From NCBI RefSeq assembly GCF_006517175.1, contig NZ_CP041186.1, positions 7,033,074 to 7,097,073 on the forward strand: a stretch of DNA of 64,000 bases. Reading direction: 5' to 3'. The DNA comes from Persicimonas caeni (lineage in GTDB: Bacteria > Myxococcota_A > Bradymonadia > Bradymonadales > Bradymonadaceae). The position numbers and the translations under genes are program-made. The notes beneath the pieces were generated by a model. The model was not told the DNA's origin. It was given only the letters and a program-made list of their open reading frames with translations, and ran no database searches. The stretch's first letter is position 1, and each line of letters begins with the position of its first letter. Below are positions 1-64,000 of the stretch, piece by piece.

Positions 1-90
1 TAGACCTTTGTCGAGCGACTTCGCTTCTGGCGCAAATTCGGGCAGGTGGTCTGGCCGGGGCCGAGCCACTAAGGTGGCCGAGTGTGCTTC

Positions 91-117
91 TTGACACACG
101 CCCCACAGACGCATAAC
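91..117 (+). promoter_or_regulatory. Candidate sigma-70 promoter of bioB
   Basis: A perfect TTGACA hexamer (91-96) is followed after 15 bases by CATAAC (112-117), which matches four of six -10 bases. It lies 56 bases before the bioB start. The spacing is shorter than optimal. A similar TTGACA plus ATAAC pair precedes hisZ. No BirA or BioR operator palindrome was recognised. Confidence 0.4.
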
Positions 118-172
118 TAAGCAGGCACTAACATAGACGCCGGACGAGCAACGAGCAGGCGAGGAAGAGACA

Positions 173-1183
173 ATGATGGATTGGAACGCACTGGCTGAAC
201 GAGTATTGGACGGTAAACCGATCACTCGCGACGAAGCCCTCGAGATTGTTAACGCGCCCGACGACGAGTTGCTGGCGATTCTGCATGCCGCCTTCAAGGT
301 GCGCTCGCACCATCACGGCCGCAAGGTGCGCGTGCACGTCCTCCAGAACGCCAAGAGCGGCGTGTGCCCCGAAGACTGCAAGTTCTGCAGTCAGTCGCTC
401 AAGTACAACACCGGCGTCGAGCGCTACAAGATGCAGGAGGTCGACGAGCTCGTCGAAGGCGCCAAGGCCGCCTACGAAAAGGGTGCGGTCACCTATTGTA
501 TGGTCACCGCGACCCGCGGGCCGAATAACCGCGAGCTCGAGACCATCTGCGAGGCGAGCCGGCGCATCAAAGAGAAGTATCCGGTCAACATCTGCGCCTC
601 GTTGGGCATCCTCAAAGAGGGGCAGGCCGAGAAGCTTCGCGAGGCCGGCGTCGACCGGTACAACCACAACCTCGAGACCTCGTGCAACAACTTCGAGAAC
701 GTGGTGAGCACCCACAGCTTCCAGGACCGCCTCAACACCGTCAAGATGGCCAAGGCCGCGGGCATGGAAGCGTGCTGCGGGGGCATCATCGGCATGGGCG
801 AGACCACCGATGACTGGGTCGACCTGGCGTTTACGCTGCGTGAGATCCGCGTCGAGTCGGTGCCGCTCAACTTCCTCAACCCGCGCCCGGGCACGCCCCT
901 GGGCGACCAGGTCGACGAAGACGCCGAGTCCGGCAAGGGCGGCCAAGTCCGCCCGCAAGAGTGCCTCAAGGCGCTGGCAATGTTCCGCTTCGTCCACCCG
1001 GACGTCGACGTGCGCGTGGCCGGCGGCCGCGAGGTCGTGCTCGACCACATGCAGCCCCTGGCGCTCTACGCGGCGAACTCGCTGTTCACCGAGGGCTACC
1101 TGACCACCGGCGGGCAGGGGACGTCGAAAGACTACGACATGATTACGCAGGCTGGGTTCGAGCCGGAAGTTGTCGAGGCGTAA
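173..1183 (+). CDS. bioB: Biotin synthase BioB (radical SAM)
   Basis: Catalyses the last step of biotin synthesis, inserting sulfur into dethiobiotin with S-adenosylmethionine and iron-sulfur clusters in the cytosol. The radical-SAM cluster motif CPEDCKFC is visible with C65, C69 and C72, and the flanking residues are typical of BioB. At 336 residues it has the normal family length. The start is an ATG, with a second ATG immediately after it, preceded by the purine-rich AGGAAGAG. It is the first gene of a bioB-bioA-bioD-bioF run on the same strand. A gap of 90 bases separates it from bioA, so bioA may also have its own expression signals. Confidence 0.97.
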   Translation: MMDWNALAERVLDGKPITRDEALEIVNAPDDELLAILHAAFKVRSHHHGRKVRVHVLQNAKSGVCPEDCKFCSQSLKYNTGVERYKMQEVDELVEGAKAAYEKGAVTYCMVTATRGPNNRELETICEASRRIKEKYPVNICASLGILKEGQAEKLREAGVDRYNHNLETSCNNFENVVSTHSFQDRLNTVKMAKAAGMEACCGGIIGMGETTDDWVDLAFTLREIRVESVPLNFLNPRPGTPLGDQVDEDAESGKGGQVRPQECLKALAMFRFVHPDVDVRVAGGREVVLDHMQPLALYAANSLFTEGYLTTGGQGTSKDYDMITQAGFEPEVVEA

Positions 1184-1202
1184 GATACGGGCGATTGCCC
1201 AG

Positions 1203-1227
1203 CAGCTTAACGGCGTAACAGCTTAAC
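1203..1227 (+). repeat. Direct repeat in the bioB-bioA gap
   Basis: The nonamer CAGCTTAAC occurs twice (1203-1211 and 1219-1227) with a 16-base period. It is followed by a duplicated GCGCGGTCGC segment before bioA. This could be a protein-binding site, but nothing in the sequence proves a function. Confidence 0.4.
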
Positions 1228-1273
1228 TACGGGCGCGGTCGCTGGCGCGGTCGCGGTCACGGGATGGATTGCG

Positions 1274-2653
1274 ATGAGCGAGCAGAAGTACACGAAGGAA
1301 CAGCTCGAAGAGTGGGATGACAAGTACGTGTGGCATCCCTTTACGCCGCACTCGGTCTACCGCGACGAGGAGCCGGTGACCGTGGTGGCCGGTGAGGGCA
1401 ACTACCTTATCGACGCCGACGGCAATCGACTGCTCGACGGCGTCGCGTCCATCTGGTGCAACACCTTCGGGCATCGCCGCGCCGAAATCGACCAGGCCGT
1501 CAAAGACCAGATCGACCGCATCGCCCATGCCACCTTGCTGGGTAACGCCCAGGAGCAGTCGATCCTGTTGGCAAAGCGCCTCGTCGAGCTCGCCCCGGGC
1601 GACTTGAGCAAGGTCTTCTTCTCCGACAACGGCTCGACCGCCGTCGAGATCGCCGTCAAGATGGCGCTGCAGTGGTGGCAGCAGCGTGGCGCCGAGTCAG
1701 CTCGTAAGCGGCGCAAATTCCTGGGGCTCGCCAACGCCTACAACGGCGACACGATTGGCGCCGTCTCGTTGGGCGGCGTCGAGGTCTTTCACTCGCGCTT
1801 TCGTCCCTTATTGTTCGACGTGGTCCGCGCGCCGTCGCCGTACGTTTACCGGCGCCCCGAAGGGCAGACCGAAGCCGAGGCCCAGCAGGCCTTCGTCGAA
1901 GAATTCGACCGCGTCTTCCTCGAGAACGCCGACGAATTGTGCGCGGTGGTCATCGAGCCGGGGATGCAGGGCGCCGGCGGCATGATCACCTATCCCGACG
2001 GTTTCTTGAAGCACGCCCGCGAGCTCACCCGGGAGCACGACGTGCTGCTGATCCTCGACGAAGTCGCCATGGGGATGGGTCGCTCGGGCAAGATGTTCGC
2101 CTGTGAGCGCGAGGGCGTCGTGCCCGACTTTTTGTGCATCGCCAAAGGCTTGACCGGCGGCTACCTGCCGGTGTCGGCGACCATCACCAACGACCGCATC
2201 TACAAAGGGTTCTTGGCCCCGCCCGAAGAGGGCAAGACCTTCTTCCACGGCCACACCTATACCGGCAACGCGCTGGGCTGCGCCGCGGCGAACGCCACGC
2301 TCGATATCTTCGAGAATGACAACGTCCTCGACACGTTGCCCGGCAAAATCGACAAACTGCGCGCCGAACTCGAGACACTCTGGGACCTCGATTGGGTCGG
2401 CGATATCCGCCAATACGGGCTCGCCGTAGGCATCGAGTTGGTGCGCGACCGCGACACCAAAGAGGCGTTCGACGCCAAAGACCGAGTCGGCATGAAGATT
2501 TGCCGCGAGGCACGTGACAAGGGCGTCTTCTTGCGCCCGCTGGGTGATATCATCACCATGATGCCGCCGCTTTCGATCACCGACGAGGAGATCGAAACGC
2601 TGGTGGACGCGGTACGCCACGGCATCGAGATCGTTCTTCCTTCTTACGAGTAA
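1274..2653 (+). CDS. bioA: Adenosylmethionine-8-amino-7-oxononanoate aminotransferase BioA
   Basis: PLP-dependent class III aminotransferase that makes 7,8-diaminononanoate from 8-amino-7-oxononanoate, using SAM as amino donor. Visible hallmarks are HPFTPH near the N-terminus, the LDEVAMGMGRSG segment with the PLP-nitrogen aspartate (D262), and the Schiff-base lysine in CIAKGLTGG (K291). The length of 459 residues is slightly above the E. coli enzyme. The ATG lies 7 bases after GGGATGG. It sits between bioB and bioD on the same strand, fitting a biotin operon. Confidence 0.96.
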   Translation: MSEQKYTKEQLEEWDDKYVWHPFTPHSVYRDEEPVTVVAGEGNYLIDADGNRLLDGVASIWCNTFGHRRAEIDQAVKDQIDRIAHATLLGNAQEQSILLAKRLVELAPGDLSKVFFSDNGSTAVEIAVKMALQWWQQRGAESARKRRKFLGLANAYNGDTIGAVSLGGVEVFHSRFRPLLFDVVRAPSPYVYRRPEGQTEAEAQQAFVEEFDRVFLENADELCAVVIEPGMQGAGGMITYPDGFLKHARELTREHDVLLILDEVAMGMGRSGKMFACEREGVVPDFLCIAKGLTGGYLPVSATITNDRIYKGFLAPPEEGKTFFHGHTYTGNALGCAAANATLDIFENDNVLDTLPGKIDKLRAELETLWDLDWVGDIRQYGLAVGIELVRDRDTKEAFDAKDRVGMKICREARDKGVFLRPLGDIITMMPPLSITDEEIETLVDAVRHGIEIVLPSYE

Positions 2654-2673
2654 TCGCAGGCCTACGGGTAGTC

Positions 2674-3351
2674 ATGGCTTCGAATATCGTCGTCGTTACG
2701 GGGACTGATACCGAAATTGGCAAGACGATGGTCACGGCCGGCATGGCCTGCGCGTTGCGCGAGCGCGGTGTCGACGTGGTAGCCATCAAGCCGGTCGAAT
2801 CGGGCACCGAGGTCGAGCCGAGTGCTGGAGAAGACGGCGTGACCTTGGCCGAGGCCGCCGGCCAGGCCGAGCCGACGCAGGCCTTGGTGCGCCTTCGCGA
2901 GCCACTCGCGCCGCCCGTGGCCGCCGATATCGACAGCGTCGAGCTCGACATGAATGCCTGGTGCGAAGAGATCCGCGAGCACGCCCGGAGCGCCGAGCTT
3001 GTGCTCGTCGAGGGCGCCGGCGGCTTGCTCTCCCCGCTCACGTGGACCGAAACCGCCCGCGACCTCGCCCGGGAACTCGAGGCCTCCGTACTGGTGGTCG
3101 CTTCGGACAAACTGGGCACGTTGAACCACACGATGCTCGTGCTCGAAGCGCTCGAAGCCGCCGAACTCCCGGTGTGCGGCGTTGTCTTTAGCGCGCCAGC
3201 AAGTGCCGACTCGTCGACCGGACGAAACGCGCAGACCCTGCGAGATTTCCTCGACTACGACCGCGTGGCCGAACTGCCGCGGGTCGCTGATTGGCGCGAG
3301 GCTGCCGAGCACCTGCGCGCCCCCTCCGAATGGCTGTTTCCCGCCGTCTGA
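2674..3351 (+). CDS. bioD: Dethiobiotin synthetase BioD
   Basis: ATP-dependent carboxylase that closes the ureido ring of dethiobiotin from diaminononanoate and CO2. The N-terminal P-loop GTDTEIGKT (residues 10-18), the KPVESG segment and EGAGGLLSP are typical of the family. Length is 225 residues, the usual size. It begins 20 bases after the bioA stop and ends 24 bases before bioF, consistent with co-transcription. Confidence 0.95.
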   Translation: MASNIVVVTGTDTEIGKTMVTAGMACALRERGVDVVAIKPVESGTEVEPSAGEDGVTLAEAAGQAEPTQALVRLREPLAPPVAADIDSVELDMNAWCEEIREHARSAELVLVEGAGGLLSPLTWTETARDLARELEASVLVVASDKLGTLNHTMLVLEALEAAELPVCGVVFSAPASADSSTGRNAQTLRDFLDYDRVAELPRVADWREAAEHLRAPSEWLFPAV

Positions 3352-3375
3352 TATCCACCTCCCGAGAGGTTTACA

Positions 3376-4524
3376 ATGAGCGTTTGGAACGAGTGGCTCG
3401 ACGCGTCGCTCGACAAGCTCGCCGAGCACGAGTTGTTGCGCACGCTCGACGCGGTGGAGCCTGTCGACGCGGTGCACGTGCGCGCCGACGGGCGCAGGCT
3501 TACCCTTTTCTCGAGCAACGATTACCTGGGACTCTCCGCTCACCCGAAGGTGCGCCAAGCTGCAGCCGATGCGGCCGAGCAGGGCGGTCTAGGACCGCGA
3601 GGCTCGGCGCTTGTGTGTGGCTATACCACCGCCCACGAGGCGCTCGAGCGCGAACTCGCCGAGCTCAAAGGCTGTGAGGCTGGACTGTTGTTCCCGACTG
3701 GGTTCGCGGCCAATTTGGCGGTGGTGTCGTCGCTCGGCGGTTCGGGCGTCGCCATCTTCAGCGATTCGCTCAACCACGCCTCGATCATCGACGGCTGCCG
3801 GCTGGCGCGTCGGCGCGGGGCGACACTCGAGGTCTACCCCCACGGCGACATGGCCGCGCTCGAAGAGATGTTGGCCAATAGCGAGGCGTCGCGAAAGCTC
3901 ATCGTGACCGACTCAGTCTTCAGCATGGACGGCGACCTCGCGCCGCTCGACCGCCTCGCCGAACTCAAGGCCGAGCACGACGCGTTGCTCGTCGTCGACG
4001 AAGCCCACGGCACGCTCGTCTTCGGCGAGCATGGCGGCGGCGTCGCCGAGCATTTCGGCGTCGAGGACGCCGTTGACGTGCACGTGGGCACGCTGAGCAA
4101 GGCGGTTGGAGCGCTCGGCGGCTTCGCGGCGACGTCCCAGAAGTTTCGACAGTGGATCTTCAACCGGGGCAGGGCGTTTGTCTTCTCGACCGCCCAGGCG
4201 GTTCCGGTGGTCGAGGCGGCGCGCGCGGCGATTCGCGTGGCCCGCGACGAGCCCGAGATTCGCCGCCGCCTCTGGGAGCGCATTGCCCAGTTGGGCGACA
4301 GACTCGGGCGCGAGTTGACCAGCCCCATCGTGCCGATCGTGCTCGGCGACGAGGCGCGCGCGCTCGCTGCCAGCGACCATCTTCTTGACGAAGGCTTCCA
4401 CGTGATTGCAATACGTCCACCGACAGTTCCGCCTGGTACCAGCCGACTGCGGGTGGCCCTCTCGGCGGCGCACGCCCCGGAGGACATCGATCGGCTCGCC
4501 GATACCCTCGAGGCAATCACATGA
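3376..4524 (+). CDS. bioF: 8-amino-7-oxononanoate synthase BioF
   Basis: PLP enzyme of the alpha-oxoamine synthase family that condenses L-alanine with a pimeloyl thioester. SSNDYLGL near the N-terminus, VVDEAHGTL, and the Schiff-base lysine in TLSKAVGALGG (K242) are all present. The length of 382 residues is normal. GAGAGG lies 8 bases before the ATG. The stop codon overlaps the mscL start (ATGA), so the two genes are probably translationally coupled. Because acetyl-CoA-type synthases share these motifs, the biotin role rests mainly on the bioBAD context, which is strong. Confidence 0.94.
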   Translation: MSVWNEWLDASLDKLAEHELLRTLDAVEPVDAVHVRADGRRLTLFSSNDYLGLSAHPKVRQAAADAAEQGGLGPRGSALVCGYTTAHEALERELAELKGCEAGLLFPTGFAANLAVVSSLGGSGVAIFSDSLNHASIIDGCRLARRRGATLEVYPHGDMAALEEMLANSEASRKLIVTDSVFSMDGDLAPLDRLAELKAEHDALLVVDEAHGTLVFGEHGGGVAEHFGVEDAVDVHVGTLSKAVGALGGFAATSQKFRQWIFNRGRAFVFSTAQAVPVVEAARAAIRVARDEPEIRRRLWERIAQLGDRLGRELTSPIVPIVLGDEARALAASDHLLDEGFHVIAIRPPTVPPGTSRLRVALSAAHAPEDIDRLADTLEAIT

Positions 4525-5015
4525 GTAGTACCTTCGAAGAGTTCAAGAAGTTCGCCAAGCGCGGCAATATCGTCGACATGTCCGTCGGTGTTGTCATCGG
4601 CGTGGCCTTCGGCGCGATCACCAAGTCGCTGGTCGACGACGTGATCATGCCGCCCATCGGCCTGCTCACCGGCGGCGTCGACTTCTCGGAGCTCTTCTGG
4701 GTGATTCAACAAGGCGAGCCGGTCGGCCCCTATGCGACCATCGCCGCGGCCAAGGCGGCCGGCGCGGTCACGGTCAATTACGGCAACTTCGTCAATACGA
4801 TCATCAACTTCGTGATCATCGCCCTGGCGATGTTTTTCGTGGTGCGCTCGTACAAGCGCTTGACCGAGCGGCAGGAGGACAAGCCCGAAGACGCGCCCAA
4901 GGCGCCGGTCGACAAGGAGTGTCCGTATTGTTTCGAGGATATTCCGTTTCAGGCGGTGCGGTGTCCGAAGTGCACGTCTCACCTCGACGCAAGTGTCGAA
5001 GGCCCTGCAGAGTAG
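4521..5015 (+). CDS. mscL: Large-conductance mechanosensitive channel MscL with C-terminal zinc ribbon
   Basis: Homopentameric inner-membrane tension valve that releases solutes on hypo-osmotic shock. The N-terminal amphipathic helix and TM1 (FAKRGNIVDMSVGVVIG), the periplasmic loop and TM2 (residues about 88-110) are clear. After the usual C-terminal helix it carries CxxC-x10-CxxC (C134, C137, C148, C151), a predicted zinc ribbon, giving 164 residues against roughly 130-150 for classical MscL. The start codon overlaps the bioF stop, placing the gene at the end of the biotin operon. There is no obvious metabolic link. Confidence 0.93.
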   Translation: MSSTFEEFKKFAKRGNIVDMSVGVVIGVAFGAITKSLVDDVIMPPIGLLTGGVDFSELFWVIQQGEPVGPYATIAAAKAAGAVTVNYGNFVNTIINFVIIALAMFFVVRSYKRLTERQEDKPEDAPKAPVDKECPYCFEDIPFQAVRCPKCTSHLDASVEGPAE

Positions 5016-5039
5016 CAACGCCTGCTATTAGGCGTTGCT
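5014..5039 (+). terminator. Hairpin at the end of the bio-mscL operon
   Basis: A perfect 10-bp stem, AGCAACGCCT paired with AGGCGTTGCT around a 6-base loop, begins inside the mscL stop codon. It lacks a long T tract, so it may be a weak or Rho-assisted terminator, or a 3' end stabiliser. The rest of the 5040-5226 gap holds only a short GATGCC/GGCATC hairpin. Confidence 0.6.
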
Positions 5040-5226
5040 TGCCTGAAAGACCTCCGGTTTAAGTAACTACACGAAGATTCTGTCGGTCATCTCGGCGGCT
5101 CTCGACGCCAATCACTGCGTCGCCATCCCTCGACGATGCCGCTGGCATCGCCTGCGGGCTGTCTCCTTGTGCTTGCCGCCGATTGCTCGCCGAGCTTTCC
5201 CGCACAATCTCCGTGCAGTTACTTGG

Positions 5227-6408
5227 TCAACGCTTATACAATGTCACCACCGCAGCACCACCCAATCCCAGGTTATGCTGCAGCGCGACTTCGGCGTCGT
5301 CGACCTGACGGTCGTCGGCGAGTCCGCGAAGCTGCCAGTTGAGCTCGGCGCATTGCGCCAGGCCGGTGGCGCCCAGCGGGTGGCCCTTGGAGATGAGCCC
5401 GCCCGAGGGGTTGACGACCCATTTGCCGCCGTAGGTGACGTCGCCTGCGTCGATGAGCTCGCCTGCCTTTCCTTCCTCGCATAGCCCCAGGCCCTCGTAG
5501 GTGATGAGCTCGTTGGCCGAGAAGCAGTCGTGCAGCTCGATGACGTCGACGTCGTCAGCGCTCAGGCCGCTGGCCTCGTAGACCTGTTGGGCGGCCAGGC
5601 GAGTCATGTCGGCGCCGACGAGCTTGATGGCGCTGTCGCCGAAGGTGTCCGGGGTGTCGGTGACCATCGACATGGCCGCGATTTCGATCGCCTGGTCCTC
5701 GAGGCCGTGCTCCTTGACGAAATCTTCGCTGACCACGACTGCGGCGGCCGCGCCGTCGGAGGTCGGGCAGCACTGCAGCATGGTGAGCGGTTCGTGGATC
5801 ATGCGCGACTCCAGGATCTCTTCGAGCGAGTACTCGTCCTGGAATTGCGAGCGCGGGTTTTTGGTCGAGTGCAGGTGGTTTTTGTGGGCGATCTTGGCGA
5901 TCTGCTCGGCCGTGGTGCCGTACTTCTCCATGTGCTCGCGGCCGGCGTTCCCGAAGATCTGCGGGGCAGGGGGCGCCTTGGCGAAGCCGCGCTGCTCGGC
6001 CATCGTCTCGAAGTGGCGGCCCAGCGGGTTGAAGCGGCCCTTGCCGCTGGTGTCGAGCGAGCCCTTGGCCATCTGCTCGAAGCCCAGCGCCAGCACGCAG
6101 TCGGCGATGCCGCCCTCGACGAGCTGCTTGGCCATGAACAGGGCCGTCGAGCCGGTCGAGCAGTTGTTGTTGACGTTGTAAATCGGCACGCCCGTCAGGC
6201 CTAGCCGATACGCGGCCGCCTGGCCGGAGGTCGACTCGCCGTACACATAGCCGGCGAAGACCTGCTCGATCTCCTCGTAGCTCACACCGGCGTCCTCGAG
6301 AGCCTGCTTTCCGGCCTCTTCGGCCATGTCCGGGTAATCCCAGTCGCGGGCACCGGGCTTCTCGAACTTGGTCATGCCAACGCCTACGACGTACACTTTG
6401 CGGCTCAT
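5227..6408 (-). CDS. SCP2-type thiolase (acetyl-CoA acetyltransferase-like)
   Basis: Predicted thiolase of the SCPx/lipid-transfer type, acting in acyl-CoA chain shortening or condensation in the cytosol. The nucleophilic cysteine lies in [11 protein letters not shown] (C83), with HDCFSANE and the C-terminal [14 protein letters not shown] completing the active site. There are 393 residues with no SCP2 sterol-carrier domain attached. It is monocistronic here, convergent with mscL and divergent from the lipoprotein gene at 6549. The exact substrate cannot be read from sequence. Confidence 0.9.
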
Positions 6409-6548
6409 ATCGACTCCTGTGGGGAAAATTGGGCGCGTTGAATCGTGATTCAGTTTTCGTGTGGGAGTTTAGCGGAAGCTACCCTTGCAGCAAAGGCGCC
6501 GAATCCACAACAATCTTCGGGTACAACTATCATCCATCGAGGTAGATC

Positions 6549-7451
6549 ATGGTCGTTCAACACACGCTGCGAGTACTCGCCTGTTTTCTGGTCGCGACGT
6601 CGGTCGCCTGCTCGAAGCCCGAGCCGAAGCCCGACGAGACCCGAGAGACCCGAGAGACCAACGAGACGCAGGAGACGCAGGAGACGCAGGAGGCGCAGGA
6701 GACTGCAGAAACGGAGCAGGCCCAGGAACAGGCCGCCACGCCGCCCACCAGCGGCGAGTATGCGTGCGCCGACGCACCGCCCTCGATGGACGACGTGGAA
6801 GTCGAGGCGCCCTCGGCCGAAAAACTCGCCGCGCCCGCACCCGAGCTTCGCTTCGAGCTGCCCGAGGCGCTCGAGGGCCTCGAGCCGCCCGACGAAGCCA
6901 AGCAACCCATCGAGACGACGTGGTGCGAAAAGGCGCAGGGCGCGAGCCAGACCGAGGCGCTTCTGACCGACGGGCGCGCGTTCACCAAGTGTTGCACCGC
7001 CGAGCCGAAGGGCGCCGACTTCCAGGTGGGCTGCATGATGGCGCGGGGCTGCAGCCTCGAGCTGCCGAATACGACCGGCAAGCGCGCAATCTCGACGGCC
7101 GACGAGCTCGCCGAGGCCGTCGCGCCGGTCGACTCGGTGGCCGAGGCGATCGGACTCGTCGCCGTGCACGACCAGAATGTGTGGGTGCCTTACGGTCCGG
7201 ACGCCGACAAGCTCGTGGCCGACACGAACCGGTGGTTTGGGTGGTATCCGCTGCAGGAGGGGCCGGTGAAGGTCGAAGCCGAAGAGCACGCCTGGGGTTA
7301 CGTGCTTCGCGTTCCGGCGTATGCGCAGTGTGGATGCAGCCACCACCTCTACAAGGTCGCCTACCGCGTGACGAAGGATGGGACGGTGTGTCGACTCGGC
7401 GAGAAGCCGAAGGTGGTGGCCTATGCGCAGAAGAATATCTGCATCGATTGA
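6549..7451 (+). CDS. Lipoprotein with ETQ repeat linker, function unknown
   Basis: Predicted exported lipoprotein. A hydrophobic signal ends in the lipobox VATSVAC (C21), followed by a Lys/Pro/Glu linker and about eight Glu-Thr-Arg/Gln triplets encoded by a 9-bp tandem repeat. The C-terminal two thirds contain many paired cysteines (WCEK, KCC, GCMMARGC, QCGC), suggesting a disulfide-bonded periplasmic or surface domain. I do not recognise the family. It stands alone between divergent and convergent neighbours. Confidence 0.75.
   Translation: MVVQHTLRVLACFLVATSVACSKPEPKPDETRETRETNETQETQETQEAQETAETEQAQEQAATPPTSGEYACADAPPSMDDVEVEAPSAEKLAAPAPELRFELPEALEGLEPPDEAKQPIETTWCEKAQGASQTEALLTDGRAFTKCCTAEPKGADFQVGCMMARGCSLELPNTTGKRAISTADELAEAVAPVDSVAEAIGLVAVHDQNVWVPYGPDADKLVADTNRWFGWYPLQEGPVKVEAEEHAWGYVLRVPAYAQCGCSHHLYKVAYRVTKDGTVCRLGEKPKVVAYAQKNICID
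6637..6708 (+). repeat. 9-bp coding tandem repeat (GAGACSCRG-like)
   Basis: Eight consecutive 9-base units, from GAGACCCGA to GAGACGCAG and variants, encode a Glu-Thr-Arg/Gln linker just after the lipidated cysteine. Because the unit is a multiple of three, slippage would change linker length without frameshifting. Confidence 0.8.
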
Positions 7452-7619
7452 GTGCGTCAGTCGGTGCGGGAGCATCCCTGAGTCAGTCGCAACAGCCTTT
7501 GGAGGCCGGGCATCTTGCCCTGGTGGCAGGGCCGCACGTGCAACCAACCAGCCCTGGAAGCGCTGCCTCCAAACGCCGGCGACTTTTTAGGACGGAGCCA
7601 TCCTTGCACTCGCTGCGAT

Positions 7620-8303
7620 TTACGAGGCTTTTTCAGCGCCGACGATCTTTTTGAGCATCTCGACATCGATGCCCACCTGGGCGGCGGCTTTCTCGAAGTC
7701 GCCGCCGTTTTCGATCACGGCCTTCTCCATCTGTTCTTTGAGGCTGCCGCCCCCGCCGATGGCGCCGAGCGCCTGGGTCTTCTTCTGCTGGGAGGCCTGG
7801 ATATCCTTCTTTCCGGTGAGCGCTTGGTCCTGGAAGTTGCCCTCTTTGCGGTAGACGAAGACGGCGTCGCCGATGGCGATCTCGTCGCCGTCCTGCAGGC
7901 GGCGGGGCTGCTCGGGCTCGAGCTTCTCGCCGTTGAGCAGGGTGCCGTTCGAACTCCCCATGTCCTTGACCTTCACGCCCACCGGCGAGGCGTTGAACTG
8001 GGCGTGGACGCGCGAGGCGTTCTCGTCGCTGATCTGGATAAAGTTGCCGAGGCCGCGTCCGATGGTCACGGTGCGCTCGCCCAGGTGGAAATTCTGTCCG
8101 GCGACCGACTCGGACTGGCCGACGAGCCAGTTGACCTTGCTCGCTCGACTCGCCCGAGGCGGCCGGTTGCCCGCGCGGTTAGCCGTCGCCGGGCCCTTGT
8201 CCCACGATTGGCCCGAGTCATCCGATTTGCCGCGCAAAAAGACGATGACGAACGCGACGGCCACCACGGCCAATACGGCCACCAAGACGATTCCAATATC
8301 CAT
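7620..8303 (-). CDS. Membrane-anchored FHA domain protein
   Basis: Phosphothreonine-binding signalling protein. An N-terminal membrane segment (residues about 4-23) is followed by a basic linker and one FHA domain with the hallmarks IGRG, SRVHAQF and SSNGTLLNG. The C-terminus carries a short helical region. I chose the internal ATG at 8303 because GAAGGA sits 9 bases upstream and the membrane segment starts directly there; upstream codons look non-coding. It lies downstream of the first Bat-type operon on the same strand, and may read phosphorylation by kinases such as the one at 32519. Confidence 0.85.
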   Translation of the reverse strand: MDIGIVLVAVLAVVAVAFVIVFLRGKSDDSGQSWDKGPATANRAGNRPPRASRASKVNWLVGQSESVAGQNFHLGERTVTIGRGLGNFIQISDENASRVHAQFNASPVGVKVKDMGSSNGTLLNGEKLEPEQPRRLQDGDEIAIGDAVFVYRKEGNFQDQALTGKKDIQASQQKKTQALGAIGGGGSLKEQMEKAVIENGGDFEKAAAQVGIDVEMLKKIVGAEKAS

Positions 8304-8405
8304 TGCCTGATATCCTTCGAGGCTCGAGCCAAACTTCATTTTCGAAAAAGCGCGGCCATCGTAGCGCCAATGCGCGGCCGAGGGCAACTTTTTAGTCGCG
8401 CTCGC

Positions 8406-10544
8406 TCAGTCGCGCTCGCTCAGCCGGTGCAGCCCGCCTTGCCACAGCGAGACGTACAGGCCCGTGTCGGTGCGTAGCAGCTTGTAAATGGGTTGCTCGA
8501 AGTCGGTGCGCCCGTCGACGAACTCTCCGGTGCTCGGGTCGAGCAGGTAGATGCCCTCGAGGGTCGCGACGACGAGCCGGTCGCCATGCTCGTCGAGGTC
8601 GACGATGGCGTTGGTGTTGGCTTGCGCGCCGAACGGGTCGAGGCCGGTGATTTCGGCGGTCTCTTGCAATTCGCTGATGTCGACCTCGCTCCACTGCCCA
8701 CCTTCGAGCACCCACAGGCTGGTCGTGCTGTAGGCGTACAGCGCCTCTCCGGTCGAGTAGAGGCCGTGGACCAGCTCGAGGATGTCGGTGTTCGGGTCGT
8801 CGGGCAGACCGTCGTGCGTTCGAGTCATGCCCGAGCCGTCGAGCGCGACGTTCCAGACGCCGTCCGTCGCGCTGACGACCCAAACAGAGCCGTCGTGCTC
8901 GACCATCGATTGCACCGACAGGGGCGGCTGCTCTTCACTGCCGTCGAAGAGCGGCTGAGCTTGTCCGGTGGCTCCGTCGAGGGCGAAGACCCCGCCGCCG
9001 GAGTGCTCGAGGATGGTGCTGCCGCTGGCGCTGACGACTTCTCGAAAACTTCCCGCCGAACCGACGACGAGTCGGTCGCCGACCTCGAGCATCCGCGCCG
9101 ACGGCTCGCGCCGCAGCCCGTGATAGCTTTCGGTCACAGCCTCGTCCTTCCAGAGGAGCTCGACGGTTTGGCCGTCCAAGTCGACCTTGAAGATCGACGG
9201 CGCAAGGTCCGGGGTGGTCGGGATGGCGTAGAGTTGCCCGCCGAGTCGCGTCAGGATGGCGTCGTCGATGGTGCCGCGCGAGGATGTCAGGAACTCGTCG
9301 ACGGTCCACTGTGCGTCGCCTTCTTCGTCTTCGTCTGCCGGAAAGCGAAAGAACTCACCGGACCGGCCGGCAAAGAGCTCTTCGCCGAACTCGACGAGAT
9401 AATCAGCGGACGCATGCGCGGGGCTCACCGGCTCCCAGCTGTCTTCTTCTTGAATGCGTCGGAGCAGTCCCGACTCGGTGAGGACGGCGAAGGAGCCGTC
9501 GCCGAATCCAAAGATGTTGCGCTTCGGCTCGGTGGCGTCGGACGCGACGAAGAGCGCCGCGTCGTCGGGCAACGTGACCGGCTGCCAGGTCGGAGGTGTG
9601 GTCGACCAGTCCGCCGGATTGCCGGTGAGCTCGCCCACTTGGCCCTCGCGGGTGCTTCCGTAGACGGTTTCGCCGGCGATGGTCACCCAGATGAGGCCTG
9701 CGTCGAGCCCCGTGACCGTATAGGAGGCGAGCTCTTCGGGGCTGTGCCAGACCCACAGTGAGGGCTGGAAGCTACGCGGGTTCGTCGCCAAGAGCGACTC
9801 GCCATGCGCAGTCCAGGTGTTGGACACTTCGGTAACTCTGGCGAGCGGCGAATTCTCATCGACGGCCTCCCAGCTCGCGCCTCCGTCGGTAGAGATTTCG
9901 AAGGAACGTCCCATCTCGGACTGTACCTCGACGACCAGACAACCGGGGCCGACCGTATAGCCTCGTCGGGCGAGGGCGTCGTGCGCGATCTCCCACGTTT
10001 GGGCGCCGTCCACGCTGCGCCACAGCTTGCGCACATAACCCGTTTCCGAGCTCTCGAAAGTCTCTTCGTACAGGTAGAGCGCCTCGCCGTCGCCTCTCAG
10101 GTCGAAGGCGTAGTCGGCCGGCATCTCCATCTCTTCCCACGTCTGGCCCGCGTCGGTCGTTCGGTACAGCGCCGTGTGGTCTTCGCCGGGGATATGCTCC
10201 AGGAAAAAGTGCGCCTCGCCGGCTCTCACGATGCGCTCGGTTGTGTCGTGGACCCGCCACGCCGTCTCGGGAAGCGTCGCTTGGCTCCATCCGCTCTCTG
10301 CAGAGTAGATGTGAGCAGGCATATGGCGCCCCGGCACGTAGTCGCGAAGCTCGCCCACAAAGACCAGCTCCCCGTCGATGCGGCCGCGGTACTCGTATGC
10401 GTTTCCGAAAGGTCCGTCGAGTGCTTCGCGGGCGAAGAAGCCCGGGTCGCGGGTCTCGTCTTGGCGTACTTCGTCCGAGCAGCCGACGAAGGCGAACAAG
10501 CTGGTGACAAGGAGGAGAACAACGAGGTGGTACGGGCGGCGCAT
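8406..10544 (-). CDS. Asp-box beta-propeller lipoprotein
   Basis: Predicted exported lipoprotein of 712 residues. The signal peptide ends in the lipobox AFVGC and the mature part has Asp-box (BNR-like) motifs TTDAGQTWE, SVDGAQTWE and STDGGASWE, typical of sialidase/sortilin-type propellers. No sialidase catalytic residues are identifiable, so it is more likely a binding or sensing protein. The start at 10544 fits the signal peptide; the frame stays open far upstream inside the bat gene, but that part is a shadow. It follows the BatD fusion by 55 bases on the same strand and may be the tail of that operon. Confidence 0.8.
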   Translation of the reverse strand: MRRPYHLVVLLLVTSLFAFVGCSDEVRQDETRDPGFFAREALDGPFGNAYEYRGRIDGELVFVGELRDYVPGRHMPAHIYSAESGWSQATLPETAWRVHDTTERIVRAGEAHFFLEHIPGEDHTALYRTTDAGQTWEEMEMPADYAFDLRGDGEALYLYEETFESSETGYVRKLWRSVDGAQTWEIAHDALARRGYTVGPGCLVVEVQSEMGRSFEISTDGGASWEAVDENSPLARVTEVSNTWTAHGESLLATNPRSFQPSLWVWHSPEELASYTVTGLDAGLIWVTIAGETVYGSTREGQVGELTGNPADWSTTPPTWQPVTLPDDAALFVASDATEPKRNIFGFGDGSFAVLTESGLLRRIQEEDSWEPVSPAHASADYLVEFGEELFAGRSGEFFRFPADEDEEGDAQWTVDEFLTSSRGTIDDAILTRLGGQLYAIPTTPDLAPSIFKVDLDGQTVELLWKDEAVTESYHGLRREPSARMLEVGDRLVVGSAGSFREVVSASGSTILEHSGGGVFALDGATGQAQPLFDGSEEQPPLSVQSMVEHDGSVWVVSATDGVWNVALDGSGMTRTHDGLPDDPNTDILELVHGLYSTGEALYAYSTTSLWVLEGGQWSEVDISELQETAEITGLDPFGAQANTNAIVDLDEHGDRLVVATLEGIYLLDPSTGEFVDGRTDFEQPIYKLLRTDTGLYVSLWQGGLHRLSERD

Positions 10545-10599
10545 GGGACTCTCGACTGGTGGAGCAAATGGTACGCGCTCCATATACCACAGCCGAGAA

Positions 10600-13284
10600 T
10601 CAGTCTCGAATCGCTTCGTTCGAATCGACCATCGCGACGTTGTCGCTCGAGGTCCAGGCGGTCGAGCCGTCGGCGAAGCCGAGCTCGACCCAGCCGTCGC
10701 GCTTGTCCTCGACGGGAAGCAGCACGCCCGGCACGAGCACCGTGTCGATGCTGGCGAGCCCGGCGTGTTCGCTGGGGCCTTCGCGAAGCTGCGTGCCGTC
10801 GGCGACCACCACGGCCGGGTGGACGTCGTTGACCACGTAGTCGCGCGCGACCCATCCGCCCACGACAAGCACGATCGCCAACGCCGAAATCGAAGCGATG
10901 GCCAGCCCCGCGTCGCGCAGGGCGACGTTCGAGGAGCGTCGGCGAGCGAGGCTGCCCAGCAGCAGAAGCCAGGTGAAGCCGACGAGCAGCCAGGGGAAGA
11001 AGTGCGGCGAGACGCTCGTGGCCAGCCTCCACCAAAAGAGCCCCTCGGAGGTCGTGTTTTCGCGCACGGTCCCGGAGGCTCGCTCGATTTGGCTCAGGCG
11101 GACGATCTGGTGGACGAGGTCGCGGTTCTTCTCGATCTTCTCGTCGCCCGGATCGTGGAGCGCGGCGCGCTCGAGGGCGAGGCGGGCCAGTCCGTAGTCG
11201 CCGGTGTGGGCCAGCGCGGTGCCCAGGTTGTAGAGGACATCGGGGGCGTGCGGATGAGCCGCGTTGACCTCGCCCCAAAAGTCAGCAGCCTGCTCCCATT
11301 GGTTCTGTTGCTGGGCTTGGACGGCGCGCTCCACGAGCTTCGTCTCGTCGCCCTGGGCGACGGCGTCCGCGGGGGCGAGCATGCCCGCCGCGCCGACGGA
11401 CAACGCCAGGAGTACGGCGGCGGCCGACTGGGCGGACCATTTCTTGGCGCGGCGCTCGCCCTCGAGTTCGCGCAGGCACGCTTCGCACTCGTCGCGAAGC
11501 TCGTCGGCGCGCGCGGCCTTGGCGGTCTGGTCGGGCGAGTAGCGCGCCTCGTCGAGGCCGCGCAGAAGCTCGCCCACACGCTCGGCGAGGGCCGACGAGA
11601 CGCCCAAGCCCTCGAGGTGCTCGGGGAGTGTCGACTCGGAGACGGCGCCGGCGCGCACGCCGGCTCGGTCGGTCACATAGATCGTCACCGCCGCGCGCAC
11701 CCCGTCGAGCTTGTCGGCGGGCGGCTTTTTGTCGGCTTCGGCGAGCTTCGCCAGCGCGGTCTTGTAGGGGTTGGCGCGTTTTCTTTTGGAGCGCTGCTTC
11801 GAGGCGAGCTTCGAGAGCGGTCCGGCGAGCCACAGCGCCAGTACGCCCAGGCCGGGCAGGGCGAGCAAGGCCCAGAAGAGCGGATTGCGCGACAGCGGTT
11901 CCTTGGAGCTGGTGAGCGCGACGTCGGCGCGGGGCGCGTCGAGCTTGGCCACCAACGCTTCGAGCACGTCGGCTTCTTCGCGCTTGTCGTCCGGCTCGGG
12001 GGTCGGAGGCGCCTGGTGGTCGAGGGCCAGCGAGCCGCCCCTGATTTCGATTTCGATGGGCTGGGTGTCGATGGTCTCGTACTTCTCCTGCTTCGGGTCG
12101 AAGTAGGAGAACTCGAGGCTCGGAATGGTCAGCGTGCCCTCGCGAGTGGGCACGAGGGTGTACTCGACGGTCTTCGTGCCGCCGACGATGCCGCGGTCGA
12201 TGCTGCGATCGAGCTTCTCGTCGGTGCCGGCGACGCGCGCGCCCTCGATGGCGGGCAACTCGGGCAGGGCGGTGCGCCTGATCTGGCCGTCGCCGCGCAC
12301 GGTCACGCGAATCCTGAGCGGTTGGCCCATCTTGGCGCGCGTGCGGTCGGTCGTCACCTCGAAGCGCCATTGCCCGATATTGCCCTCGTAGAACGAGTCG
12401 GGGGCGTCGGGAGGTAGAGGCTGGACGTCGAGTTCGATGGCCTCCGACTCGAGGCGCGAATGGCCCGGCTGGCGCAAGAAGCCGCGCACGCGGACGTCGA
12501 CTTCGAGCGGCTCGATACGTGTGGTGCCGGCGCGCAGCGGGAAGAGGGCGTAGGCGCGAAGGTTCGCGCGCTCCATGACCTTTCCGTTGATGCGAAGCGT
12601 CTGGCGCCGCCCCGAGAACTGCTCGCTGAGGTCCTCGATCCAGAAGTCGTCGAGGCTCGGCTCGTCGGGCGGGGCGGGCTCGACGTTGGCGCGGAACGCC
12701 TGCGCGTACAGGTAGTAGGCCAGCGTGACCTGCTCGCCGACGTACGGCTTGTGGGTCGGCTCGAGTTCGTGGTCGATAAAGGCGACCCGATCTTCTTCTT
12801 TCTCTCGAGGGTTTCGCTGAGGCTGTTGCTTTGGCCCTTTGCCGCGCTGGTGCACTTGGACGGTGACCGGACGGAGGTCGAGGGGCTTCCCGTTCACCCT
12901 GATGACGGGCGGCTCGATGGTGTGCTTGCCGGGGGTGAGCGCGCGAACCTTGAAGGTGTAGCTGAGCACGTTGAACATCTTGCCCCCCTGGACCACCGGA
13001 TGGGTGGTGCCGGAGGTGCCCAGCAATTGGAAGGCGCGGCCGAGCTTGGGCCGCCCGAGCAGACGCACGCGTTGGTTGCCCTCGACTTGAGCGTTGACGT
13101 TGTAGTCGAAGAGCTGGCCGACCTCGACCTCGCGCGGGGAGACCGAGGTGCGAACGTCGGTCTGCGCGAAGGCGAGCGAGGGGAGGGCGACTAGTGCGAT
13201 CAGAACGAGCAGCGTCGCCGCTTGGACGAGGGGCCGGAGCGACGAGGCTTTGGGGGTGTTCATGTTCGGGTGCCGGATGCTCAT
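10600..13284 (-). CDS. batD: BatD-like protein fused to TPR and SH3-like domains
   Basis: Envelope protein of the Bat (aerotolerance) type. It has a signal peptide (to about residue 40), tandem BatD beta-sandwich domains to about residue 450, a membrane segment (NPLFWALLALPGLGVLALWLAG), a cytoplasmic-type helical stretch, a second hydrophobic segment, a TPR region (NLGTALAHTGDYGLARLALERA) and a C-terminal SH3-like module. The TPR-SH3 part is what BatE encodes as a separate gene elsewhere, so this is a BatD-BatE fusion. The ATG lies 4 bases after the stop of the upstream batB fusion gene, suggesting translational coupling. A second ATG at 13263 is possible. Confidence 0.88.
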   Translation of the reverse strand: MSIRHPNMNTPKASSLRPLVQAATLLVLIALVALPSLAFAQTDVRTSVSPREVEVGQLFDYNVNAQVEGNQRVRLLGRPKLGRAFQLLGTSGTTHPVVQGGKMFNVLSYTFKVRALTPGKHTIEPPVIRVNGKPLDLRPVTVQVHQRGKGPKQQPQRNPREKEEDRVAFIDHELEPTHKPYVGEQVTLAYYLYAQAFRANVEPAPPDEPSLDDFWIEDLSEQFSGRRQTLRINGKVMERANLRAYALFPLRAGTTRIEPLEVDVRVRGFLRQPGHSRLESEAIELDVQPLPPDAPDSFYEGNIGQWRFEVTTDRTRAKMGQPLRIRVTVRGDGQIRRTALPELPAIEGARVAGTDEKLDRSIDRGIVGGTKTVEYTLVPTREGTLTIPSLEFSYFDPKQEKYETIDTQPIEIEIRGGSLALDHQAPPTPEPDDKREEADVLEALVAKLDAPRADVALTSSKEPLSRNPLFWALLALPGLGVLALWLAGPLSKLASKQRSKRKRANPYKTALAKLAEADKKPPADKLDGVRAAVTIYVTDRAGVRAGAVSESTLPEHLEGLGVSSALAERVGELLRGLDEARYSPDQTAKAARADELRDECEACLRELEGERRAKKWSAQSAAAVLLALSVGAAGMLAPADAVAQGDETKLVERAVQAQQQNQWEQAADFWGEVNAAHPHAPDVLYNLGTALAHTGDYGLARLALERAALHDPGDEKIEKNRDLVHQIVRLSQIERASGTVRENTTSEGLFWWRLATSVSPHFFPWLLVGFTWLLLLGSLARRRSSNVALRDAGLAIASISALAIVLVVGGWVARDYVVNDVHPAVVVADGTQLREGPSEHAGLASIDTVLVPGVLLPVEDKRDGWVELGFADGSTAWTSSDNVAMVDSNEAIRD

Positions 13285-13288
13285 CGGC

Positions 13289-16200
13289 TCACCAATCCTT
13301 CTCGATGTAGCGCTTGGGCATATCCTCGAGCGCCTTTTTCATCTGGAAGTTGTCGTCGGTCTCTTCGAGCGCGCGCAGGATATCCTCGGTGCGACGTTTC
13401 TCGGGGTCCTGTTCCTCGGGCTTCGGACGCTGCGCCTTGTCTTGCTGGTCCTTCTTTTCGTCTTTCTTCTCGTCCTTTTTCCCGTCTTTCGGCTCGTCCT
13501 TCTTCTTCTCTTGCTCGTCCTGCTTCTCTTGTTGGTCTTTCTTTTCGTCGTTGCTCTTATTTTCCTCGTTCTCTTCTTTGTCTTCTTTCTCTTTATCTTT
13601 GTCGTCTTGGTTCTGCTGATTCTGGTCGTTCTGGTTTTGATTCTGATTCTGCGGGTTGAGCTGCGTCAGGTGGTAGTAGGTCTGCGCGCCCTCGACGCGA
13701 AGCAAGAGTTGCTCTTTGTCCTTGTTTTCGTAGCGCACCACGCGGTCGACGCCCGGCGCCTTTTGCTGAGCCGGCTTCTGCTGAGCGGGCTTCTGGGCCT
13801 GCTGCTTGTCGACCGTCGGGCCAAACGACGGCATCTTGGCCGCGCCGGGGATGTCGCCGGCCGCGACGATCTGGTCGCCCGACAGGCTCATCAAGTCGAG
13901 CTTGGGCGGCTCGGCGTTCTCGGGTTGGTCGTCGGCCGCGCCGGTCGACTCGTCGTGGATGGCGGTCAGGCCCCAGGCGACTTCGGTGTCGTCGTCGCCC
14001 GACTTGCTGCCTTGGCCTTGCTGTCCCTGCGCTTGGCCGGGCTGACCGGGCGCTTGCCCGGCCTGCGCTTGCGGCGCCGGTAGCTTGAAGAAGTCGCGGT
14101 CGGTGTCGCACAGCCTCAAATAGCGGTGCGTCTGCGCCTGCGGGTCGAGCGGCGCGGCCTGCTGGGCGGTGTCGTTCTCCTCGTAGCGGTCGTCGCCGAC
14201 CACGCACGGGGCGTATTTGTATTGGCTCAGGTGATAGGGGCCTTGCTCGTCGTCGGTCGCGCCCGTGACGTGCACCAACAGGGTGCCGGGCTCCATGACG
14301 TTTTGGACGCCGGCGGTCAGGTAGGCGCCGTCCTGGCGGCCCTTGGCGACCACCTCGCCGGTCTCTTTGCGCACGATCTCGACGGCGAGCTTCGGCGGGC
14401 GCTCGCGCTCGCGGTCGGGCTGGGCCTGCAGGTCGACGAAGAGCGTGTCGCCGAGCTCCATGTCGACGGCGAACCAATCGTCGTCGCCCGGGCAGGTGTG
14501 CAGCTTGTTGTTGGTCTTGTCGAGCGCGCGCCGTGTCGGCGGTGTCGTTCTCCTCGAAGTCGTCCTCGAGGGCGTGACACGGCGGGATGGCGGTGATCTT
14601 GAAGTCGTAGGCGAACTCGCGCCCGTCGGCCGCCGAGACCTTCATGAGCAGCGGGCCGTTCCCGCCTCCGCCCCTGTTGGCTCCGACCATATCGGGCGTG
14701 ACCGTAAACTTTTGGATGCTGCGCGTGGCGCTCTTCGTGTCGGGGTCGAAGTCGTCGGGCGAGCCCTGGTCGACGGCCAGCACCTGCTCGCCGCTCGCGT
14801 CGAAGACGGCGAGTTGCAGGTCTTGGGGGCGCGGCAAGAAGACGTGCTCGGGGTCGGGCTCGTCGCGCAACACCGAGAAATTCGCCTCGATGGCCACGCT
14901 CGTGCCCACGGTGACCGGAATCGCGTACCAATCCTCGTCGAGGCCGCATAGCGCCAGCGCCTCCTGCTCGAGCTTGTCGAGCTGGGCCGGCGTCTTCGAG
15001 CCGTCGTTCTCCTCGAGCTTGTCTTCGAGCTCGGAGCAGGGCGGAAAGAGTTTGCGGAAGACGACCTCGAGGTTGTGGCGCGCCTGCTCGATGCGCTCCT
15101 TGTTCTCCGGGCGCGACGTGTCGATCTCGACCCGAAGCGCCTCCTTGTAGGTCTCGTAGGCTTCCTTCCACTCTTCTTGTTTGGAAAGCGCCGCGCCCAG
15201 GTTGAACAGCACGTCGAAGCGAAGCTCGGGATCCTTCGTCGCCAGCGCCCGCGCGAAGGTTTGACGCGCATCGTCGAACTCTTCGGAGCCGAGCAGGGCG
15301 ATGCCCAGATCGTAGTGGAGCTCGGGGCTCGCGGGGACCTCGGTCTCGGCCTCGCGGTACTTCTCGAGCGCTTCTTTGTACTTGTCCTCGGCGACGAGCG
15401 CGTTGCCCTCGTCGACCGAGTCGACCGTGTCGCGGAAGGCGTCCTCGCAGCCGGTGGCGCCCGTCGCGCTGACGACGAGCACGAGCAGCACGAGCATCAC
15501 CGAGCTCGAAGGGGCGCCCTTGGGGCGGCGTCGGCGCTCGCCGAGGCCGAAAGCGACGAGCAACAACAGCAGCGCCGGGGCGAGGAAGTACATGTACCGG
15601 TCTTTGTAGCGCTTGCGCAGCATCGTCTCGAGCTCGCTCTTCTCGAGCGAGTCGATGTACTTGTCGATGCCGTTGACCACCGAGTGCTCGCCCGTGTAGC
15701 GCAGGTAGGTGCCGCCGGTCTCCTCGGCGATCTCTTGGAGTGTGCTCTCGTCGAGCTTGGTGTAGACGAGCTCACCTTTTTGGTCGCGCTTGTAGCCTTT
15801 GAGGCGGCCGTCTTCCCCGTGGATGGGGATGCGGCTGCCGTCGGGGCTTCCCATGCCCACGGTGACCACGTGAATGCCGTGCTCGCGCGCCTTCTCTGCG
15901 GCCTCCATGGGCGACGACTCGTGGTCCTCGCCGTCGGTGATGAGCACGATGACCTGGTTTTTGGCCCGGCCGTCGTCGTCTTCGTCGTCGGGGGCTTTCT
16001 CTTCGAGTTGACCGTCGAGCTTCTTGCCGGTGAGCAACTCGGCGCTGTCGAGGATGGCCTGGCCAACGGACGTGCCGCCGATGGGCATCTGACCCGCCTC
16101 GAGCTTGTCCAAGTAGAAGCGAATCGCGCCGTAATCGGTCGTCAGCGGCGACTGCGCGAAGCTGATCGCCGTGAAGACGACCAGGCCCACGCGGTCGCCT

Positions 16201-16577
16201 GACAGGGTCTTCAGGGTCGTCTCGATCTCGTCTTTGGCGGCCTGCAGCCGGCTCGGCGGGATATCCTGGGCGCGCATGCTATTCGACAGGTCGAGCGCGA
16301 AGACCAGGTCGACACCGAAGCGCTTGATCGTGCGGTCGTCCTGGCCCCACTGGGGCTGGGCGGCGGCGACGCAAAGCAGCGCCACGGCCACCATCACGAG
16401 CACGCCGCGGGCGATCTGGCGGCGGTTGGAGTGACGCGCGGCCATCGCCTGGATGAGATGGTTGTGCCCGATCTTGTCCTGCAGGCGGCGCTTCCACCAA
16501 AAGTAGCCCGCCAGCGCCAAGATCATCGGCACCAAGAGCAGCAACAGATACAGGTTGTCGGGTCGGGCGAAGTGCAT
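13289..16577 (-). CDS. batB: BatB vWA protein fused to TPR and PPC-like repeats, frameshifted
   Basis: The N-terminus has two membrane helices around a vWA domain whose MIDAS begins DLSNSM. It is followed by a further membrane segment, a TPR region and three repeats each starting near EENDG/EENDT, like pre-peptidase C-terminal modules. It ends with a Lys/Glu/Gln-rich tail and KDW, the usual BatC ending. The reading frame breaks at a (GC)4 tract (14524-14531, about residue 682). One more GC unit would join the 16577 frame to the 14461 frame without a gap. As given, translation continues in a wrong frame to 13593. It may be a real mutation, a slippage switch or an assembly error. It lies between batA and batD. 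Confidence 0.85.
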
Positions 16578-16584
16578 GGCGTGT

Positions 16585-17637
16585 TCACGGAAACTTGCGA
16601 AGCAGTGTGTACCGAAGGGTCATCTGCGCGGCGAGCAGCACCAGCGCCCAGATGACGAACGGGCGGAACAGCTCTTGTTTGTCGACGTTGGAGGCGTCCT
16701 TGATGCGCGTGCGCTCGAAGCGGTCCAGGATCGTGTGGATGCGCTCTTCGAGACCTTTGGCGTCGGTGGCCCGATAGAACTCGCCGTCGGTCTTGTCGGC
16801 GATCTTCTCGAGCAGCTCCGGGTTGATCGGGAACTTCTGCTGTCGATACGTGTTTTTGACCCCGAAGAAGCTCGGCACCCGCACGGGCACCAGCGTGGGG
16901 CCGTCTTTGCCCACCAGAATGGGGAAGACTTTGACGTCGAGGTCTTTGGCGATCTGGGCGGCCTGCATCGGCGAGATATTACCGCCGCGCCGGTCGCCGT
17001 CGGTGATCAGGATCAAGATCTTGGTCTTGGTGTCGCTGTCCTTGAGCCCGGCGACCGCGCGGCCCACCGCGTTGCCGATGGCGGTGCCGCCCGGGTCGAT
17101 GTCGCCCAGCTTGAGCCGGTCGAGCATCCCGTCGATGGTGTTGTAATCGAGGGTGAGCGGGAACTGCAAAAAGGCGTTCTTGGCGAACACGACCATGCCG
17201 ATGCGGTCGTATTTGCGCGAGCCGATAAACTCCTGGAGCACGTCGACGGCCGACTCGAAGCGACTCTTGGGCTTGTCGCCGCGCGCCTCCATCGCCTCGA
17301 CCTCGGACATGTCTTTGTCGATGGCCTGCATCGAGCCCGACATGTCGAGGGCGAGGTAGATGTCGATGCCCTCGACCTCGACCTCTTCGGCCTCGACGGC
17401 CTGCGGGCGGGCCAGCGCGACGACCATCAGCGTGATGGCGATGAGCACGAGCAGGTCGGGCACCGGCTCGAGATAGCGCCGCCAGCCGCGGTTGAGCTTC
17501 TTGAAGGTCGCCGCCCGCGAGAACACGAAGGTGCCGACATTCTTGCGGCGAAAACGCGGCATAAAACGCCACGCCGCCAAGAGCGGGACGACCAGGAGGA
17601 GGGCCAACACCCACGGGTACGCGAATTCGAGGCTCAT
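16585..17637 (-). CDS. batA: BatA-like membrane vWA protein
   Basis: 350 residues: an N-terminal hydrophobic helix, a second helix near residues 60-80, a vWA domain with the metal-ion adhesion motif DMSGSM, and a C-terminal membrane helix. This is the classic BatA layout, with the vWA domain held in the periplasm. Its ATG overlaps the stop of the DUF4381-like gene (ATGA), and it precedes the batB fusion by 7 bases. MoxR ATPases are thought to act on such vWA partners; the exact role in this organism is inferred. Confidence 0.9.
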   Translation of the reverse strand: MSLEFAYPWVLALLLVVPLLAAWRFMPRFRRKNVGTFVFSRAATFKKLNRGWRRYLEPVPDLLVLIAITLMVVALARPQAVEAEEVEVEGIDIYLALDMSGSMQAIDKDMSEVEAMEARGDKPKSRFESAVDVLQEFIGSRKYDRIGMVVFAKNAFLQFPLTLDYNTIDGMLDRLKLGDIDPGGTAIGNAVGRAVAGLKDSDTKTKILILITDGDRRGGNISPMQAAQIAKDLDVKVFPILVGKDGPTLVPVRVPSFFGVKNTYRQQKFPINPELLEKIADKTDGEFYRATDAKGLEERIHTILDRFERTRIKDASNVDKQELFRPFVIWALVLLAAQMTLRYTLLRKFP

Positions 17638-19073
17638 GCTTCGCCTCCGTCGGATGTATTCGGCGTTTTCGCAGTGTTCTGGTCAGGACGTCCGTTGTCT
17701 TCGTCTTCTAGAGTTTTGACGTCCTCGGAGCGTCCGTTGTCCTCGTCTTCGACGGGTTTGGAGTCGTCCGAACGGTCGCCGATCTCGCCTTCCCAGGTTT
17801 TGATCTCGCGTGATCGTCGGGTGTTTTCGGCTCCCACGTTCGGATTCTGCGAGATCTTCTCTCGATCCGGCGATTCCGGCTGCGAAGCGGCGAGATCATC
17901 CGATGATCTCGACTTCTCATCCTCCGAATCCGGTTGTCGGGGCTCGATCTCGGCGTCCCGTTTCTCAGATTCCGAGGGCGGCGGCTGTTCTAGTGATTCC
18001 GATTCTGGCAATTCCGATTCTGGCGATCCCGATTCTTCGGACTCGGCCTCGCCGTCGGGGGCCTCGTCTCTCGGGCGGGTCAACTCGACGATCGAGAAGC
18101 CTCGCCGGAGCGCCTGCTCGGCGCGCTCGCGCGCCGGGATGACGCCGCTGAACTTGATCAGGTCGCAGTGGAGCAGCCATTCGCGCACGTCTTCGTGCGA
18201 CAGGCCCGCCGGCCACTCGACGCGCTCGAGGTGGTCGAGGATCTCGGTGGTGGTCAGCTCGGTGCCTCGGAACCCGTAGCGGCGCCCCAAGTACTCGCGC
18301 ACCGCCTCGGACATGCGCACGTAGTAGAGCATGTACTCGCCGCGATCGAGCAGGTCGTCGGTGGTCAGGGCGCTGAGCTTTTCGAGGGCCACGATATGCG
18401 CCGGGCGCGGCGGCGGGCCGACCTCTTCTTCGCGGCGACGCGCGAACACAAACGTCAGCCCGGCGGCCAGAAGCGCGGTGAGCAGGCCGCCGCCCACCCA
18501 GGCGAGCGTGTAGTCGTCGGTCCACACGGCCACGGGGGCGCGGTGCGGCTTCATGTCCGGGGTTTTGTCGGCCGGAAGCACCGACACGACCTTGGCCTCG
18601 ATGGGCTCGGTGGCCAATTGGGTCGAGGCGCCCTCGGAGGTCATCACGGTGACCGGAAACGAGGGCAGGGTGGTCGAGCCGGGCCGAAAGATCTGGAAGT
18701 CGAGGGTCAGCGTGGTCTTGTCGGCGCCCGCGGCGTCGCCCTTGACGGTGTCGCGACGGGTGTCGGCGAGCTCCCAGCGCGGGTTGCCGAAGGCGTCGGG
18801 CAGGTGGACGCTGGCCCCGGCGGGGTGCTCGACGTCGAGCTGCAGCTCGAGGCGTTGGCCGACGCGTGCTTGTTCGGGGGCTTCGAAGCGCTGGGTGAGC
18901 TTGGCGTCGACCGCGTCGGGCGTGTCCGACTCGCCCGCGGCCTCCGGGTTGGTCTTGGCGGCCACCGGCGCGCCGGCGTCGGGCTCGGCGGAGGTCGGCG
19001 CCGCGCCCAGCGCGAGCAGCGCGACCGCGCAGGTTGCCAATAACGTGTGTCCCAATCGTGTGCGTAACATCAT
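17634..19073 (-). CDS. DUF4381-like Bat operon membrane protein with Ser/Glu/Asp-rich tail
   Basis: Signal peptide, a periplasmic beta-rich region (residues about 55-170), one membrane helix (LAWVGGGLLTALLAAGLTFVF), then a conserved cytoplasmic part (LLDRGEYMLYYVRMSEAVREYLGRRYGF cut short here; residues about 250-320) typical of the DUF4381-like component between DUF58 and BatA. The last 140 residues are a low-complexity Pro/Glu/Ser/Asp tail with internal repeats, which is unusual for the family. It starts 4 bases after the DUF58 stop. Confidence 0.8.
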   Translation of the reverse strand: MMLRTRLGHTLLATCAVALLALGAAPTSAEPDAGAPVAAKTNPEAAGESDTPDAVDAKLTQRFEAPEQARVGQRLELQLDVEHPAGASVHLPDAFGNPRWELADTRRDTVKGDAAGADKTTLTLDFQIFRPGSTTLPSFPVTVMTSEGASTQLATEPIEAKVVSVLPADKTPDMKPHRAPVAVWTDDYTLAWVGGGLLTALLAAGLTFVFARRREEEVGPPPRPAHIVALEKLSALTTDDLLDRGEYMLYYVRMSEAVREYLGRRYGFRGTELTTTEILDHLERVEWPAGLSHEDVREWLLHCDLIKFSGVIPARERAEQALRRGFSIVELTRPRDEAPDGEAESEESGSPESELPESESLEQPPPSESEKRDAEIEPRQPDSEDEKSRSSDDLAASQPESPDREKISQNPNVGAENTRRSREIKTWEGEIGDRSDDSKPVEDEDNGRSEDVKTLEDEDNGRPDQNTAKTPNTSDGGEA

Positions 19074-19077
19074 CGCA

Positions 19078-19953
19078 TCAGTACCGTTTGGAGCGGGTCC
19101 GAAAGTACTGCACCAGAGGCTCGATGTGGCTGGCGTCGGTGCGAATCGGGATATGGTCGACTTTGTGCTTGCGGAAGGTGCGCACGAGCTGCTTCTTGCG
19201 CCGCAGCGCCTCGCTTCGAAACTCCGAGCGCACCCGTTTGGACGAGGTGTCGACGGTGAAGATCTCGCCGGTCTCCGGGTCCTCGAAGGGCACCAGCCCC
19301 ATGTCCGGAAGCTCGGTCTCCATCGGGTCCTCGAGGACCAGCGGGATGATCTCGTGGCGCCGGTTGGCGATGCTCAGGCTCGTCTCGAAGTCGGTGTCCT
19401 GAAAGTCGCTGATCACGAAGGTCAGCGCGCGCTTGCTGGTGATCCGACTCAGGTACTCGAGCGCGGCGGGGATGTCGGTGCCGCTGCGCTCGGGGGTGAA
19501 GTCGAGGATCTCGGTGATCACGCGCAGCACGTGCTTTCGGCCCTTCTTGGGCGGGATAAACGCCTCGATCTGGTCGGTGAACGTGATCAGGCCGACGCGG
19601 TCGTTGTTCTTGATGGCGCTAAAGGCGATGAGCGCGGCGAGCTCGGCGGCCGTCTCCTGCTTGCGCCGGTTGTAGGTGCCGAAGGTCTGGCTGCCGGAGG
19701 CGTCGACCAGAAGCAGCACGGTCAGCTCGCGCTCCTCGACGAACTGCTTGATATACAGGTCGTTCATCCGCGCCGACACGTTCCAGTCGATGACGCGAAT
19801 ATCGTCACCGGGCTGGTACTCGCGCACGTCGGTAAAGTCCATCCCGCGCCCTTTGAAGACGCTCTGGTACTGACCGGCGAGCTGGTCGTTGACCGCGCGG
19901 CGGGCGACCAGCTCGAGGTGCTTGACGGCTTTGATGAGTTCTTTTCGTAACAT
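19078..19953 (-). CDS. DUF58 domain protein (vWA-like)
   Basis: Cytoplasmic DUF58 protein, the standard partner of MoxR ATPases. The hallmark GRGMDFTDVREYQPGDD followed by IDWNVSARM is visible, with a degenerate vWA MIDAS (DASGS). The ATG at 19953 is chosen because GGAG lies 4 bases upstream and the protein begins MLRKELIKAVK as in relatives; the longer frame runs into an octamer repeat array. It lies between MoxR and the DUF4381-like gene on the same strand. Confidence 0.9.
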   Translation of the reverse strand: MLRKELIKAVKHLELVARRAVNDQLAGQYQSVFKGRGMDFTDVREYQPGDDIRVIDWNVSARMNDLYIKQFVEERELTVLLLVDASGSQTFGTYNRRKQETAAELAALIAFSAIKNNDRVGLITFTDQIEAFIPPKKGRKHVLRVITEILDFTPERSGTDIPAALEYLSRITSKRALTFVISDFQDTDFETSLSIANRRHEIIPLVLEDPMETELPDMGLVPFEDPETGEIFTVDTSSKRVRSEFRSEALRRKKQLVRTFRKHKVDHIPIRTDASHIEPLVQYFRTRSKRY

Positions 19954-19985
19954 GAACTCCACTGCGTCAGACTGAGAGCGAACAA

Positions 19986-20109
19986 GTAAAAGAGCGAAAG
20001 AGCAAAAGAGCAAAAGCGACTCGCTTTCTTCTGGTTTTCGTTGGTCGACTCATCTGCTGTTTAGCTCTTTAGCTCTTTAGCTCATTAGCTCATTAGCTCA
20101 TTTGCTGCT
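19986..20109. repeat. Inverted octamer arrays between MoxR and DUF58 genes
   Basis: On the left, four octamers of the type GYRAAAGA/GCAAAAGA (19986-20017). On the right, six octamers of the type TAGCTCTT/TAGCTCAT (20062-20109), which are approximately the reverse complement. The right array abuts the MoxR stop codon at 20110. The 44-base centre has no strong GC hairpin, unlike the copies at 31756 and 50755. The element lies inside a predicted operon. Confidence 0.75.
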
Positions 20110-21102
20110 TCACGGGACTTCGATGGTCTCCAGAATCTGCTCGATGACTCGCTCGGAGGTGTACTCTTCGGCCTCGGCGGCAAACGTCAAGATGACGCGG
20201 TGGCGCAAGACGTCGTAGGCGATGGCCTTGATGTCCTCGGGGGTGACGTAGCCGCGGCGCCTGATGAACGCGTGGGCCTTGGCGGCCAGGTTCAGGTAGA
20301 TAGTCGCGCGCGGGCTGGCGCCGAACTCGATGAAGTCCTTGAGCTCGCCCAGGCCGTGCTCCTCGGGGTTACGCGTGGCGAAGATGATGTCGACGATATA
20401 ATCCTTGAGCTTGTCGTCGATGTAGATCTCGCGCACCGCCTTTTGCGACGCCAGAATCTGCTCGGGGGTGGCGACCGCCTCGAGCGCCTCGGGCATGGTG
20501 CGCTCGGTGACGCGGTCCATGATGAGCCGCTCCTCTTCGCGGGTCGGGTAGCCCACCCGGATCATGAGCATGAAGCGGTCGACCTGCGCCTCGGGCAAGG
20601 GGTAGGTGCCCTCTTGCTCGATGGGGTTTTGGGTCGCCAGCACCAAAAAGGGCGGCGGCATCTTGTAGGACGTCTCGCCGATGGTGACCTGGTGTTCCTG
20701 CATCGCCTCGAGCAGCGCCGACTGCACCTTGGCTGGCGCGCGGTTGATCTCGTCGGCCAGGAGCACGTTGGTGAACACGGGGCCCTTACGTGGGACGAAC
20801 TCGCGGGTCTGCTGGTCGTAGATCATCGTGCCGATGAGGTCGGCCGGCAGCAGGTCGGGGGTGAACTGGATGCGCTGGAAGTCGAGGTCGACACACTGCG
20901 ACAGCGACTTGACCGTCAGCGTCTTCGCCAGGCCGGGCACGCCCTCGAGAAGGACGTGGCCGCCGGTGAGCAGACCAATCAGGAGTCGCTCGACCATGTA
21001 CTTTTGGCCGACGACCACGCGCTCGAGTTCGTGACGCATATCGTCGACGAACGCGCTGCGCTCGCGAATCATCTCATTCAAATGTCCGACTTCGGTTGTC
21101 AT
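20110..21102 (-). CDS. MoxR-family AAA+ ATPase (first cluster)
   Basis: 330 residues. It has a Walker A motif GVPGLAKT, Walker B LLADEINRAPAK, sensor region ATQNPIEQEGTYPLPEAQ and a C-terminal lid. MoxR ATPases act as chaperone-like remodellers with DUF58 and vWA proteins. This gene heads the cluster DUF58, DUF4381-like, batA, batB, batD. A 156-base gap containing an octamer repeat element separates it from DUF58. Confidence 0.93.
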   Translation of the reverse strand: MTTEVGHLNEMIRERSAFVDDMRHELERVVVGQKYMVERLLIGLLTGGHVLLEGVPGLAKTLTVKSLSQCVDLDFQRIQFTPDLLPADLIGTMIYDQQTREFVPRKGPVFTNVLLADEINRAPAKVQSALLEAMQEHQVTIGETSYKMPPPFLVLATQNPIEQEGTYPLPEAQVDRFMLMIRVGYPTREEERLIMDRVTERTMPEALEAVATPEQILASQKAVREIYIDDKLKDYIVDIIFATRNPEEHGLGELKDFIEFGASPRATIYLNLAAKAHAFIRRRGYVTPEDIKAIAYDVLRHRVILTFAAEAEEYTSERVIEQILETIEVP

Positions 21103-21167
21103 TTTTCGCTTCGTTCGAACGTCCGAGGTTAGTTTCGAGCGGTCGAGTGATCGACCGTCATCGTATG

Positions 21168-21321
21168 TTCTTGGTTCTTGGTTCTTGGTCCTTGCGAGTT
21201 GGACATCTCTGCCGGGCAGCTACGGTATCGAGTTAAACGGCAGTGGTTGCCAAAAATCATCCGCTAGCGACCGAGCTTCCAACGCCGAACTTCAAGAACC
21301 AAAAACCAAGAACCAAGAACG
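21168..21321. repeat. Inverted heptamer arrays (TTCTTGG and CCAAGAA type)
   Basis: Three perfect TTCTTGG heptamers plus one degenerate unit (21168-21195) face four AAGAACC-phase heptamers (21294-21321), which are the reverse complement. They are about 98 bases apart. The arms also contain a shorter GTTGGA/TCCAAC pair. The element fills the gap between RNase H (stop at 21390) and MoxR (start at 21102). Confidence 0.8.
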
Positions 21322-21389
21322 CGTCGATTTGCCACTGGTGTTCAACGCGTCGACACCTTGCAGGGACCGATCGCCATCGAGAGTCGCCG

Positions 21390-22121
21390 TTAAATGCCGT
21401 CCAGAGTCGAGGTAGCCAGATCGTCCGCGCGCTCGTTGAGCGGGTGGCCGGCGTGGCCTTTGACCTTGATGAGTTTGACGTCGTCGAATTCGCTCAACAG
21501 ATCGCGGATCCCTAAGATCAATTCACGGTTCGCCTTCGCCTTCCATCCCTTGGTGAGCACGCCGATGGAGTAGGAGCTGTCGGTGTAGATGCGCACCGGG
21601 CGGCTCTTGTCCTCGACGTTCTCCAGGGCGACCTTGATGGCGGTCAGCTCGGCGATGTTGTTGGTCCCGGTGCCCAGGTACTGGTTGATCTCGCGGTAGC
21701 TGTCGCCGTCGCGCATCAGCAGCCCGTAGCCACAGGGGCCCGGGTTCCCGCTGCAGGCGCCATCGGTGTAGACCTCGACGACACCGTCCTCCGGGGGAGG
21801 ATAGGAGATCAACTCGTCGGGAACCTCCGTCGACACCTTCGCAGCTTCGGTAGGTTGTATTTGATGTTGGGTCGCTTTTGTTCCCGTCGATTTCTTCGAT
21901 CCGGAACTCTTTTTGCTCTTTTTGCCGGCCTTACTCGGCTGGGGCTTGCCGTCTTCGTCGAGCGGGCCGGAGACATTGCGCACGCCGGCGCGGTAGACCT
22001 TGGCGTCTTCGCCGGGGCTGTACTTCATCTGCACGCGCCCGCCGTCGACGACGAGTTCACCGTCTTCGTCGACTTCGACATAAACCTTGCTGCCCTTGAA
22101 ATATCTACGATCCCACGGCAC
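21390..22121 (-). CDS. rnhA: RNase HI with an extra N-terminal domain
   Basis: Cleaves RNA in RNA-DNA hybrids. The C-terminal 130 residues have the full catalytic set: D120 in YTDGACSGNPGP, E158 in NNIAELTA, D181 in YTDSSYSIG, and HAGHPLNERADDLA with D233. Residues 1-50 form an unrecognised beta-rich module, then a Lys/Ser-rich linker. I chose a GTG start at 22121 with GGAGG six bases upstream; the frame stays open to 22475, but that part looks non-coding. This gives 243 residues. It is divergent from hisZ. Confidence 0.9.
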   Translation of the reverse strand: MPWDRRYFKGSKVYVEVDEDGELVVDGGRVQMKYSPGEDAKVYRAGVRNVSGPLDEDGKPQPSKAGKKSKKSSGSKKSTGTKATQHQIQPTEAAKVSTEVPDELISYPPPEDGVVEVYTDGACSGNPGPCGYGLLMRDGDSYREINQYLGTGTNNIAELTAIKVALENVEDKSRPVRIYTDSSYSIGVLTKGWKAKANRELILGIRDLLSEFDDVKLIKVKGHAGHPLNERADDLATSTLDGI

Positions 22122-22444
22122 GAGCCGCCTCCAGAGTTGATGCAACGTTGTCTTGTCCGCTGGGAGCCATAGCACAATCGATCCCGAAATGTGTAGCCCT
22201 CGCGCACCAGCGCAGGGGGCGCCGATCGCTTGGAATATGCACGCCCACACAGGTGTTCCACCTGTGTTGCGTATGAGGCATGGAGCGCCAGGTGATGGGC
22301 GTGTGTTTGGTAGCACCGCTGCGACTCTGCGCGAGCCGTCTCGGCCCGGTCGACGAACACCGGATCGTGTTGAAGATTGACAGGGCTCGTTCAGGAGCGA
22401 TAACCCAAGCCCACTTTGAGTAGCAGTCGACGGGGAGTTCCTTC
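22122..22444. other. Divergent rnhA-hisZ intergenic region with a perfect hairpin
   Basis: 323 bases with no gene I can support. It contains a perfect 9-bp hairpin ACACAGGTG-TTC-CACCTGTGT (22247-22267) and a candidate hisZ promoter further right. No his leader peptide with consecutive histidine codons was seen. Confidence 0.6.
22377..22404 (+). promoter_or_regulatory. Candidate sigma-70 promoter of hisZ-hisG
   Basis: Perfect TTGACA (22377-22382), a 16-base spacer, then GATAAC (22399-22404) matching four of six -10 bases. Transcription would start near 22411, leaving a leader of about 34 bases that includes the GGGGAG ribosome site before the GTG start of hisZ. Confidence 0.5.
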
Positions 22445-23560
22445 GTGGTAGAGCATCAGCACCTAACACCGGCACTCGACCGGTCCGTAAGTTTGCGCCG
22501 ACAAGTCACCTCCCAGGCGATGCACGTCTTTGCGGGGTGGGGCTATCGTGAGATCCAGGTCCCCATCTTGGACTATTTCGATTCCCTCAAAGAGGGGCTC
22601 GACGAGCGCCAAATCGCCCGAAGCTTTCGCTTCGTCGATCGCACCGGCAACCTGATGGTCCTCCAGCCCGACATCACCCCGGCTGTAGCCAAGGTCTACG
22701 CCTATCAGTTGCAGGGAACTCCGCTGCCGCTGCGGTTGAGCTACGCCAATAACGTGGTGCGCATCGAGCGGTCGCTGACCGGCGAGCAGCTCGAGAGTAA
22801 CCAGTTGGGCATCGAGCTCATCGGCGCGCGCGGCTTGGTCGCCGACGTCGAAGTGCTCCTCATTGCCCTCGAGGTCCTCGAAGAGCTCGGCCTCGAACAC
22901 TATCAGATCAACGTGGCCGACCACCGCACCGCCAAGCTGTTGCTCAACGCCACCGGCGCGCCCGGTCGCATCCGCGAGGAGGTGCGCCGCGCCATCATCG
23001 CGCGAGACCCCGACGCCGTGCGCGAGATCCTCACTGGGCTGGGCGCCCGCGAGATGTACGTCGAGGCCGTGGCGGTGCTCGCCGAATTGGTCGACGGCAC
23101 CGAGCAACTCGAGGCGATTCGCAGCCTGATGTCGACCCACGTCAAAGTCCTCGAACGCCTCGACTACCTCAAGGCGCTCGAGCGCTCCATCGAAGATTTG
23201 GGCTACGGCGAGCACGTCAGACTCGACTTGGGTGAACTGGGGGGCGCGAGTTATTATACCGGCCTAGGCTTCAATGTTGTTGCCGAGGGCGTCGGCCGCG
23301 AGTTGGGAAGGGGAGGGCGCTACGACGATCTCGTCGGGCGCTTCGGCGCCGACACGCCCGCGGTCGGATTCTCGTTCTCGCTCGAGACCATCGTCGAGTT
23401 TTTGCATTCGTCGAGCCCCAGCAGTGGGCGGCGTTTCGACGGTGGTGACGCGATTTATGTGGACCCGTCCGACCCCATCAAAGGATTACACGTGGCGCTG
23501 GAGCGGCGTCGCAGAGACAAGCCGACACGAATTGTCAGCAGGCCCGAGAGTAGTCGATGA
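22445..23560 (+). CDS. hisZ: ATP phosphoribosyltransferase regulatory subunit HisZ
   Basis: Histidyl-tRNA synthetase paralogue that activates the short-form HisG and mediates histidine feedback. It has the class II synthetase-like segments QPDITPAVAKVYA and YYTGLGFNV, but lacks an anticodon-binding domain. Start is GTG, with GGGGAG 8 bases upstream. Length is 371 residues. The stop overlaps the hisG start (ATGA), so the subunits are translationally coupled. Confidence 0.93.
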   Translation: MVEHQHLTPALDRSVSLRRQVTSQAMHVFAGWGYREIQVPILDYFDSLKEGLDERQIARSFRFVDRTGNLMVLQPDITPAVAKVYAYQLQGTPLPLRLSYANNVVRIERSLTGEQLESNQLGIELIGARGLVADVEVLLIALEVLEELGLEHYQINVADHRTAKLLLNATGAPGRIREEVRRAIIARDPDAVREILTGLGAREMYVEAVAVLAELVDGTEQLEAIRSLMSTHVKVLERLDYLKALERSIEDLGYGEHVRLDLGELGGASYYTGLGFNVVAEGVGRELGRGGRYDDLVGRFGADTPAVGFSFSLETIVEFLHSSSPSSGRRFDGGDAIYVDPSDPIKGLHVALERRRRDKPTRIVSRPESSR

Positions 23561-24285
23561 ACCAGACCCAACCACTCAGAATCGCGCTGCCCAAAAGCGA
23601 AGAACTCGAAGCCATCTGCGCGCACTTTCGCGCCTGCGGCTTCGAGTTGCCCCAGCCGATCGGCCCCGGGCTGCATCGCCTCGATAATCCGTTGAGCGGC
23701 GAATACGACGTCGAAGTTTTCTGCATCGACTCGGCCGACGTGGGCACCTACGTCGAGCACGGCATCGCGCATATCGGCGTGATGAGCACCGATCTGATCC
23801 GCGAAAACGGCATCCAAGTCTGGCGCCCCTTCTCGTTTCCGTTTGGCAAATACCCGTTGGTGTTGGCCGCACCCAAAGGCGAGACGATCGCCTCGTTGTC
23901 GGCCCGCCCGCTGATCCGCATCGCCACGCCGCTGCCCAACTTCACCCGCGAGGTCTTCGCCTCACGCGGCATGTCGGTCAACGTCGTGCCGGTGGCCGAC
24001 AGCGTGACTGCATGTTTGTTGGGATTGGCCGACGGCTACGTCGACCGCCTCGTCGAGCCCGACATGATGGTCAAGCAGGGATTCCGCGCCGTCGAGGCGC
24101 TCGGCCACGCCTCGCTCAAGCTCATCGTCAACCGCGCCTGCGGCTCGAGACGTCGCCAGACGATCCGCGCGCTCATCGACGCGCTCGAGACGCATCAGCC
24201 GCCGACGCCTGCCAAGATCGAGATTCCGTTCGACGGCGAAGAGTTCGAGCGGCCGGATACCACCGAGTTCGACCTGGCCAATTGA
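23557..24285 (+). CDS. hisG: ATP phosphoribosyltransferase HisG (short form)
   Basis: First enzyme of histidine biosynthesis, joining ATP and PRPP. IALPKSE at the N-terminus, GVMSTDLI and the PRPP-binding-type stretch VPVADSVTACLLGLADGYVD are visible, though the usual DLVxTGxTL motif is altered. Without the C-terminal regulatory domain it needs HisZ, which is encoded directly upstream with a 4-base overlap. Length is 242 residues. The altered PRPP loop (ADSVTACLLG) is worth checking, but the hisZ coupling supports the assignment. Confidence 0.88.
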   Translation: MNQTQPLRIALPKSEELEAICAHFRACGFELPQPIGPGLHRLDNPLSGEYDVEVFCIDSADVGTYVEHGIAHIGVMSTDLIRENGIQVWRPFSFPFGKYPLVLAAPKGETIASLSARPLIRIATPLPNFTREVFASRGMSVNVVPVADSVTACLLGLADGYVDRLVEPDMMVKQGFRAVEALGHASLKLIVNRACGSRRRQTIRALIDALETHQPPTPAKIEIPFDGEEFERPDTTEFDLAN

Positions 24286-24341
24286 GTCCGCCGGCCGACT
24301 GCGAATGAGTGCGAGCACGCGCCCCCCGCGAAGCCTCGCGC

Positions 24342-27300
24342 TTATTTGAAATCCTCCAACGATACCTCCAACCACAACGCCTCACGGTCGTTGCCCTGCG
24401 CGCGCTCGATCTCGGCGAGGTGCTCGACGAGCTCGGTCAGTTCGCTCTGTCCGCCGTTGGCGGTCCGAAGCGAGCGTCGCACGTAGGTTTCGGCCTGGCC
24501 GAGGTCACCGTTTCGGTAATGGAGCCAGCCGAGCGTGTCGAGGTAGCTCGGATTGCGCCCGCGCCCGGTCGCGATGGCCCGGCGCACGTAGTCGAAGCCG
24601 CGCTCGAGCTGGGCGTTGGTCGTCGAGAAGGTGTAGGCCAGATTGTTCATGTAGACCGCCACCGACTGGTGGGTGGGGCTTTTGACCAGGAACTCGTCGA
24701 GCGCTGACTCGTAGAGCTCATAAGCACGCTCGTGGTCGCCGGCGGCTTCGTAGAGGCCGGACATCTGCGGTACCAGGGCTTCGCCCAAGATGCCGGTACC
24801 GGCGGCGAGCATCGGGAATCGCTCTTCGACGAAATTGATGCCTGCCTCGGCGCGCTCGGCGTCGACAAAGCATTGGATGACCAGGCGCAGCGGAGTCTCG
24901 GGATCGCGCGGCGACGGCGTCTTGGCGAGCTGCTCCAGGTACCCGGTGGCCACGGCATCTTCGCCGGCCTTCAGGGCGTTGTAGGCGGCGTGGTACAGCC
25001 CGTAGGTGCGGTTGACGCCGGCTCCGATGGACTTGTCGAGGTCGCGTTTGGCCGCCTTTGTTTCGCCTTTGCGCAGTCGTGCGGCGCCTCGGAAGAAGAA
25101 CGGTTCGGGGCGCTCCGGCGATTTCTGGACCGCCAGGTCGGCGTAGCGAAGCGCGTCGTCGGTGAACTTACGCTCGAGCAATTCCTGGGCGACGTTCGTA
25201 GCGGCGACCGCTTCGTCGGAGCTCGCCTCCATGTACGCGCTAAAGCTCTTGTCCGCCTCCTCGGTGAAGTCGAGCTCGCGACTCGCCAGGCCGAGCAGCA
25301 GATGGGTCTGCGGCGCGACGGTGCGACCGTCGAGCTTCGGGGCGAGGTAACGGGCCGTCTCCACGAATAGCCCGGCGCGGTTGAGATGCCAGGCCAACCG
25401 GTACACTGCATACGGATCGTAAGCGACGAATTCGAGCGCCTCGTCGAGCTTCTCGCGCGCCGCTTCGACGTCGCCGGCTCGGTAGGCCACCACAATGTCG
25501 TTCATGCGCATGTCATAAACCACCGGATAGACCGACTCATAGTGGTTCAAGATGGGGCGCGTGAGCTCGGAGGCCTGCTGGCCCTTCCAGCGCGTGATCA
25601 GACTGTGAATGTAGCTGAGAGGCTCGCGCCCGACGCGCATATAGAGGTCGGCCATCGCTTCGAGCTGCTCCTTGTCGCCCGCTGCTTGCGCGATGAGCAG
25701 GGCGGCGGAGACGTTCTGGCGCGTGGGCATCGAGTTGGCCAGTGATACGGCCGTGGCCACGGCGCGGTCGTCGAGGCCGAGCTGTCGGAACTGTTCGGCG
25801 AGCGCCGCCTTGGCGGAAACTTTGTCCTGAGCGTCCTCGACGTACAACTTGGCCAACTCGTCGATGCGCTGCTCGTCGTTGGCGGCGACGGCATTTCTGA
25901 GCAAGAAGGTCGCCGTGCGTGCGTGCACCGAGCGGTCGGGGTTCTCGAGTCCCTTGCGCGCGAGTTCGTCAGCCAGGTCGTACAGCCCGTGGCGCTGGAC
26001 CAGCTCGGCGATCTGCAGGCGTCGGTCGTTGTCCTCTTGAGACAGGCCGAAATCGGCCACCGCCGCCTTCGCCTCGTCGGCCGCGCTCTCCTTCGAGCGG
26101 GCGACGGCCAGCTTGAGCCCCAACTCTTGGACCCGCGAGTCTTCGCGTAGCTCGCCGGAGAGCTGACTGATGAATCCCCGCGCTTCTTCGACATATCCTT
26201 CGCCGGCGAGGGCTTCGAGAGTGCGCACGACCGTGTCGATGTCCTCGTCGCGGCCGGCGTCGACGACGAGTTTGATCGAAGCCTCTGCGTCGCGTTCGGG
26301 TTGCGACTGCGAAGTCGTCTCGTAGATGACGTTGGCGGCCTCGTCGAGGCGGCCGCGCTCGGCGAGCAACTCGGCCAACAGCGGGGCAGCGTCGGCGGTA
26401 TAGCGCCCGTCGCTCATCAAGAGACGAAGCAGGCGAAGGTATTGCTCTTGCTGGCCGTGCACCTCGTATTGCGCGCCGATTTGGCGCAGCGTCGAGGTCA
26501 GGTCGGCTGTGCCCACCGTCTCGAGCAGCTTCTGGTAAACCCGGACGGCCTCCTGATGGTAGCCCATCGCCGCGTAGGCGTGCGCCAGGCTCGCTCGAAA
26601 GTCGATCTGGCCCTTGGCGATGGCCGAGCGCAGGTAGGGGATGCCTTTCTGGTACTCGCCCTGGCTGATGAGATACTCGCCGATCTGGGCCTGCTGCCTG
26701 GCGCCCTCGTGCGGGCGCTCGATCATCGGCTTCATCGCCTTTTCGAGCCGCTCGAAGCCGCCCAGAGTGGTCAGCAGGTCGCTGCGCTCCTGGATGATGC
26801 GGCTGGCGGTGTAGTAGTCGCCCTTGGTGACCTCGTCCTCGAGGAGCTTGGCGGCCGCCTCGCGGAACCCGTTGCGCGCGAGCATGTCCACCTTGTCGCG
26901 CAGGTTCACGCTCGACTTGATGAGCTCTTGGATCGTGCGCTGGGCCTTTTCGCGTGGCTGGGTCACCAGCGCGTAGTCGAAGACGACTCGCTGAAAGTAG
27001 TCCTTGTGCCGGCCGGCGGTCTTGAGCGCCTCCTCGGCGAGGTCGCGGCCTTCGGCGTAGCGTCCCGCCTCCAGCAGCGTCTTGACCTCGAGCTCATAGG
27101 CGTCCTCACGTTGGACCGGTGCCATCTTCTTTCGCGCGAGATCGAGGGCCTTTCGACCCTCTTCCACCTTGCCCTGCAAAATCAAGAATTGGCCGCGGGC
27201 CTGATGCGTCTTGGCGTTGTCCGCCGCAGCGGTGACCGCCTTGTCATAGGCTTTACCGGCGAGCTCGCCCGAGCCGTGGCGCGCGTAGAAATCACCGACC

Positions 27301-30209
27301 GTGACCCAGGCGTCGCCCGGATAGGCATTGTCGTTGGCATAGGTCGCGAACGCTGCCTGCGCTTTGTCGAATTTGCCGGCGCGATAGAGGTTCTCGGCCA
27401 ATTGGAAGCCCATCACGTCGCCCTGGAAGGCGCGGATGCGCTCGATCTGCTCGGCGGCCTTGGCGTACATGCCCGCGTCTTGGAGCACCGCCAACACCTC
27501 TTGGCGCGCCTTGGTCGGGTTCTGGGCGCGCTGGAGAAAGGTGGTGATCAGCGAGTCGATTTTGTCGGAGCGCTCGGTCGCCCGATACAACTCGGCGAGC
27601 CGGCGGAACGCGCCCTGCACGTAGTTGGGCCGCTCGGAGGCGAACATCTTTTGCAGGTACGGCTCGGCGGAGTCGTAGCGATTGGCGTCGAAGAGTGCAT
27701 CGGCGACGACGCGCGCGTCCTCGACGTTCTTACCTCGCTCCTCGTAATAGGTCGCGAAGAGCTTCTCGGCTTCTTCGGCACGGCCGAGGTTCAACAGCAC
27801 GCCGCCGTACTTGAGCCAGAGTTGGCTTCCGCCGACTTCACCCTCGGTGAGCTTGGCGTAGACGCGCGCGGCAATGTCCCACATCTTCTGCTGGCTCATC
27901 GACGAGGCGAAGTCGATGAGTTCAGTGCGGCTGGGCGAGGCTTTTTCGAGGTAGAGCTCGTAGAAGCGACGGGCCTGCTTTTTCGGGTCACTCAGCGACA
28001 CTTGCTGCTGGCTCCCCATATAGCGTCCGCGGCGCTGCGCCATCGTCAGATAGGTGTCGCCCACCAGACGGTACAAGTGAGGGTCGGCTTCGCCGTTCTC
28101 GAGCAGGCGCCGATAGATCGTCAGAATCCACTGGGGCTGGCTGCGACGCTGGAACCACTCAGAGATCGTCTCGAGGGTCTCCATGGGGCGGTCGGACTGC
28201 TCGAGGTACTTCGTCCACAGGTCGACGGCGTCCTGCTCGCGTCCTTGCTCGAAGTAAAAGCGGCTCAGCCGCTGGTAGTGCGACAGTACGCCCGGCTCGA
28301 GCGCGATGAGCTGCTCGAGGATATCGATGGCCTCGGTGTTCATGCCCGCGCTGCGATACCGCGAGAGCACCGAGCTCAGGGTGGAGGCGGTGTTCGGAGC
28401 CGCCTCGAGATACTTCTCGAGCGCCTGCTTCATGTCGATGTCGCGGCGCTGACGGCTGTAGACGTCAGCCATCTGCAGCCAAGCGTGATGTGAGCCTTTC
28501 TTGGCAGCCTTCTCCAAGTAGGGCAGGGCCTCGTTGGGCCGCGCCTGGCGCGAGAAGCGCTCGCCGACGAGTTGGTAGTCCTCGGCGGTGCCGCCGCGCG
28601 CTTGAATCCACTTTTCATAGTAGTCGTGGACTTTGCTCGGCTTTCCCCACTCGTTGTAGAGCTGCGAGAGCCGGTCGACCACGACCAGGCTCTTGGGGTC
28701 GTCTTTGCGAGCATCGAGGAGCACCTCCTCGGCTGCCTCGTAAAGGCGGTGCTTCTGGTACATCGACGCGGCGTCCAACAACTCGTAGCGGTCGTGCTCG
28801 TAGTTCTTGATGTAGGTCTTGAGCGCCGTCTCGAGCTTGTCGATCTGGCCGACGGTCGAATAGACGCGCGCCAACTCCAGCCAGGTGCCGGCCTCGACGT
28901 CGTCGTGTTCGACGGCCCGCTCGAAGAAGTGCTGCGCGAGCTCGTAATTACGCCGGTTGAGGGCCCAGCGGGCTACCTGGAGCTTGGCGTCGGAGGTGCC
29001 GCCGGCGCGCTCCACGTAGGTCTTGAGCACGCGCTCCATCTCTCCGGAGCGTGCCCGGCGCGCGTAGAGCGCGGCGAGCTTGCTCGCAAGATTCCAACTT
29101 GGTGGCGCCTTTTCGAGGGCCTGCTCCAACAGGTCGATGGCGTAGGAATGTTGGCCGTTGTCCGCCGCGGTGTCGGCGGCGGTGATATAGACCTCGGCGC
29201 TCAGCGGCAGACCGCGAAGCTGGGTCATGTCGCCCAGGTACCGGTCGATATGCTCCTTGGCCTTGTCGACCTCTTCTTGGTCGAAGTACAGCGCCGCCAG
29301 TGTCAGGTTGAGCTTAGCGCGCCGAAAACTCGCCTGGCCGGCCATCGCCTCGAGCGCGGCGTCGTAGAAGTGCACCGAGACCTTACGGGCCTTCGTGCGC
29401 TCGGCGCGGCGCGCCACCTCGAGCATGCGATCGGCACGGGCGGCCTCGTCGGCGCCGGCCACGTACGCTTCGAAGGCCTCAATGGCTTTGTCGTAGCGTT
29501 CGAGCTGGAGCAGCAGGCGGCCGCGGGCCATCGCATAGGTGCTGCGGTCGGGAAACGCCTCGCTCAACTCGGCGTAGATCTCGACCGCTTCCTCGTACTC
29601 GCCGTTTCGTTGGTAGGCCTGAGCGAGGCGCTCGCGGTTGACGCGCAGCGCCTCTTGCTTGACCTCGGGATGCTCCGGGTCGATTTCGGCGAGCTGCTGG
29701 CGCAGGTCGAGCGCGTCCTCGAATTGCTGCAGCGTCATCGCCGTGGCGATCGCAGCCTCGAGCGCGCGTTGGAAGTCGGTGTCGCCGACACTCTCCGGAT
29801 CATCTTCGCGCGCCGCCTTCCACGCGGTGACCGCCTTGATCGGACGCCCCAGCTCCCAGTGAATCTTGCCGAGGGTGCGCCCGGCCTCGCTCGGGTCCTC
29901 GCCGGACTCGAACGCCTTGACCGCGTAGGGCTCGGCTCTGCGGTACTCTTCCTGGGCGACCAGAGTTTGCGCCATGAGCAGGTTGAGCTCGGGGTCGTCG
30001 GGCTCCTGGCGAAGCCCCTCCTGGGCGTGCTGTTTCGCCTCGGTGTATTGGCCCTGGGCGTACCGAGACAGACCGGTCTCGTAGGGCGTCTGACAACCGG
30101 TGGCCGCCAGCAGCAAAGCTGCGACCAAAATGCGCAATGAACGGGCGGGGCCAGCGCGTCGTGGGCTGTCCGTGGGCAAATCAGCCCGTGCGTCCGTATT
30201 TTCAACCAT
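24342..30209 (-). CDS. Giant TPR lipoprotein (1955 residues)
   Basis: Predicted outer-membrane or periplasmic lipoprotein. An N-terminal basic stretch and a hydrophobic segment end in the lipobox LAATGC (C39), and almost all the rest is tandem tetratricopeptide-like helical repeats (e.g. ARFLILQGKVEEGRKALD-type pairs). It probably forms a long superhelical scaffold for assembling a surface or secretion complex. I chose the ATG at 30209 because the signal peptide begins there; the frame is open to 30302. No enzymatic motif was seen. It is convergent with hisG and upstream of a DUF421 gene on the same strand. Confidence 0.85.
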   Translation of the reverse strand: MVENTDARADLPTDSPRRAGPARSLRILVAALLLAATGCQTPYETGLSRYAQGQYTEAKQHAQEGLRQEPDDPELNLLMAQTLVAQEEYRRAEPYAVKAFESGEDPSEAGRTLGKIHWELGRPIKAVTAWKAAREDDPESVGDTDFQRALEAAIATAMTLQQFEDALDLRQQLAEIDPEHPEVKQEALRVNRERLAQAYQRNGEYEEAVEIYAELSEAFPDRSTYAMARGRLLLQLERYDKAIEAFEAYVAGADEAARADRMLEVARRAERTKARKVSVHFYDAALEAMAGQASFRRAKLNLTLAALYFDQEEVDKAKEHIDRYLGDMTQLRGLPLSAEVYITAADTAADNGQHSYAIDLLEQALEKAPPSWNLASKLAALYARRARSGEMERVLKTYVERAGGTSDAKLQVARWALNRRNYELAQHFFERAVEHDDVEAGTWLELARVYSTVGQIDKLETALKTYIKNYEHDRYELLDAASMYQKHRLYEAAEEVLLDARKDDPKSLVVVDRLSQLYNEWGKPSKVHDYYEKWIQARGGTAEDYQLVGERFSRQARPNEALPYLEKAAKKGSHHAWLQMADVYSRQRRDIDMKQALEKYLEAAPNTASTLSSVLSRYRSAGMNTEAIDILEQLIALEPGVLSHYQRLSRFYFEQGREQDAVDLWTKYLEQSDRPMETLETISEWFQRRSQPQWILTIYRRLLENGEADPHLYRLVGDTYLTMAQRRGRYMGSQQQVSLSDPKKQARRFYELYLEKASPSRTELIDFASSMSQQKMWDIAARVYAKLTEGEVGGSQLWLKYGGVLLNLGRAEEAEKLFATYYEERGKNVEDARVVADALFDANRYDSAEPYLQKMFASERPNYVQGAFRRLAELYRATERSDKIDSLITTFLQRAQNPTKARQEVLAVLQDAGMYAKAAEQIERIRAFQGDVMGFQLAENLYRAGKFDKAQAAFATYANDNAYPGDAWVTVGDFYARHGSGELAGKAYDKAVTAAADNAKTHQARGQFLILQGKVEEGRKALDLARKKMAPVQREDAYELEVKTLLEAGRYAEGRDLAEEALKTAGRHKDYFQRVVFDYALVTQPREKAQRTIQELIKSSVNLRDKVDMLARNGFREAAAKLLEDEVTKGDYYTASRIIQERSDLLTTLGGFERLEKAMKPMIERPHEGARQQAQIGEYLISQGEYQKGIPYLRSAIAKGQIDFRASLAHAYAAMGYHQEAVRVYQKLLETVGTADLTSTLRQIGAQYEVHGQQEQYLRLLRLLMSDGRYTADAAPLLAELLAERGRLDEAANVIYETTSQSQPERDAEASIKLVVDAGRDEDIDTVVRTLEALAGEGYVEEARGFISQLSGELREDSRVQELGLKLAVARSKESAADEAKAAVADFGLSQEDNDRRLQIAELVQRHGLYDLADELARKGLENPDRSVHARTATFLLRNAVAANDEQRIDELAKLYVEDAQDKVSAKAALAEQFRQLGLDDRAVATAVSLANSMPTRQNVSAALLIAQAAGDKEQLEAMADLYMRVGREPLSYIHSLITRWKGQQASELTRPILNHYESVYPVVYDMRMNDIVVAYRAGDVEAAREKLDEALEFVAYDPYAVYRLAWHLNRAGLFVETARYLAPKLDGRTVAPQTHLLLGLASRELDFTEEADKSFSAYMEASSDEAVAATNVAQELLERKFTDDALRYADLAVQKSPERPEPFFFRGAARLRKGETKAAKRDLDKSIGAGVNRTYGLYHAAYNALKAGEDAVATGYLEQLAKTPSPRDPETPLRLVIQCFVDAERAEAGINFVEERFPMLAAGTGILGEALVPQMSGLYEAAGDHERAYELYESALDEFLVKSPTHQSVAVYMNNLAYTFSTTNAQLERGFDYVRRAIATGRGRNPSYLDTLGWLHYRNGDLGQAETYVRRSLRTANGGQSELTELVEHLAEIERAQGNDREALWLEVSLEDFK

Positions 30210-30346
30210 CCCGGGCGAACCTTTGATCTGGAAGGTGATGTCGTCGCTACACAATAGAATGTCGACGGGCGGCGCGAATGTTCCCGCCGCTGCGACGAAC
30301 ACTGTACCGTCGGAGGGGCGCGCGCGGCAAACGTCGCCGCGCTCGG

Positions 30347-30883
30347 TTAATGCTCTTGCTCCTGCTCTTCGTCTTCTGCCTCTTCTTCCTCGTCTTCGTA
30401 CATGATGATCGTGATCGCGCCGCTTCGCTCCAGGTAGGCTTCTTTAATCTTGCTGAAGTCGGGCTCGGTGGCGTACGAGCGCATCGCCTCCTCGATGTCC
30501 TCTTCACTCACCCCCGTCTCGCGCATCTTGTCGGCAAAGAGTTCGCCGTCATGTCCCAATTTGGTGCGTCGGCCTTTGACGAGGTTCTCGACGATCTGGA
30601 CGTGACGCGCCACGCGGGCCAAGCCGTAGTGGGCAGCCACAAGCGCGGCCGATGCGATCATCGTGGGGATGAACGGGGCGTTGCCGGTCAGCGCGCGACT
30701 GAAGTTCGACCCCAGGACCACGCCCAACACAATGTCGAGCACCGTATGCTTGCCAAACATGCGCGCGCCGCCGATGCGGATATAAGCCACCGCAAAGACC
30801 AAGACGAGCATGGCGCGGATGGTCATCTGCCACCATTCGATGGTCGACGAGCTTTGGCCGATGAGCGTGTGAAACCAGTCCAT
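30347..30883 (-). CDS. DUF421 (YetF-like) membrane protein
   Basis: Three N-terminal membrane helices (about residues 20-90, with IGGARMFGKHTVLDIVLGVVLGS split by a short loop) precede a cytoplasmic domain with GRRTKLGHDGELF, which matches the DUF421 family. The C-terminus is a strongly acidic tail (EDEEEEAEDEEQEQEH). Length is 178 residues. Function in the family is unknown. The start ATG follows AGGCAG. It is divergent from the unknown gene at 31150 across 266 bases in which I see nothing specific. Confidence 0.8.
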   Translation of the reverse strand: MDWFHTLIGQSSSTIEWWQMTIRAMLVLVFAVAYIRIGGARMFGKHTVLDIVLGVVLGSNFSRALTGNAPFIPTMIASAALVAAHYGLARVARHVQIVENLVKGRRTKLGHDGELFADKMRETGVSEEDIEEAMRSYATEPDFSKIKEAYLERSGAITIIMYEDEEEEAEDEEQEQEH

Positions 30884-31149
30884 GGCTGCCTAGTGCGCAG
30901 AAGGGGCGTCGGTTGGTTCAATATCCGAGCATGCCTCCAAATGTGCGTACGAAGCTGTTTGAGGTCAAAAGTGGCCAGAGCGCGCGAGGAATGTTACTAG
31001 AGAGGCTCATGTTGAATCGCCGCAAACCGGAGTTGCCACCTTCCATCACTCCGGAATGCCCTGTGGGCTCTTTACAACCCACGAGGGTGTGCTCTAAAGA
31101 TCAGCCGTCGAAGTTTTCCCCCGATCCGCAACAAGAAGAGGTTTTTAGC

Positions 31150-31755
31150 GTGGGTGAAGAAGAAAAGAGCTACAAGGGACTGACCATCGATCGTGGCAGC
31201 CGTCACTGTAAGATTCTCAATGAGGAGGGCGAGGTCGTCTTCCGAACGACGAATCTGCGCGACGCCGAGACCTACCTCGACATGATTGAGGAGAACGATC
31301 GGCTGCACCGGCTGCTCGAGGCGCGCGGTATCGCTCCGCACCGCATCTACCTGTTGGGCGCAGATCCCGAGCATCGCGGCAAGGTCAACGACAAGGGCTA
31401 TCCCGCCAAGGAAGTCGTCATCGTGGCCAAGGCCGACGACGAAGCCGTGGTGGTGCGCCACCTCGACGACGGTCGCGAAGAGATCGTCGACCTGCTCGAG
31501 CTCGAGCCCATCGAAGGCGGTGCTTACCTGCAGGCGTCGGACATCACCGACGAGACGGTGCACGTGGTCGTGCGTTACGATCGCGAGCAAGAGTCGGCCA
31601 GCGTCATCGCGCTGCGTACCGCCGAGAAGGCCGAAGAGGTCGTCGAGGATTGGGCCGAAGCCGACGAAGCGCCGGGCAGCGAGTACTCCACGGTGCTCTA
31701 CGAGACCGAGGGCGACGTCCAACTGTATCGCGCCGAAGTCTCCGTCGAGGACTGA
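31150..31755 (+). CDS. Conserved-looking hypothetical protein, 201 residues
   Basis: Hydrophilic, soluble, mixed alpha/beta protein with no signal peptide or membrane segment. The first part (YKGLTIDRGSRHCKILNEEG) and a central beta-rich stretch give no motif I recognise. I chose the GTG at 31150 because AAGAGG lies 8 bases upstream and the codons before it (back to 30913) look non-coding. The stop is followed directly by an octamer repeat array. Confidence 0.7.
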   Translation: MGEEEKSYKGLTIDRGSRHCKILNEEGEVVFRTTNLRDAETYLDMIEENDRLHRLLEARGIAPHRIYLLGADPEHRGKVNDKGYPAKEVVIVAKADDEAVVVRHLDDGREEIVDLLELEPIEGGAYLQASDITDETVHVVVRYDREQESASVIALRTAEKAEEVVEDWAEADEAPGSEYSTVLYETEGDVQLYRAEVSVED

Positions 31756-31947
31756 GCGAAAGAGTAAAAGAGTAAAAAAGTAAAAGAGCGAAAGAGTAAA
31801 AGAGTAAAAGAGTAAAAGAGTAAAAGAGTAAAAGAGTAGAAAAGCGAAAGGGCCCGGTGAGTCGTGAGTGACTCGCCGGGCCCTTTCGTTTCGAGCCTTG
31901 GCTTCAAGCTCTTTTGCTTGTTCGCTCTTTGGCTCTTTTGCTTCGCC
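31756..31947. repeat. Octamer-array element with central hairpin (copy 1)
   Basis: Twelve contiguous octamers of the type GTAAAAGA (31756-31851) follow the stop of the unknown gene, then a GC-rich hairpin, then five reverse-complement octamers of the type GCTCTTTT (31908-31947) ending just before the rhodanese stop. The same layout occurs at 50755-50962 and, without the hairpin, at 19986-20109. Confidence 0.9.
31845..31888. terminator. Bidirectional terminator-like hairpin
   Basis: A 19-bp stem (31845-31863 with 31870-31888, one G-T wobble) around a 6-base loop, built on AAAGGGCCCGG and CCGGGCCCTTT. It separates the convergent unknown gene (31150) and rhodanese gene (31954). The adjoining A-rich and T-rich octamers would supply U tracts in both directions. 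Confidence 0.85.
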
Positions 31948-31953
31948 GAGGCG

Positions 31954-32298
31954 TTAGCCGAGAATCTCAGCCTCTTCGCCTTCCGTCAGAAAGCCGGCAC
32001 GCTTCCAGGCGTAGATTCCGCCGTCGAAGTCGGCCACTTTGCGGTAGCCCATGCCTTCGAGAACGTCGGAAGCACGGTTGGAAGACTCGTCGTCGTGGTT
32101 CTTGCCGTAGACGACGATGCGCTGGTTCTTGCTAAGCTCCTGCTTGACCTGCTCAGCCAGGTTGGACAGGGGGATGTTGCGCGCACCCGGAATGTGCTCT
32201 TTGATGAAATCTTCCGGTGCGTTCACGTCGACCAGGATAAACTCCTCGTCGCCGTCCATGCGCTCTTTCAACTCAGTACTCGACATCAATCTTGCCAT
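31954..32298 (-). CDS. Rhodanese-like domain protein lacking the catalytic cysteine
   Basis: Single rhodanese fold of 114 residues: FILVDVNAPEDFIKEHIPGA and a C-terminal GGIYAWKRAG are typical. The active-site loop reads VVYGKNHDD, with Gly65 where the cysteine normally sits, so persulfide transfer is unlikely. It is probably a binding or scaffold rhodanese. The ATG at 32298 has GAGGA six bases upstream. Confidence 0.88.
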   Translation of the reverse strand: MARLMSSTELKERMDGDEEFILVDVNAPEDFIKEHIPGARNIPLSNLAEQVKQELSKNQRIVVYGKNHDDESSNRASDVLEGMGYRKVADFDGGIYAWKRAGFLTEGEEAEILG

Positions 32299-32518
32299 AA
32301 GAATCCTCTTAGTTGGGCAGGGCAACCAATGGCGCCTCAAGTTTGTCCACCGCTGCTACTGGTTCTCCCTGCCCAGATTCAGGCGCTCCGCGAAATCGAC
32401 GCGGAGAGCTGTGGACGCGGTTCGTCACGACGGGCGCAATATAACGATCGTCGCTCGTTTGGCAAGCGGGGGAAGTGAGCCGGGATTTGGACGCCGCGAC
32501 AGGGGGCTTGCGGGCGGG

Positions 32519-34270
32519 TCAATCGTCGAGCATCTCGACGTTGGCGTTGGGTTTGTCGTCCTCGAGCTTGAAGACGTTGGGGCGCACGTCTTTTTCCTGC
32601 TCCTTATCGGCCTCGGCGGACTCGTCCGGCTTGGCGGCCGTCTTCTTGTCCTTTTTGGGAGGCTTGGTCGACACGCGCGTGCGTTCGGGGCGGCGGGGTT
32701 GCGTTTTCTCGCGCTTCTTCTCGAGAATGACTTCGAAGCGCGGCGAAGGATCGTTGGCCTCGACGGTGAACGTCGCCTTTTGGGGCAGGAAGCCGGGGCG
32801 CTCGAATTCGTAGGCCAGGGTGGTGCCGGGCTCGACGTCGAGCTTGAGCGGGGTCTTGCCCACCAGCACACCTTCGTCGAACACGTGGGCGCTGCCCGGC
32901 TCGGTGACCACCTCGATCTTGACCGTGGCCGGCTCAGCTTCCTTCTCGGCGCCGGCCGTCGCTTCCTCAAAGTGCATTTCGGGCTGCTGAGTCTCGGCGG
33001 CGGCGACTTGTGCTCCTGCCTCCGCAGCGTCGGCTTGTTCGGCTTGTCCGGCGTCTTCTTGTTTCGGCCCAAAGGCCATGTAGGCGCCCAGCCCGCCCAG
33101 AAGCAACAGCACGACGCCCAGCGCCACGAGCGGCGCCTTGAGCGAGCTACCCGATGTATCTTCCGATTCGTTGACCGCCGTGGGGGCCGACTGGTGGCCG
33201 CTGGTCGGCGGCTTGAGCTTGGACAACGTCTGCGAGGAGTGCTGGGCGAGCAGATCACTCGAGTCGGTCAGCGCGTCGTTTGCTCCGGTGGCGGTAGCCG
33301 TCGCCGCCGGGTGCATCTGCGTGGGCGACTGGCCGGTTTGGGTCTGCGCGGTCAACTCCGAGATGCGCAACTCGTGGTCGGTCGCCTCGAGCGCCTCCTG
33401 GAGCTCTTCGCGGAACGCATCGATCGATGGCTGGCGCTGCGCCGGCGATTTGGACAAGGCGCGACGCACCACCTGCTCGAGCGGCCCGGGGATGCGCGAC
33501 AGTGCTTGGTTGGGCAGGCGCTCCGAGAAGGTCGGCGGCGCCTGGTGGGCGTGGGCGAGCATCAGCTTGGTGGTGCTGCTGTCTTGGAAAGGCGGACTGC
33601 CGCACAGCATCTCGAAGACGATGCACGCCAGGCTGTAAATGTCGCTTCGATGGTCGACCGGCTCGGCCAGAATCTGCTCGGGCGACATATATTTGGGCGT
33701 GCCGATGATGCGACCGGTGCCCGTCAGCTCGACGTTATCCTCGCCGCGCACGATCTTGGCGATGCCAAAATCGAGCACTTTGACGAAGTTGGGGTCGTTG
33801 TCGACCTCGATCAGAAAGATGTTGTCCGGCTTGATGTCGCGGTGGACGATATCGCTCTGGTGCGCCTCGTTGAGCGAACGGCACACCTGCGAGGCGATAT
33901 GAACCGCCTGGTTGGGCGACATCGGCCCGTGCTGCTCGATCAGGTCGGACAGCGTCTGGCCCGAGAGCATCTCCATGGCCAAAAACAACAGCCCCTGGTC
34001 GGTCTCACCGTAATCGAAGACGGTGACCGTGTTGGGGTGGTGCAGCTTGCTGATGGTCAGCGCCTCGCGCTTGAAGCGCGCGCTGGTGGTCGGGTCGTGA
34101 GAAGGGATGACTTTGAGCGCCACGTCGCGCTGCATATTGCGCTGCACGGCTTGATAGACCGCTCCCATGCCACCAAAGCCGAGCAGGCTGGTGATCTCGA
34201 ATCGGCCGGCGATATTCTGGCCGACCATTTGCTCGTAGAGCCGCTGGCGATGTTCGCGGGAAGCTGCCAT
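32519..34270 (-). CDS. PEGA-type Ser/Thr protein kinase, membrane anchored
   Basis: Hanks-type kinase of 583 residues. It has the Gly loop LGFGGMGAVYQ (residues 30-40), the ATP lysine K53, HRDIKPDN (143-150) and DFG (167-169), so it looks active. A Ser/Thr/Pro/Gln linker, one membrane helix (APLVALGVVLLLLGGLGAYM) and a C-terminal PEGA domain (VVTEPGSAHVFDEGVLVGKT) follow. The kinase faces the cytoplasm and the PEGA domain the envelope. It starts 14 bases after the stop of the TPR gene at 34285, so the two are probably one operon. Confidence 0.92.
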   Translation of the reverse strand: MAASREHRQRLYEQMVGQNIAGRFEITSLLGFGGMGAVYQAVQRNMQRDVALKVIPSHDPTTSARFKREALTISKLHHPNTVTVFDYGETDQGLLFLAMEMLSGQTLSDLIEQHGPMSPNQAVHIASQVCRSLNEAHQSDIVHRDIKPDNIFLIEVDNDPNFVKVLDFGIAKIVRGEDNVELTGTGRIIGTPKYMSPEQILAEPVDHRSDIYSLACIVFEMLCGSPPFQDSSTTKLMLAHAHQAPPTFSERLPNQALSRIPGPLEQVVRRALSKSPAQRQPSIDAFREELQEALEATDHELRISELTAQTQTGQSPTQMHPAATATATGANDALTDSSDLLAQHSSQTLSKLKPPTSGHQSAPTAVNESEDTSGSSLKAPLVALGVVLLLLGGLGAYMAFGPKQEDAGQAEQADAAEAGAQVAAAETQQPEMHFEEATAGAEKEAEPATVKIEVVTEPGSAHVFDEGVLVGKTPLKLDVEPGTTLAYEFERPGFLPQKATFTVEANDPSPRFEVILEKKREKTQPRRPERTRVSTKPPKKDKKTAAKPDESAEADKEQEKDVRPNVFKLEDDKPNANVEMLDD

Positions 34271-34284
34271 TTAGCGGGGCGTCA

Positions 34285-35082
34285 TCAAAAGTCGAGGCTC
34301 ATGCCCAATCCGGCCGAGCTGGAGGTGACCCAGGGCGTAACCACTGCCTTGGAGGCCGTCTGTTTCGGTTCGGACTCGCTGCCCGAGAAGTACAAGTACA
34401 GCCCGATGCCGGTGACTACGGCGCCGGAGACCAACAGGCCGTCGGCGACGAGCGCGTAGGTCTGCGCGTCGTCACGTGCGGCCTTGCGCTGAGCGTAAGT
34501 CTCGCCGGTTTTGACCTCGTCGGCCTTCGGTTTGGCCACGGCCAGTCCGACGACGGCTCCGGTGGCCAAAAGGGCGCCGCCGCCGACCATCGTCCAGACC
34601 GCCGCGGAGTTGTCCCTTTCGACGACCGGCTCGGCCGGCTCGACTTGTTGGTTTTGTTGGTTGCCGTTGTTCGCCTGCTGGTCAGAACCCTTCTCGGTAT
34701 CTTTCTGCAGGTTCGCAATCTCGCGCAGGCTCTCGACCCGATCGAGTGCGGCCTGGCGCGCTTTGCTGTCGACATCCGGAGCGACGGCGAACTTCTGATA
34801 GAAGTCGACCGCTTGCTCGTAGTCTTCCTGTTTCTCGTGGCACTTGGCGATGTTGTAGAGCAGGTTGGGCACCGGCTCGAGCGCATAAGCCTTCTCGAAC
34901 AACTCGATGGCCTTGGCGTAATCGCCGGATCGGTAGGCTTGGGCGCCCTGGGCGGCGAGTTGCTCGACCTGGCGGGCGCGCTCCTCGTCACTCATCTCGG
35001 CGGGTTGTTGGGCGTAGACGAGCCCGGGCGTCCCCGCGAGGGCAACTGTGGCGGCCAGCATGGCACAGACGGCGTATCTCAT
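34285..35082 (-). CDS. Exported TPR protein with two C-terminal membrane helices
   Basis: Signal peptide (to about residue 24), TPR repeats (AQAYRSGDYAKAIELFEKAY, residues about 46-120), a Gln/Asn-rich linker, and two membrane helices near residues 160-180 and 210-230. It resembles the TPR/PEGA-kinase partner proteins of Myxococcota-like genomes. It precedes the kinase gene by 14 bases. No enzymatic motif was seen. Confidence 0.8.
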   Translation of the reverse strand: MRYAVCAMLAATVALAGTPGLVYAQQPAEMSDEERARQVEQLAAQGAQAYRSGDYAKAIELFEKAYALEPVPNLLYNIAKCHEKQEDYEQAVDFYQKFAVAPDVDSKARQAALDRVESLREIANLQKDTEKGSDQQANNGNQQNQQVEPAEPVVERDNSAAVWTMVGGGALLATGAVVGLAVAKPKADEVKTGETYAQRKAARDDAQTYALVADGLLVSGAVVTGIGLYLYFSGSESEPKQTASKAVVTPWVTSSSAGLGMSLDF

Positions 35083-35191
35083 TGCGGCTTTAAATGCTCG
35101 AGTGAATCACCAGTACACTTGTTGAGCGATGATACCCTTTGCAACCGCAGGCGTCCAGAAGGTCGGCGACGAGTGGCGAGAATGTCACACA

Positions 35192-35225
35192 CTCCCGGCG
35201 CGCCGTGGGGCGGCGGCGCCGGGAG
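35192..35225 (-). terminator. Hairpin downstream of the lipoprotein gene
   Basis: A perfect 10-bp stem, CTCCCGGCGC paired with GCGCCGGGAG, around a 14-base loop. It lies just after the stop of the lipoprotein gene at 35233 (minus strand). There is no T tract, so termination may be weak. Confidence 0.55.
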
Positions 35226-35232
35226 CAGGAGG

Positions 35233-36348
35233 TTAGTTGGTCGGCGGGTAGCCGTCGTAGTGCTTGTCGTCGACGCTCACGGACCCTGTGGCCGCGTCGA
35301 TGGTGACCGCTTCGTAGAACATGTCTGCGCCTTCGAGGCGCTCACCGGCCACCTCGTGGGCCAGCGCCCCGTCGATATAGACCCGGACGGTCGCATCACT
35401 GGGGCCGAAGCCGTAGTCGTCGTAGTAGTAGACGCCGACGGCGTATTTCAGTCGCTCGGCCTGCGGGTGGGCAATCGACTCGGGGCCGGCGCCGTCTTCA
35501 TCGTCGCGAATCAACTCGGGATCATCGCGCGGGTTTCGCTCGATGCCCCAGTCGGCGGTCGGGTTGTACCAAAAGATGTCCAGCGGTTCGTAGCCCCACT
35601 CACCGTCGGGGTGTTTGTAATGCAGGTCCATGTCGGCGCCGTCGCCGTCGAGTTGGTCGGTGTCGCCAGGCGTATCCCAGACCAATTCGACGTAGATCTC
35701 GGCATCGGTCGCTACGGTCGCTTCGACGCGAGCTGTGTCGCACCCCGGCATGTTCGCCGAATCGAAAACCGTCAACTCCATCACGTAGGTGCCCAGGGTG
35801 CTCGCCACAAATGAGGCGCCGCGTCCGGAGGCGTTGAGGTTGGGTTTGAGGTGGCGCAGGTTCGAGGCGTATGGAAAGTCGATGAAACTCCATTCGTAAC
35901 GAGAGATATCCCCTGTGCTTGCATTCGCATCGAGGGTGACGTTCGCACCCGGTTCGATGGTGATCGCGTTCGGACTGCTGTTGCCACCGCTCTCGATGGT
36001 GGCCACCGCGGTCAGTGCATTGTTGCAGTCGCCTGTGGAGGTGTCTTCTCCTGCATCTTCGGGAGGCAGGTCGGCGTCGGGCCTCGATGCATCCGCGGTG
36101 TAGGCGTCGGATGTGCCTGCGTCTTCGCCCGGGTTGGTTCCCGAGTCGGTGCCCGCATCTTCCAGCGCGAGCGGCGAGACACACTCTCCTTGAGGGCTGC
36201 ACACACGCACGCCCTTGCACTGGTCATCACTCGAGCAACCGGCAATTTCACCTTTGGGCTCGGTGCACCCCGAAAGTGCAGCCCCCGAGGCGACGAGGGT
36301 CACGAAAGCAACGCCGATCCAATTCAAACTTCTCATCTTCAGGCCCAT
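35233..36348 (-). CDS. Lipoprotein with cysteine knot-like region and PKD-like domain
   Basis: Lipobox ALSGC follows a hydrophobic signal. Next comes a short cysteine-rich stretch (CSSDDQCKGVRVCSPQGEC, like an EB/Kazal-type module), an Asp/Gly/Thr-rich linker and a PKD-like beta domain (residues about 110-210). The C-terminal half has acidic Asp-rich turns (DGDGADMDLHY) and a jelly-roll look. Such surface lipoproteins are common in deltaproteobacterial predators; the ligand is unknown. A second ATG at 36336 is equally plausible. Confidence 0.75.
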   Translation of the reverse strand: MGLKMRSLNWIGVAFVTLVASGAALSGCTEPKGEIAGCSSDDQCKGVRVCSPQGECVSPLALEDAGTDSGTNPGEDAGTSDAYTADASRPDADLPPEDAGEDTSTGDCNNALTAVATIESGGNSSPNAITIEPGANVTLDANASTGDISRYEWSFIDFPYASNLRHLKPNLNASGRGASFVASTLGTYVMELTVFDSANMPGCDTARVEATVATDAEIYVELVWDTPGDTDQLDGDGADMDLHYKHPDGEWGYEPLDIFWYNPTADWGIERNPRDDPELIRDDEDGAGPESIAHPQAERLKYAVGVYYYDDYGFGPSDATVRVYIDGALAHEVAGERLEGADMFYEAVTIDAATGSVSVDDKHYDGYPPTN

Positions 36349-36500
36349 CCATCAGGAGCAAAGGTCTACCCACAGCATAACCGAACTCGTTTCTGCGATC
36401 AGTAGACGAAGGGAAGGGCGCAGAATTCAAAAATGAGGCAAAAGGGGATGGCCGGCGCGCAGGGGGCGCTGCGCGCGGCGTGTCGGGTAGACAGGGTCGG

Positions 36501-39224
36501 CTACTTGAAGAACTGATCCCACTGCAGCTCAGTGCTGCCCCACAATCTGATGCGTCGAAGCGCGAGGTCGAGGAGCAAGAAGCCGAGCGCGGCCATCAAG
36601 AAGAAGGGCCACAGTTCCTTGCGGTATTTGACCTCTTCGCCCATCGGGTCGAAGAGCGTCGCCACTTCCGGGTTGGTGCCACCGCGGGCGATGTCCGCCG
36701 AGCGTTGCAATACCTCGCGGTTGGGCTCGAGGAACAGGTACTCGCGCGGGTAAGGGTACGAGATGCTGCCGAGGCTGACTCCAATGGTGTCGCCGTCTTT
36801 GTCGTGCTTGGCCTTGAGGCTGTACGAGCCGTACTCGTCGAGCGGGATTTCGGCTTCGTAGCGGCCGGCGGCGGTCTGCTCGAGCTCGATATTCTTCTTT
36901 TTGCCCGACGGCGAGCGCAACATGACGGTCGACTTCAGGTTGTTGATGAACCGGTCGTCCAGCCCGACCGCGTCGACCACGATATGCGCCTTTCCCTGCT
37001 TGACGGAGGTGCGCATCGCCAGGTTCATGCGGTCGTCGGTGCGCATCGTGTCGCGGATGAGCTGCGCCCAGAACTTCGAGTAGCCCGGCCAGCGCACCCA
37101 CTGGACCGCCCAGCGGTTCTTCAAGTCGGAGGTGAACGCGACGACCTTGCCCAACCCGTGGCGCCAGCGCGCCAGAATCGGCTCGCCATATTCGGAGACC
37201 ATCAACACTTCGGCGCGGTCCTTGGCGCGCGTCGAGACGTAACCCAAAAGGTAGGGCGCGCGGTCCCACGGGATGCCGTCGAGCACCTGGGCGCGCTTGA
37301 CGACCTTCGGGCGGAACGGCTCCTCGACCATCGACGAACGCGAGACCGTCGAGGTCTCCTTCATGAAGATGCGCGGGATATTGTACGGGTTGGTGGTGTG
37401 ATAGTAGCGCCCCGAGCCACCCTCGGCGATACGCTTGAGCAGCGTCGAGGCCGACTGTGAGCCGATCGAGATGGTCGACACGGTGATGCCCTCGATGCGC
37501 ATCGCCGGCAGGAGCTCGGAGAAGATATTCTTGGTCGGCGAGTGCCCGTCGGTCAGCAAGATGACGTGCTTGAGCTTGGCCGGCGTGAGCGCGAGCTGCT
37601 CGTAGGCGTCCTCGAGACCGCCGGCGATGTCGGTGCCGCCGCTGGCCCGCAGCCGGCTGATGTCGCTGGTGATGCGCACGCGGTTCGCCGCGCTCTGCAT
37701 ACGCACGAGCTTCTGCGGCGCGCCGTCGAAGGCGATGACGCCGACCTTGTCGTCCTTCTGCAAGATCTCGACGGTCGCCTTGGCCGCTTCTTTGGCCAGC
37801 TCGATGCGCTCGCCGTTCATCGAACCCGATTTGTCGATGACGAGCATCAGCGCCAGGCTCGGCGTTTCGCGCTTCTTTTTGGGCTGGAAGTCGACCGGTA
37901 AGATCTCTTCGATATCGGTGCCGTAGTAGCCGCCCGGGCCGAACGACGACTCGCCGCCGGCCATGATCAGGCCGCCGCCGAGTTCTTTGGTGTACCGGTC
38001 GAGCAGGGCCATCTGCCGGTCGGACATCTGCGTGGCCGGCAGGTCCGAGATGAGCACCAGATCGAAGCTCTCGAACTCCTTGAGGCTGTCGGGCAGACCG
38101 TACTTGCCCCGCGTCTCCACCTCGAAATTCTCGTTTCGCAGCGCGCGCTGCAGGTAGTGGCGAGCGCGCATTTCGCCCTCGATGTAGAGCACGCGCGGCT
38201 TGCCGCGCACGTTGGTGCTGTAGACGAAGTCGTTATTCGCCTCGAAGTGGTCCTGGCCGTCGACCTTCATCTCGAGCTTGAACTCTTTGAAGCCGGGCTC
38301 GGAGACGACGGTCTTGAAGGTGATCTCGTTGACGCCTTTCTCGAGCTCGACCTCTTTGGTTCCGTCTTTGAAGTCGTTCTGCCACAGGACGAAGGTCGCC
38401 TTGTCCTCGTGGTTCGAGAAGACCTTGGCCGTCAGGTTGAACGGCGCGCCGACCTTGATCTTGTCGGGCACCTCGACGTCACGAATCAGGACCTCGGGGC
38501 GCACCTCGATTTCGGTCTCTTTGTTGTAGAGCCGGATACCGAACGCACCGGCGCGGTGCGCTTCGGCCAAAAAGTCGCCGCGCGTCTCGTTGCCGTCCGA
38601 GATGATCACCGCGCGCTTGATATGGTCCTGCGGGAAGAGGCCGTAAGCCATGCGCAGCGCGCCGGCTGCGTCGGTGTAGAGTCCGTCTTTTTCGTTGGCC
38701 GGCCGCGGAATCGCCTCTAGGGGCCCCTGTTCGGGCACTTCGACCTTGTAGGGATGCTTGGCAAACGCGATGACCTGCACCTCGTCGCGCTCGCCTTTGG
38801 CGCCGCGGGCGGCATTAATGTAGTCGACCGCCTCGTCGAGCGAGGAGTCGGGAATCGACGCCGATGTGTCGACCAAAAAGATCGTCGAGATGCGCGACTC
38901 GAAGCTCGTGAGCACGACCTGCACCAAGGCGCCCACGAGCGCGATGATGAAGAGCGAGCGCATGAGCACGTTGAGCCAGCGCTGCGGCCGGGGCAGGTCG
39001 CTCAGCGTGAAGCGCTGGATGAGCCACAACAGCGGCAGCACCAGCAGCACCCCGAAGAAGAGCGGGGCGAGGATTTCGACGTTGCGGCCCTGGAACTCGA
39101 AGGCGATGACGTCGAGGCTCGGCTCGACGATGTACTGGAAGAAGCCGTAGCCCATCGCGAGCCAGGCCCCCACCAGGAGCAGCCAGAAGAAGACGTCCGC
39201 CAGTCTTTTGCGATCGATGATCAT
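36501..39224 (-). CDS. Membrane protein with two vWA domains around a glutamine amidotransferase-like fold
   Basis: Two or three N-terminal membrane helices, a first vWA domain (MIDAS DTSAS), a beta-sandwich region, a class I amidotransferase-like segment without a visible catalytic triad (RVLYIEGE, GGGLIMAGGESSFGPGGY), then a second vWA domain nested after it (DKSGSM). A C-terminal membrane helix precedes a short tail. Bat-type clusters often contain such proteins. A GTG at 39236 overlapping the previous stop (GTGA) is an alternative start. Confidence 0.85.
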   Translation of the reverse strand: MIIDRKRLADVFFWLLLVGAWLAMGYGFFQYIVEPSLDVIAFEFQGRNVEILAPLFFGVLLVLPLLWLIQRFTLSDLPRPQRWLNVLMRSLFIIALVGALVQVVLTSFESRISTIFLVDTSASIPDSSLDEAVDYINAARGAKGERDEVQVIAFAKHPYKVEVPEQGPLEAIPRPANEKDGLYTDAAGALRMAYGLFPQDHIKRAVIISDGNETRGDFLAEAHRAGAFGIRLYNKETEIEVRPEVLIRDVEVPDKIKVGAPFNLTAKVFSNHEDKATFVLWQNDFKDGTKEVELEKGVNEITFKTVVSEPGFKEFKLEMKVDGQDHFEANNDFVYSTNVRGKPRVLYIEGEMRARHYLQRALRNENFEVETRGKYGLPDSLKEFESFDLVLISDLPATQMSDRQMALLDRYTKELGGGLIMAGGESSFGPGGYYGTDIEEILPVDFQPKKKRETPSLALMLVIDKSGSMNGERIELAKEAAKATVEILQKDDKVGVIAFDGAPQKLVRMQSAANRVRITSDISRLRASGGTDIAGGLEDAYEQLALTPAKLKHVILLTDGHSPTKNIFSELLPAMRIEGITVSTISIGSQSASTLLKRIAEGGSGRYYHTTNPYNIPRIFMKETSTVSRSSMVEEPFRPKVVKRAQVLDGIPWDRAPYLLGYVSTRAKDRAEVLMVSEYGEPILARWRHGLGKVVAFTSDLKNRWAVQWVRWPGYSKFWAQLIRDTMRTDDRMNLAMRTSVKQGKAHIVVDAVGLDDRFINNLKSTVMLRSPSGKKKNIELEQTAAGRYEAEIPLDEYGSYSLKAKHDKDGDTIGVSLGSISYPYPREYLFLEPNREVLQRSADIARGGTNPEVATLFDPMGEEVKYRKELWPFFLMAALGFLLLDLALRRIRLWGSTELQWDQFFK

Positions 39225-39232
39225 CGGTTCTC

Positions 39233-41118
39233 TCACACCGTGACGCGGCGGTTATAAGTCGCCCATTCGATAAGGAGCAGCAACACGAGCGCCAAGATGG
39301 CCCAGATCCACAGCTCGTTGCGCTCGAAGATCAGGCTGTCGGCGTCTTGGTCGACTTTGGCCTTGCCCAACTCCAAGTCACCCGGGGCGATGCGCGATTC
39401 GCGCAGGTTGGACAGGTTGGCGGCGATGGTCTTGGTCTCGTCGGCGGTGGCGACTGTATAGAAGCCGGTCTGATCACCGTTGAAGACGGCGCGGCCGTTG
39501 TAGACGGGCACCTCGGTCTGCTCGCCGGTCGGTGTGGTGACCGTGGCCTTGTCGGCGCCCTTGGCGACGTCGACCGCCCACGTATCACCGGTCGTGTAGT
39601 TGGGGATATAGCTGTCGTCATCGAGGGTGAAGTAGTCGACGACGTTGATCATGAAGACCGGAAACGCCACGCGCAGCGGCATGTCGCTGTTGCGAATGTC
39701 GAACGCCACGCCGATCAGGTTCAGGTTGTCGCGCTTGCGCGTGACGATGAGCGGCTTGCCGAATGAGGCGGCGACCGTCGAGTCCCACCGGCCCGTGCGC
39801 CACGAGGTCGCCGCGCCGATATTGAGGTCTTTGAGGGTGATCCAGCGCATCAACGGGTGGCTGTCTTTGACCGCGGTGATGATCGGATCGTCGATATCGC
39901 CACGTTGCTCCCACGGCGAGCCCTCGGCGGGCGGGTCGAAGAAGACGAAGTTGCCTTCCTGGGGAAGAGCGGGGGCGACGCTGTCGAAGATGGTGACGTC
40001 GAAGCCCTTCGACCTATCCGGGGTGTACTGGTCCGGCTTGATGCGCTCGACCTCGAGGTTCGGGTTGAGCAGGAGAGGGCCTTCCAAGAAGAGGTTTCCG
40101 TCAGAGACGGCGAGCACGCGTACTTTCCGGATGGACGGCAGCATGGCGAAGGCGCGGTCATCGAGCGGGAAGACGTCGCGAGCGTCGCGGCTGGTCAGCC
40201 GTACGCGCGCTTCGAGTTTCTCGCCGGAGACGGCCTGGCTCGGATAGAAGCGCTGCATCGTCTCGCCGGGCTGCAGTGACAGGGGCTTGGTGTCGACAAG
40301 GCGACCGTCGGCGTGAATCTGCAGTTCGGCCTCGACGGCGCGGTCGAAGTAGTTTTTGACCTGCACGAAGAGCTCGTAGTCGAGCTTGTTGGCCACGTAG
40401 CGACGCACGTTGAACGCAGTGACGGCGACGTTGCCCGAACTCTCGCCGATCTTCAGGTGGGTGAGCTTGGTGCCTTCGCCGAAGTCGAATTCTTCGAAGG
40501 TCTCCTCACTCAACCCGGAGCCATCGCTGATGAGTACGAGGTGGCCGTTGGAGGTGTCGCGAAGCGAGTCGGCGGCGAAGCCGAGCGCGTCTTTGTACGA
40601 GGTGCCCGTCGCCGTGGTTTTGATCTGGCGCAGGGGCTGCTCGATGATCGAAGCCTCGGCCACAAATGGGCTCAGCGGCTGGATCTGGTCGTTGAACGCC
40701 ACCAGCATGATTCGGTCTTCGGCGCCGACCGTCTCGAGGATCTCGAGGGCCTTCTGGCGCGCGACGTCCATGCGGTCTGCGCCGCCGCTGACGTCGGTCG
40801 CCGCCATGCTCGCCGAGTTGTCGACCAACAGCAGGATATGGCGGCCGCGCACCTCTTCTTCTTCGAGGTGCGGGTCGGCGAGCGCGAACGCGATGAGCGC
40901 GGCCATCAGGATATGCAGCAGCCACGACAAAAAGCGGCGAAACTTACGCCAGAAGTCCGACTGGCGCCGCTTCTTCTCGAGCACGCGGCCCCACAGGTGC
41001 GAAAACGGCACCTGGATGCGCCGCTTTCGCAGCTTGAGGATATACAGCACCGTCACACCGGCGGCGACGACGCCGGCGATGGTCAAGATGGTGCTGATGG
41101 GAAGTCCGGTAAATTGCA

Positions 41119-41119
<1 letters not shown>
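39233..41119 (-). CDS. BatA-like vWA membrane protein, second cluster
   Basis: 628 residues. Two N-terminal membrane helices of the BatA type flank a basic loop, then a vWA domain with MIDAS DNSAS, a beta-rich region with a Gln amidotransferase-like fold, and a C-terminal membrane helix. It overlaps the DUF58 stop (TAATG) and its own stop overlaps the next gene, so translation is coupled through the cluster. Confidence 0.88.
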
Positions 41120-42003
<884 letters not shown>

Positions 42004-42039
42004 TCGTTGTCACTCGTCGTGAGAAAATCGACCGTCAAA

Positions 42040-42095
42040 CCCCAGGGCAAGCCCTGGGGCTGCACCGGCGAGGGCTACGCTGGGGCCAAGGCCCC
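42040..42095. repeat. Pair of AA-centred GC palindromes between MoxR and DUF58
   Basis: CCCCAGGGC-AA-GCCCTGGGG (42040-42059) and GGGGCC-AA-GGCCCC (42082-42095) are perfect inverted repeats with the same 2-base centre. They lie in the 104-base gap between two genes that should be co-transcribed. They may process or stabilise the message, or mark a short mobile palindromic unit. Confidence 0.65.
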
Positions 42096-42107
42096 GCTCC
42101 GCGTAAA

Positions 42108-43127
<1,020 letters not shown>

Positions 43128-43216
43128 GCGTTCAAACTCCAGATGCTTGGGAGGTTGGAAACTTGGTTGGCCGACGTCGTTTGCTCGTCGGCATCGCCCC
43201 TCAGAGCCCTTAGCGC

Positions 43217-45256
43217 CTATTCGCGCGGCTTGATGAGCTGGAAATAGCGTTTGATGTAGTAGCGGTAGCCTGCAGGGACTTCCTCGCGGTCCATGACCTC
43301 TTCGACGACCGACTCGTAGTCCACATAGACGTCCTTATACTCGGTGGTCGCAAAACCCTTTTCACTGGCCGCCTTGATGATTTGAGACTTGCTCGGGCCG
43401 GCGCCTTTGCGCCCGTCGACTTTGCTGTCCTTGGCTTCGGCCTTCAGGTCGGAGGCGTCCGCGAGTTTGCGGTCGCCTTTGCCTTGGCCGAATTGGTTGG
43501 ACTCGCCGGGCTTTTTCCCGCCGGGTTGTTCGCCTTGTTTGCCTTGGCCTTTTTGGCCCTGGGCTTGTCCTTGACCTTTCTGACCTTTTTGGCCCTGCTG
43601 ACCTTTCTGGCCTTGTTGTCCCTCTTGACCTTTCTGGCCCTTCGCGCGGCGAAGGTACTCGCGCATGTTCTGGGCGCGCTCGGAGTCCTGCTTACCGCTC
43701 TGGCCGTTGCGTTGCGAGTTGGAGCGCTTCATCGACTCCTTCATTTCTTCGAGCTGCTTGCGAGCCATGCGGCGGACCTTCTCACCTTGTTGCTGGTCAG
43801 CCCCTTTCTGCATCTCCTCGGCGGCCTTTTCGGCCATCTTGCCGGCCTCTTGCTGGCCGGTCTGCTGCTCACCTTGCTGGCCTTGCTGACCCTGTTGTTG
43901 TTTGCCGTTCTGGGCTTGCTGCTCGCCCTTCTTGCCCTTTTGACCTTTCTGAGCTTGTTGACCTTTTTGGCCCTTCTGTCCCTTCTGGCCTTTTTGGCCC
44001 TGTTGGCGAAGCTTCTTGGCCATCTCCTTCGAGGCGCGCTGCAGACGCTTGAGCTGTCGGCTCGACTTCTTGTCGCCCTGGGCGCTCTGGCGCTTCTGGA
44101 GCTCGGCGAGTTTTTTCTTCTCGCGATCGAGGCGCTGCTTCTCCTCTTTGGTCAGTTTGCCGTCCTTGTTGAACTTCTTGGAGAGCTTCTCCAGGAGCTT
44201 CTCGTGCTTCTCGGCGAGCTTCTTCAGCTCGGGGTCGTCGACGTCGATCTTGTCGGCGAATTTCTCCAAGAGTTTGGCCAGCTCTTCGGCCTCCTTTTCA
44301 CTCAGCTCGTTATTCTTGAGCTTCTCGGCGAGCTTCGACAGTGACTCGGAGGCTTTCTTTAGGTCCTTCTTTTTGAGTGCCTCGACCGTCTCCTTGAGCT
44401 CTTTTTGGTTCTCGAGGTCTTTGCCGGCCTCTTTTTCCAGCTCCTCGGCCGCCTTCTTGAGCTTGTCGGCCATCTCGGCCGCCGCCTCTTCCTGCTGCTT
44501 GTCGAAGAACTTCTCCTCGATCTTCTCGATGCGCTCCAAGAATTCTTTTTCGGAGATGTCGCGCTTCTCGACGTCCTCCAAGAGCCCGTCGATATCCTCG
44601 ATGAGTTCTTCGGCCTCCGGGTCGTCGATCTTTTCGAGCTCGCTCTTCATCTCTTCGAGCCGCTCGCGCTCCATGGCGACGGTGGCGGCGTCGAGGACCG
44701 GATCGTGCTTGATCTCGGGCTGCGGCGGAAGCGGTTGGACGTGGGAGGGCGGCTCGAGCACCCACAAGACGCCCACGGCCGCCAAGAAGATGGCGAACGC
44801 TGCCAAGTCGGTGGGGCGCCGGAACGGGGCGGCGCGCGATGTGTCGACGCCGTCGGCGTGACGGAGTGCGTCGCGAATCTGAGCGCGCACGAACTGGTCG
44901 TCGCGCCCCTCGTCGAGCAAGCTCAGAGCCGTCGAGAGGCGGTCATGCAAGCCGTTCGAGCGGTCGATGCGCTGGGCCAGCGAGACCCGGTCGATGCCCG
45001 CAAACCAGCCCCACAGGACCATCGCCACGGGCACCGTCGCGATCGCCAACGCTGCGGTCGTCAGCGAGTCGAACGGGATCCAGCCGGTCTTGTAGAGCAC
45101 CACCACCACGGCCATGACCATCAGGTAGACCACGGCGCCGGCGGTGCCGCGCTCCATCGCGCGCTGAAAGCGCACGCGACGCTCGACCCGTTGGACGAGT
45201 TTCAAGAGTTGGCGGCGCTGCCCATTCGCGTCGGTTTGTGCCGTTTGGCTATCCAT
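43217..45256 (-). CDS. DUF4175-like membrane protein with long coiled coil and Gly-Gln-Lys repeats
   Basis: 679 residues. Two N-terminal membrane helices (residues about 40-80) and a third near 150 precede a long Glu/Lys-rich coiled coil (residues about 190-400). Next come Gly-Gln-Lys collagen-like repeats (about 415-440 and 540-580), then a folded C-terminus with GYRYYIKRYFQLI, typical of the DUF4175-like protein in MoxR clusters. The repeats are encoded by imperfect 9-bp units. It is the first gene of the second cluster. Confidence 0.82.
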   Translation of the reverse strand: MDSQTAQTDANGQRRQLLKLVQRVERRVRFQRAMERGTAGAVVYLMVMAVVVVLYKTGWIPFDSLTTAALAIATVPVAMVLWGWFAGIDRVSLAQRIDRSNGLHDRLSTALSLLDEGRDDQFVRAQIRDALRHADGVDTSRAAPFRRPTDLAAFAIFLAAVGVLWVLEPPSHVQPLPPQPEIKHDPVLDAATVAMERERLEEMKSELEKIDDPEAEELIEDIDGLLEDVEKRDISEKEFLERIEKIEEKFFDKQQEEAAAEMADKLKKAAEELEKEAGKDLENQKELKETVEALKKKDLKKASESLSKLAEKLKNNELSEKEAEELAKLLEKFADKIDVDDPELKKLAEKHEKLLEKLSKKFNKDGKLTKEEKQRLDREKKKLAELQKRQSAQGDKKSSRQLKRLQRASKEMAKKLRQQGQKGQKGQKGQKGQQAQKGQKGKKGEQQAQNGKQQQGQQGQQGEQQTGQQEAGKMAEKAAEEMQKGADQQQGEKVRRMARKQLEEMKESMKRSNSQRNGQSGKQDSERAQNMREYLRRAKGQKGQEGQQGQKGQQGQKGQKGQGQAQGQKGQGKQGEQPGGKKPGESNQFGQGKGDRKLADASDLKAEAKDSKVDGRKGAGPSKSQIIKAASEKGFATTEYKDVYVDYESVVEEVMDREEVPAGYRYYIKRYFQLIKPRE

Positions 45257-45437
45257 GGCGGTCGTCGGTCGAGAGGAGCCCGGCTCGTCTGTCGTCTCTG
45301 CGGCTGTGTGGCCTCACAGGTGAAATGCCTGCTCACCCACGAGCTATTCCACCAACTATTCCCACACTTGGCTATCCCAGCGCGGGGGCAGCCTCAGTTC
45401 GTGTGCTCGAAAGTTGGTAACGTACGGACGCAAAAAA

Positions 45438-45460
45438 GGATCGAATATTTATTCAGATCC
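45438..45460. promoter_or_regulatory. AT-rich palindrome upstream of the DUF4175-like gene
   Basis: GGATC-GAATA-TT-TATTC-A-GATCC is an interrupted palindrome with one extra base. It lies about 180 bases upstream of the start of the second MoxR cluster. It could be an operator or part of the promoter. The rest of the 283-base gap shows nothing specific. Confidence 0.45.
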
Positions 45461-45539
45461 AGCATGCGGGATGCGTCCGGCAGTTGGCAACCTGTTTATG
45501 GGGTAGCGGGGGGAGAAAGAGCCCATCCTCACCCTTCGC

Positions 45540-48500
45540 TTACGGCCCAAAGAGATTCTGTAGCCCCGGAATCTCGATCTTGCCGGCGTCCTCTTTGAGC
45601 TTCTCGATCTCGTCGAGCTCGTTGGGGTCGCGCTCCATGCGCATCAGCGGCTCACCGTCGGCGGGCTTGTAGAACTCGGGCTTCTGGTTCTTGGCGAGCT
45701 CGTACTCCAGCTCGGTGACCCGACCGCGGTTGTGCATGACACGTACGTAGCGCAGCATATGGCGGAACCAGGCATTACTGATGCGACCGCGTTCGTAGTA
45801 GATGTGGTATTTTTTGGGGTTGGGCACGATGCTCACCAGCCAGGCGACCTCGGTCAAGGTCAGCTTGTCGGGGCGCTTGCCAAAATAGTGCACCGCCGCG
45901 TCGTGGATGCCATAGATGCCCGGGCCGTACTCGATGACGTTGAAGTAAAGCTCGAGCAACCTCGCCTTCGGCACATCGACCACGTCTTCCATGATCCAGA
46001 CCAGAAAGGCCTCCTGAATCTTGCGTGCGAGCACCTTCTTGCGGTTCAAAAAGACATTCTTGACGAGCTGCATCGAGATTGTGCTCGCCCCACGCACGTA
46101 GGCTCCCGCCTCGATATTGTCCTCGACCGAATCCTTGAGGGCGTACCAGTTGAAGCCGTGGTGCTTGAAGAAGGAGTTGTCCTCGGTGGTCATCGCAGCG
46201 CGGACCATCCACGGCGAGATGTATTGCAGCGGGACGTAGGTGTACTCGCCGTAGGGATGCTCCTTTTTCTCGTCCTTCCAGAGCACCATCGCCTTTTTCT
46301 TCGGCTTGGTGCGCACTTTCTGCACGCCTTGCTGCCGGGGCTCGGGGCGAAGCGGCTCGAACGACGGGCTGTCATTGAGGCCGAAGTCGGGCTCGACGCT
46401 CGCCGGCATCGTCTCGAGGTCGTCTTGCCAGGGCGCAGGGTGGGGCATCAGCCGGTTGGGGATGCCGTCGTTGTCCGGGTCGGGCTCGTAGTCTTTGGCG
46501 TAACGCGGCGGCCACTCGCGCTCCTTACGACGCTCCTCGAACTCCTCGGCGGTCAGCCCGCTGTGGCTGACGAGCCACTCGATGGGCACCGGGCGCATCT
46601 CGGGGATGGTGACTTTGCGCTTCCACTCGAGCGTCGGGTCGTAGATTTCGAGCTCGAACTCTTCGCGCATTTTGTGGACGTCGACCTGCTTCGGCATGCT
46701 GACGAGCTCGAAATTCTCGAGCAGGGGCTTGCTCTTCCACTTCATGTCGCCGGCGTCGTACAGCGGCACCTCGGCGTCGAGCGTCCACCCGAAGCTTCCC
46801 TTCATTTTGGTGCCGGCGACCGGCCCCTGAATGGCGACCGGCACCGCGTCGAACAAGTTCATGACGTCGGTCTTCGGCAGTCTTACCGCCAGGTCGAAGC
46901 GGGCAGGGCGCTTGGCGCCGTCGAGGCCGTAGATGGCCGGCATGAACTCCCCTTTGACCCCGTTGAGCTCGACCTCACCCTTGGAGACGACGAAGGCGCC
47001 GCGCTGCGGCGGGCGAGGCTTTTCTTCCTCGCCGGCATCTGTTCGGGCCTTCTTGGCCTGAGCTTGGTCCTTCGAGTCGTCGTCTTCGGGTTTGTTGACG
47101 TCGATGGCGCGCTCTTTGAGTAGCTTCGGCTCGGGGACCTTTTGCTTGGGGTCGTAGTGCGCCTCGAAGACATAGCTCGCCGTAAGCCCTTCGATGGGCT
47201 CTTCGGTGACTGGGGCAAAAAAGACGTGGCCGTTTTCGATGGAGAGCAAGCCCTTCAGGTCGAGGCGGCGCTTTTTGGCTTCGCGCTTCGCCTCGATGTC
47301 GGCGCGGACCACGCCGCCGCGGATCTTGTCGGCGACCTGGCCGCCGGCGAGCTGGACGAGCCAGGGGAGACTGAGCGAATCGAGGTTGGCGTCGAGCTCG
47401 AGGCTCTTGTCCCGGTAGCTCCAGCTAAAGTCGGCGTCGACCTTGCCGCGCGGCTCGTCGCCGTTGGCTTGGGCGACAAAGCCTGCCGAGAAGACCAGCT
47501 CGCCGTGGATGGCGCGGTGATTGAACTCGAAGTAGCCGTCGCGAAGGGCGATCGTCTCGTCCATCGTCGCCAACGCCAGGGGCCGCTTGTCGCTGACCTC
47601 GATGGTCGCGCCCTCGATGACGACTTGCTGAGGCGCCTGCTGGCCCAGGAACTTCGTCCAATTGACCTCACCGAGCTTGGCCATCAGGCCACCGCCTTTA
47701 TCCTCGTCCTCTTCGAATTCGAGGCCCTTCTTCTCGACGATCGCTTTGACGATTCCCTTGGCCTGCCCACGCACGTGGTGGGCGAGCGGCCGGCGAAGCA
47801 GGTGGTTCAGGTCGCTCAGTCCGCTCCCGTACTGCGCGTCGTGGTCGATGGTCACGACCGGCTTTTCGATGCGCACTTCGAGGGGGCGGAGGTTTTCGAG
47901 GTTCGGCTCGAGCGAGCGCAGGGTGGCGGCGACGCGCTCGATGCTCACCAGTCGCGTCGGCTCGGCGGCGCCCTGGACCCCCAGCGAGAGCTTGTGGACG
48001 CCCACGGTGTTGTCGTCATCGAGCGAAAAGCCGCCCACGCCGAGGCGCAAAAACGGGTAGGGACCCACGTCGACCACTTCGAGCGGGGTGTCGAAGGTGA
48101 CGTTGCCCGTCGACTCGAGCAGCGGCACGCGCAACGTGGCGACGATGTCGATCTTTTGGGGTAGCGTCCAGCGCGGGTTGGCGTCTCCGTGGGCCAGGGC
48201 GAGGACCGTCTCGAAGCGCGCCGACTCACCGTCGGAGTCGAGGGTGAGCGCGTCGGTGGCGATCTCGTCGACCGGCCACGGCTCGGCGCCCTCGGCGGCG
48301 GTGAGCACGATCTTGGCGTTTTTGACGTCGACGTCGGGCCATTCGCCGCCGAAGAAGCGCAGGAATGAGGCGCTCGCGCTCGACTCGTCGGTCGACGTGC
48401 CGTCGTCGGCGTCCTTGTCCTCGGTCGTCTCGTCGCCGTCCTCTCGGTCCGCGTCACCGCCGCGGCGGGCGAGGATCTGCTCGAGGTTGGTCGAGCCGTC

Positions 48501-48884
48501 GGCGTTTCGGTGCACGTGCAGCGTCGCGTCGCTCACGCTGATGCCCGACAACTCGCGGTTGCCGAGCAACAACTCGAACGCATCGATCGACGCCGACATG
48601 CTGCCGACTTCGACGACCGCGGCCTCGGTCTCGGGATCGACGATCTTGAAGCCGTGCAGGCTCACTCCGCTCAGGCCGCTGGTGGCCACGCGCTGCATCT
48701 CGATGTCGACGCCGAGCTTCTTCTCGGCCGCCTCGAGCTTGTTGCGCACCACGCTGTCGGCGATGCCAGGCACCACCAACCAGTAGCCCACGGCAGCCAA
48801 CACCAGACACACCGCGACCACGATGCCGCTGATGATGGCAACTTTGCGAAGTTTCGAACTCTTTTTTAAAGCGCTATCGCTCAT
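45540..48884 (-). CDS. AsmA-like domain fused to a GT51 peptidoglycan glycosyltransferase
   Basis: 1114 residues. An N-terminal membrane helix (IISGIVVAVCLVLAAVGYWL) precedes a long AsmA/DUF748-like beta-helical region (about 40-720), a linker and a C-terminal GT51 domain. The GT51 motifs EDNSFFKHHGFN (catalytic Glu near residue 901), RGASTISMQLVKN, and YFNVIEYGPGIYGI are present. No transpeptidase domain follows, so it would polymerise lipid II without cross-linking. The start ATG is at a weak ribosome site. It is divergent from the coiled-coil gene at 49097. Confidence 0.92.
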   Translation of the reverse strand: MSDSALKKSSKLRKVAIISGIVVAVCLVLAAVGYWLVVPGIADSVVRNKLEAAEKKLGVDIEMQRVATSGLSGVSLHGFKIVDPETEAAVVEVGSMSASIDAFELLLGNRELSGISVSDATLHVHRNADGSTNLEQILARRGGDADREDGDETTEDKDADDGTSTDESSASASFLRFFGGEWPDVDVKNAKIVLTAAEGAEPWPVDEIATDALTLDSDGESARFETVLALAHGDANPRWTLPQKIDIVATLRVPLLESTGNVTFDTPLEVVDVGPYPFLRLGVGGFSLDDDNTVGVHKLSLGVQGAAEPTRLVSIERVAATLRSLEPNLENLRPLEVRIEKPVVTIDHDAQYGSGLSDLNHLLRRPLAHHVRGQAKGIVKAIVEKKGLEFEEDEDKGGGLMAKLGEVNWTKFLGQQAPQQVVIEGATIEVSDKRPLALATMDETIALRDGYFEFNHRAIHGELVFSAGFVAQANGDEPRGKVDADFSWSYRDKSLELDANLDSLSLPWLVQLAGGQVADKIRGGVVRADIEAKREAKKRRLDLKGLLSIENGHVFFAPVTEEPIEGLTASYVFEAHYDPKQKVPEPKLLKERAIDVNKPEDDDSKDQAQAKKARTDAGEEEKPRPPQRGAFVVSKGEVELNGVKGEFMPAIYGLDGAKRPARFDLAVRLPKTDVMNLFDAVPVAIQGPVAGTKMKGSFGWTLDAEVPLYDAGDMKWKSKPLLENFELVSMPKQVDVHKMREEFELEIYDPTLEWKRKVTIPEMRPVPIEWLVSHSGLTAEEFEERRKEREWPPRYAKDYEPDPDNDGIPNRLMPHPAPWQDDLETMPASVEPDFGLNDSPSFEPLRPEPRQQGVQKVRTKPKKKAMVLWKDEKKEHPYGEYTYVPLQYISPWMVRAAMTTEDNSFFKHHGFNWYALKDSVEDNIEAGAYVRGASTISMQLVKNVFLNRKKVLARKIQEAFLVWIMEDVVDVPKARLLELYFNVIEYGPGIYGIHDAAVHYFGKRPDKLTLTEVAWLVSIVPNPKKYHIYYERGRISNAWFRHMLRYVRVMHNRGRVTELEYELAKNQKPEFYKPADGEPLMRMERDPNELDEIEKLKEDAGKIEIPGLQNLFGP

Positions 48885-49096
48885 GAACGCACGCAGTGGC
48901 GACCCATTTGATTACCAGCGAATCATTATACGTCGGCTTCCAAAACTCAACACGCTATGGGCGACACCCTATGCCGACCCCGCTCAAAAAGGGAGACTCG
49001 CTGCGCGGGCCGTGGGCCCAATCCTTGACTTTCGAGGGAGCAAGAACCATCTTGTCGCCCGTCGAAAGAGGATTTCCCGCAACCTACAGGCAGGAT

Positions 49097-49381
49097 ATGG
49101 CGAGCATGAAAGACGACTTTTTGAAGCTTGCGATGAAGGCGATGCAAAACGAAACCGTGCAAAAGCTCATGGCCAACGAGAAGGTCCAGAAGGGCTTTGC
49201 CAATGCGTTCAAGGCCTCCTACGAGGTCAAGAGCAAGCTCGACGAGAAGAAGGCGGAGTTTGCCGACCAGTTCAATCTGGCCACGAAAGACGACCTTCGT
49301 ACCATGAAGCGCGAGCTCGACCGCCTGCAGCGCCAGGTCTCGCGGCTCAAGAAGCAACAAAAAGAAGACGAGGAGAAGTAA
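49097..49381 (+). CDS. Small coiled-coil protein, phasin-like
   Basis: 94 residues, almost entirely helical. It has an amphipathic N-terminal half and a C-terminal heptad region (DDLRTMKRELDRLQRQVSRL), a pattern shared by phasin-like and other small coiled-coil proteins. I chose the ATG at 49097 because AGGCAGGA lies just upstream; the frame upstream to 48896 is probably non-coding. It lies 6 bases before surE. Function is not known. Confidence 0.6.
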   Translation: MASMKDDFLKLAMKAMQNETVQKLMANEKVQKGFANAFKASYEVKSKLDEKKAEFADQFNLATKDDLRTMKRELDRLQRQVSRLKKQQKEDEEK

Positions 49382-49387
49382 GCCCTC

Positions 49388-50215
49388 GTGTCCCGCCCAA
49401 CGATTCTGATCACAAACGACGACGGCATCAGTGCCCGCGGCCTCCAAGCGCTCGAAGAGGCGCTCTCGGAGGTGGGCGATGTCTGGGTCGTCGCGCCCGA
49501 GTCCGAGCAGAGCGCGGTCAGCCAGGCGATTACGCTTCGGCTGCCGGTGCGCGTGCGCAAGCACGGCGAGCGCCGCTACGCGATTTCGGGCACGCCGACC
49601 GACTGCGTCTATGTCGCGCTCAACCACCTCATCGACCACGTCGACGTGTGTGTGTCGGGCATCAACCACGGCGCCAACCTCGGCGACGACGTCATTTACA
49701 GCGGCACGGTGGCCGGCGCCATCGAAGCGACCCTGGTCGACGTGCCGTCGATCGCGGTGAGCCTGGCTGCCTACCGCAACCTCGACTTCGAGGCCTCGGC
49801 CCACGCCGCGCGCGTGCTCGCCGAGCAGGTCCTCGAACACGGGCTGCCCCGCGGCGTCTTCTTGAACGTCAACGTGCCTCGGCAGGCCGTGCCCGGCACC
49901 GAGATCGTGGTGTGCAAGCTCGGGCGTCGCAACTACGGGCGCGTGGTCGAGGAGAAGTTCGACCCTCGAAAGCGGCCCTACTACTGGCTCGGCGGCGCCG
50001 AACTCGGCTTTGACGACCTTCCCGGGAGTGACTGCAACGTCATCTCGGAGGGCAAAATCAGCCTCACCCCGGTCCACCTGGACCTGACCCATTACAGCTT
50101 CGCCAAGGAGCTCGAGCACTGGGACGGACTGCAGGGCTTCCACGCCGGGCCCCGGGGCGAAGAGCGCCAGGGGCGCCACGAACGCCAAGAGACCTCAACG
50201 CAGGAGACCGAGTAA
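49388..50215 (+). CDS. surE: 5'/3'-nucleotidase SurE
   Basis: Metal-dependent phosphatase active on nucleoside monophosphates and short polyphosphates. The metal ligands lie in ITNDDGISARG (D11, D12), with SGINHGANLGDDVIYSGTVAGA cut here for length. Start is GTG after GGAGAAGTAAG. Length is 275 residues. It is followed 1 base later by apt, so both may serve nucleotide salvage. Confidence 0.95.
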   Translation: MSRPTILITNDDGISARGLQALEEALSEVGDVWVVAPESEQSAVSQAITLRLPVRVRKHGERRYAISGTPTDCVYVALNHLIDHVDVCVSGINHGANLGDDVIYSGTVAGAIEATLVDVPSIAVSLAAYRNLDFEASAHAARVLAEQVLEHGLPRGVFLNVNVPRQAVPGTEIVVCKLGRRNYGRVVEEKFDPRKRPYYWLGGAELGFDDLPGSDCNVISEGKISLTPVHLDLTHYSFAKELEHWDGLQGFHAGPRGEERQGRHERQETSTQETE

Positions 50216-50216
50216 T

Positions 50217-50744
50217 ATGGAGACGCTCGAAGAACGCATCAAAGCGGGGATTCGCGACGTGCCGGACTTTCCGGAAGAGGGCGTGATCTTCAAAGATATC
50301 ACCCCTTTGCTCAATTGCCCGGAGCTGTTCCACGAGGTCATCGAGCATTTCCGCGCGCGCTACGAGGGCCGCGACATCGACCACGTGGTCGCCATCGAAA
50401 GCCGCGGCTTTCTGTTCGGCGCGCCGCTCGCCTACGCCATGGGCGTGGGCCTGAGCCTGGTGCGCAAGCCCAACAAGCTTCCCCACAAGACCTTCGGGGT
50501 CGACTACGCGCTCGAGTACGGCACCGACCGCGTCGAGATGCACGTCGACGGCGTCGATGACGACTCACGCGTGGTCGTGGTCGACGACGTCCTCGCCACC
50601 GGCGGCACCGCCGCGGCGACCTGTGAGCTCGTCGAGCGATGTGGAGCGAGCGTGGTGGAGTGTGCCTTTTTGATCGAACTCGACTTCCTGAACGGACGGG
50701 AGAAGCTCGAGGGGCATGAGGTGCATTCGCTGGCCGTTTATTGA
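50217..50744 (+). CDS. apt: Adenine phosphoribosyltransferase Apt
   Basis: Converts adenine and PRPP to AMP in purine salvage. The PRPP-binding loop VVVVDDVLATGGTA and the N-terminal RDVPDFPEEGVIFKDITPL segment are diagnostic. Length is 175 residues. It starts 1 base after the surE stop with purine-rich GGAGACCG upstream. An octamer repeat element follows directly. Confidence 0.96.
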   Translation: METLEERIKAGIRDVPDFPEEGVIFKDITPLLNCPELFHEVIEHFRARYEGRDIDHVVAIESRGFLFGAPLAYAMGVGLSLVRKPNKLPHKTFGVDYALEYGTDRVEMHVDGVDDDSRVVVVDDVLATGGTAAATCELVERCGASVVECAFLIELDFLNGREKLEGHEVHSLAVY

Positions 50745-50754
50745 CGGCAGCGAA

Positions 50755-50962
50755 GGAGCGAAGAAGCAAGAGCGTAAGAGTGTAAAAGAGCAAAAAGAGT
50801 AAGAAAGCGAAAAAGCGAAAAAGCGAAAGGCGGCGATCCGGTGAGGGTCGCCGCCTTTACTCTTTTACTCTTTTACTCTTTTACTCTTTTACTCTTTTAC
50901 TCTTTTGCTCTTTTGCTCTTTTACTCTTTTGCTCTTTTGCTCTTTTGCTCTTTTGCTCACTT
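50755..50962. repeat. Octamer-array element with central hairpin (copy 2)
   Basis: A degenerate array of GCGAAAAA/GTAAAAGA-type octamers (50755-50828) leads into a hairpin on AAAGGCGGCGA and TCGCCGCCTTT (50826-50858). Twelve perfect ACTCTTTT/GCTCTTTT octamers plus one degenerate unit (50859-50962) follow. The right array runs into the stop codon of the BI-1 gene at 50961. It separates two convergent genes and should terminate both. Confidence 0.9.
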
Positions 50963-51680
50963 ACTCCCGAAGAAAGATCCGCAGCACATACCAGAACATC
51001 AGAGCCACCGCCGAGAACAGCGCGAGCGACGCCGCGACGTGCTGGTCGGTCTGGTAGTGATGCAGCACGTTGCCGGTGTAGTAGAGGATATAGCCGGCGG
51101 CGAGCCCGATCATGAAGACCGAGAACCAGACGCCGAGGGTGAAGCCGAAAATGATGCTCACCACGATGCCGCCCAGCGCCAAGAAGCCGGCCACCTGCAG
51201 GGCGATGCGCATGAACGAGAAGTCTTGCTTGCTGATGAATACCAGCGCGGTGAGTGCGGCGAAGACGACCAGCGTGACGATGGCCGCGGCCGGAATGGCG
51301 GTGGGCTGGACGTGCAGCCCCAGCGAGATGAGTGGCAAGAAGATGATCGCTTGGATGAGCACGTAAGCGCCCAGGCCGGCGTATTGCATCGGCTTGGAGC
51401 CGGGGTTCATCGCCCATTTGTTGGCAAAGTGGCCCACGACCATGAATAGGCCGAGCACGATCAGCCACGAGTACTGCGTGCTGAACATCAGCGGCACCAA
51501 GATCTGATCGATATTGGCGGCGAACAAAAGCGCCTCGATGCCCACCAGCGCGGCGATGGCGCCGGCGAGGTGCGAGTAGGTGCGTCGAATAAACTCGACG
51601 CGGGTGGTCACGTCGGCGTCGGCGACCGTCTGGTAGTGCCGAGCAGCCGTGGCGGCATAGCTGTTGTCATCGTAGTTCAT
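50961..51680 (-). CDS. Bax inhibitor-1 (YccA/BI-1) family membrane protein
   Basis: 239 residues, with about seven hydrophobic segments in the BI-1 arrangement (e.g. YSWLIVLGLFMVVGHFA, PAAAIVTLVVFAALTALVF). The N-terminal 40 residues are hydrophilic. Family members are putative calcium leak channels or regulators of membrane proteolysis; the function here is unknown. Start is ATG. The 278-base upstream gap to the P-type ATPase gene shows one 8-bp inverted repeat. Confidence 0.88.
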   Translation of the reverse strand: MNYDDNSYAATAARHYQTVADADVTTRVEFIRRTYSHLAGAIAALVGIEALLFAANIDQILVPLMFSTQYSWLIVLGLFMVVGHFANKWAMNPGSKPMQYAGLGAYVLIQAIIFLPLISLGLHVQPTAIPAAAIVTLVVFAALTALVFISKQDFSFMRIALQVAGFLALGGIVVSIIFGFTLGVWFSVFMIGLAAGYILYYTGNVLHHYQTDQHVAASLALFSAVALMFWYVLRIFLRE

Positions 51681-51853
51681 GTTCTCTCTTCTCCATCGTC
51701 AATGAGTCCACGCACGTTTTAACCGTGCGCCTCCTCGGTGTGTTCCCTCAATCGTGTCCATCGGTAATTCATTCAGACACGGCCACCGTAGCGAACCCAG
51801 TCGATCGGTTCAACGCTGCCCATTGAACAACCTCGGTATCTGTCGATGTTTGG

Positions 51854-51887
51854 AACGGAGGGGAGCCATCCAGGGTTTGCCTCCGTT
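51854..51887. promoter_or_regulatory. Inverted repeat upstream of the P-type ATPase gene
   Basis: AACGGAGG and CCTCCGTT form a perfect 8-bp inverted repeat with an 18-base loop, about 70 bases upstream of the ATPase ATG. It could be a leader hairpin or an operator; no known metal-regulator box was recognised. Confidence 0.35.
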
Positions 51888-51958
51888 GACAGGTGGTTAA
51901 GTTGCTTGAGCTGTTTTCGTCTGAAAGCTGACCGACCAGACTAAGGACCATATCGACG

Positions 51959-54900
51959 ATGGGCTTGTTAGACGGGCTGACGTCCAACTCCGCAGAAACC
52001 ACGAATGGCAGATGGTTCAAGTCGGTGGCCAACTTGTTTGGGCACCGCTACCGACGTGTACGCAAGGCCAACGGGCGGCGGCTCCACATCGAGCTGCGCG
52101 ACGTGGGTCCCGAGCGATTTGCCCACTATGCGAGCATGCTCGAGGATTCGTTCGGCAAGCTCGAAGGCGTCGAGTGGGTGCGCATCAACGGCCACCTCGC
52201 GCGAGCGGTCGTCTCGTACCGCTCGGCGTTGGTCTCCGTGGACGAGATCGAGGCGCTGGTCGACGGCATCGAGGTGCACCTGGGGCTCGACGACGAACCA
52301 TTCTCGGGGCGACGCCCCGAACACCCCGCCGACATCGAGCCGATTGCGCGCAAGCTGGTCGACATGAGCGCCGACGCGCTCGCCGTCACCTTGAGCACCG
52401 CGCTGATGATGACCGGCTACGAGTCCTCCGAGATGGGGACCGACTTGGCCGCCCTGGCCAACGTGATCGACAACACCCCGAGGTTTCGCGAAGCGCTGGC
52501 GGGAACCTTTGGAGAAGAGGCGGTCGATGTGGGCTTCGGCACGATCAACTCTTTTGTCCAAGGCTTGGGCTCCGGACCTATCGGGCCGCTCATCGACCTG
52601 ATCTACCAGGGAGTCAAGCTGCGCGGAGAACAAGCGCGCCAAGAGGTGTGGGGTCGGCGCGAGCCCGAGCTCTGCTACAAGCAATGGGACCGGCGACGAA
52701 CCCCCGTCGACCCGGGCGCCCGGCCGCACGAGGTGCCCGAGGGGATCATCGAGGCGTACGCCAACGACGCATTCTTCGCGTCGGTGGGCGGATTCGTGGT
52801 CGGTTTGGCCGACACACATAACCTGGAGTCGTCGACCCCGCCGCTTTTTGGCGGACTCCCCAAGGCGGCGCGCTACGGTCGCGACGGGTTTATCGCCGAG
52901 GTCGTGCGCATCATGGCCGAGAAGGACATCATCCCGCTGGTGCCCTCGACGCTGCCGGTCATGGACCGCGTCGACACGGTGGTCATCGACGGCGACTTGC
53001 TCTTTACCGGCGAGCTGTTGGTGGGGCGGGTCGAGGTGGTCGACGGTGTCGATGCCGAAGAGGCGCGCAGGCGCGCTCACGAGCTCTTCGAGGTCGATTC
53101 CCCGACCCAAACGCATCGCGACGGCCGCTGGGGGTTGGGCCCCGTGGGGGCCTTCGAGAAGTCCTTGAGCAACAAGCAGCGCCAGCGCGCCCGCAAGTTG
53201 GCCTCGCCCAAAGCGCCGGTGCTCGTGTTGGTGCACGACGAGAAGCTGCAGGCGTTGGTTCAGACCCGTCCGGCCACCGATCCTGGGGCCGAGCAGCTGC
53301 TCAACAGCGCCCGACGCGCGAATCTGCATATCGTCATCGCCTGCGACGACCGCGACGCCGGCGAGTCGCTCGGGCCTGACAGGGTGGTGCCGTATAACGG
53401 CGGCCTCACCGATATTGTGCGCGACCAGCAACGCGGCGGGGCTGCCGTCGCTCTGGTCGCCTCCGGTCCGTCCACCGCGATGGCCGCGGCCGACCTGGGT
53501 ATCGGCATCGACCGCGGCGCCGACGGGCCGCCCTGGGCGGCCGATATTTTGTGCGACGATGATCTCGACTCGGCCGGATTTGTGCTCGAGGCGTGCGCCG
53601 AGGCCAAGGCCGTGGCCGAGCAGAGCGTGGGGCTCGCCGGGCTGGGAGCGGCCATTGCGACTTTCTTGTCGCTCAAGGGGCTGAGCGATACCAAGCCCGG
53701 CAACGTCATGCTCGGGGTCAACGCCGTGTCGGTGGCGGCCCTGGCCAACGGGGTGCGCCGCGCGGTGCTGCTCGAGCGCAAGCCGCGCCCGCCTCGGCGC
53801 GACCCGACGCCGTGGCACAGCCTGGAGTTGGACGAGGTCTTCGAGCGCGTCGACTCGTCGACGGAGGGTTTGACAAATGATAACGCCCGCAAGCGCAGCC
53901 ACGCTCCCCCGTCGGCACCCTCGAAGAGTGAGTTGATCGCCAGCGCGGTCGGCAAAGAGCTCGCCAACCCATTTACTCCGGTGCTGGCCGCCGCTGCGGG
54001 TATCTCGGCGGTGGTTGGCTCGTTGGGCGATGCCGCCATGGTCTCGGCGGCGATGGCGCTCAACGGTGTTATCGGTGGCTACGAGCGCTACAAGGCCGAA
54101 AAGGCAGTCGCCGCGCTCGAGGAGCGCGAGGCCGAGGACGTGCGCGTGCTGCGCGACGGCCGTGAGGTGATCTTGGACGTCGACGATATCGTCCAGGGCG
54201 ATATCGTCGTGCTGCACGCAGGCGACGTGGTGCCTGCCGACTGCCGTCTGGTCACCGCCGAAGATCTGGAGGTCGACGAGTCGAGCTTGACCGGCGAATC
54301 GTTGCCGGTGCCCAAGAGCGTGCGTCCCTCCTACGCGGCCGCCGTCGCGGACCGCACCTCCATGCTCTACGAAGGCACCTCCATCGCGGTGGGGCGCGCC
54401 CGAGCCGTGGTGGTCGCCGTGGGCACCGAGACCGAGGCTCGCCGCGGGGTGTTGGCAGGACGTGGACGCACTCCCGAGACCGGCGTCGAGCAACGCCTGC
54501 AGGCGCTGACCGACGTGACCATGCCGGTGGCGGGGCTAAGCGGGCTCTTTTTGATTGCCTCGGGCCTGGCGCGCGGCCAGGAGGTCGAGCGGCTCGTCGA
54601 CGCCGGGGTGGGCATGTCGATCGCAGCGGTGCCCGAAGGCCTGCCGCTGTTGTCGACGGTCGCCCAGTTGGCCGCTTCTCGGCGTCTGTCGGAGCACGGC
54701 GTGTTGGTGCGCAATCCACGCGCCGTCGAGGGCCTGGGCCGCGTCGACGCGGTCTGCGCCGACAAGACCGGCACCTTGACTGAAGGGCGCATCGAGCTCG
54801 ACACGGTCTGCGACGCCGAGCGCTGCCTGCAGGTCGACGGAGAACCCGAGTCGTGGCAGACACAGGTGTTGGCCGCCGCGCTGCGCGCTAGCCCCGCCGA

Positions 54901-56473
54901 GCCCGACGAGCACGAGTTGCCTCATCCCACCGACCGCGCGGTGGTCAACGGGGCGATCGAGTCGGGCGTCGAGCCCGCGGCAGGCTACGAGCAATGGCAG
55001 CGCATGGACGAGATGCCGTTCGAGCCCGGCCGCGGTTTTCACGCGGTGCTCGGACGCACCGAAGACGGCCTGCTCATCAGCATCAAGGGGGCGCCCGAGG
55101 TCGTTATCCCGCGCTGCTCGAAGCGCGCTACGGACAACGGCCATAAGCGCTTGAACAAGCAGATGCGCCAGAAGCTCATCGACCGCGCCGAAGAGCTCGC
55201 CGGCCGCGGGCTGCGGGTGTTGGCGGTCGCCGAGCGCGCCGCTTCGGAGGAGCGCGACCTCGACGAGGATCGCATCGCCAAATTCGTCTTTCGAGGGTTC
55301 GTCGGCCTGAGCGATCCGGTGCGGCCGACCTCCAAGGGGGCGGTTCGCGAGTTGCGCCAGGCGGGCGTCGACGTGCTCATGATCACTGGCGACCATCCTC
55401 GCACCGCCCAGCGCATCGCTCAGGAGCTCGATCTGATCAACGGGGGGCGAATTCTCACCGGCCCCGAACTCGAGGAGATGTCCGACGCCGAGCTCGACGA
55501 GGCGCTGTTACACTGCACGGTCATCGCCCGGGCCACCCCGGCGCACAAGGTGCGCATCGTCGAAGCGTTGCAGCGTGACGGAAAGACGGTCGCCATGACC
55601 GGCGATGGGGCCAACGACGCCTCGGCGATTCGCTTGGCGGACGTGGGCATCGCGCTCGGCGAGGACGCCACCACGGCAGCGCGCGAGGCGGCCGACATCA
55701 TCGTGGTCGACGAGCGCATCGAGACGATTGTGCGCGCGGTCGCCGAGGGCCGGGCGATGTGGGGCTCGGTACGCGACGCCGTGTCGATTCTGACTGGCGG
55801 CAATTTCGGCGAGATTGGCTTTACGGTGCTGGCGAGTCTGTTGGCCGAGCCGCCCTTGAACGCGCGCCAGTTGCTGTTGATCAACTTGCTGACCGACATC
55901 GCCCCCTCGCTTTCAATTGTGATGCGCCGGCCCACCGAGCATGATTTGCACGCTTTTTTGTCATCGGGGCCGGAGCAGGAGCTGGGCAAGGCGCTGAGCA
56001 CCAAGATCTGGAACCGAGCTGCGACGACGGCCGGTGGCGCCAGCTTGGCGTATTTTATGACACGTATGATGCTTGGAGGTCGCCGAAAAGCCTCGACCGT
56101 CTCGCTCTTGTCAGCGGTCGGTACACAGCTGGGGCAGACCTTGGCGGTCGGCAAGCCGACCAGGCAGACCACCGTGGCGAGCTTGGGCTCGGCGGCCGTG
56201 TTGCTCGGGATTGTCGAGACCCCCGGTGTCAGTCAGCTCTTCGGGTGCTGCCCCGTCGGGCCCATCGGGCTCGCCACGGCGCTCGGCTCGAGCACCTTGG
56301 CCACGGGCGTGTCCGCTGCGGTGCCTCCGGTGGTACGCATCAGCAAAGAACTCGGCGAAACGCTGCGCAAGAAGCTGCGTGAGCTCGGAAATTACCCCTC
56401 GCATCCGCTCTTCGAGCGTGGGGTGGGCACCGCCGAGATTGAAGAGGACGAAAAGGCGATGGCCGCCGAATGA
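51959..56473 (+). CDS. P-type cation ATPase with an N-terminal degenerate P-type ATPase half
   Basis: 1504 residues. The C-terminal half is an apparently active P-type ATPase. It has TGES, the metal-binding PEGLP in a transmembrane segment (AVPEGLPL), the phosphorylation motif DKTGT (D935), GDGANDASA, and a Ca/Mg-ATPase-like NLLTD. The N-terminal half has the remains of a second ATPase: DGD at 344-346 replaces DKT, and ASGPSTA replaces GDGxND. This resembles CtpI-like mycobacterial proteins. Substrate is probably Ca2+ or Mg2+, but is inferred. Start is ATG, with AAGGAC about 11 bases upstream. Confidence 0.9.
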   Translation: MGLLDGLTSNSAETTNGRWFKSVANLFGHRYRRVRKANGRRLHIELRDVGPERFAHYASMLEDSFGKLEGVEWVRINGHLARAVVSYRSALVSVDEIEALVDGIEVHLGLDDEPFSGRRPEHPADIEPIARKLVDMSADALAVTLSTALMMTGYESSEMGTDLAALANVIDNTPRFREALAGTFGEEAVDVGFGTINSFVQGLGSGPIGPLIDLIYQGVKLRGEQARQEVWGRREPELCYKQWDRRRTPVDPGARPHEVPEGIIEAYANDAFFASVGGFVVGLADTHNLESSTPPLFGGLPKAARYGRDGFIAEVVRIMAEKDIIPLVPSTLPVMDRVDTVVIDGDLLFTGELLVGRVEVVDGVDAEEARRRAHELFEVDSPTQTHRDGRWGLGPVGAFEKSLSNKQRQRARKLASPKAPVLVLVHDEKLQALVQTRPATDPGAEQLLNSARRANLHIVIACDDRDAGESLGPDRVVPYNGGLTDIVRDQQRGGAAVALVASGPSTAMAAADLGIGIDRGADGPPWAADILCDDDLDSAGFVLEACAEAKAVAEQSVGLAGLGAAIATFLSLKGLSDTKPGNVMLGVNAVSVAALANGVRRAVLLERKPRPPRRDPTPWHSLELDEVFERVDSSTEGLTNDNARKRSHAPPSAPSKSELIASAVGKELANPFTPVLAAAAGISAVVGSLGDAAMVSAAMALNGVIGGYERYKAEKAVAALEEREAEDVRVLRDGREVILDVDDIVQGDIVVLHAGDVVPADCRLVTAEDLEVDESSLTGESLPVPKSVRPSYAAAVADRTSMLYEGTSIAVGRARAVVVAVGTETEARRGVLAGRGRTPETGVEQRLQALTDVTMPVAGLSGLFLIASGLARGQEVERLVDAGVGMSIAAVPEGLPLLSTVAQLAASRRLSEHGVLVRNPRAVEGLGRVDAVCADKTGTLTEGRIELDTVCDAERCLQVDGEPESWQTQVLAAALRASPAEPDEHELPHPTDRAVVNGAIESGVEPAAGYEQWQRMDEMPFEPGRGFHAVLGRTEDGLLISIKGAPEVVIPRCSKRATDNGHKRLNKQMRQKLIDRAEELAGRGLRVLAVAERAASEERDLDEDRIAKFVFRGFVGLSDPVRPTSKGAVRELRQAGVDVLMITGDHPRTAQRIAQELDLINGGRILTGPELEEMSDAELDEALLHCTVIARATPAHKVRIVEALQRDGKTVAMTGDGANDASAIRLADVGIALGEDATTAAREAADIIVVDERIETIVRAVAEGRAMWGSVRDAVSILTGGNFGEIGFTVLASLLAEPPLNARQLLLINLLTDIAPSLSIVMRRPTEHDLHAFLSSGPEQELGKALSTKIWNRAATTAGGASLAYFMTRMMLGGRRKASTVSLLSAVGTQLGQTLAVGKPTRQTTVASLGSAAVLLGIVETPGVSQLFGCCPVGPIGLATALGSSTLATGVSAAVPPVVRISKELGETLRKKLRELGNYPSHPLFERGVGTAEIEEDEKAMAAE

Positions 56474-56498
56474 ATCGCGCACGATCAGGTTGGCGACG

Positions 56499-58592
56499 TC
56501 AGCGGCGACGAGATTTGGCCGTGGTCTCTTCGACGGCCGAATTGGTCGCCAGGTTCCACAACACGAGCTCACCGTCGGCCTGACAGATGCCGAAGAGGTC
56601 GTTGTCTTCGCCGAAATACGCCGTGATGGGCGCGTAGCTCAGCCTGTCGAAGCTCGCGACAAGCTGGCCGCTATAGCCGTGGTGGAGGTGCACCGAGCTG
56701 ACGGTGATGACGGCCACGAGCTGGCCGTCCGGCGACAGCGCCATGGAATGGGCGTTGGTCGAGGCGTCAAAGGTGGCCAGCACACCATGCGGCGCATCGA
56801 TCTGGCGAAGCTCGACGACGCCGTTGGCGCGCAGCACACCGAGCGTCTGGGCGCCGACGGCGACGGCCACGTCTTCGACGCGCTCCTTCGAGCGCACGCG
56901 CGACCAGTCGTCGTCTTTTTCGATGGCGTCTAGCCGCCCCACGTAGACGCGCCCCGACTCTGCGGCCGCCACGACGCGGTTCCCGTCGACGCCCACCTCG
57001 ACCGCGTTGATAGCCGCGCGGTCGATCGTCTCGAGCAAGGCTCGTCTCTTACCGCTGTCGCGTTCGACGGCGACGAGCCTTCCGTTGGCCTGCCCCACCA
57101 GAACGACCTCGGCGTTGGCCGCCACCGTCAATGCGGGCTCGTCGAGCGTGCCCATCGACTCGATGTCCTCGAAAGTCAGCGCTTCGCCGCTCCAAAGCTT
57201 CGCCTCCTCGTCGACGGCGACGATGCTTCCATCCGTGGCGCGCGTCGAGCAGACCACCGGAGGCAGAGACGGCCGACGCCTCTGTTGCACTCCGGGCGTC
57301 GCCGTGTTGACCCATGTGTGGTTGTCGGTGCGTTGATCGGCGGTCTGCCAAAAGGTGACCGAGCTTCGCGGGTCGAGGTCGTCCGGCAGCTCTTCGACCG
57401 ACAACCGCGACTCCATCGTCTTGGAGAGCGACAAACTGCTCACCGAGCCAGTGGTGTGTTGGGGGACGGCGTCCGCCGAAAAGACCGAGGTTTGCTCCGA
57501 CAGGTTGAAGTAATTCCCTGACTTGAAGAGGTCTTTGGAGTGCGGCGAGGCGGCAAAATCGTCATCGTCGGCATCCGACAACCCGTCGGCGGTGTCGTCG
57601 GCTTCGGCGATGGCGTAGAGCTCCAGGATGGGCACGACGTCGCTCAGGCTGCCTGGGCGATGCGGCGGCTTAGGGTTCAAGAGGTTGTAGACCAGCTTTT
57701 CGAGAGGCGCTGGGACTGGCGAGTCCCCACGCACCTTCGACAGGCGCGGCGCGCGATTGCGTCGCACGCCCCATGTGCCGGCGGTGTTCCACTCCGAAGA
57801 CGGTGGGAGACCGGAGAGCATAAAAAAGAGTAGGGCGCCGAGGCTGTAGATATTGCTGCGCTGATCGGGCTCGCCGCCGCGTCCTTGCTCGGGACTGAAG
57901 AAATGACGCGCGTCATCTTCGTCGGCCTCTCGAACCAACCGACTCAACCCGAAGTTGAGCAGGCGGACCCGCTCGGTGCCGTCGTGCGTCTGCTCGACGA
58001 TGATATTGTGGGGGATGAGTTGGCGGTGGATGAGGCCCACCGAGTGGGCTTCGCGAAGTGCTCGGGCCAACTGGGCTGCGAGTTCGCAGGCGCGGCCGAC
58101 GTCGAGCGCGATGCCGGGGGCGACCAAGGTGCGCAGCGGTGGACCGTCCACGTAGTCCATGACGACTGCGGCGCAGCCGTTGGGCAGCTCCAAGAACTCG
58201 TGAATCGGCACGACGTTGGGCTGGTCGAGGCGACGCTGCGCGCCGACTTCACGCGTCATCCGTCGCAGCAGGGTGTCACGGTCGCAGTCGAACGCCTCTA
58301 CCGGGCAAACCCACAGGGCGAAGTCGTGAGTCACGGTCAGACAACTGACTCGGTAGAGCGCAGCCTGCCCGAAGTGAGTGATCCGGCGGGTCACGAAAAA
58401 CCGCCGGTCGACCGTGCGCCCCAAGAACTGATCGTCCGACTCCGACAGCGGAGCCCAGCCATCGGTAGGCCGCGGCGCACCGCAGTCGGCGCACGACGGC
58501 TCTCGCCAGTAGCGCACCGAAGTGCACACCGAGCAGTAATTCTCTGGCATCTCCCCAGGAGCCGCCCGCATACGAGGTGAACGGTCGCTCAT
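56499..58592 (-). CDS. Zinc-ribbon pseudokinase with C-terminal beta-propeller
   Basis: A CxxC-x10-CxxC zinc ribbon (C20, C23, C34, C37) precedes a Hanks-kinase fold and a C-terminal WD40/PQQ-like propeller. The kinase fold has lost its catalytic set: FALWVCPVE replaces the VAIK lysine region, HRQ (189-191) replaces HRD, and NFG (213-215) replaces DFG. NIYSLG is also altered from DIYSLG. So it is predicted not to phosphorylate but to bind or scaffold. I chose the ATG at 58592; one at 58631 is possible. It is convergent with the ATPase gene, 25 bases apart. Confidence 0.88.
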   Translation of the reverse strand: MSDRSPRMRAAPGEMPENYCSVCTSVRYWREPSCADCGAPRPTDGWAPLSESDDQFLGRTVDRRFFVTRRITHFGQAALYRVSCLTVTHDFALWVCPVEAFDCDRDTLLRRMTREVGAQRRLDQPNVVPIHEFLELPNGCAAVVMDYVDGPPLRTLVAPGIALDVGRACELAAQLARALREAHSVGLIHRQLIPHNIIVEQTHDGTERVRLLNFGLSRLVREADEDDARHFFSPEQGRGGEPDQRSNIYSLGALLFFMLSGLPPSSEWNTAGTWGVRRNRAPRLSKVRGDSPVPAPLEKLVYNLLNPKPPHRPGSLSDVVPILELYAIAEADDTADGLSDADDDDFAASPHSKDLFKSGNYFNLSEQTSVFSADAVPQHTTGSVSSLSLSKTMESRLSVEELPDDLDPRSSVTFWQTADQRTDNHTWVNTATPGVQQRRRPSLPPVVCSTRATDGSIVAVDEEAKLWSGEALTFEDIESMGTLDEPALTVAANAEVVLVGQANGRLVAVERDSGKRRALLETIDRAAINAVEVGVDGNRVVAAAESGRVYVGRLDAIEKDDDWSRVRSKERVEDVAVAVGAQTLGVLRANGVVELRQIDAPHGVLATFDASTNAHSMALSPDGQLVAVITVSSVHLHHGYSGQLVASFDRLSYAPITAYFGEDNDLFGICQADGELVLWNLATNSAVEETTAKSRRR

Positions 58593-58774
58593 GGTCTCGT
58601 CCGCCGGGCGCAACCTCGCGCCGGGCGTCATGTGTCGCTGATTGTGTAGCTAAGTAAGCTGCGACCAGTATAGGTGGGGCACGACCCGCAATCAATGACA
58701 AAGGCGCAGGCCGGCGGCTGCCTCTGAGACCGCGGCAATCAGCTTGTATGGGAAGGCCGAGCGACTGGTTCACG

Positions 58775-58802
58775 TTGAATGATCACGGTGCGCGTGTTAA
58801 AT
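58775..58802 (+). promoter_or_regulatory. Candidate promoter of the tRNA gene
   Basis: TTGAAT (58775-58780), a 16-base spacer, then TTAAAT (58797-58802). The tRNA would begin about 9 bases after the predicted start site. The spacing and match are good for a stable-RNA promoter. Confidence 0.5.
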
Positions 58803-58818
58803 ACTCCGCGTGTTTTGA

Positions 58819-58891
58819 GGCCCCGTAGCTCAGTTGGATAGAGCAACAGATTCCTAATCTGTAGGTCGTGCGTTCGAATCGCACCGGGGTC
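58819..58891 (+). tRNA. tRNA-Arg (anticodon CCU)
   Basis: Folds as a full cloverleaf: 7-bp acceptor GGCCCCG/CGGGGTC, D-stem GCTC/GAGC, anticodon stem ACAGA/TCTGT with loop TTCCTAA (anticodon CCT in DNA), and T-arm GTGCG-TTCGAAT-CGCAC. CCA is not encoded. It would decode AGG. A strong terminator follows at 58923. It sits at the left border of a lower-GC island. Confidence 0.95.
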
Positions 58892-58922
58892 ACTAAAGAA
58901 AACTTAGGTGCTGTAAGGGTTT

Positions 58923-58954
58923 AAGCCCTCTGGTTAACGCCGGAGGGCTTTTTT
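58923..58954 (+). terminator. Rho-independent terminator of the tRNA gene
   Basis: AGCCCTC(T)GG pairs with CC(G)GAGGGCT, a 10-bp stem with one wobble around a TTAACG loop, followed by TTTTTT. Confidence 0.9.
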
Positions 58955-58990
58955 GTACCCTTTCGAAATCGCACGAAATCGGGGGTGAGG

Positions 58991-59020
58991 TGTAACAAGA
59001 AGTGTAACAACGTGTAACAA
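58991..59020 (+). repeat. Three TGTAACAA direct repeats
   Basis: Perfect TGTAACAA copies at 58991-58998, 59003-59010 and 59013-59020 (12 and 10 base spacing), upstream of the first island gene. The same core recurs many times at 60012-60374, so both are probably bound by one protein. Confidence 0.8.
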
Positions 59021-59106
59021 GCCCTTCCGGGACGCCGGGAATAGCCCTCTACCGGTAGACGCTGCATCTACATCCCACGTCGATACCGCCGCTTTGCGGA
59101 GGCGGT

Positions 59107-59440
59107 ATGACAACCGAAGAAAGCAGCACGTTAACGCTTGCAAACATTCAGATGCGTCACGAGGGCAAGGTCTTTAGACCGGCTCCCGGCTATGCGAACT
59201 ATTGGGTTTCGAAAGTAAGGCGATGTTTTAAGCACGAAAGGAAAGCGACCGAAGCGAATGAACTTGAGTGATAACGGGCAAGGATACAAGCGGCTGACGC
59301 TGTATCAGGACAAGGCACGACAAATCGGCGGTTCGTTGCAACGGTGGTACACGATTTATCTACATCAAGTGGACGCCGAAGAAGGAGCGCCGACGCCGCT
59401 GCCGGATCTTGATTCGCTGATGGTAGATATCGAAGACTAA
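59107..59440 (+). pseudogene. Split NUMOD4-like protein (two overlapping frames)
   Basis: A first frame (59107-59271, 54 codons) carries FRPAPGYANYWVSKVRRCF, resembling the NUMOD4 DNA-binding module of phage and mobile endonucleases. A second frame starts at ATG 59258, overlaps the first by 14 bases, and continues with SDNGQGYKRLTLY, the expected second half of the same module. It ends at 59440 without any HNH active site. It may be a frameshifted remnant or two coupled pieces. Codon use and GC look lower than flanking genes. Confidence 0.6.
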
Positions 59441-59449
59441 GAGGTAAAC

Positions 59450-59929
59450 ATGACGGAACGACTAAAGAAGATAGCGGCTAGGGCCGATTTGCGGCCTACA
59501 CGGGAAGAAGAGGTTTGGTACATCTTGGGATGGCTTCGATCCCGTTGGGATGGCTGGAACGGCTTTTGGGGCAACCGAAATCTGTTCTTCAAAGCCCACG
59601 AAAACAGCGAGCTTTTTGTGCGGACCGAACCCGAAGATTATGACGACCTCATTGATCATGACGAATGGCCGATAGCCGTTCTGATGGTGTCTGATCGGTA
59701 CGACACGGTAACGCTCGATATCGTCGAGGTTGTAAGGTCGGAATGGCGCAAGGGGATAGCGTATTCGATGCTCAAGCCTTTCGTGGAAGCTATGGACGCC
59801 GGGGAAATCGAAGCTCTTGAGGCCGATGCCGCAACCGACGAGGGTCTAGCGTTGCTGCACAAGCTGGGGTTTACCAAGATCGAACGACGGGACAAATACG
59901 AATACCTACCTAAAGACGACCAAGCGTAG
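59450..59929 (+). CDS. GNAT-like acetyltransferase of the island
   Basis: 159 residues. The C-terminal half has the GNAT pattern: VVRSEWRKGIAYSMLKPF (acetyl-CoA binding loop region), followed by a strand and LLHKLGFTKIE. The N-terminal half is hydrophilic and unrecognised. It starts 9 bases after the NUMOD4 remnant and ends just before a terminator. Substrate unknown; a weak match to the usual Q/RxxGxG/A motif keeps confidence moderate. Confidence 0.6.
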   Translation: MTERLKKIAARADLRPTREEEVWYILGWLRSRWDGWNGFWGNRNLFFKAHENSELFVRTEPEDYDDLIDHDEWPIAVLMVSDRYDTVTLDIVEVVRSEWRKGIAYSMLKPFVEAMDAGEIEALEADAATDEGLALLHKLGFTKIERRDKYEYLPKDDQA

Positions 59930-59954
59930 CGCATCCGACTTGCGGCCGATTCGG

Positions 59955-59983
59955 AGGGCTGGCCCGGTGCGGCTGGCCCTTTT
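59955..59983 (+). terminator. Terminator after the GNAT gene
   Basis: AGGGC pairs with GCCCT at the base and the stem extends about five more base pairs with two wobbles, followed by TTTT. GGCTGGCCC occurs twice within it. Confidence 0.6.
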
Positions 59984-60377
59984 GTGTTGGGTCACAGTCC
60001 GGGGAGCGCGCTGTTACAGATCGTTACGGCTGTTACAAGCTAGGGCGGGTTTGTAACAGAATTTGTAACAGCAAAAATCGGGGCGTGGAGGGCTTGCAGG
60101 GGCGAGTTTTAGGGGGCTGTTAGAAATGTTACGAAAATATTTATTAAAAATAATAACCCTTCCTCCGAGCCGTCACACACCCGGATACACCTTCATACCC
60201 TAGATGTTTTGTCTACCGTCAGATCTTGTAACATTTGTATACCCTAGATGTTTTGTCTACCGTCAGATCTTGTAACATTTGTAACAGTAAGTCGTAACTC
60301 TTTATGGATGCTAGGGAATCTGCTGTTGCAGGATCTGTAACAGATGGGCTTTTGTCCGTAACGGGGCTGTAACAGCT
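59984..60377. other. Gene-free region dense in TGTAACA motifs, candidate iteron/origin or operator region
   Basis: About 390 bases without a supported gene. TGTAACA or its reverse complement TGTTACA occurs ten times (60012, 60031, 60052, 60064, 60127 with one mismatch, 60227, 60271, 60280, 60336, 60368). An A+T-rich stretch (60127-60170) and a 44-bp tandem repeat lie among them. This looks like a plasmid or phage replication origin or a dense operator, but no Rep protein is visible in the window. Confidence 0.6.
60195..60282 (+). repeat. Two perfect 44-bp tandem copies
   Basis: The 44-base unit starting ATACCCTAGATG and ending CATTTGT is repeated exactly (60195-60238 and 60239-60282). Each copy contains one TGTAACA motif. 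Perfect identity suggests a recent duplication or a maintained binding array. Confidence 0.95.
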
Positions 60378-60851
60378 TCATTCATTTGGATCGCCACCTT
60401 CGATAAGCGTCAGCTCAACCTTCTTGGCTGGCAACGGCTGGAGGTCGGGGTCAATGCCGGTGAGCTGTATCATGCTTTCCCGCATCTTTTCAGCGGTATC
60501 GAATTCGGCTCGGGCTAGCTGCACACCAACCGAGCCGAACATCACCAGCGTTGCGGGGTGTTCAACTTGGATCGATGCAACTTCACTGAAATTGACGAGG
60601 ATATCTTTGCCTATGTTTACCCACCCGGTCTTCTTTGCTGACGTCTCGGGTGGGTTTTCTCTGAGGTAGACGAGCGCAGCAACTTCGTTGTCTTCCGTGT
60701 AGGACTTACCCACCTTGTCGACGTAATACATCGAGTGACCGCCAACATCGGTACCAAAGAGCATGACCACCTCCCGCTCCCTTGGAAGCTCAGTGGGGTC
60801 TACGTCTCTTGTGGCGATTACGTCTCTTCCGAACAAAAACTGTACCTGCAT
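60378..60851 (-). CDS. Hypothetical island protein, 157 residues
   Basis: Soluble, hydrophilic alpha/beta protein with no motif I recognise. The ATG at 60851 follows AAGGAGAG by seven bases; upstream codons to 60923 are probably untranslated. It ends beside the TGTAACA region, on the opposite strand from neighbours, and its divergent promoter area is shared with 60992. Confidence 0.7.
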   Translation of the reverse strand: MQVQFLFGRDVIATRDVDPTELPREREVVMLFGTDVGGHSMYYVDKVGKSYTEDNEVAALVYLRENPPETSAKKTGWVNIGKDILVNFSEVASIQVEHPATLVMFGSVGVQLARAEFDTAEKMRESMIQLTGIDPDLQPLPAKKVELTLIEGGDPNE

Positions 60852-60930
60852 GGTGTCTCTCCTTTTGTTTGTTGCCTTCCAGCGCAACCCCCTTAACGAT
60901 CTCACGAATTGCCACGAAAGCAAGCCCCGC

Positions 60931-60959
60931 TTGACATGCGTTCAGTGATCTGCTCGGAT
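60931..60959 (+). promoter_or_regulatory. Candidate promoter of the 60992-61803 gene pair
   Basis: Perfect TTGACA (60931-60936), a 17-base spacer, then TCGGAT (60954-60959), a three-of-six match. Confidence 0.4.
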
Positions 60960-60991
60960 CCCCCGGAACTCACGATAGTAAGGAGGGAAAA

Positions 60992-61270
60992 ATGGCGCGT
61001 TACGTAATTACTCGGCAGGCAAATAGCGACGCAGGCGAGGTCTTCTTCGTCTACGAAGTATTCAAGGCCCACGATGGACGTTTCAATGTCGGCGAACCGT
61101 CATGGTGGAATTGGGGCAAAGTAGCCCGAACGCTTCTTGATGGTCACTGGGTGCAGACCGGCAGGGAAGAGGACTCGGCGATTAAGTTCGGGGCGGATGT
61201 TAAAGTGGTATTGCGCACCGAAACCAACGAGACGATTTCGGATAATTTGGCGAATTTGCCGGAGGGTTGA
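60992..61270 (+). CDS. Small island protein preceding a HEPN-like gene, 92 residues
   Basis: Unknown soluble protein with strong ribosome site AAGGAGGG six bases before the ATG. Its stop is 5 bases before the HEPN-like ATG (61276), and an alternative TTG start of that gene overlaps its stop. Pairing with a HEPN gene suggests an antitoxin or partner role, but the family is not recognised. Confidence 0.7.
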   Translation: MARYVITRQANSDAGEVFFVYEVFKAHDGRFNVGEPSWWNWGKVARTLLDGHWVQTGREEDSAIKFGADVKVVLRTETNETISDNLANLPEG

Positions 61271-61275
61271 AGGGG

Positions 61276-61803
61276 ATGCACGAGAGCCTGAAGAGCATCG
61301 GTCGCCACATGTTCGACTTTTCGAAGCACTTGATAGAGGTCGAATGGCTGGCAACAGTCCCGTGTTATGAAAGGGATCGCCTTGCAATCACGGCTGTAAG
61401 GTTTGCCCATGCTGGCGAGATCCTGATCAAGTCGTGTATTGCCAAGGAGCACCCGCTCTTGATCTTTTCGAAGTTGCCAAAGCCGCAACACGCGGAGGGG
61501 GACCTTCTGGATCTACCGGCTCTTTTCGAACAAGGGCGCACGCACAATTACAGCCAGTTGCCTAATGTTCTTTGGGCAGCAACGGGATTCGAGCTGGAAC
61601 GTCGCGACGTTTACGACGACTTCGGAAAGCTGCGCAACGCTATCCAGCATTTTGGCATCCCGGACTACTCGTTTGATGAGTATATGGATTCCGTTGACGA
61701 CTATTACGTGCATGTGTTGAGGCCACTAGCACGGGAGTTCTGGAACGACTCCTTTTCCTTGCCGACGCGAAAGACTACCGACTTAGATTACGTACCAGAA
61801 TAG
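61276..61803 (+). CDS. HEPN-like protein with RNAIQH motif
   Basis: 175 residues from the ATG at 61276. All-helical, with RNAIQH (R120-x4-H125), the Rx4-6H motif of HEPN ribonucleases, in the right C-terminal helix position, preceded by a helix reading LIKSCIAKEHPLLIF. HEPN proteins are often toxins or phage-defence RNases. No nucleotidyltransferase partner is present; the overlapping 92-residue gene may be the partner. A TTG at 61267 is an alternative start. Confidence 0.65.
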   Translation: MHESLKSIGRHMFDFSKHLIEVEWLATVPCYERDRLAITAVRFAHAGEILIKSCIAKEHPLLIFSKLPKPQHAEGDLLDLPALFEQGRTHNYSQLPNVLWAATGFELERRDVYDDFGKLRNAIQHFGIPDYSFDEYMDSVDDYYVHVLRPLAREFWNDSFSLPTRKTTDLDYVPE

Positions 61804-61822
61804 AAACCAGAACAAACCACCC

Positions 61823-61860
61823 GCACCCACCGGGGACCCCGCCAAAGGGTGCCCGTTTTT
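61823..61860 (+). terminator. Terminator after the HEPN-like gene
   Basis: GCACCC (61823-61828) pairs with GGGTGC (61847-61852), followed by CCGTTTTT. The internal loop contains GGGGACCCC. Confidence 0.5.
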
Positions 61861-61868
61861 GATCCACG

Positions 61869-62198
61869 TCATTCAGCGTGTTCGAGCACCCAATCCGACC
61901 AGCGTTTTAGCTCCAAAGCCAGCATACGCCGCTGCTCGTGCGGTCGGATAAGCAGGTCGGCCCAAACTTCACGAGCATCCTCTTCGGCAAACACGGGCCG
62001 CTTCAGCACGTTTTCGGCATTGACTTCAACAATTCGGTCATCGCTGAGCACGTCCAGATACTGAAGCGCCCACGTCGACCATTTTCCGAGGGCTTCGGCC
62101 AACTGAAGCCGTTCGTCACTATCGTGAAGCGAAAGCCAATTGAAGAGCTGGTCCCATTCTTCGGCGGAGCCGGGTTCACAATCCTTAACGTCCAACAT
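61869..62198 (-). CDS. Hypothetical acidic protein, 109 residues
   Basis: Acidic, Trp-rich amphipathic helical protein (WDQLFNWLSLHD, WSTWALQYLDVL). No family recognised. Its start at 62198 lacks a clear ribosome site. It lies between the HEPN-like gene and the IS3 element, on the opposite strand to HEPN. Confidence 0.6.
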   Translation of the reverse strand: MLDVKDCEPGSAEEWDQLFNWLSLHDSDERLQLAEALGKWSTWALQYLDVLSDDRIVEVNAENVLKRPVFAEEDAREVWADLLIRPHEQRRMLALELKRWSDWVLEHAE

Positions 62199-62383
62199 TT
62201 TACTACCGTAGTTTGGTTTGTCTGAATGTCCGTGAACTCGAATCTATCGAATTCGCGAAATTCGTCAAAAGTCCGTCGATCAAAGTTCGGTCTACCAACC
62301 AAAATCTCGGTAATCCGTTTGTGAATCTCCTTATGTAGCACGGGGCACCGGTTGCCCCTTCGCATGTCGAAAGACGCATAAGC

Positions 62384-62409
62384 TGACGTTGCTCTGGTTT
62401 CGCGGACAC
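62384..62409 (+). repeat. IS3 terminal inverted repeat, left
   Basis: Begins TGACGTTGCT and shares TTTCGCGGACAC with the right end. Confidence 0.85.
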
Positions 62410-62413
62410 GCAG

Positions 62414-63222
62414 TTAGGCCTCTTCGGCCATCTCGAACTCGGCGGGTGTCATATACCCCAGCGCCGAGTGTCTTCGCTTTCGATTGTAGAAGACCTCGAT
62501 GTAATCGAAAATCTCCCGTCTTGCCGCTTCTCAAGTCGCAAAATCCATCCGATGAATCGACTCGGTCTTGAGCGTCCCGAAGAAGCTCTCCATCGGCGCG
62601 TTGTCCAGGCAATCACCTTTGCGACTCATCGAAAACGCATGCCGCACTTCTCAAGCAGCTTCTGGTACTCGTAGCTGGCATACTGGCTCCCACGGTCCGA
62701 GTGATGCAACAGGCCTTCGGGCGGCTTTCGATTGAGCACTGCCATCGTGAGCGCGTCGATGCACAGCTGCTTGGTCATCCGTTGGTCCATCGACCAACCG
62801 ACAATCTTGCGGCTGAACATGTCGATGACCGCCGCCAGATACAGCCATCCCTCTCGGGTGGGCACGTAGGTAATGTCCGCCAGCCACACCTGATTCGGCC
62901 TGTCGACCTCGAACTGACGCTCCAAAAGGTTGGGCGCCACCGGAAGGTCGTGACTCGAATTCGTGGTGCGCTTGTACTTACGCTTGCGGTCGGCACGGAT
63001 GCCGTTCTCCCGCATGATACGCGCCACACGGTTTCGGCCGACACGCCATCCACGTGCCCGAAGCTCTTTGTGCACCCGAGGGCTTTCATAGGTGCCGCGG
63101 CTTTCCACGTGGACCTCGCAAATCTCTTCGAGCAGCTTTTCGTTTTGCTTGTCACGCCTGCTCGGCTCGCGCTTTCGCCAGTCGTAGTAGCCGCTGGTGG
63201 AAACGCCCAGGACCTCGCACAT
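62414..63222 (-). pseudogene. IS3 transposase orfB, inactivated
   Basis: DDE transposase of the IS3 type: helix-turn-helix-like region, then LADITYV (first Asp) and [11 protein letters not shown] (second Asp). One T is missing in a T run near 62630, shifting the frame after RFR, and a TGA interrupts the restored frame at DFAT. The third acidic motif, [11 protein letters not shown], is after the frameshift. So the enzyme is predicted non-functional. Confidence 0.85.
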
Positions 63223-63559
63223 CAGCGTGACGGGGAACTCGTCGCGGTGCGACTCGATGAATTCGTACCTTACGTCCGTTCCTTGTCGGCGAAGATACTG
63301 ACGGCTTTTTTAATATGGACCGCTCTTGCTCGAGCTGGCGCACCCGCTTCTTGAGACGGGCTATCTCGGCCTGCTCCGGCGTCAGGTTGCCTTGGCCGGG
63401 GAAGGCATCGTCGTCGTCCTTCTTGTACTTCTTGCGCCAGCTGTAGAGCGTCTCGACTTTGATATCGAGCTCCTCGGCTACACTGACGGCTGTGCGGTCA
63501 GGCAGTTCGGAGAGTCGAACGGCCTCGAGTTTGAATTCTTTGGGGTAGCGTTTCGCCAT
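63152..63559 (-). CDS. IS3 orfA-like HTH protein
   Basis: Helix-turn-helix protein with [14 protein letters not shown] at the N-terminus and a C-terminal coiled coil ([18 protein letters not shown]). At the end of the coiled coil lies a run of As and an AAAAAAG slippery heptamer where IS3 elements normally shift -1 into orfB. Here the -1 frame hits a stop (TAA) 12 codons later. The annotated C-terminus after LKK is an out-of-frame read. Confidence 0.8.
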
Positions 63560-63599
63560 CTGGACACCTCGTCAAATTTACCAAAACATGGTCTTCGAA

Positions 63600-63625
63600 G
63601 TGTCCGCGAAAGTGAAGCAACGTCA
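63600..63625 (-). repeat. IS3 terminal inverted repeat, right
   Basis: Reverse complement begins TGACGTTGCT and contains TTTCGCGGACAC, matching the left end. Confidence 0.85.
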
Positions 63626-63731
63626 CTTTGGTTCCTACCCGCCTTCGCGGCATCTATCTGAATCCTCTGGCTCGCTCGCGCATCCGAAGGGTGTGAGTAA
63701 ACCAATCCCTTGGCGTATGCGGAGGCATGTG

Positions 63732-64000
63732 ATGGGTCTGATGGATACAGTTTTGAAGTGGATGGGCGAGGTCGACGCCGACACGTATGAGCCGCCTGCG
63801 GGGATTCCGGAGCCGGGCGGGGAGCACGATCTGGTGCTCTACAAGACGGACTTCTGTCCGTTTTGTATTCGGGTGATGCGCGTACTCGACGCGGTCGACG
63901 TGGATGTGAAGATGCGTGACGTGAGCGGCGACCCGGAGGCGAGGGCGCACCTGCTCGAGGTCACCGGGCGGCGCACGGTGCCGTGCATGTTCATCGACGG
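63732..64000 (+). CDS. Glutaredoxin, 3' end outside window
   Basis: Partial: the last 89 complete codons in view have no stop. CPFC redox motif and TVPC (the glutaredoxin cis-proline TVP motif) are clear, with an N-terminal extension of about 33 residues rich in Pro and Gly before the thioredoxin fold. GGAGG lies six bases before the ATG. High GC and typical codon use suggest core chromosome, marking the right border of the island. Confidence 0.92.
   Translation, partial: MGLMDTVLKWMGEVDADTYEPPAGIPEPGGEHDLVLYKTDFCPFCIRVMRVLDAVDVDVKMRDVSGDPEARAHLLEVTGRRTVPCMFID

Follow-up and report, generated by a model that had tools for sequence, protein, structure and literature searches.

Between two convergent genes of Persicimonas caeni, a predatory bacterium, near-identical octamers run from a stop codon to a hairpin and are faced, on the other side of that hairpin, by reverse-complement octamers. 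The question that this locus raises is whether the facing arrays belong to the terminator or are a product of the way in which short tandem repeats arise and persist in this genome. The window, by which we mean the whole 64,000-bp stretch of DNA that was analyzed, lies within a single contig of 8,047,206 bp; the P. caeni YN101 genome has been published as one chromosome of 8,047,306 bp with 63.8% GC (PMC7188933). The following features make up the locus.

31150-31755, plus strand: 3' part of the gene ending at the array, encoding a conserved Bradymonadia protein
31754-31850, plus strand: purine-rich arm, 12 octamers, consensus GYRAAAGA / AAAGAGYR
31842-31891, no strand: central hairpin with a 22-bp stem and a 6-nt loop, probable bidirectional terminator
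31892-31907, no strand: 16-bp non-repeat spacer from the hairpin to the second arm
31908-31942, minus strand: second arm, pyrimidine-rich on the plus strand, about four degenerate reverse-complement octamers
31954-32286, minus strand: convergent rhodanese-domain gene (PF00581, E 1.5e-18)

An earlier note, made from the sequence alone, described 12 near-identical octamers between the stop codon and the hairpin, and this description holds: the array at 31754-31850 comprises 12 registers, seven of which are exactly GTAAAAGA, the others being GCGAAAGA, GTAAAAAA, GTAGAAAA or GCGAAAGG, and the stop codon itself (TGA, 31753-31755) overlaps the first unit. The hairpin is present as well, with a stem slightly longer than had been stated (22 bp, including two G-T pairs, rather than 19 bp) and overlapping the last octamer unit of the first arm. 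A second arm also exists, but the claim that it extends from the hairpin to the stop codon of the convergent gene is only roughly right, since it starts 16 bp past the hairpin and the rhodanese stop lies 11 bp beyond its end. This arm comprises about 4.4 octamers with a 74% match, and the two arms are accordingly unequal, 12 octamers against about four degenerate ones. The three-unit octamer pattern has 24 matches in the 64-kb window compared to 0.00 in 100 shuffles, and the locus folds as RNA at -92.4 kcal/mol compared to -51.5 for shuffled sequences (z -10). The conserved protein encoded upstream of the array has orthologues in 22 other genomes, and a Pfam search with it (219 aa) found no family. 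The central hairpin is probably a bidirectional terminator; its tail is only partly T-rich and falls short of a T-run rule, which is why a simple terminator scan made no call.

Two further octamer loci are located in the same window.

19975-20016, plus strand: purine arm of the second locus
20048-20106, minus strand: pyrimidine arm of the second locus, which lies between co-directional MoxR and DUF58 genes
50749-50829, plus strand: purine arm of the third locus, starting 4 bp past a stop codon
50826-50858, no strand: central hairpin of the third locus
50856-50966, minus strand: pyrimidine arm of the third locus, 14 octamers, reaching the end of the convergent Bax1-I gene

Genome-wide, the octamer pattern has 194 matches compared to none for a reversed control. 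The pattern search, together with a 1.66-Mb sample, yielded 33 octamer loci, two of them coding and 31 non-coding (array-like stretches within ORFs at L195 and L197 look coding and were excluded from the locus counts). A genome search for such arrays had been proposed in the earlier note, and it finds them at non-random positions: where the neighbouring genes are known (30 non-coding loci), 17 loci are convergent, compared to 14% of all intergenic regions (p 5e-8), and none is divergent, compared to 19% of all intergenic regions (p 0.002), and a stop codon adjoins most of the arrays. Both arms are present at 20 loci, and in all 20 the purine arm comes first and the pyrimidine arm second (p 2e-6). 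At the seven co-directional octamer loci with two arms, one arm precedes the start codon of a neighbouring gene instead of following a stop codon. The middle hairpin is only weak at several loci, the centres differ, with no central sequence shared between loci, and other two-armed loci fold far better as RNA than their centre alone. We give next to no credence to an assembly artefact: repeats are error-prone in assemblies and the genome analyzed falls 100 bp short of the published length, but unit variants and arm lengths differ both between and within loci, and long-read and Illumina data were combined to close the YN101 genome (PMC7460792).

The same architecture is built from units of other sequence. 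The decamer GGGTTACTWA forms about 27 groups in the P. caeni genome, with inverted pairs at the following positions.

L056 17059-17197, L089 15731-15891, L117 19445-19659, L119 13919-14034 and L212-L230: decamer inverted pairs

The G-rich arm comes first in 17 of the 17 two-armed decamer groups, many decamer arrays overlap the last codons of flanking genes, with the stop codons lying within the decamer unit, and a canonical G-quadruplex motif is found in 14 of 15 decamer loci. Given that such a motif is found in none of 20 octamer loci, quadruplex formation is not required by the architecture. Smaller families (with units such as CGTGAT, GGTTGAGT, GGTTCTT and CGCAAAGG) also occur in inverted pairs, the repeat units of the P. 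caeni families spanning 6-10 bp. In the 1.66-Mb sample, an inverted array pair is present in 42 intergenic regions, a few of which are weak or inside miscalled coding sequence; such pairs were found in 13 of 106 convergent regions compared to 29 of 704 others (p 0.0015), and across all unit families the G-rich arm is first in 32 of 41 pairs (p 4e-4). The suggestion that the arms are more than random microsatellite is borne out, and the inverted layout at gene-end hairpins is systematic in both main families (20/20 octamer and 17/17 decamer two-armed loci).

Several other repeats were noticed in the course of this analysis. In the window, four copies of GTTCTTG (21167-21194) face four copies of CAAGAAC (21293-21320) about 100 bp apart; this inverted family also occurs at L082 (13079/13193), and its neighbours are co-directional or divergent. 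A nearly perfect (GGGGGTTT)8.6 array at L076 (17188-17256) is telomere-like and quadruplex-like, and related arrays of the G4T3 type, mostly single-armed, are present at L056, L060, L069, L120, L127 and L133. A word resembling CGCTCGCTTCGCTCGCT adjoins decamer arrays at L212, L213, L218, L219 and L228, which suggests composite dispersed elements. Finally, a 44-bp unit forms a perfect tandem duplication at 60195-60283 of the window, in a 4-kb stretch without called genes (58518-62625).

The occurrence of one octamer unit at about 30 loci with a fixed polarity would be compatible with the octamer being a binding or uptake word (a DNA uptake sequence, or the site of a nucleoid or RNA-binding protein), in which case the arrays would be multiple binding sites. 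However, single octamers outside arrays are not in excess, with 12 per Mb of intergenic sequence compared to 12-28 per Mb for permuted words, and several unrelated unit families share the architecture, and we consider a binding or uptake word very unlikely.

The octamer pattern has no match in 38 close relatives and, in a stricter form, none in 378 other Myxococcota genomes, from which the decamer is absent as well. The same convergent gene pair is present in 12 or more relatives; nearly all of these have a GC-rich hairpin between the two genes, in most cases preceded by an A-tract and followed by a T-tract, and none has arrays there. Given that the gene pair of the relatives has the hairpin without the arrays, the arrays are a recent addition to what appears to be an old terminator. 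An integral role of the arrays in the terminator is not supported on the same grounds, a bidirectional hairpin without arrays in relatives with the same gene pair being the outcome that the earlier note had named in advance as speaking against it; the weak middle hairpin of several octamer loci does not support it either. Taking short intergenic arrays of any unit, 70 of 155 have an inverted partner in P. caeni, compared to none of 10 in Bradymonas sediminis, the closest relative as judged by the conserved protein (p 0.005), and one of six in the relative G005 (p 0.002), the rate outside P. caeni resting on these two genomes with the same sampling.

A separate possibility is that selection maintains the arrays as a barrier to transcription from both sides. 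Read-through into the opposite gene would be stopped by the structured purine arm together with the hairpin, and then by an exit arm that is rich in C, poor in G and suited to Rho loading, with cytosines every 8-10 nt. The gene-end position, the convergent excess, the lack of divergent octamer loci and the very stable folds are all consistent with such a barrier, and the composition of the exit arms (C 0.28 and G 0.08 at octamer loci, C 0.33 and G 0.11 at decamer loci) is the one sought for Rho sites (PMC6407284). In Xanthomonas, G4-forming repeats coincide with transcript starts or stops more frequently than control repeats do (PMC4692102). However, the C-rich exit is an automatic consequence of a G-rich entry arm, the hairpin alone suffices for the same gene pair in the relatives, most gene ends of the P. 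caeni genome have no array, and complementarity between the two arms of a locus is not maintained. Selection for a barrier thus appears rather unlikely, and any role of the arrays as terminator or insulator is hypothetical.

The likeness of the two arms was compared within and between loci. Two octamer arms from one locus resemble each other no more than arms taken from different loci do (p 0.92), and two decamer arms from one locus resemble each other less (cosine 0.07 compared to 0.29 permuted, p 6e-5). The longest perfect complementary run of the decamer is 15 bp within loci and up to 38 bp between loci, a significant difference; the respective values for the octamer, 18 bp and up to 59 bp, do not differ significantly, and this family shows the same trend of avoidance below significance (p 0.08-0.16). 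The arm lengths are without significant correlation. Unmatched arms speak against both the copying of arms and selection for perfect pairing in an RNA hairpin, the second of which was rejected for this reason although the folds are stable. Copying would be expected if template switching at the hairpin transferred one arm onto the other and so maintained the inverted repeat. Template switching is known to create and repair hairpins (PMC8794818) and agrees with the inverted geometry, but for the present arms it is contradicted by both their dissimilarity and their uncorrelated lengths, so that we hold it to be very improbable indeed; it could still be the origin of the initial inverted pair at each locus. 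The unmatched arms fit slippage combined with the loss of perfect palindromes. SbcD, part of the usual palindrome-cleaving nuclease, and MutS are both present in the P. caeni genome, and on this account neither the loss of that nuclease nor a loss of mismatch repair was accepted as the cause.

Spread of the arrays by a mobile element, either as REP/REPIN units via Y1 (RAYT) transposases or as MITEs, would be in line with the 26 Y1 (RAYT-like) transposase matches in P. caeni, compared to 0-8 in relatives, and with a 165-bp MITE that was found inside decamer arrays.

L088 19259-19423, L120 18194-18358, L216 1431-1595, L219 1231-1395 and L219 3303-3467: copies of the 165-bp MITE

Nevertheless, no octamer or decamer match was found in the 20 Y1 regions examined (L244-L263), many of which are flanked by a REP of their own, GGTGTCTGACAC, and the octamer loci have no shared central sequence and, by eye, no target duplication around the arrays. 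The MITE has terminal repeats TACTACTTGGTCA / TGACCAAGTAGTA and CTAA/TTAG flanks, and several of its copies lie inside decamer arrays, the unit of which contains the CTAA/TTAG target. Given that it interrupts the arrays, the MITE is a later guest. Dispersal of the arrays by either type of element is exceedingly improbable.

We consider it probable, with some reservation, that the locus belongs to a lineage-specific set of short tandem repeats, dispersed over the intergenic space at gene ends and enlarged there by replication slippage. Each family keeps one polarity, its purine-rich or G-rich strand being the sense strand just after the stop codon and running toward the terminator, so that two arrays which share a terminator are opposed to each other and form an imperfect inverted repeat. 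This polarity may be tied to transcription. Judging by the arrays of one P. caeni strain, each arm would grow independently by slippage. Loci with perfectly complementary arms would be removed by a hairpin-cleaving nuclease (SbcCD-like) or by deletion, a palindrome filter that was noticed after the fact. Any effect of the arrays, such as extra structure around the terminator and some two-sided barrier to read-through, would be at most a passive by-product. Slippage alone leaves unexplained the recurrence of one unit at about 30 unrelated loci and the strict polarity, and the arms before start codons at the seven co-directional octamer loci also speak against this reading. A quite unlikely alternative would account for the strict architecture that several unrelated units of 6-10 bp have in common: one active process in this lineage, such as a polymerase or a reverse transcriptase at work where transcription stops, would write or amplify tandem units at the 3' ends of genes, always in the same polarity, and an opposing filter would keep the arms of a locus from becoming a perfect palindrome.

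Among known repeats, the cyanobacterial STRR heptamers are short, intergenic tandem units with several unit families. The arrangement has a precedent in Xanthomonas, where short tandem arrays paired in inverted orientation have already been described close to stop codons: GGGAATC heptamers (Rehm et al., 2015) form dispersed tandem arrays on the sense strand near stop codons, are rare between divergent genes, and make up 70-75 inverted convergent pairs in each genome, for which no function was found (PMC4692102). With the GGGAATC and GGGGA(C/T)T heptamers of Xanthomonas and Nostoc (PMC4692102), the P. caeni arrays share short head-to-tail units, many non-coding sites, a place beside stop codons on the sense strand and scarcity between divergent genes, and with those of Xanthomonas also the inverted convergent pairs (20/20 octamer, 17/17 decamer). 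They differ from these G-rich, quadruplex-capable heptamers in that the octamer is A-rich and without a quadruplex motif, which the decamer has, that several unit families occur in one genome, some with very long arms, that the arrays flank a terminator hairpin, and that decamer arms of one locus avoid matching. The 7-bp TAACTGA direct repeats of Beggiatoaceae, Cyanobacteria and Bacteroidetes (MacGregor, 2015; PMC4679880) likewise consist of one short unit, directly repeated at many intergenic sites per genome, but are mostly located just before start codons, in 2-6 copies and with one inverted case only. A GC-rich hairpin, found in this gene pair across the family, is shared with bidirectional intrinsic terminators, whereas the P. 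caeni tail is T-rich only in part, and a strong GC core is missing from several array loci. The extragenic position, palindromic arrangement and many copies resemble those of REP/BIME/REPIN elements and their RAYTs, but the octamer loci have no conserved palindrome, the P. caeni RAYTs have a different REP, and octamer and decamer copies do not flank RAYT genes (0 in 20 Y1 regions). Unlike a DNA uptake sequence, single octamer copies are not over-represented genome-wide, and terminal inverted repeats with target duplication, as in MITEs, are confined to the separate 165-bp element, with none seen by eye at the octamer arrays. The architecture is already known from Xanthomonas, and the P. caeni arrays are a variant of it with new units. 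They provide a second, unrelated lineage for inverted short-repeat pairs of the Xanthomonas type, with several unit families in one genome and neither main motif in sequenced relatives. The comparison separates what is general in this architecture, namely gene-end position, strand polarity and inversion, from what is not, namely unit sequence and quadruplex formation, and the mutual avoidance of the decamer arms suggests that palindromes are limited at the level of the DNA and not by RNA pairing.
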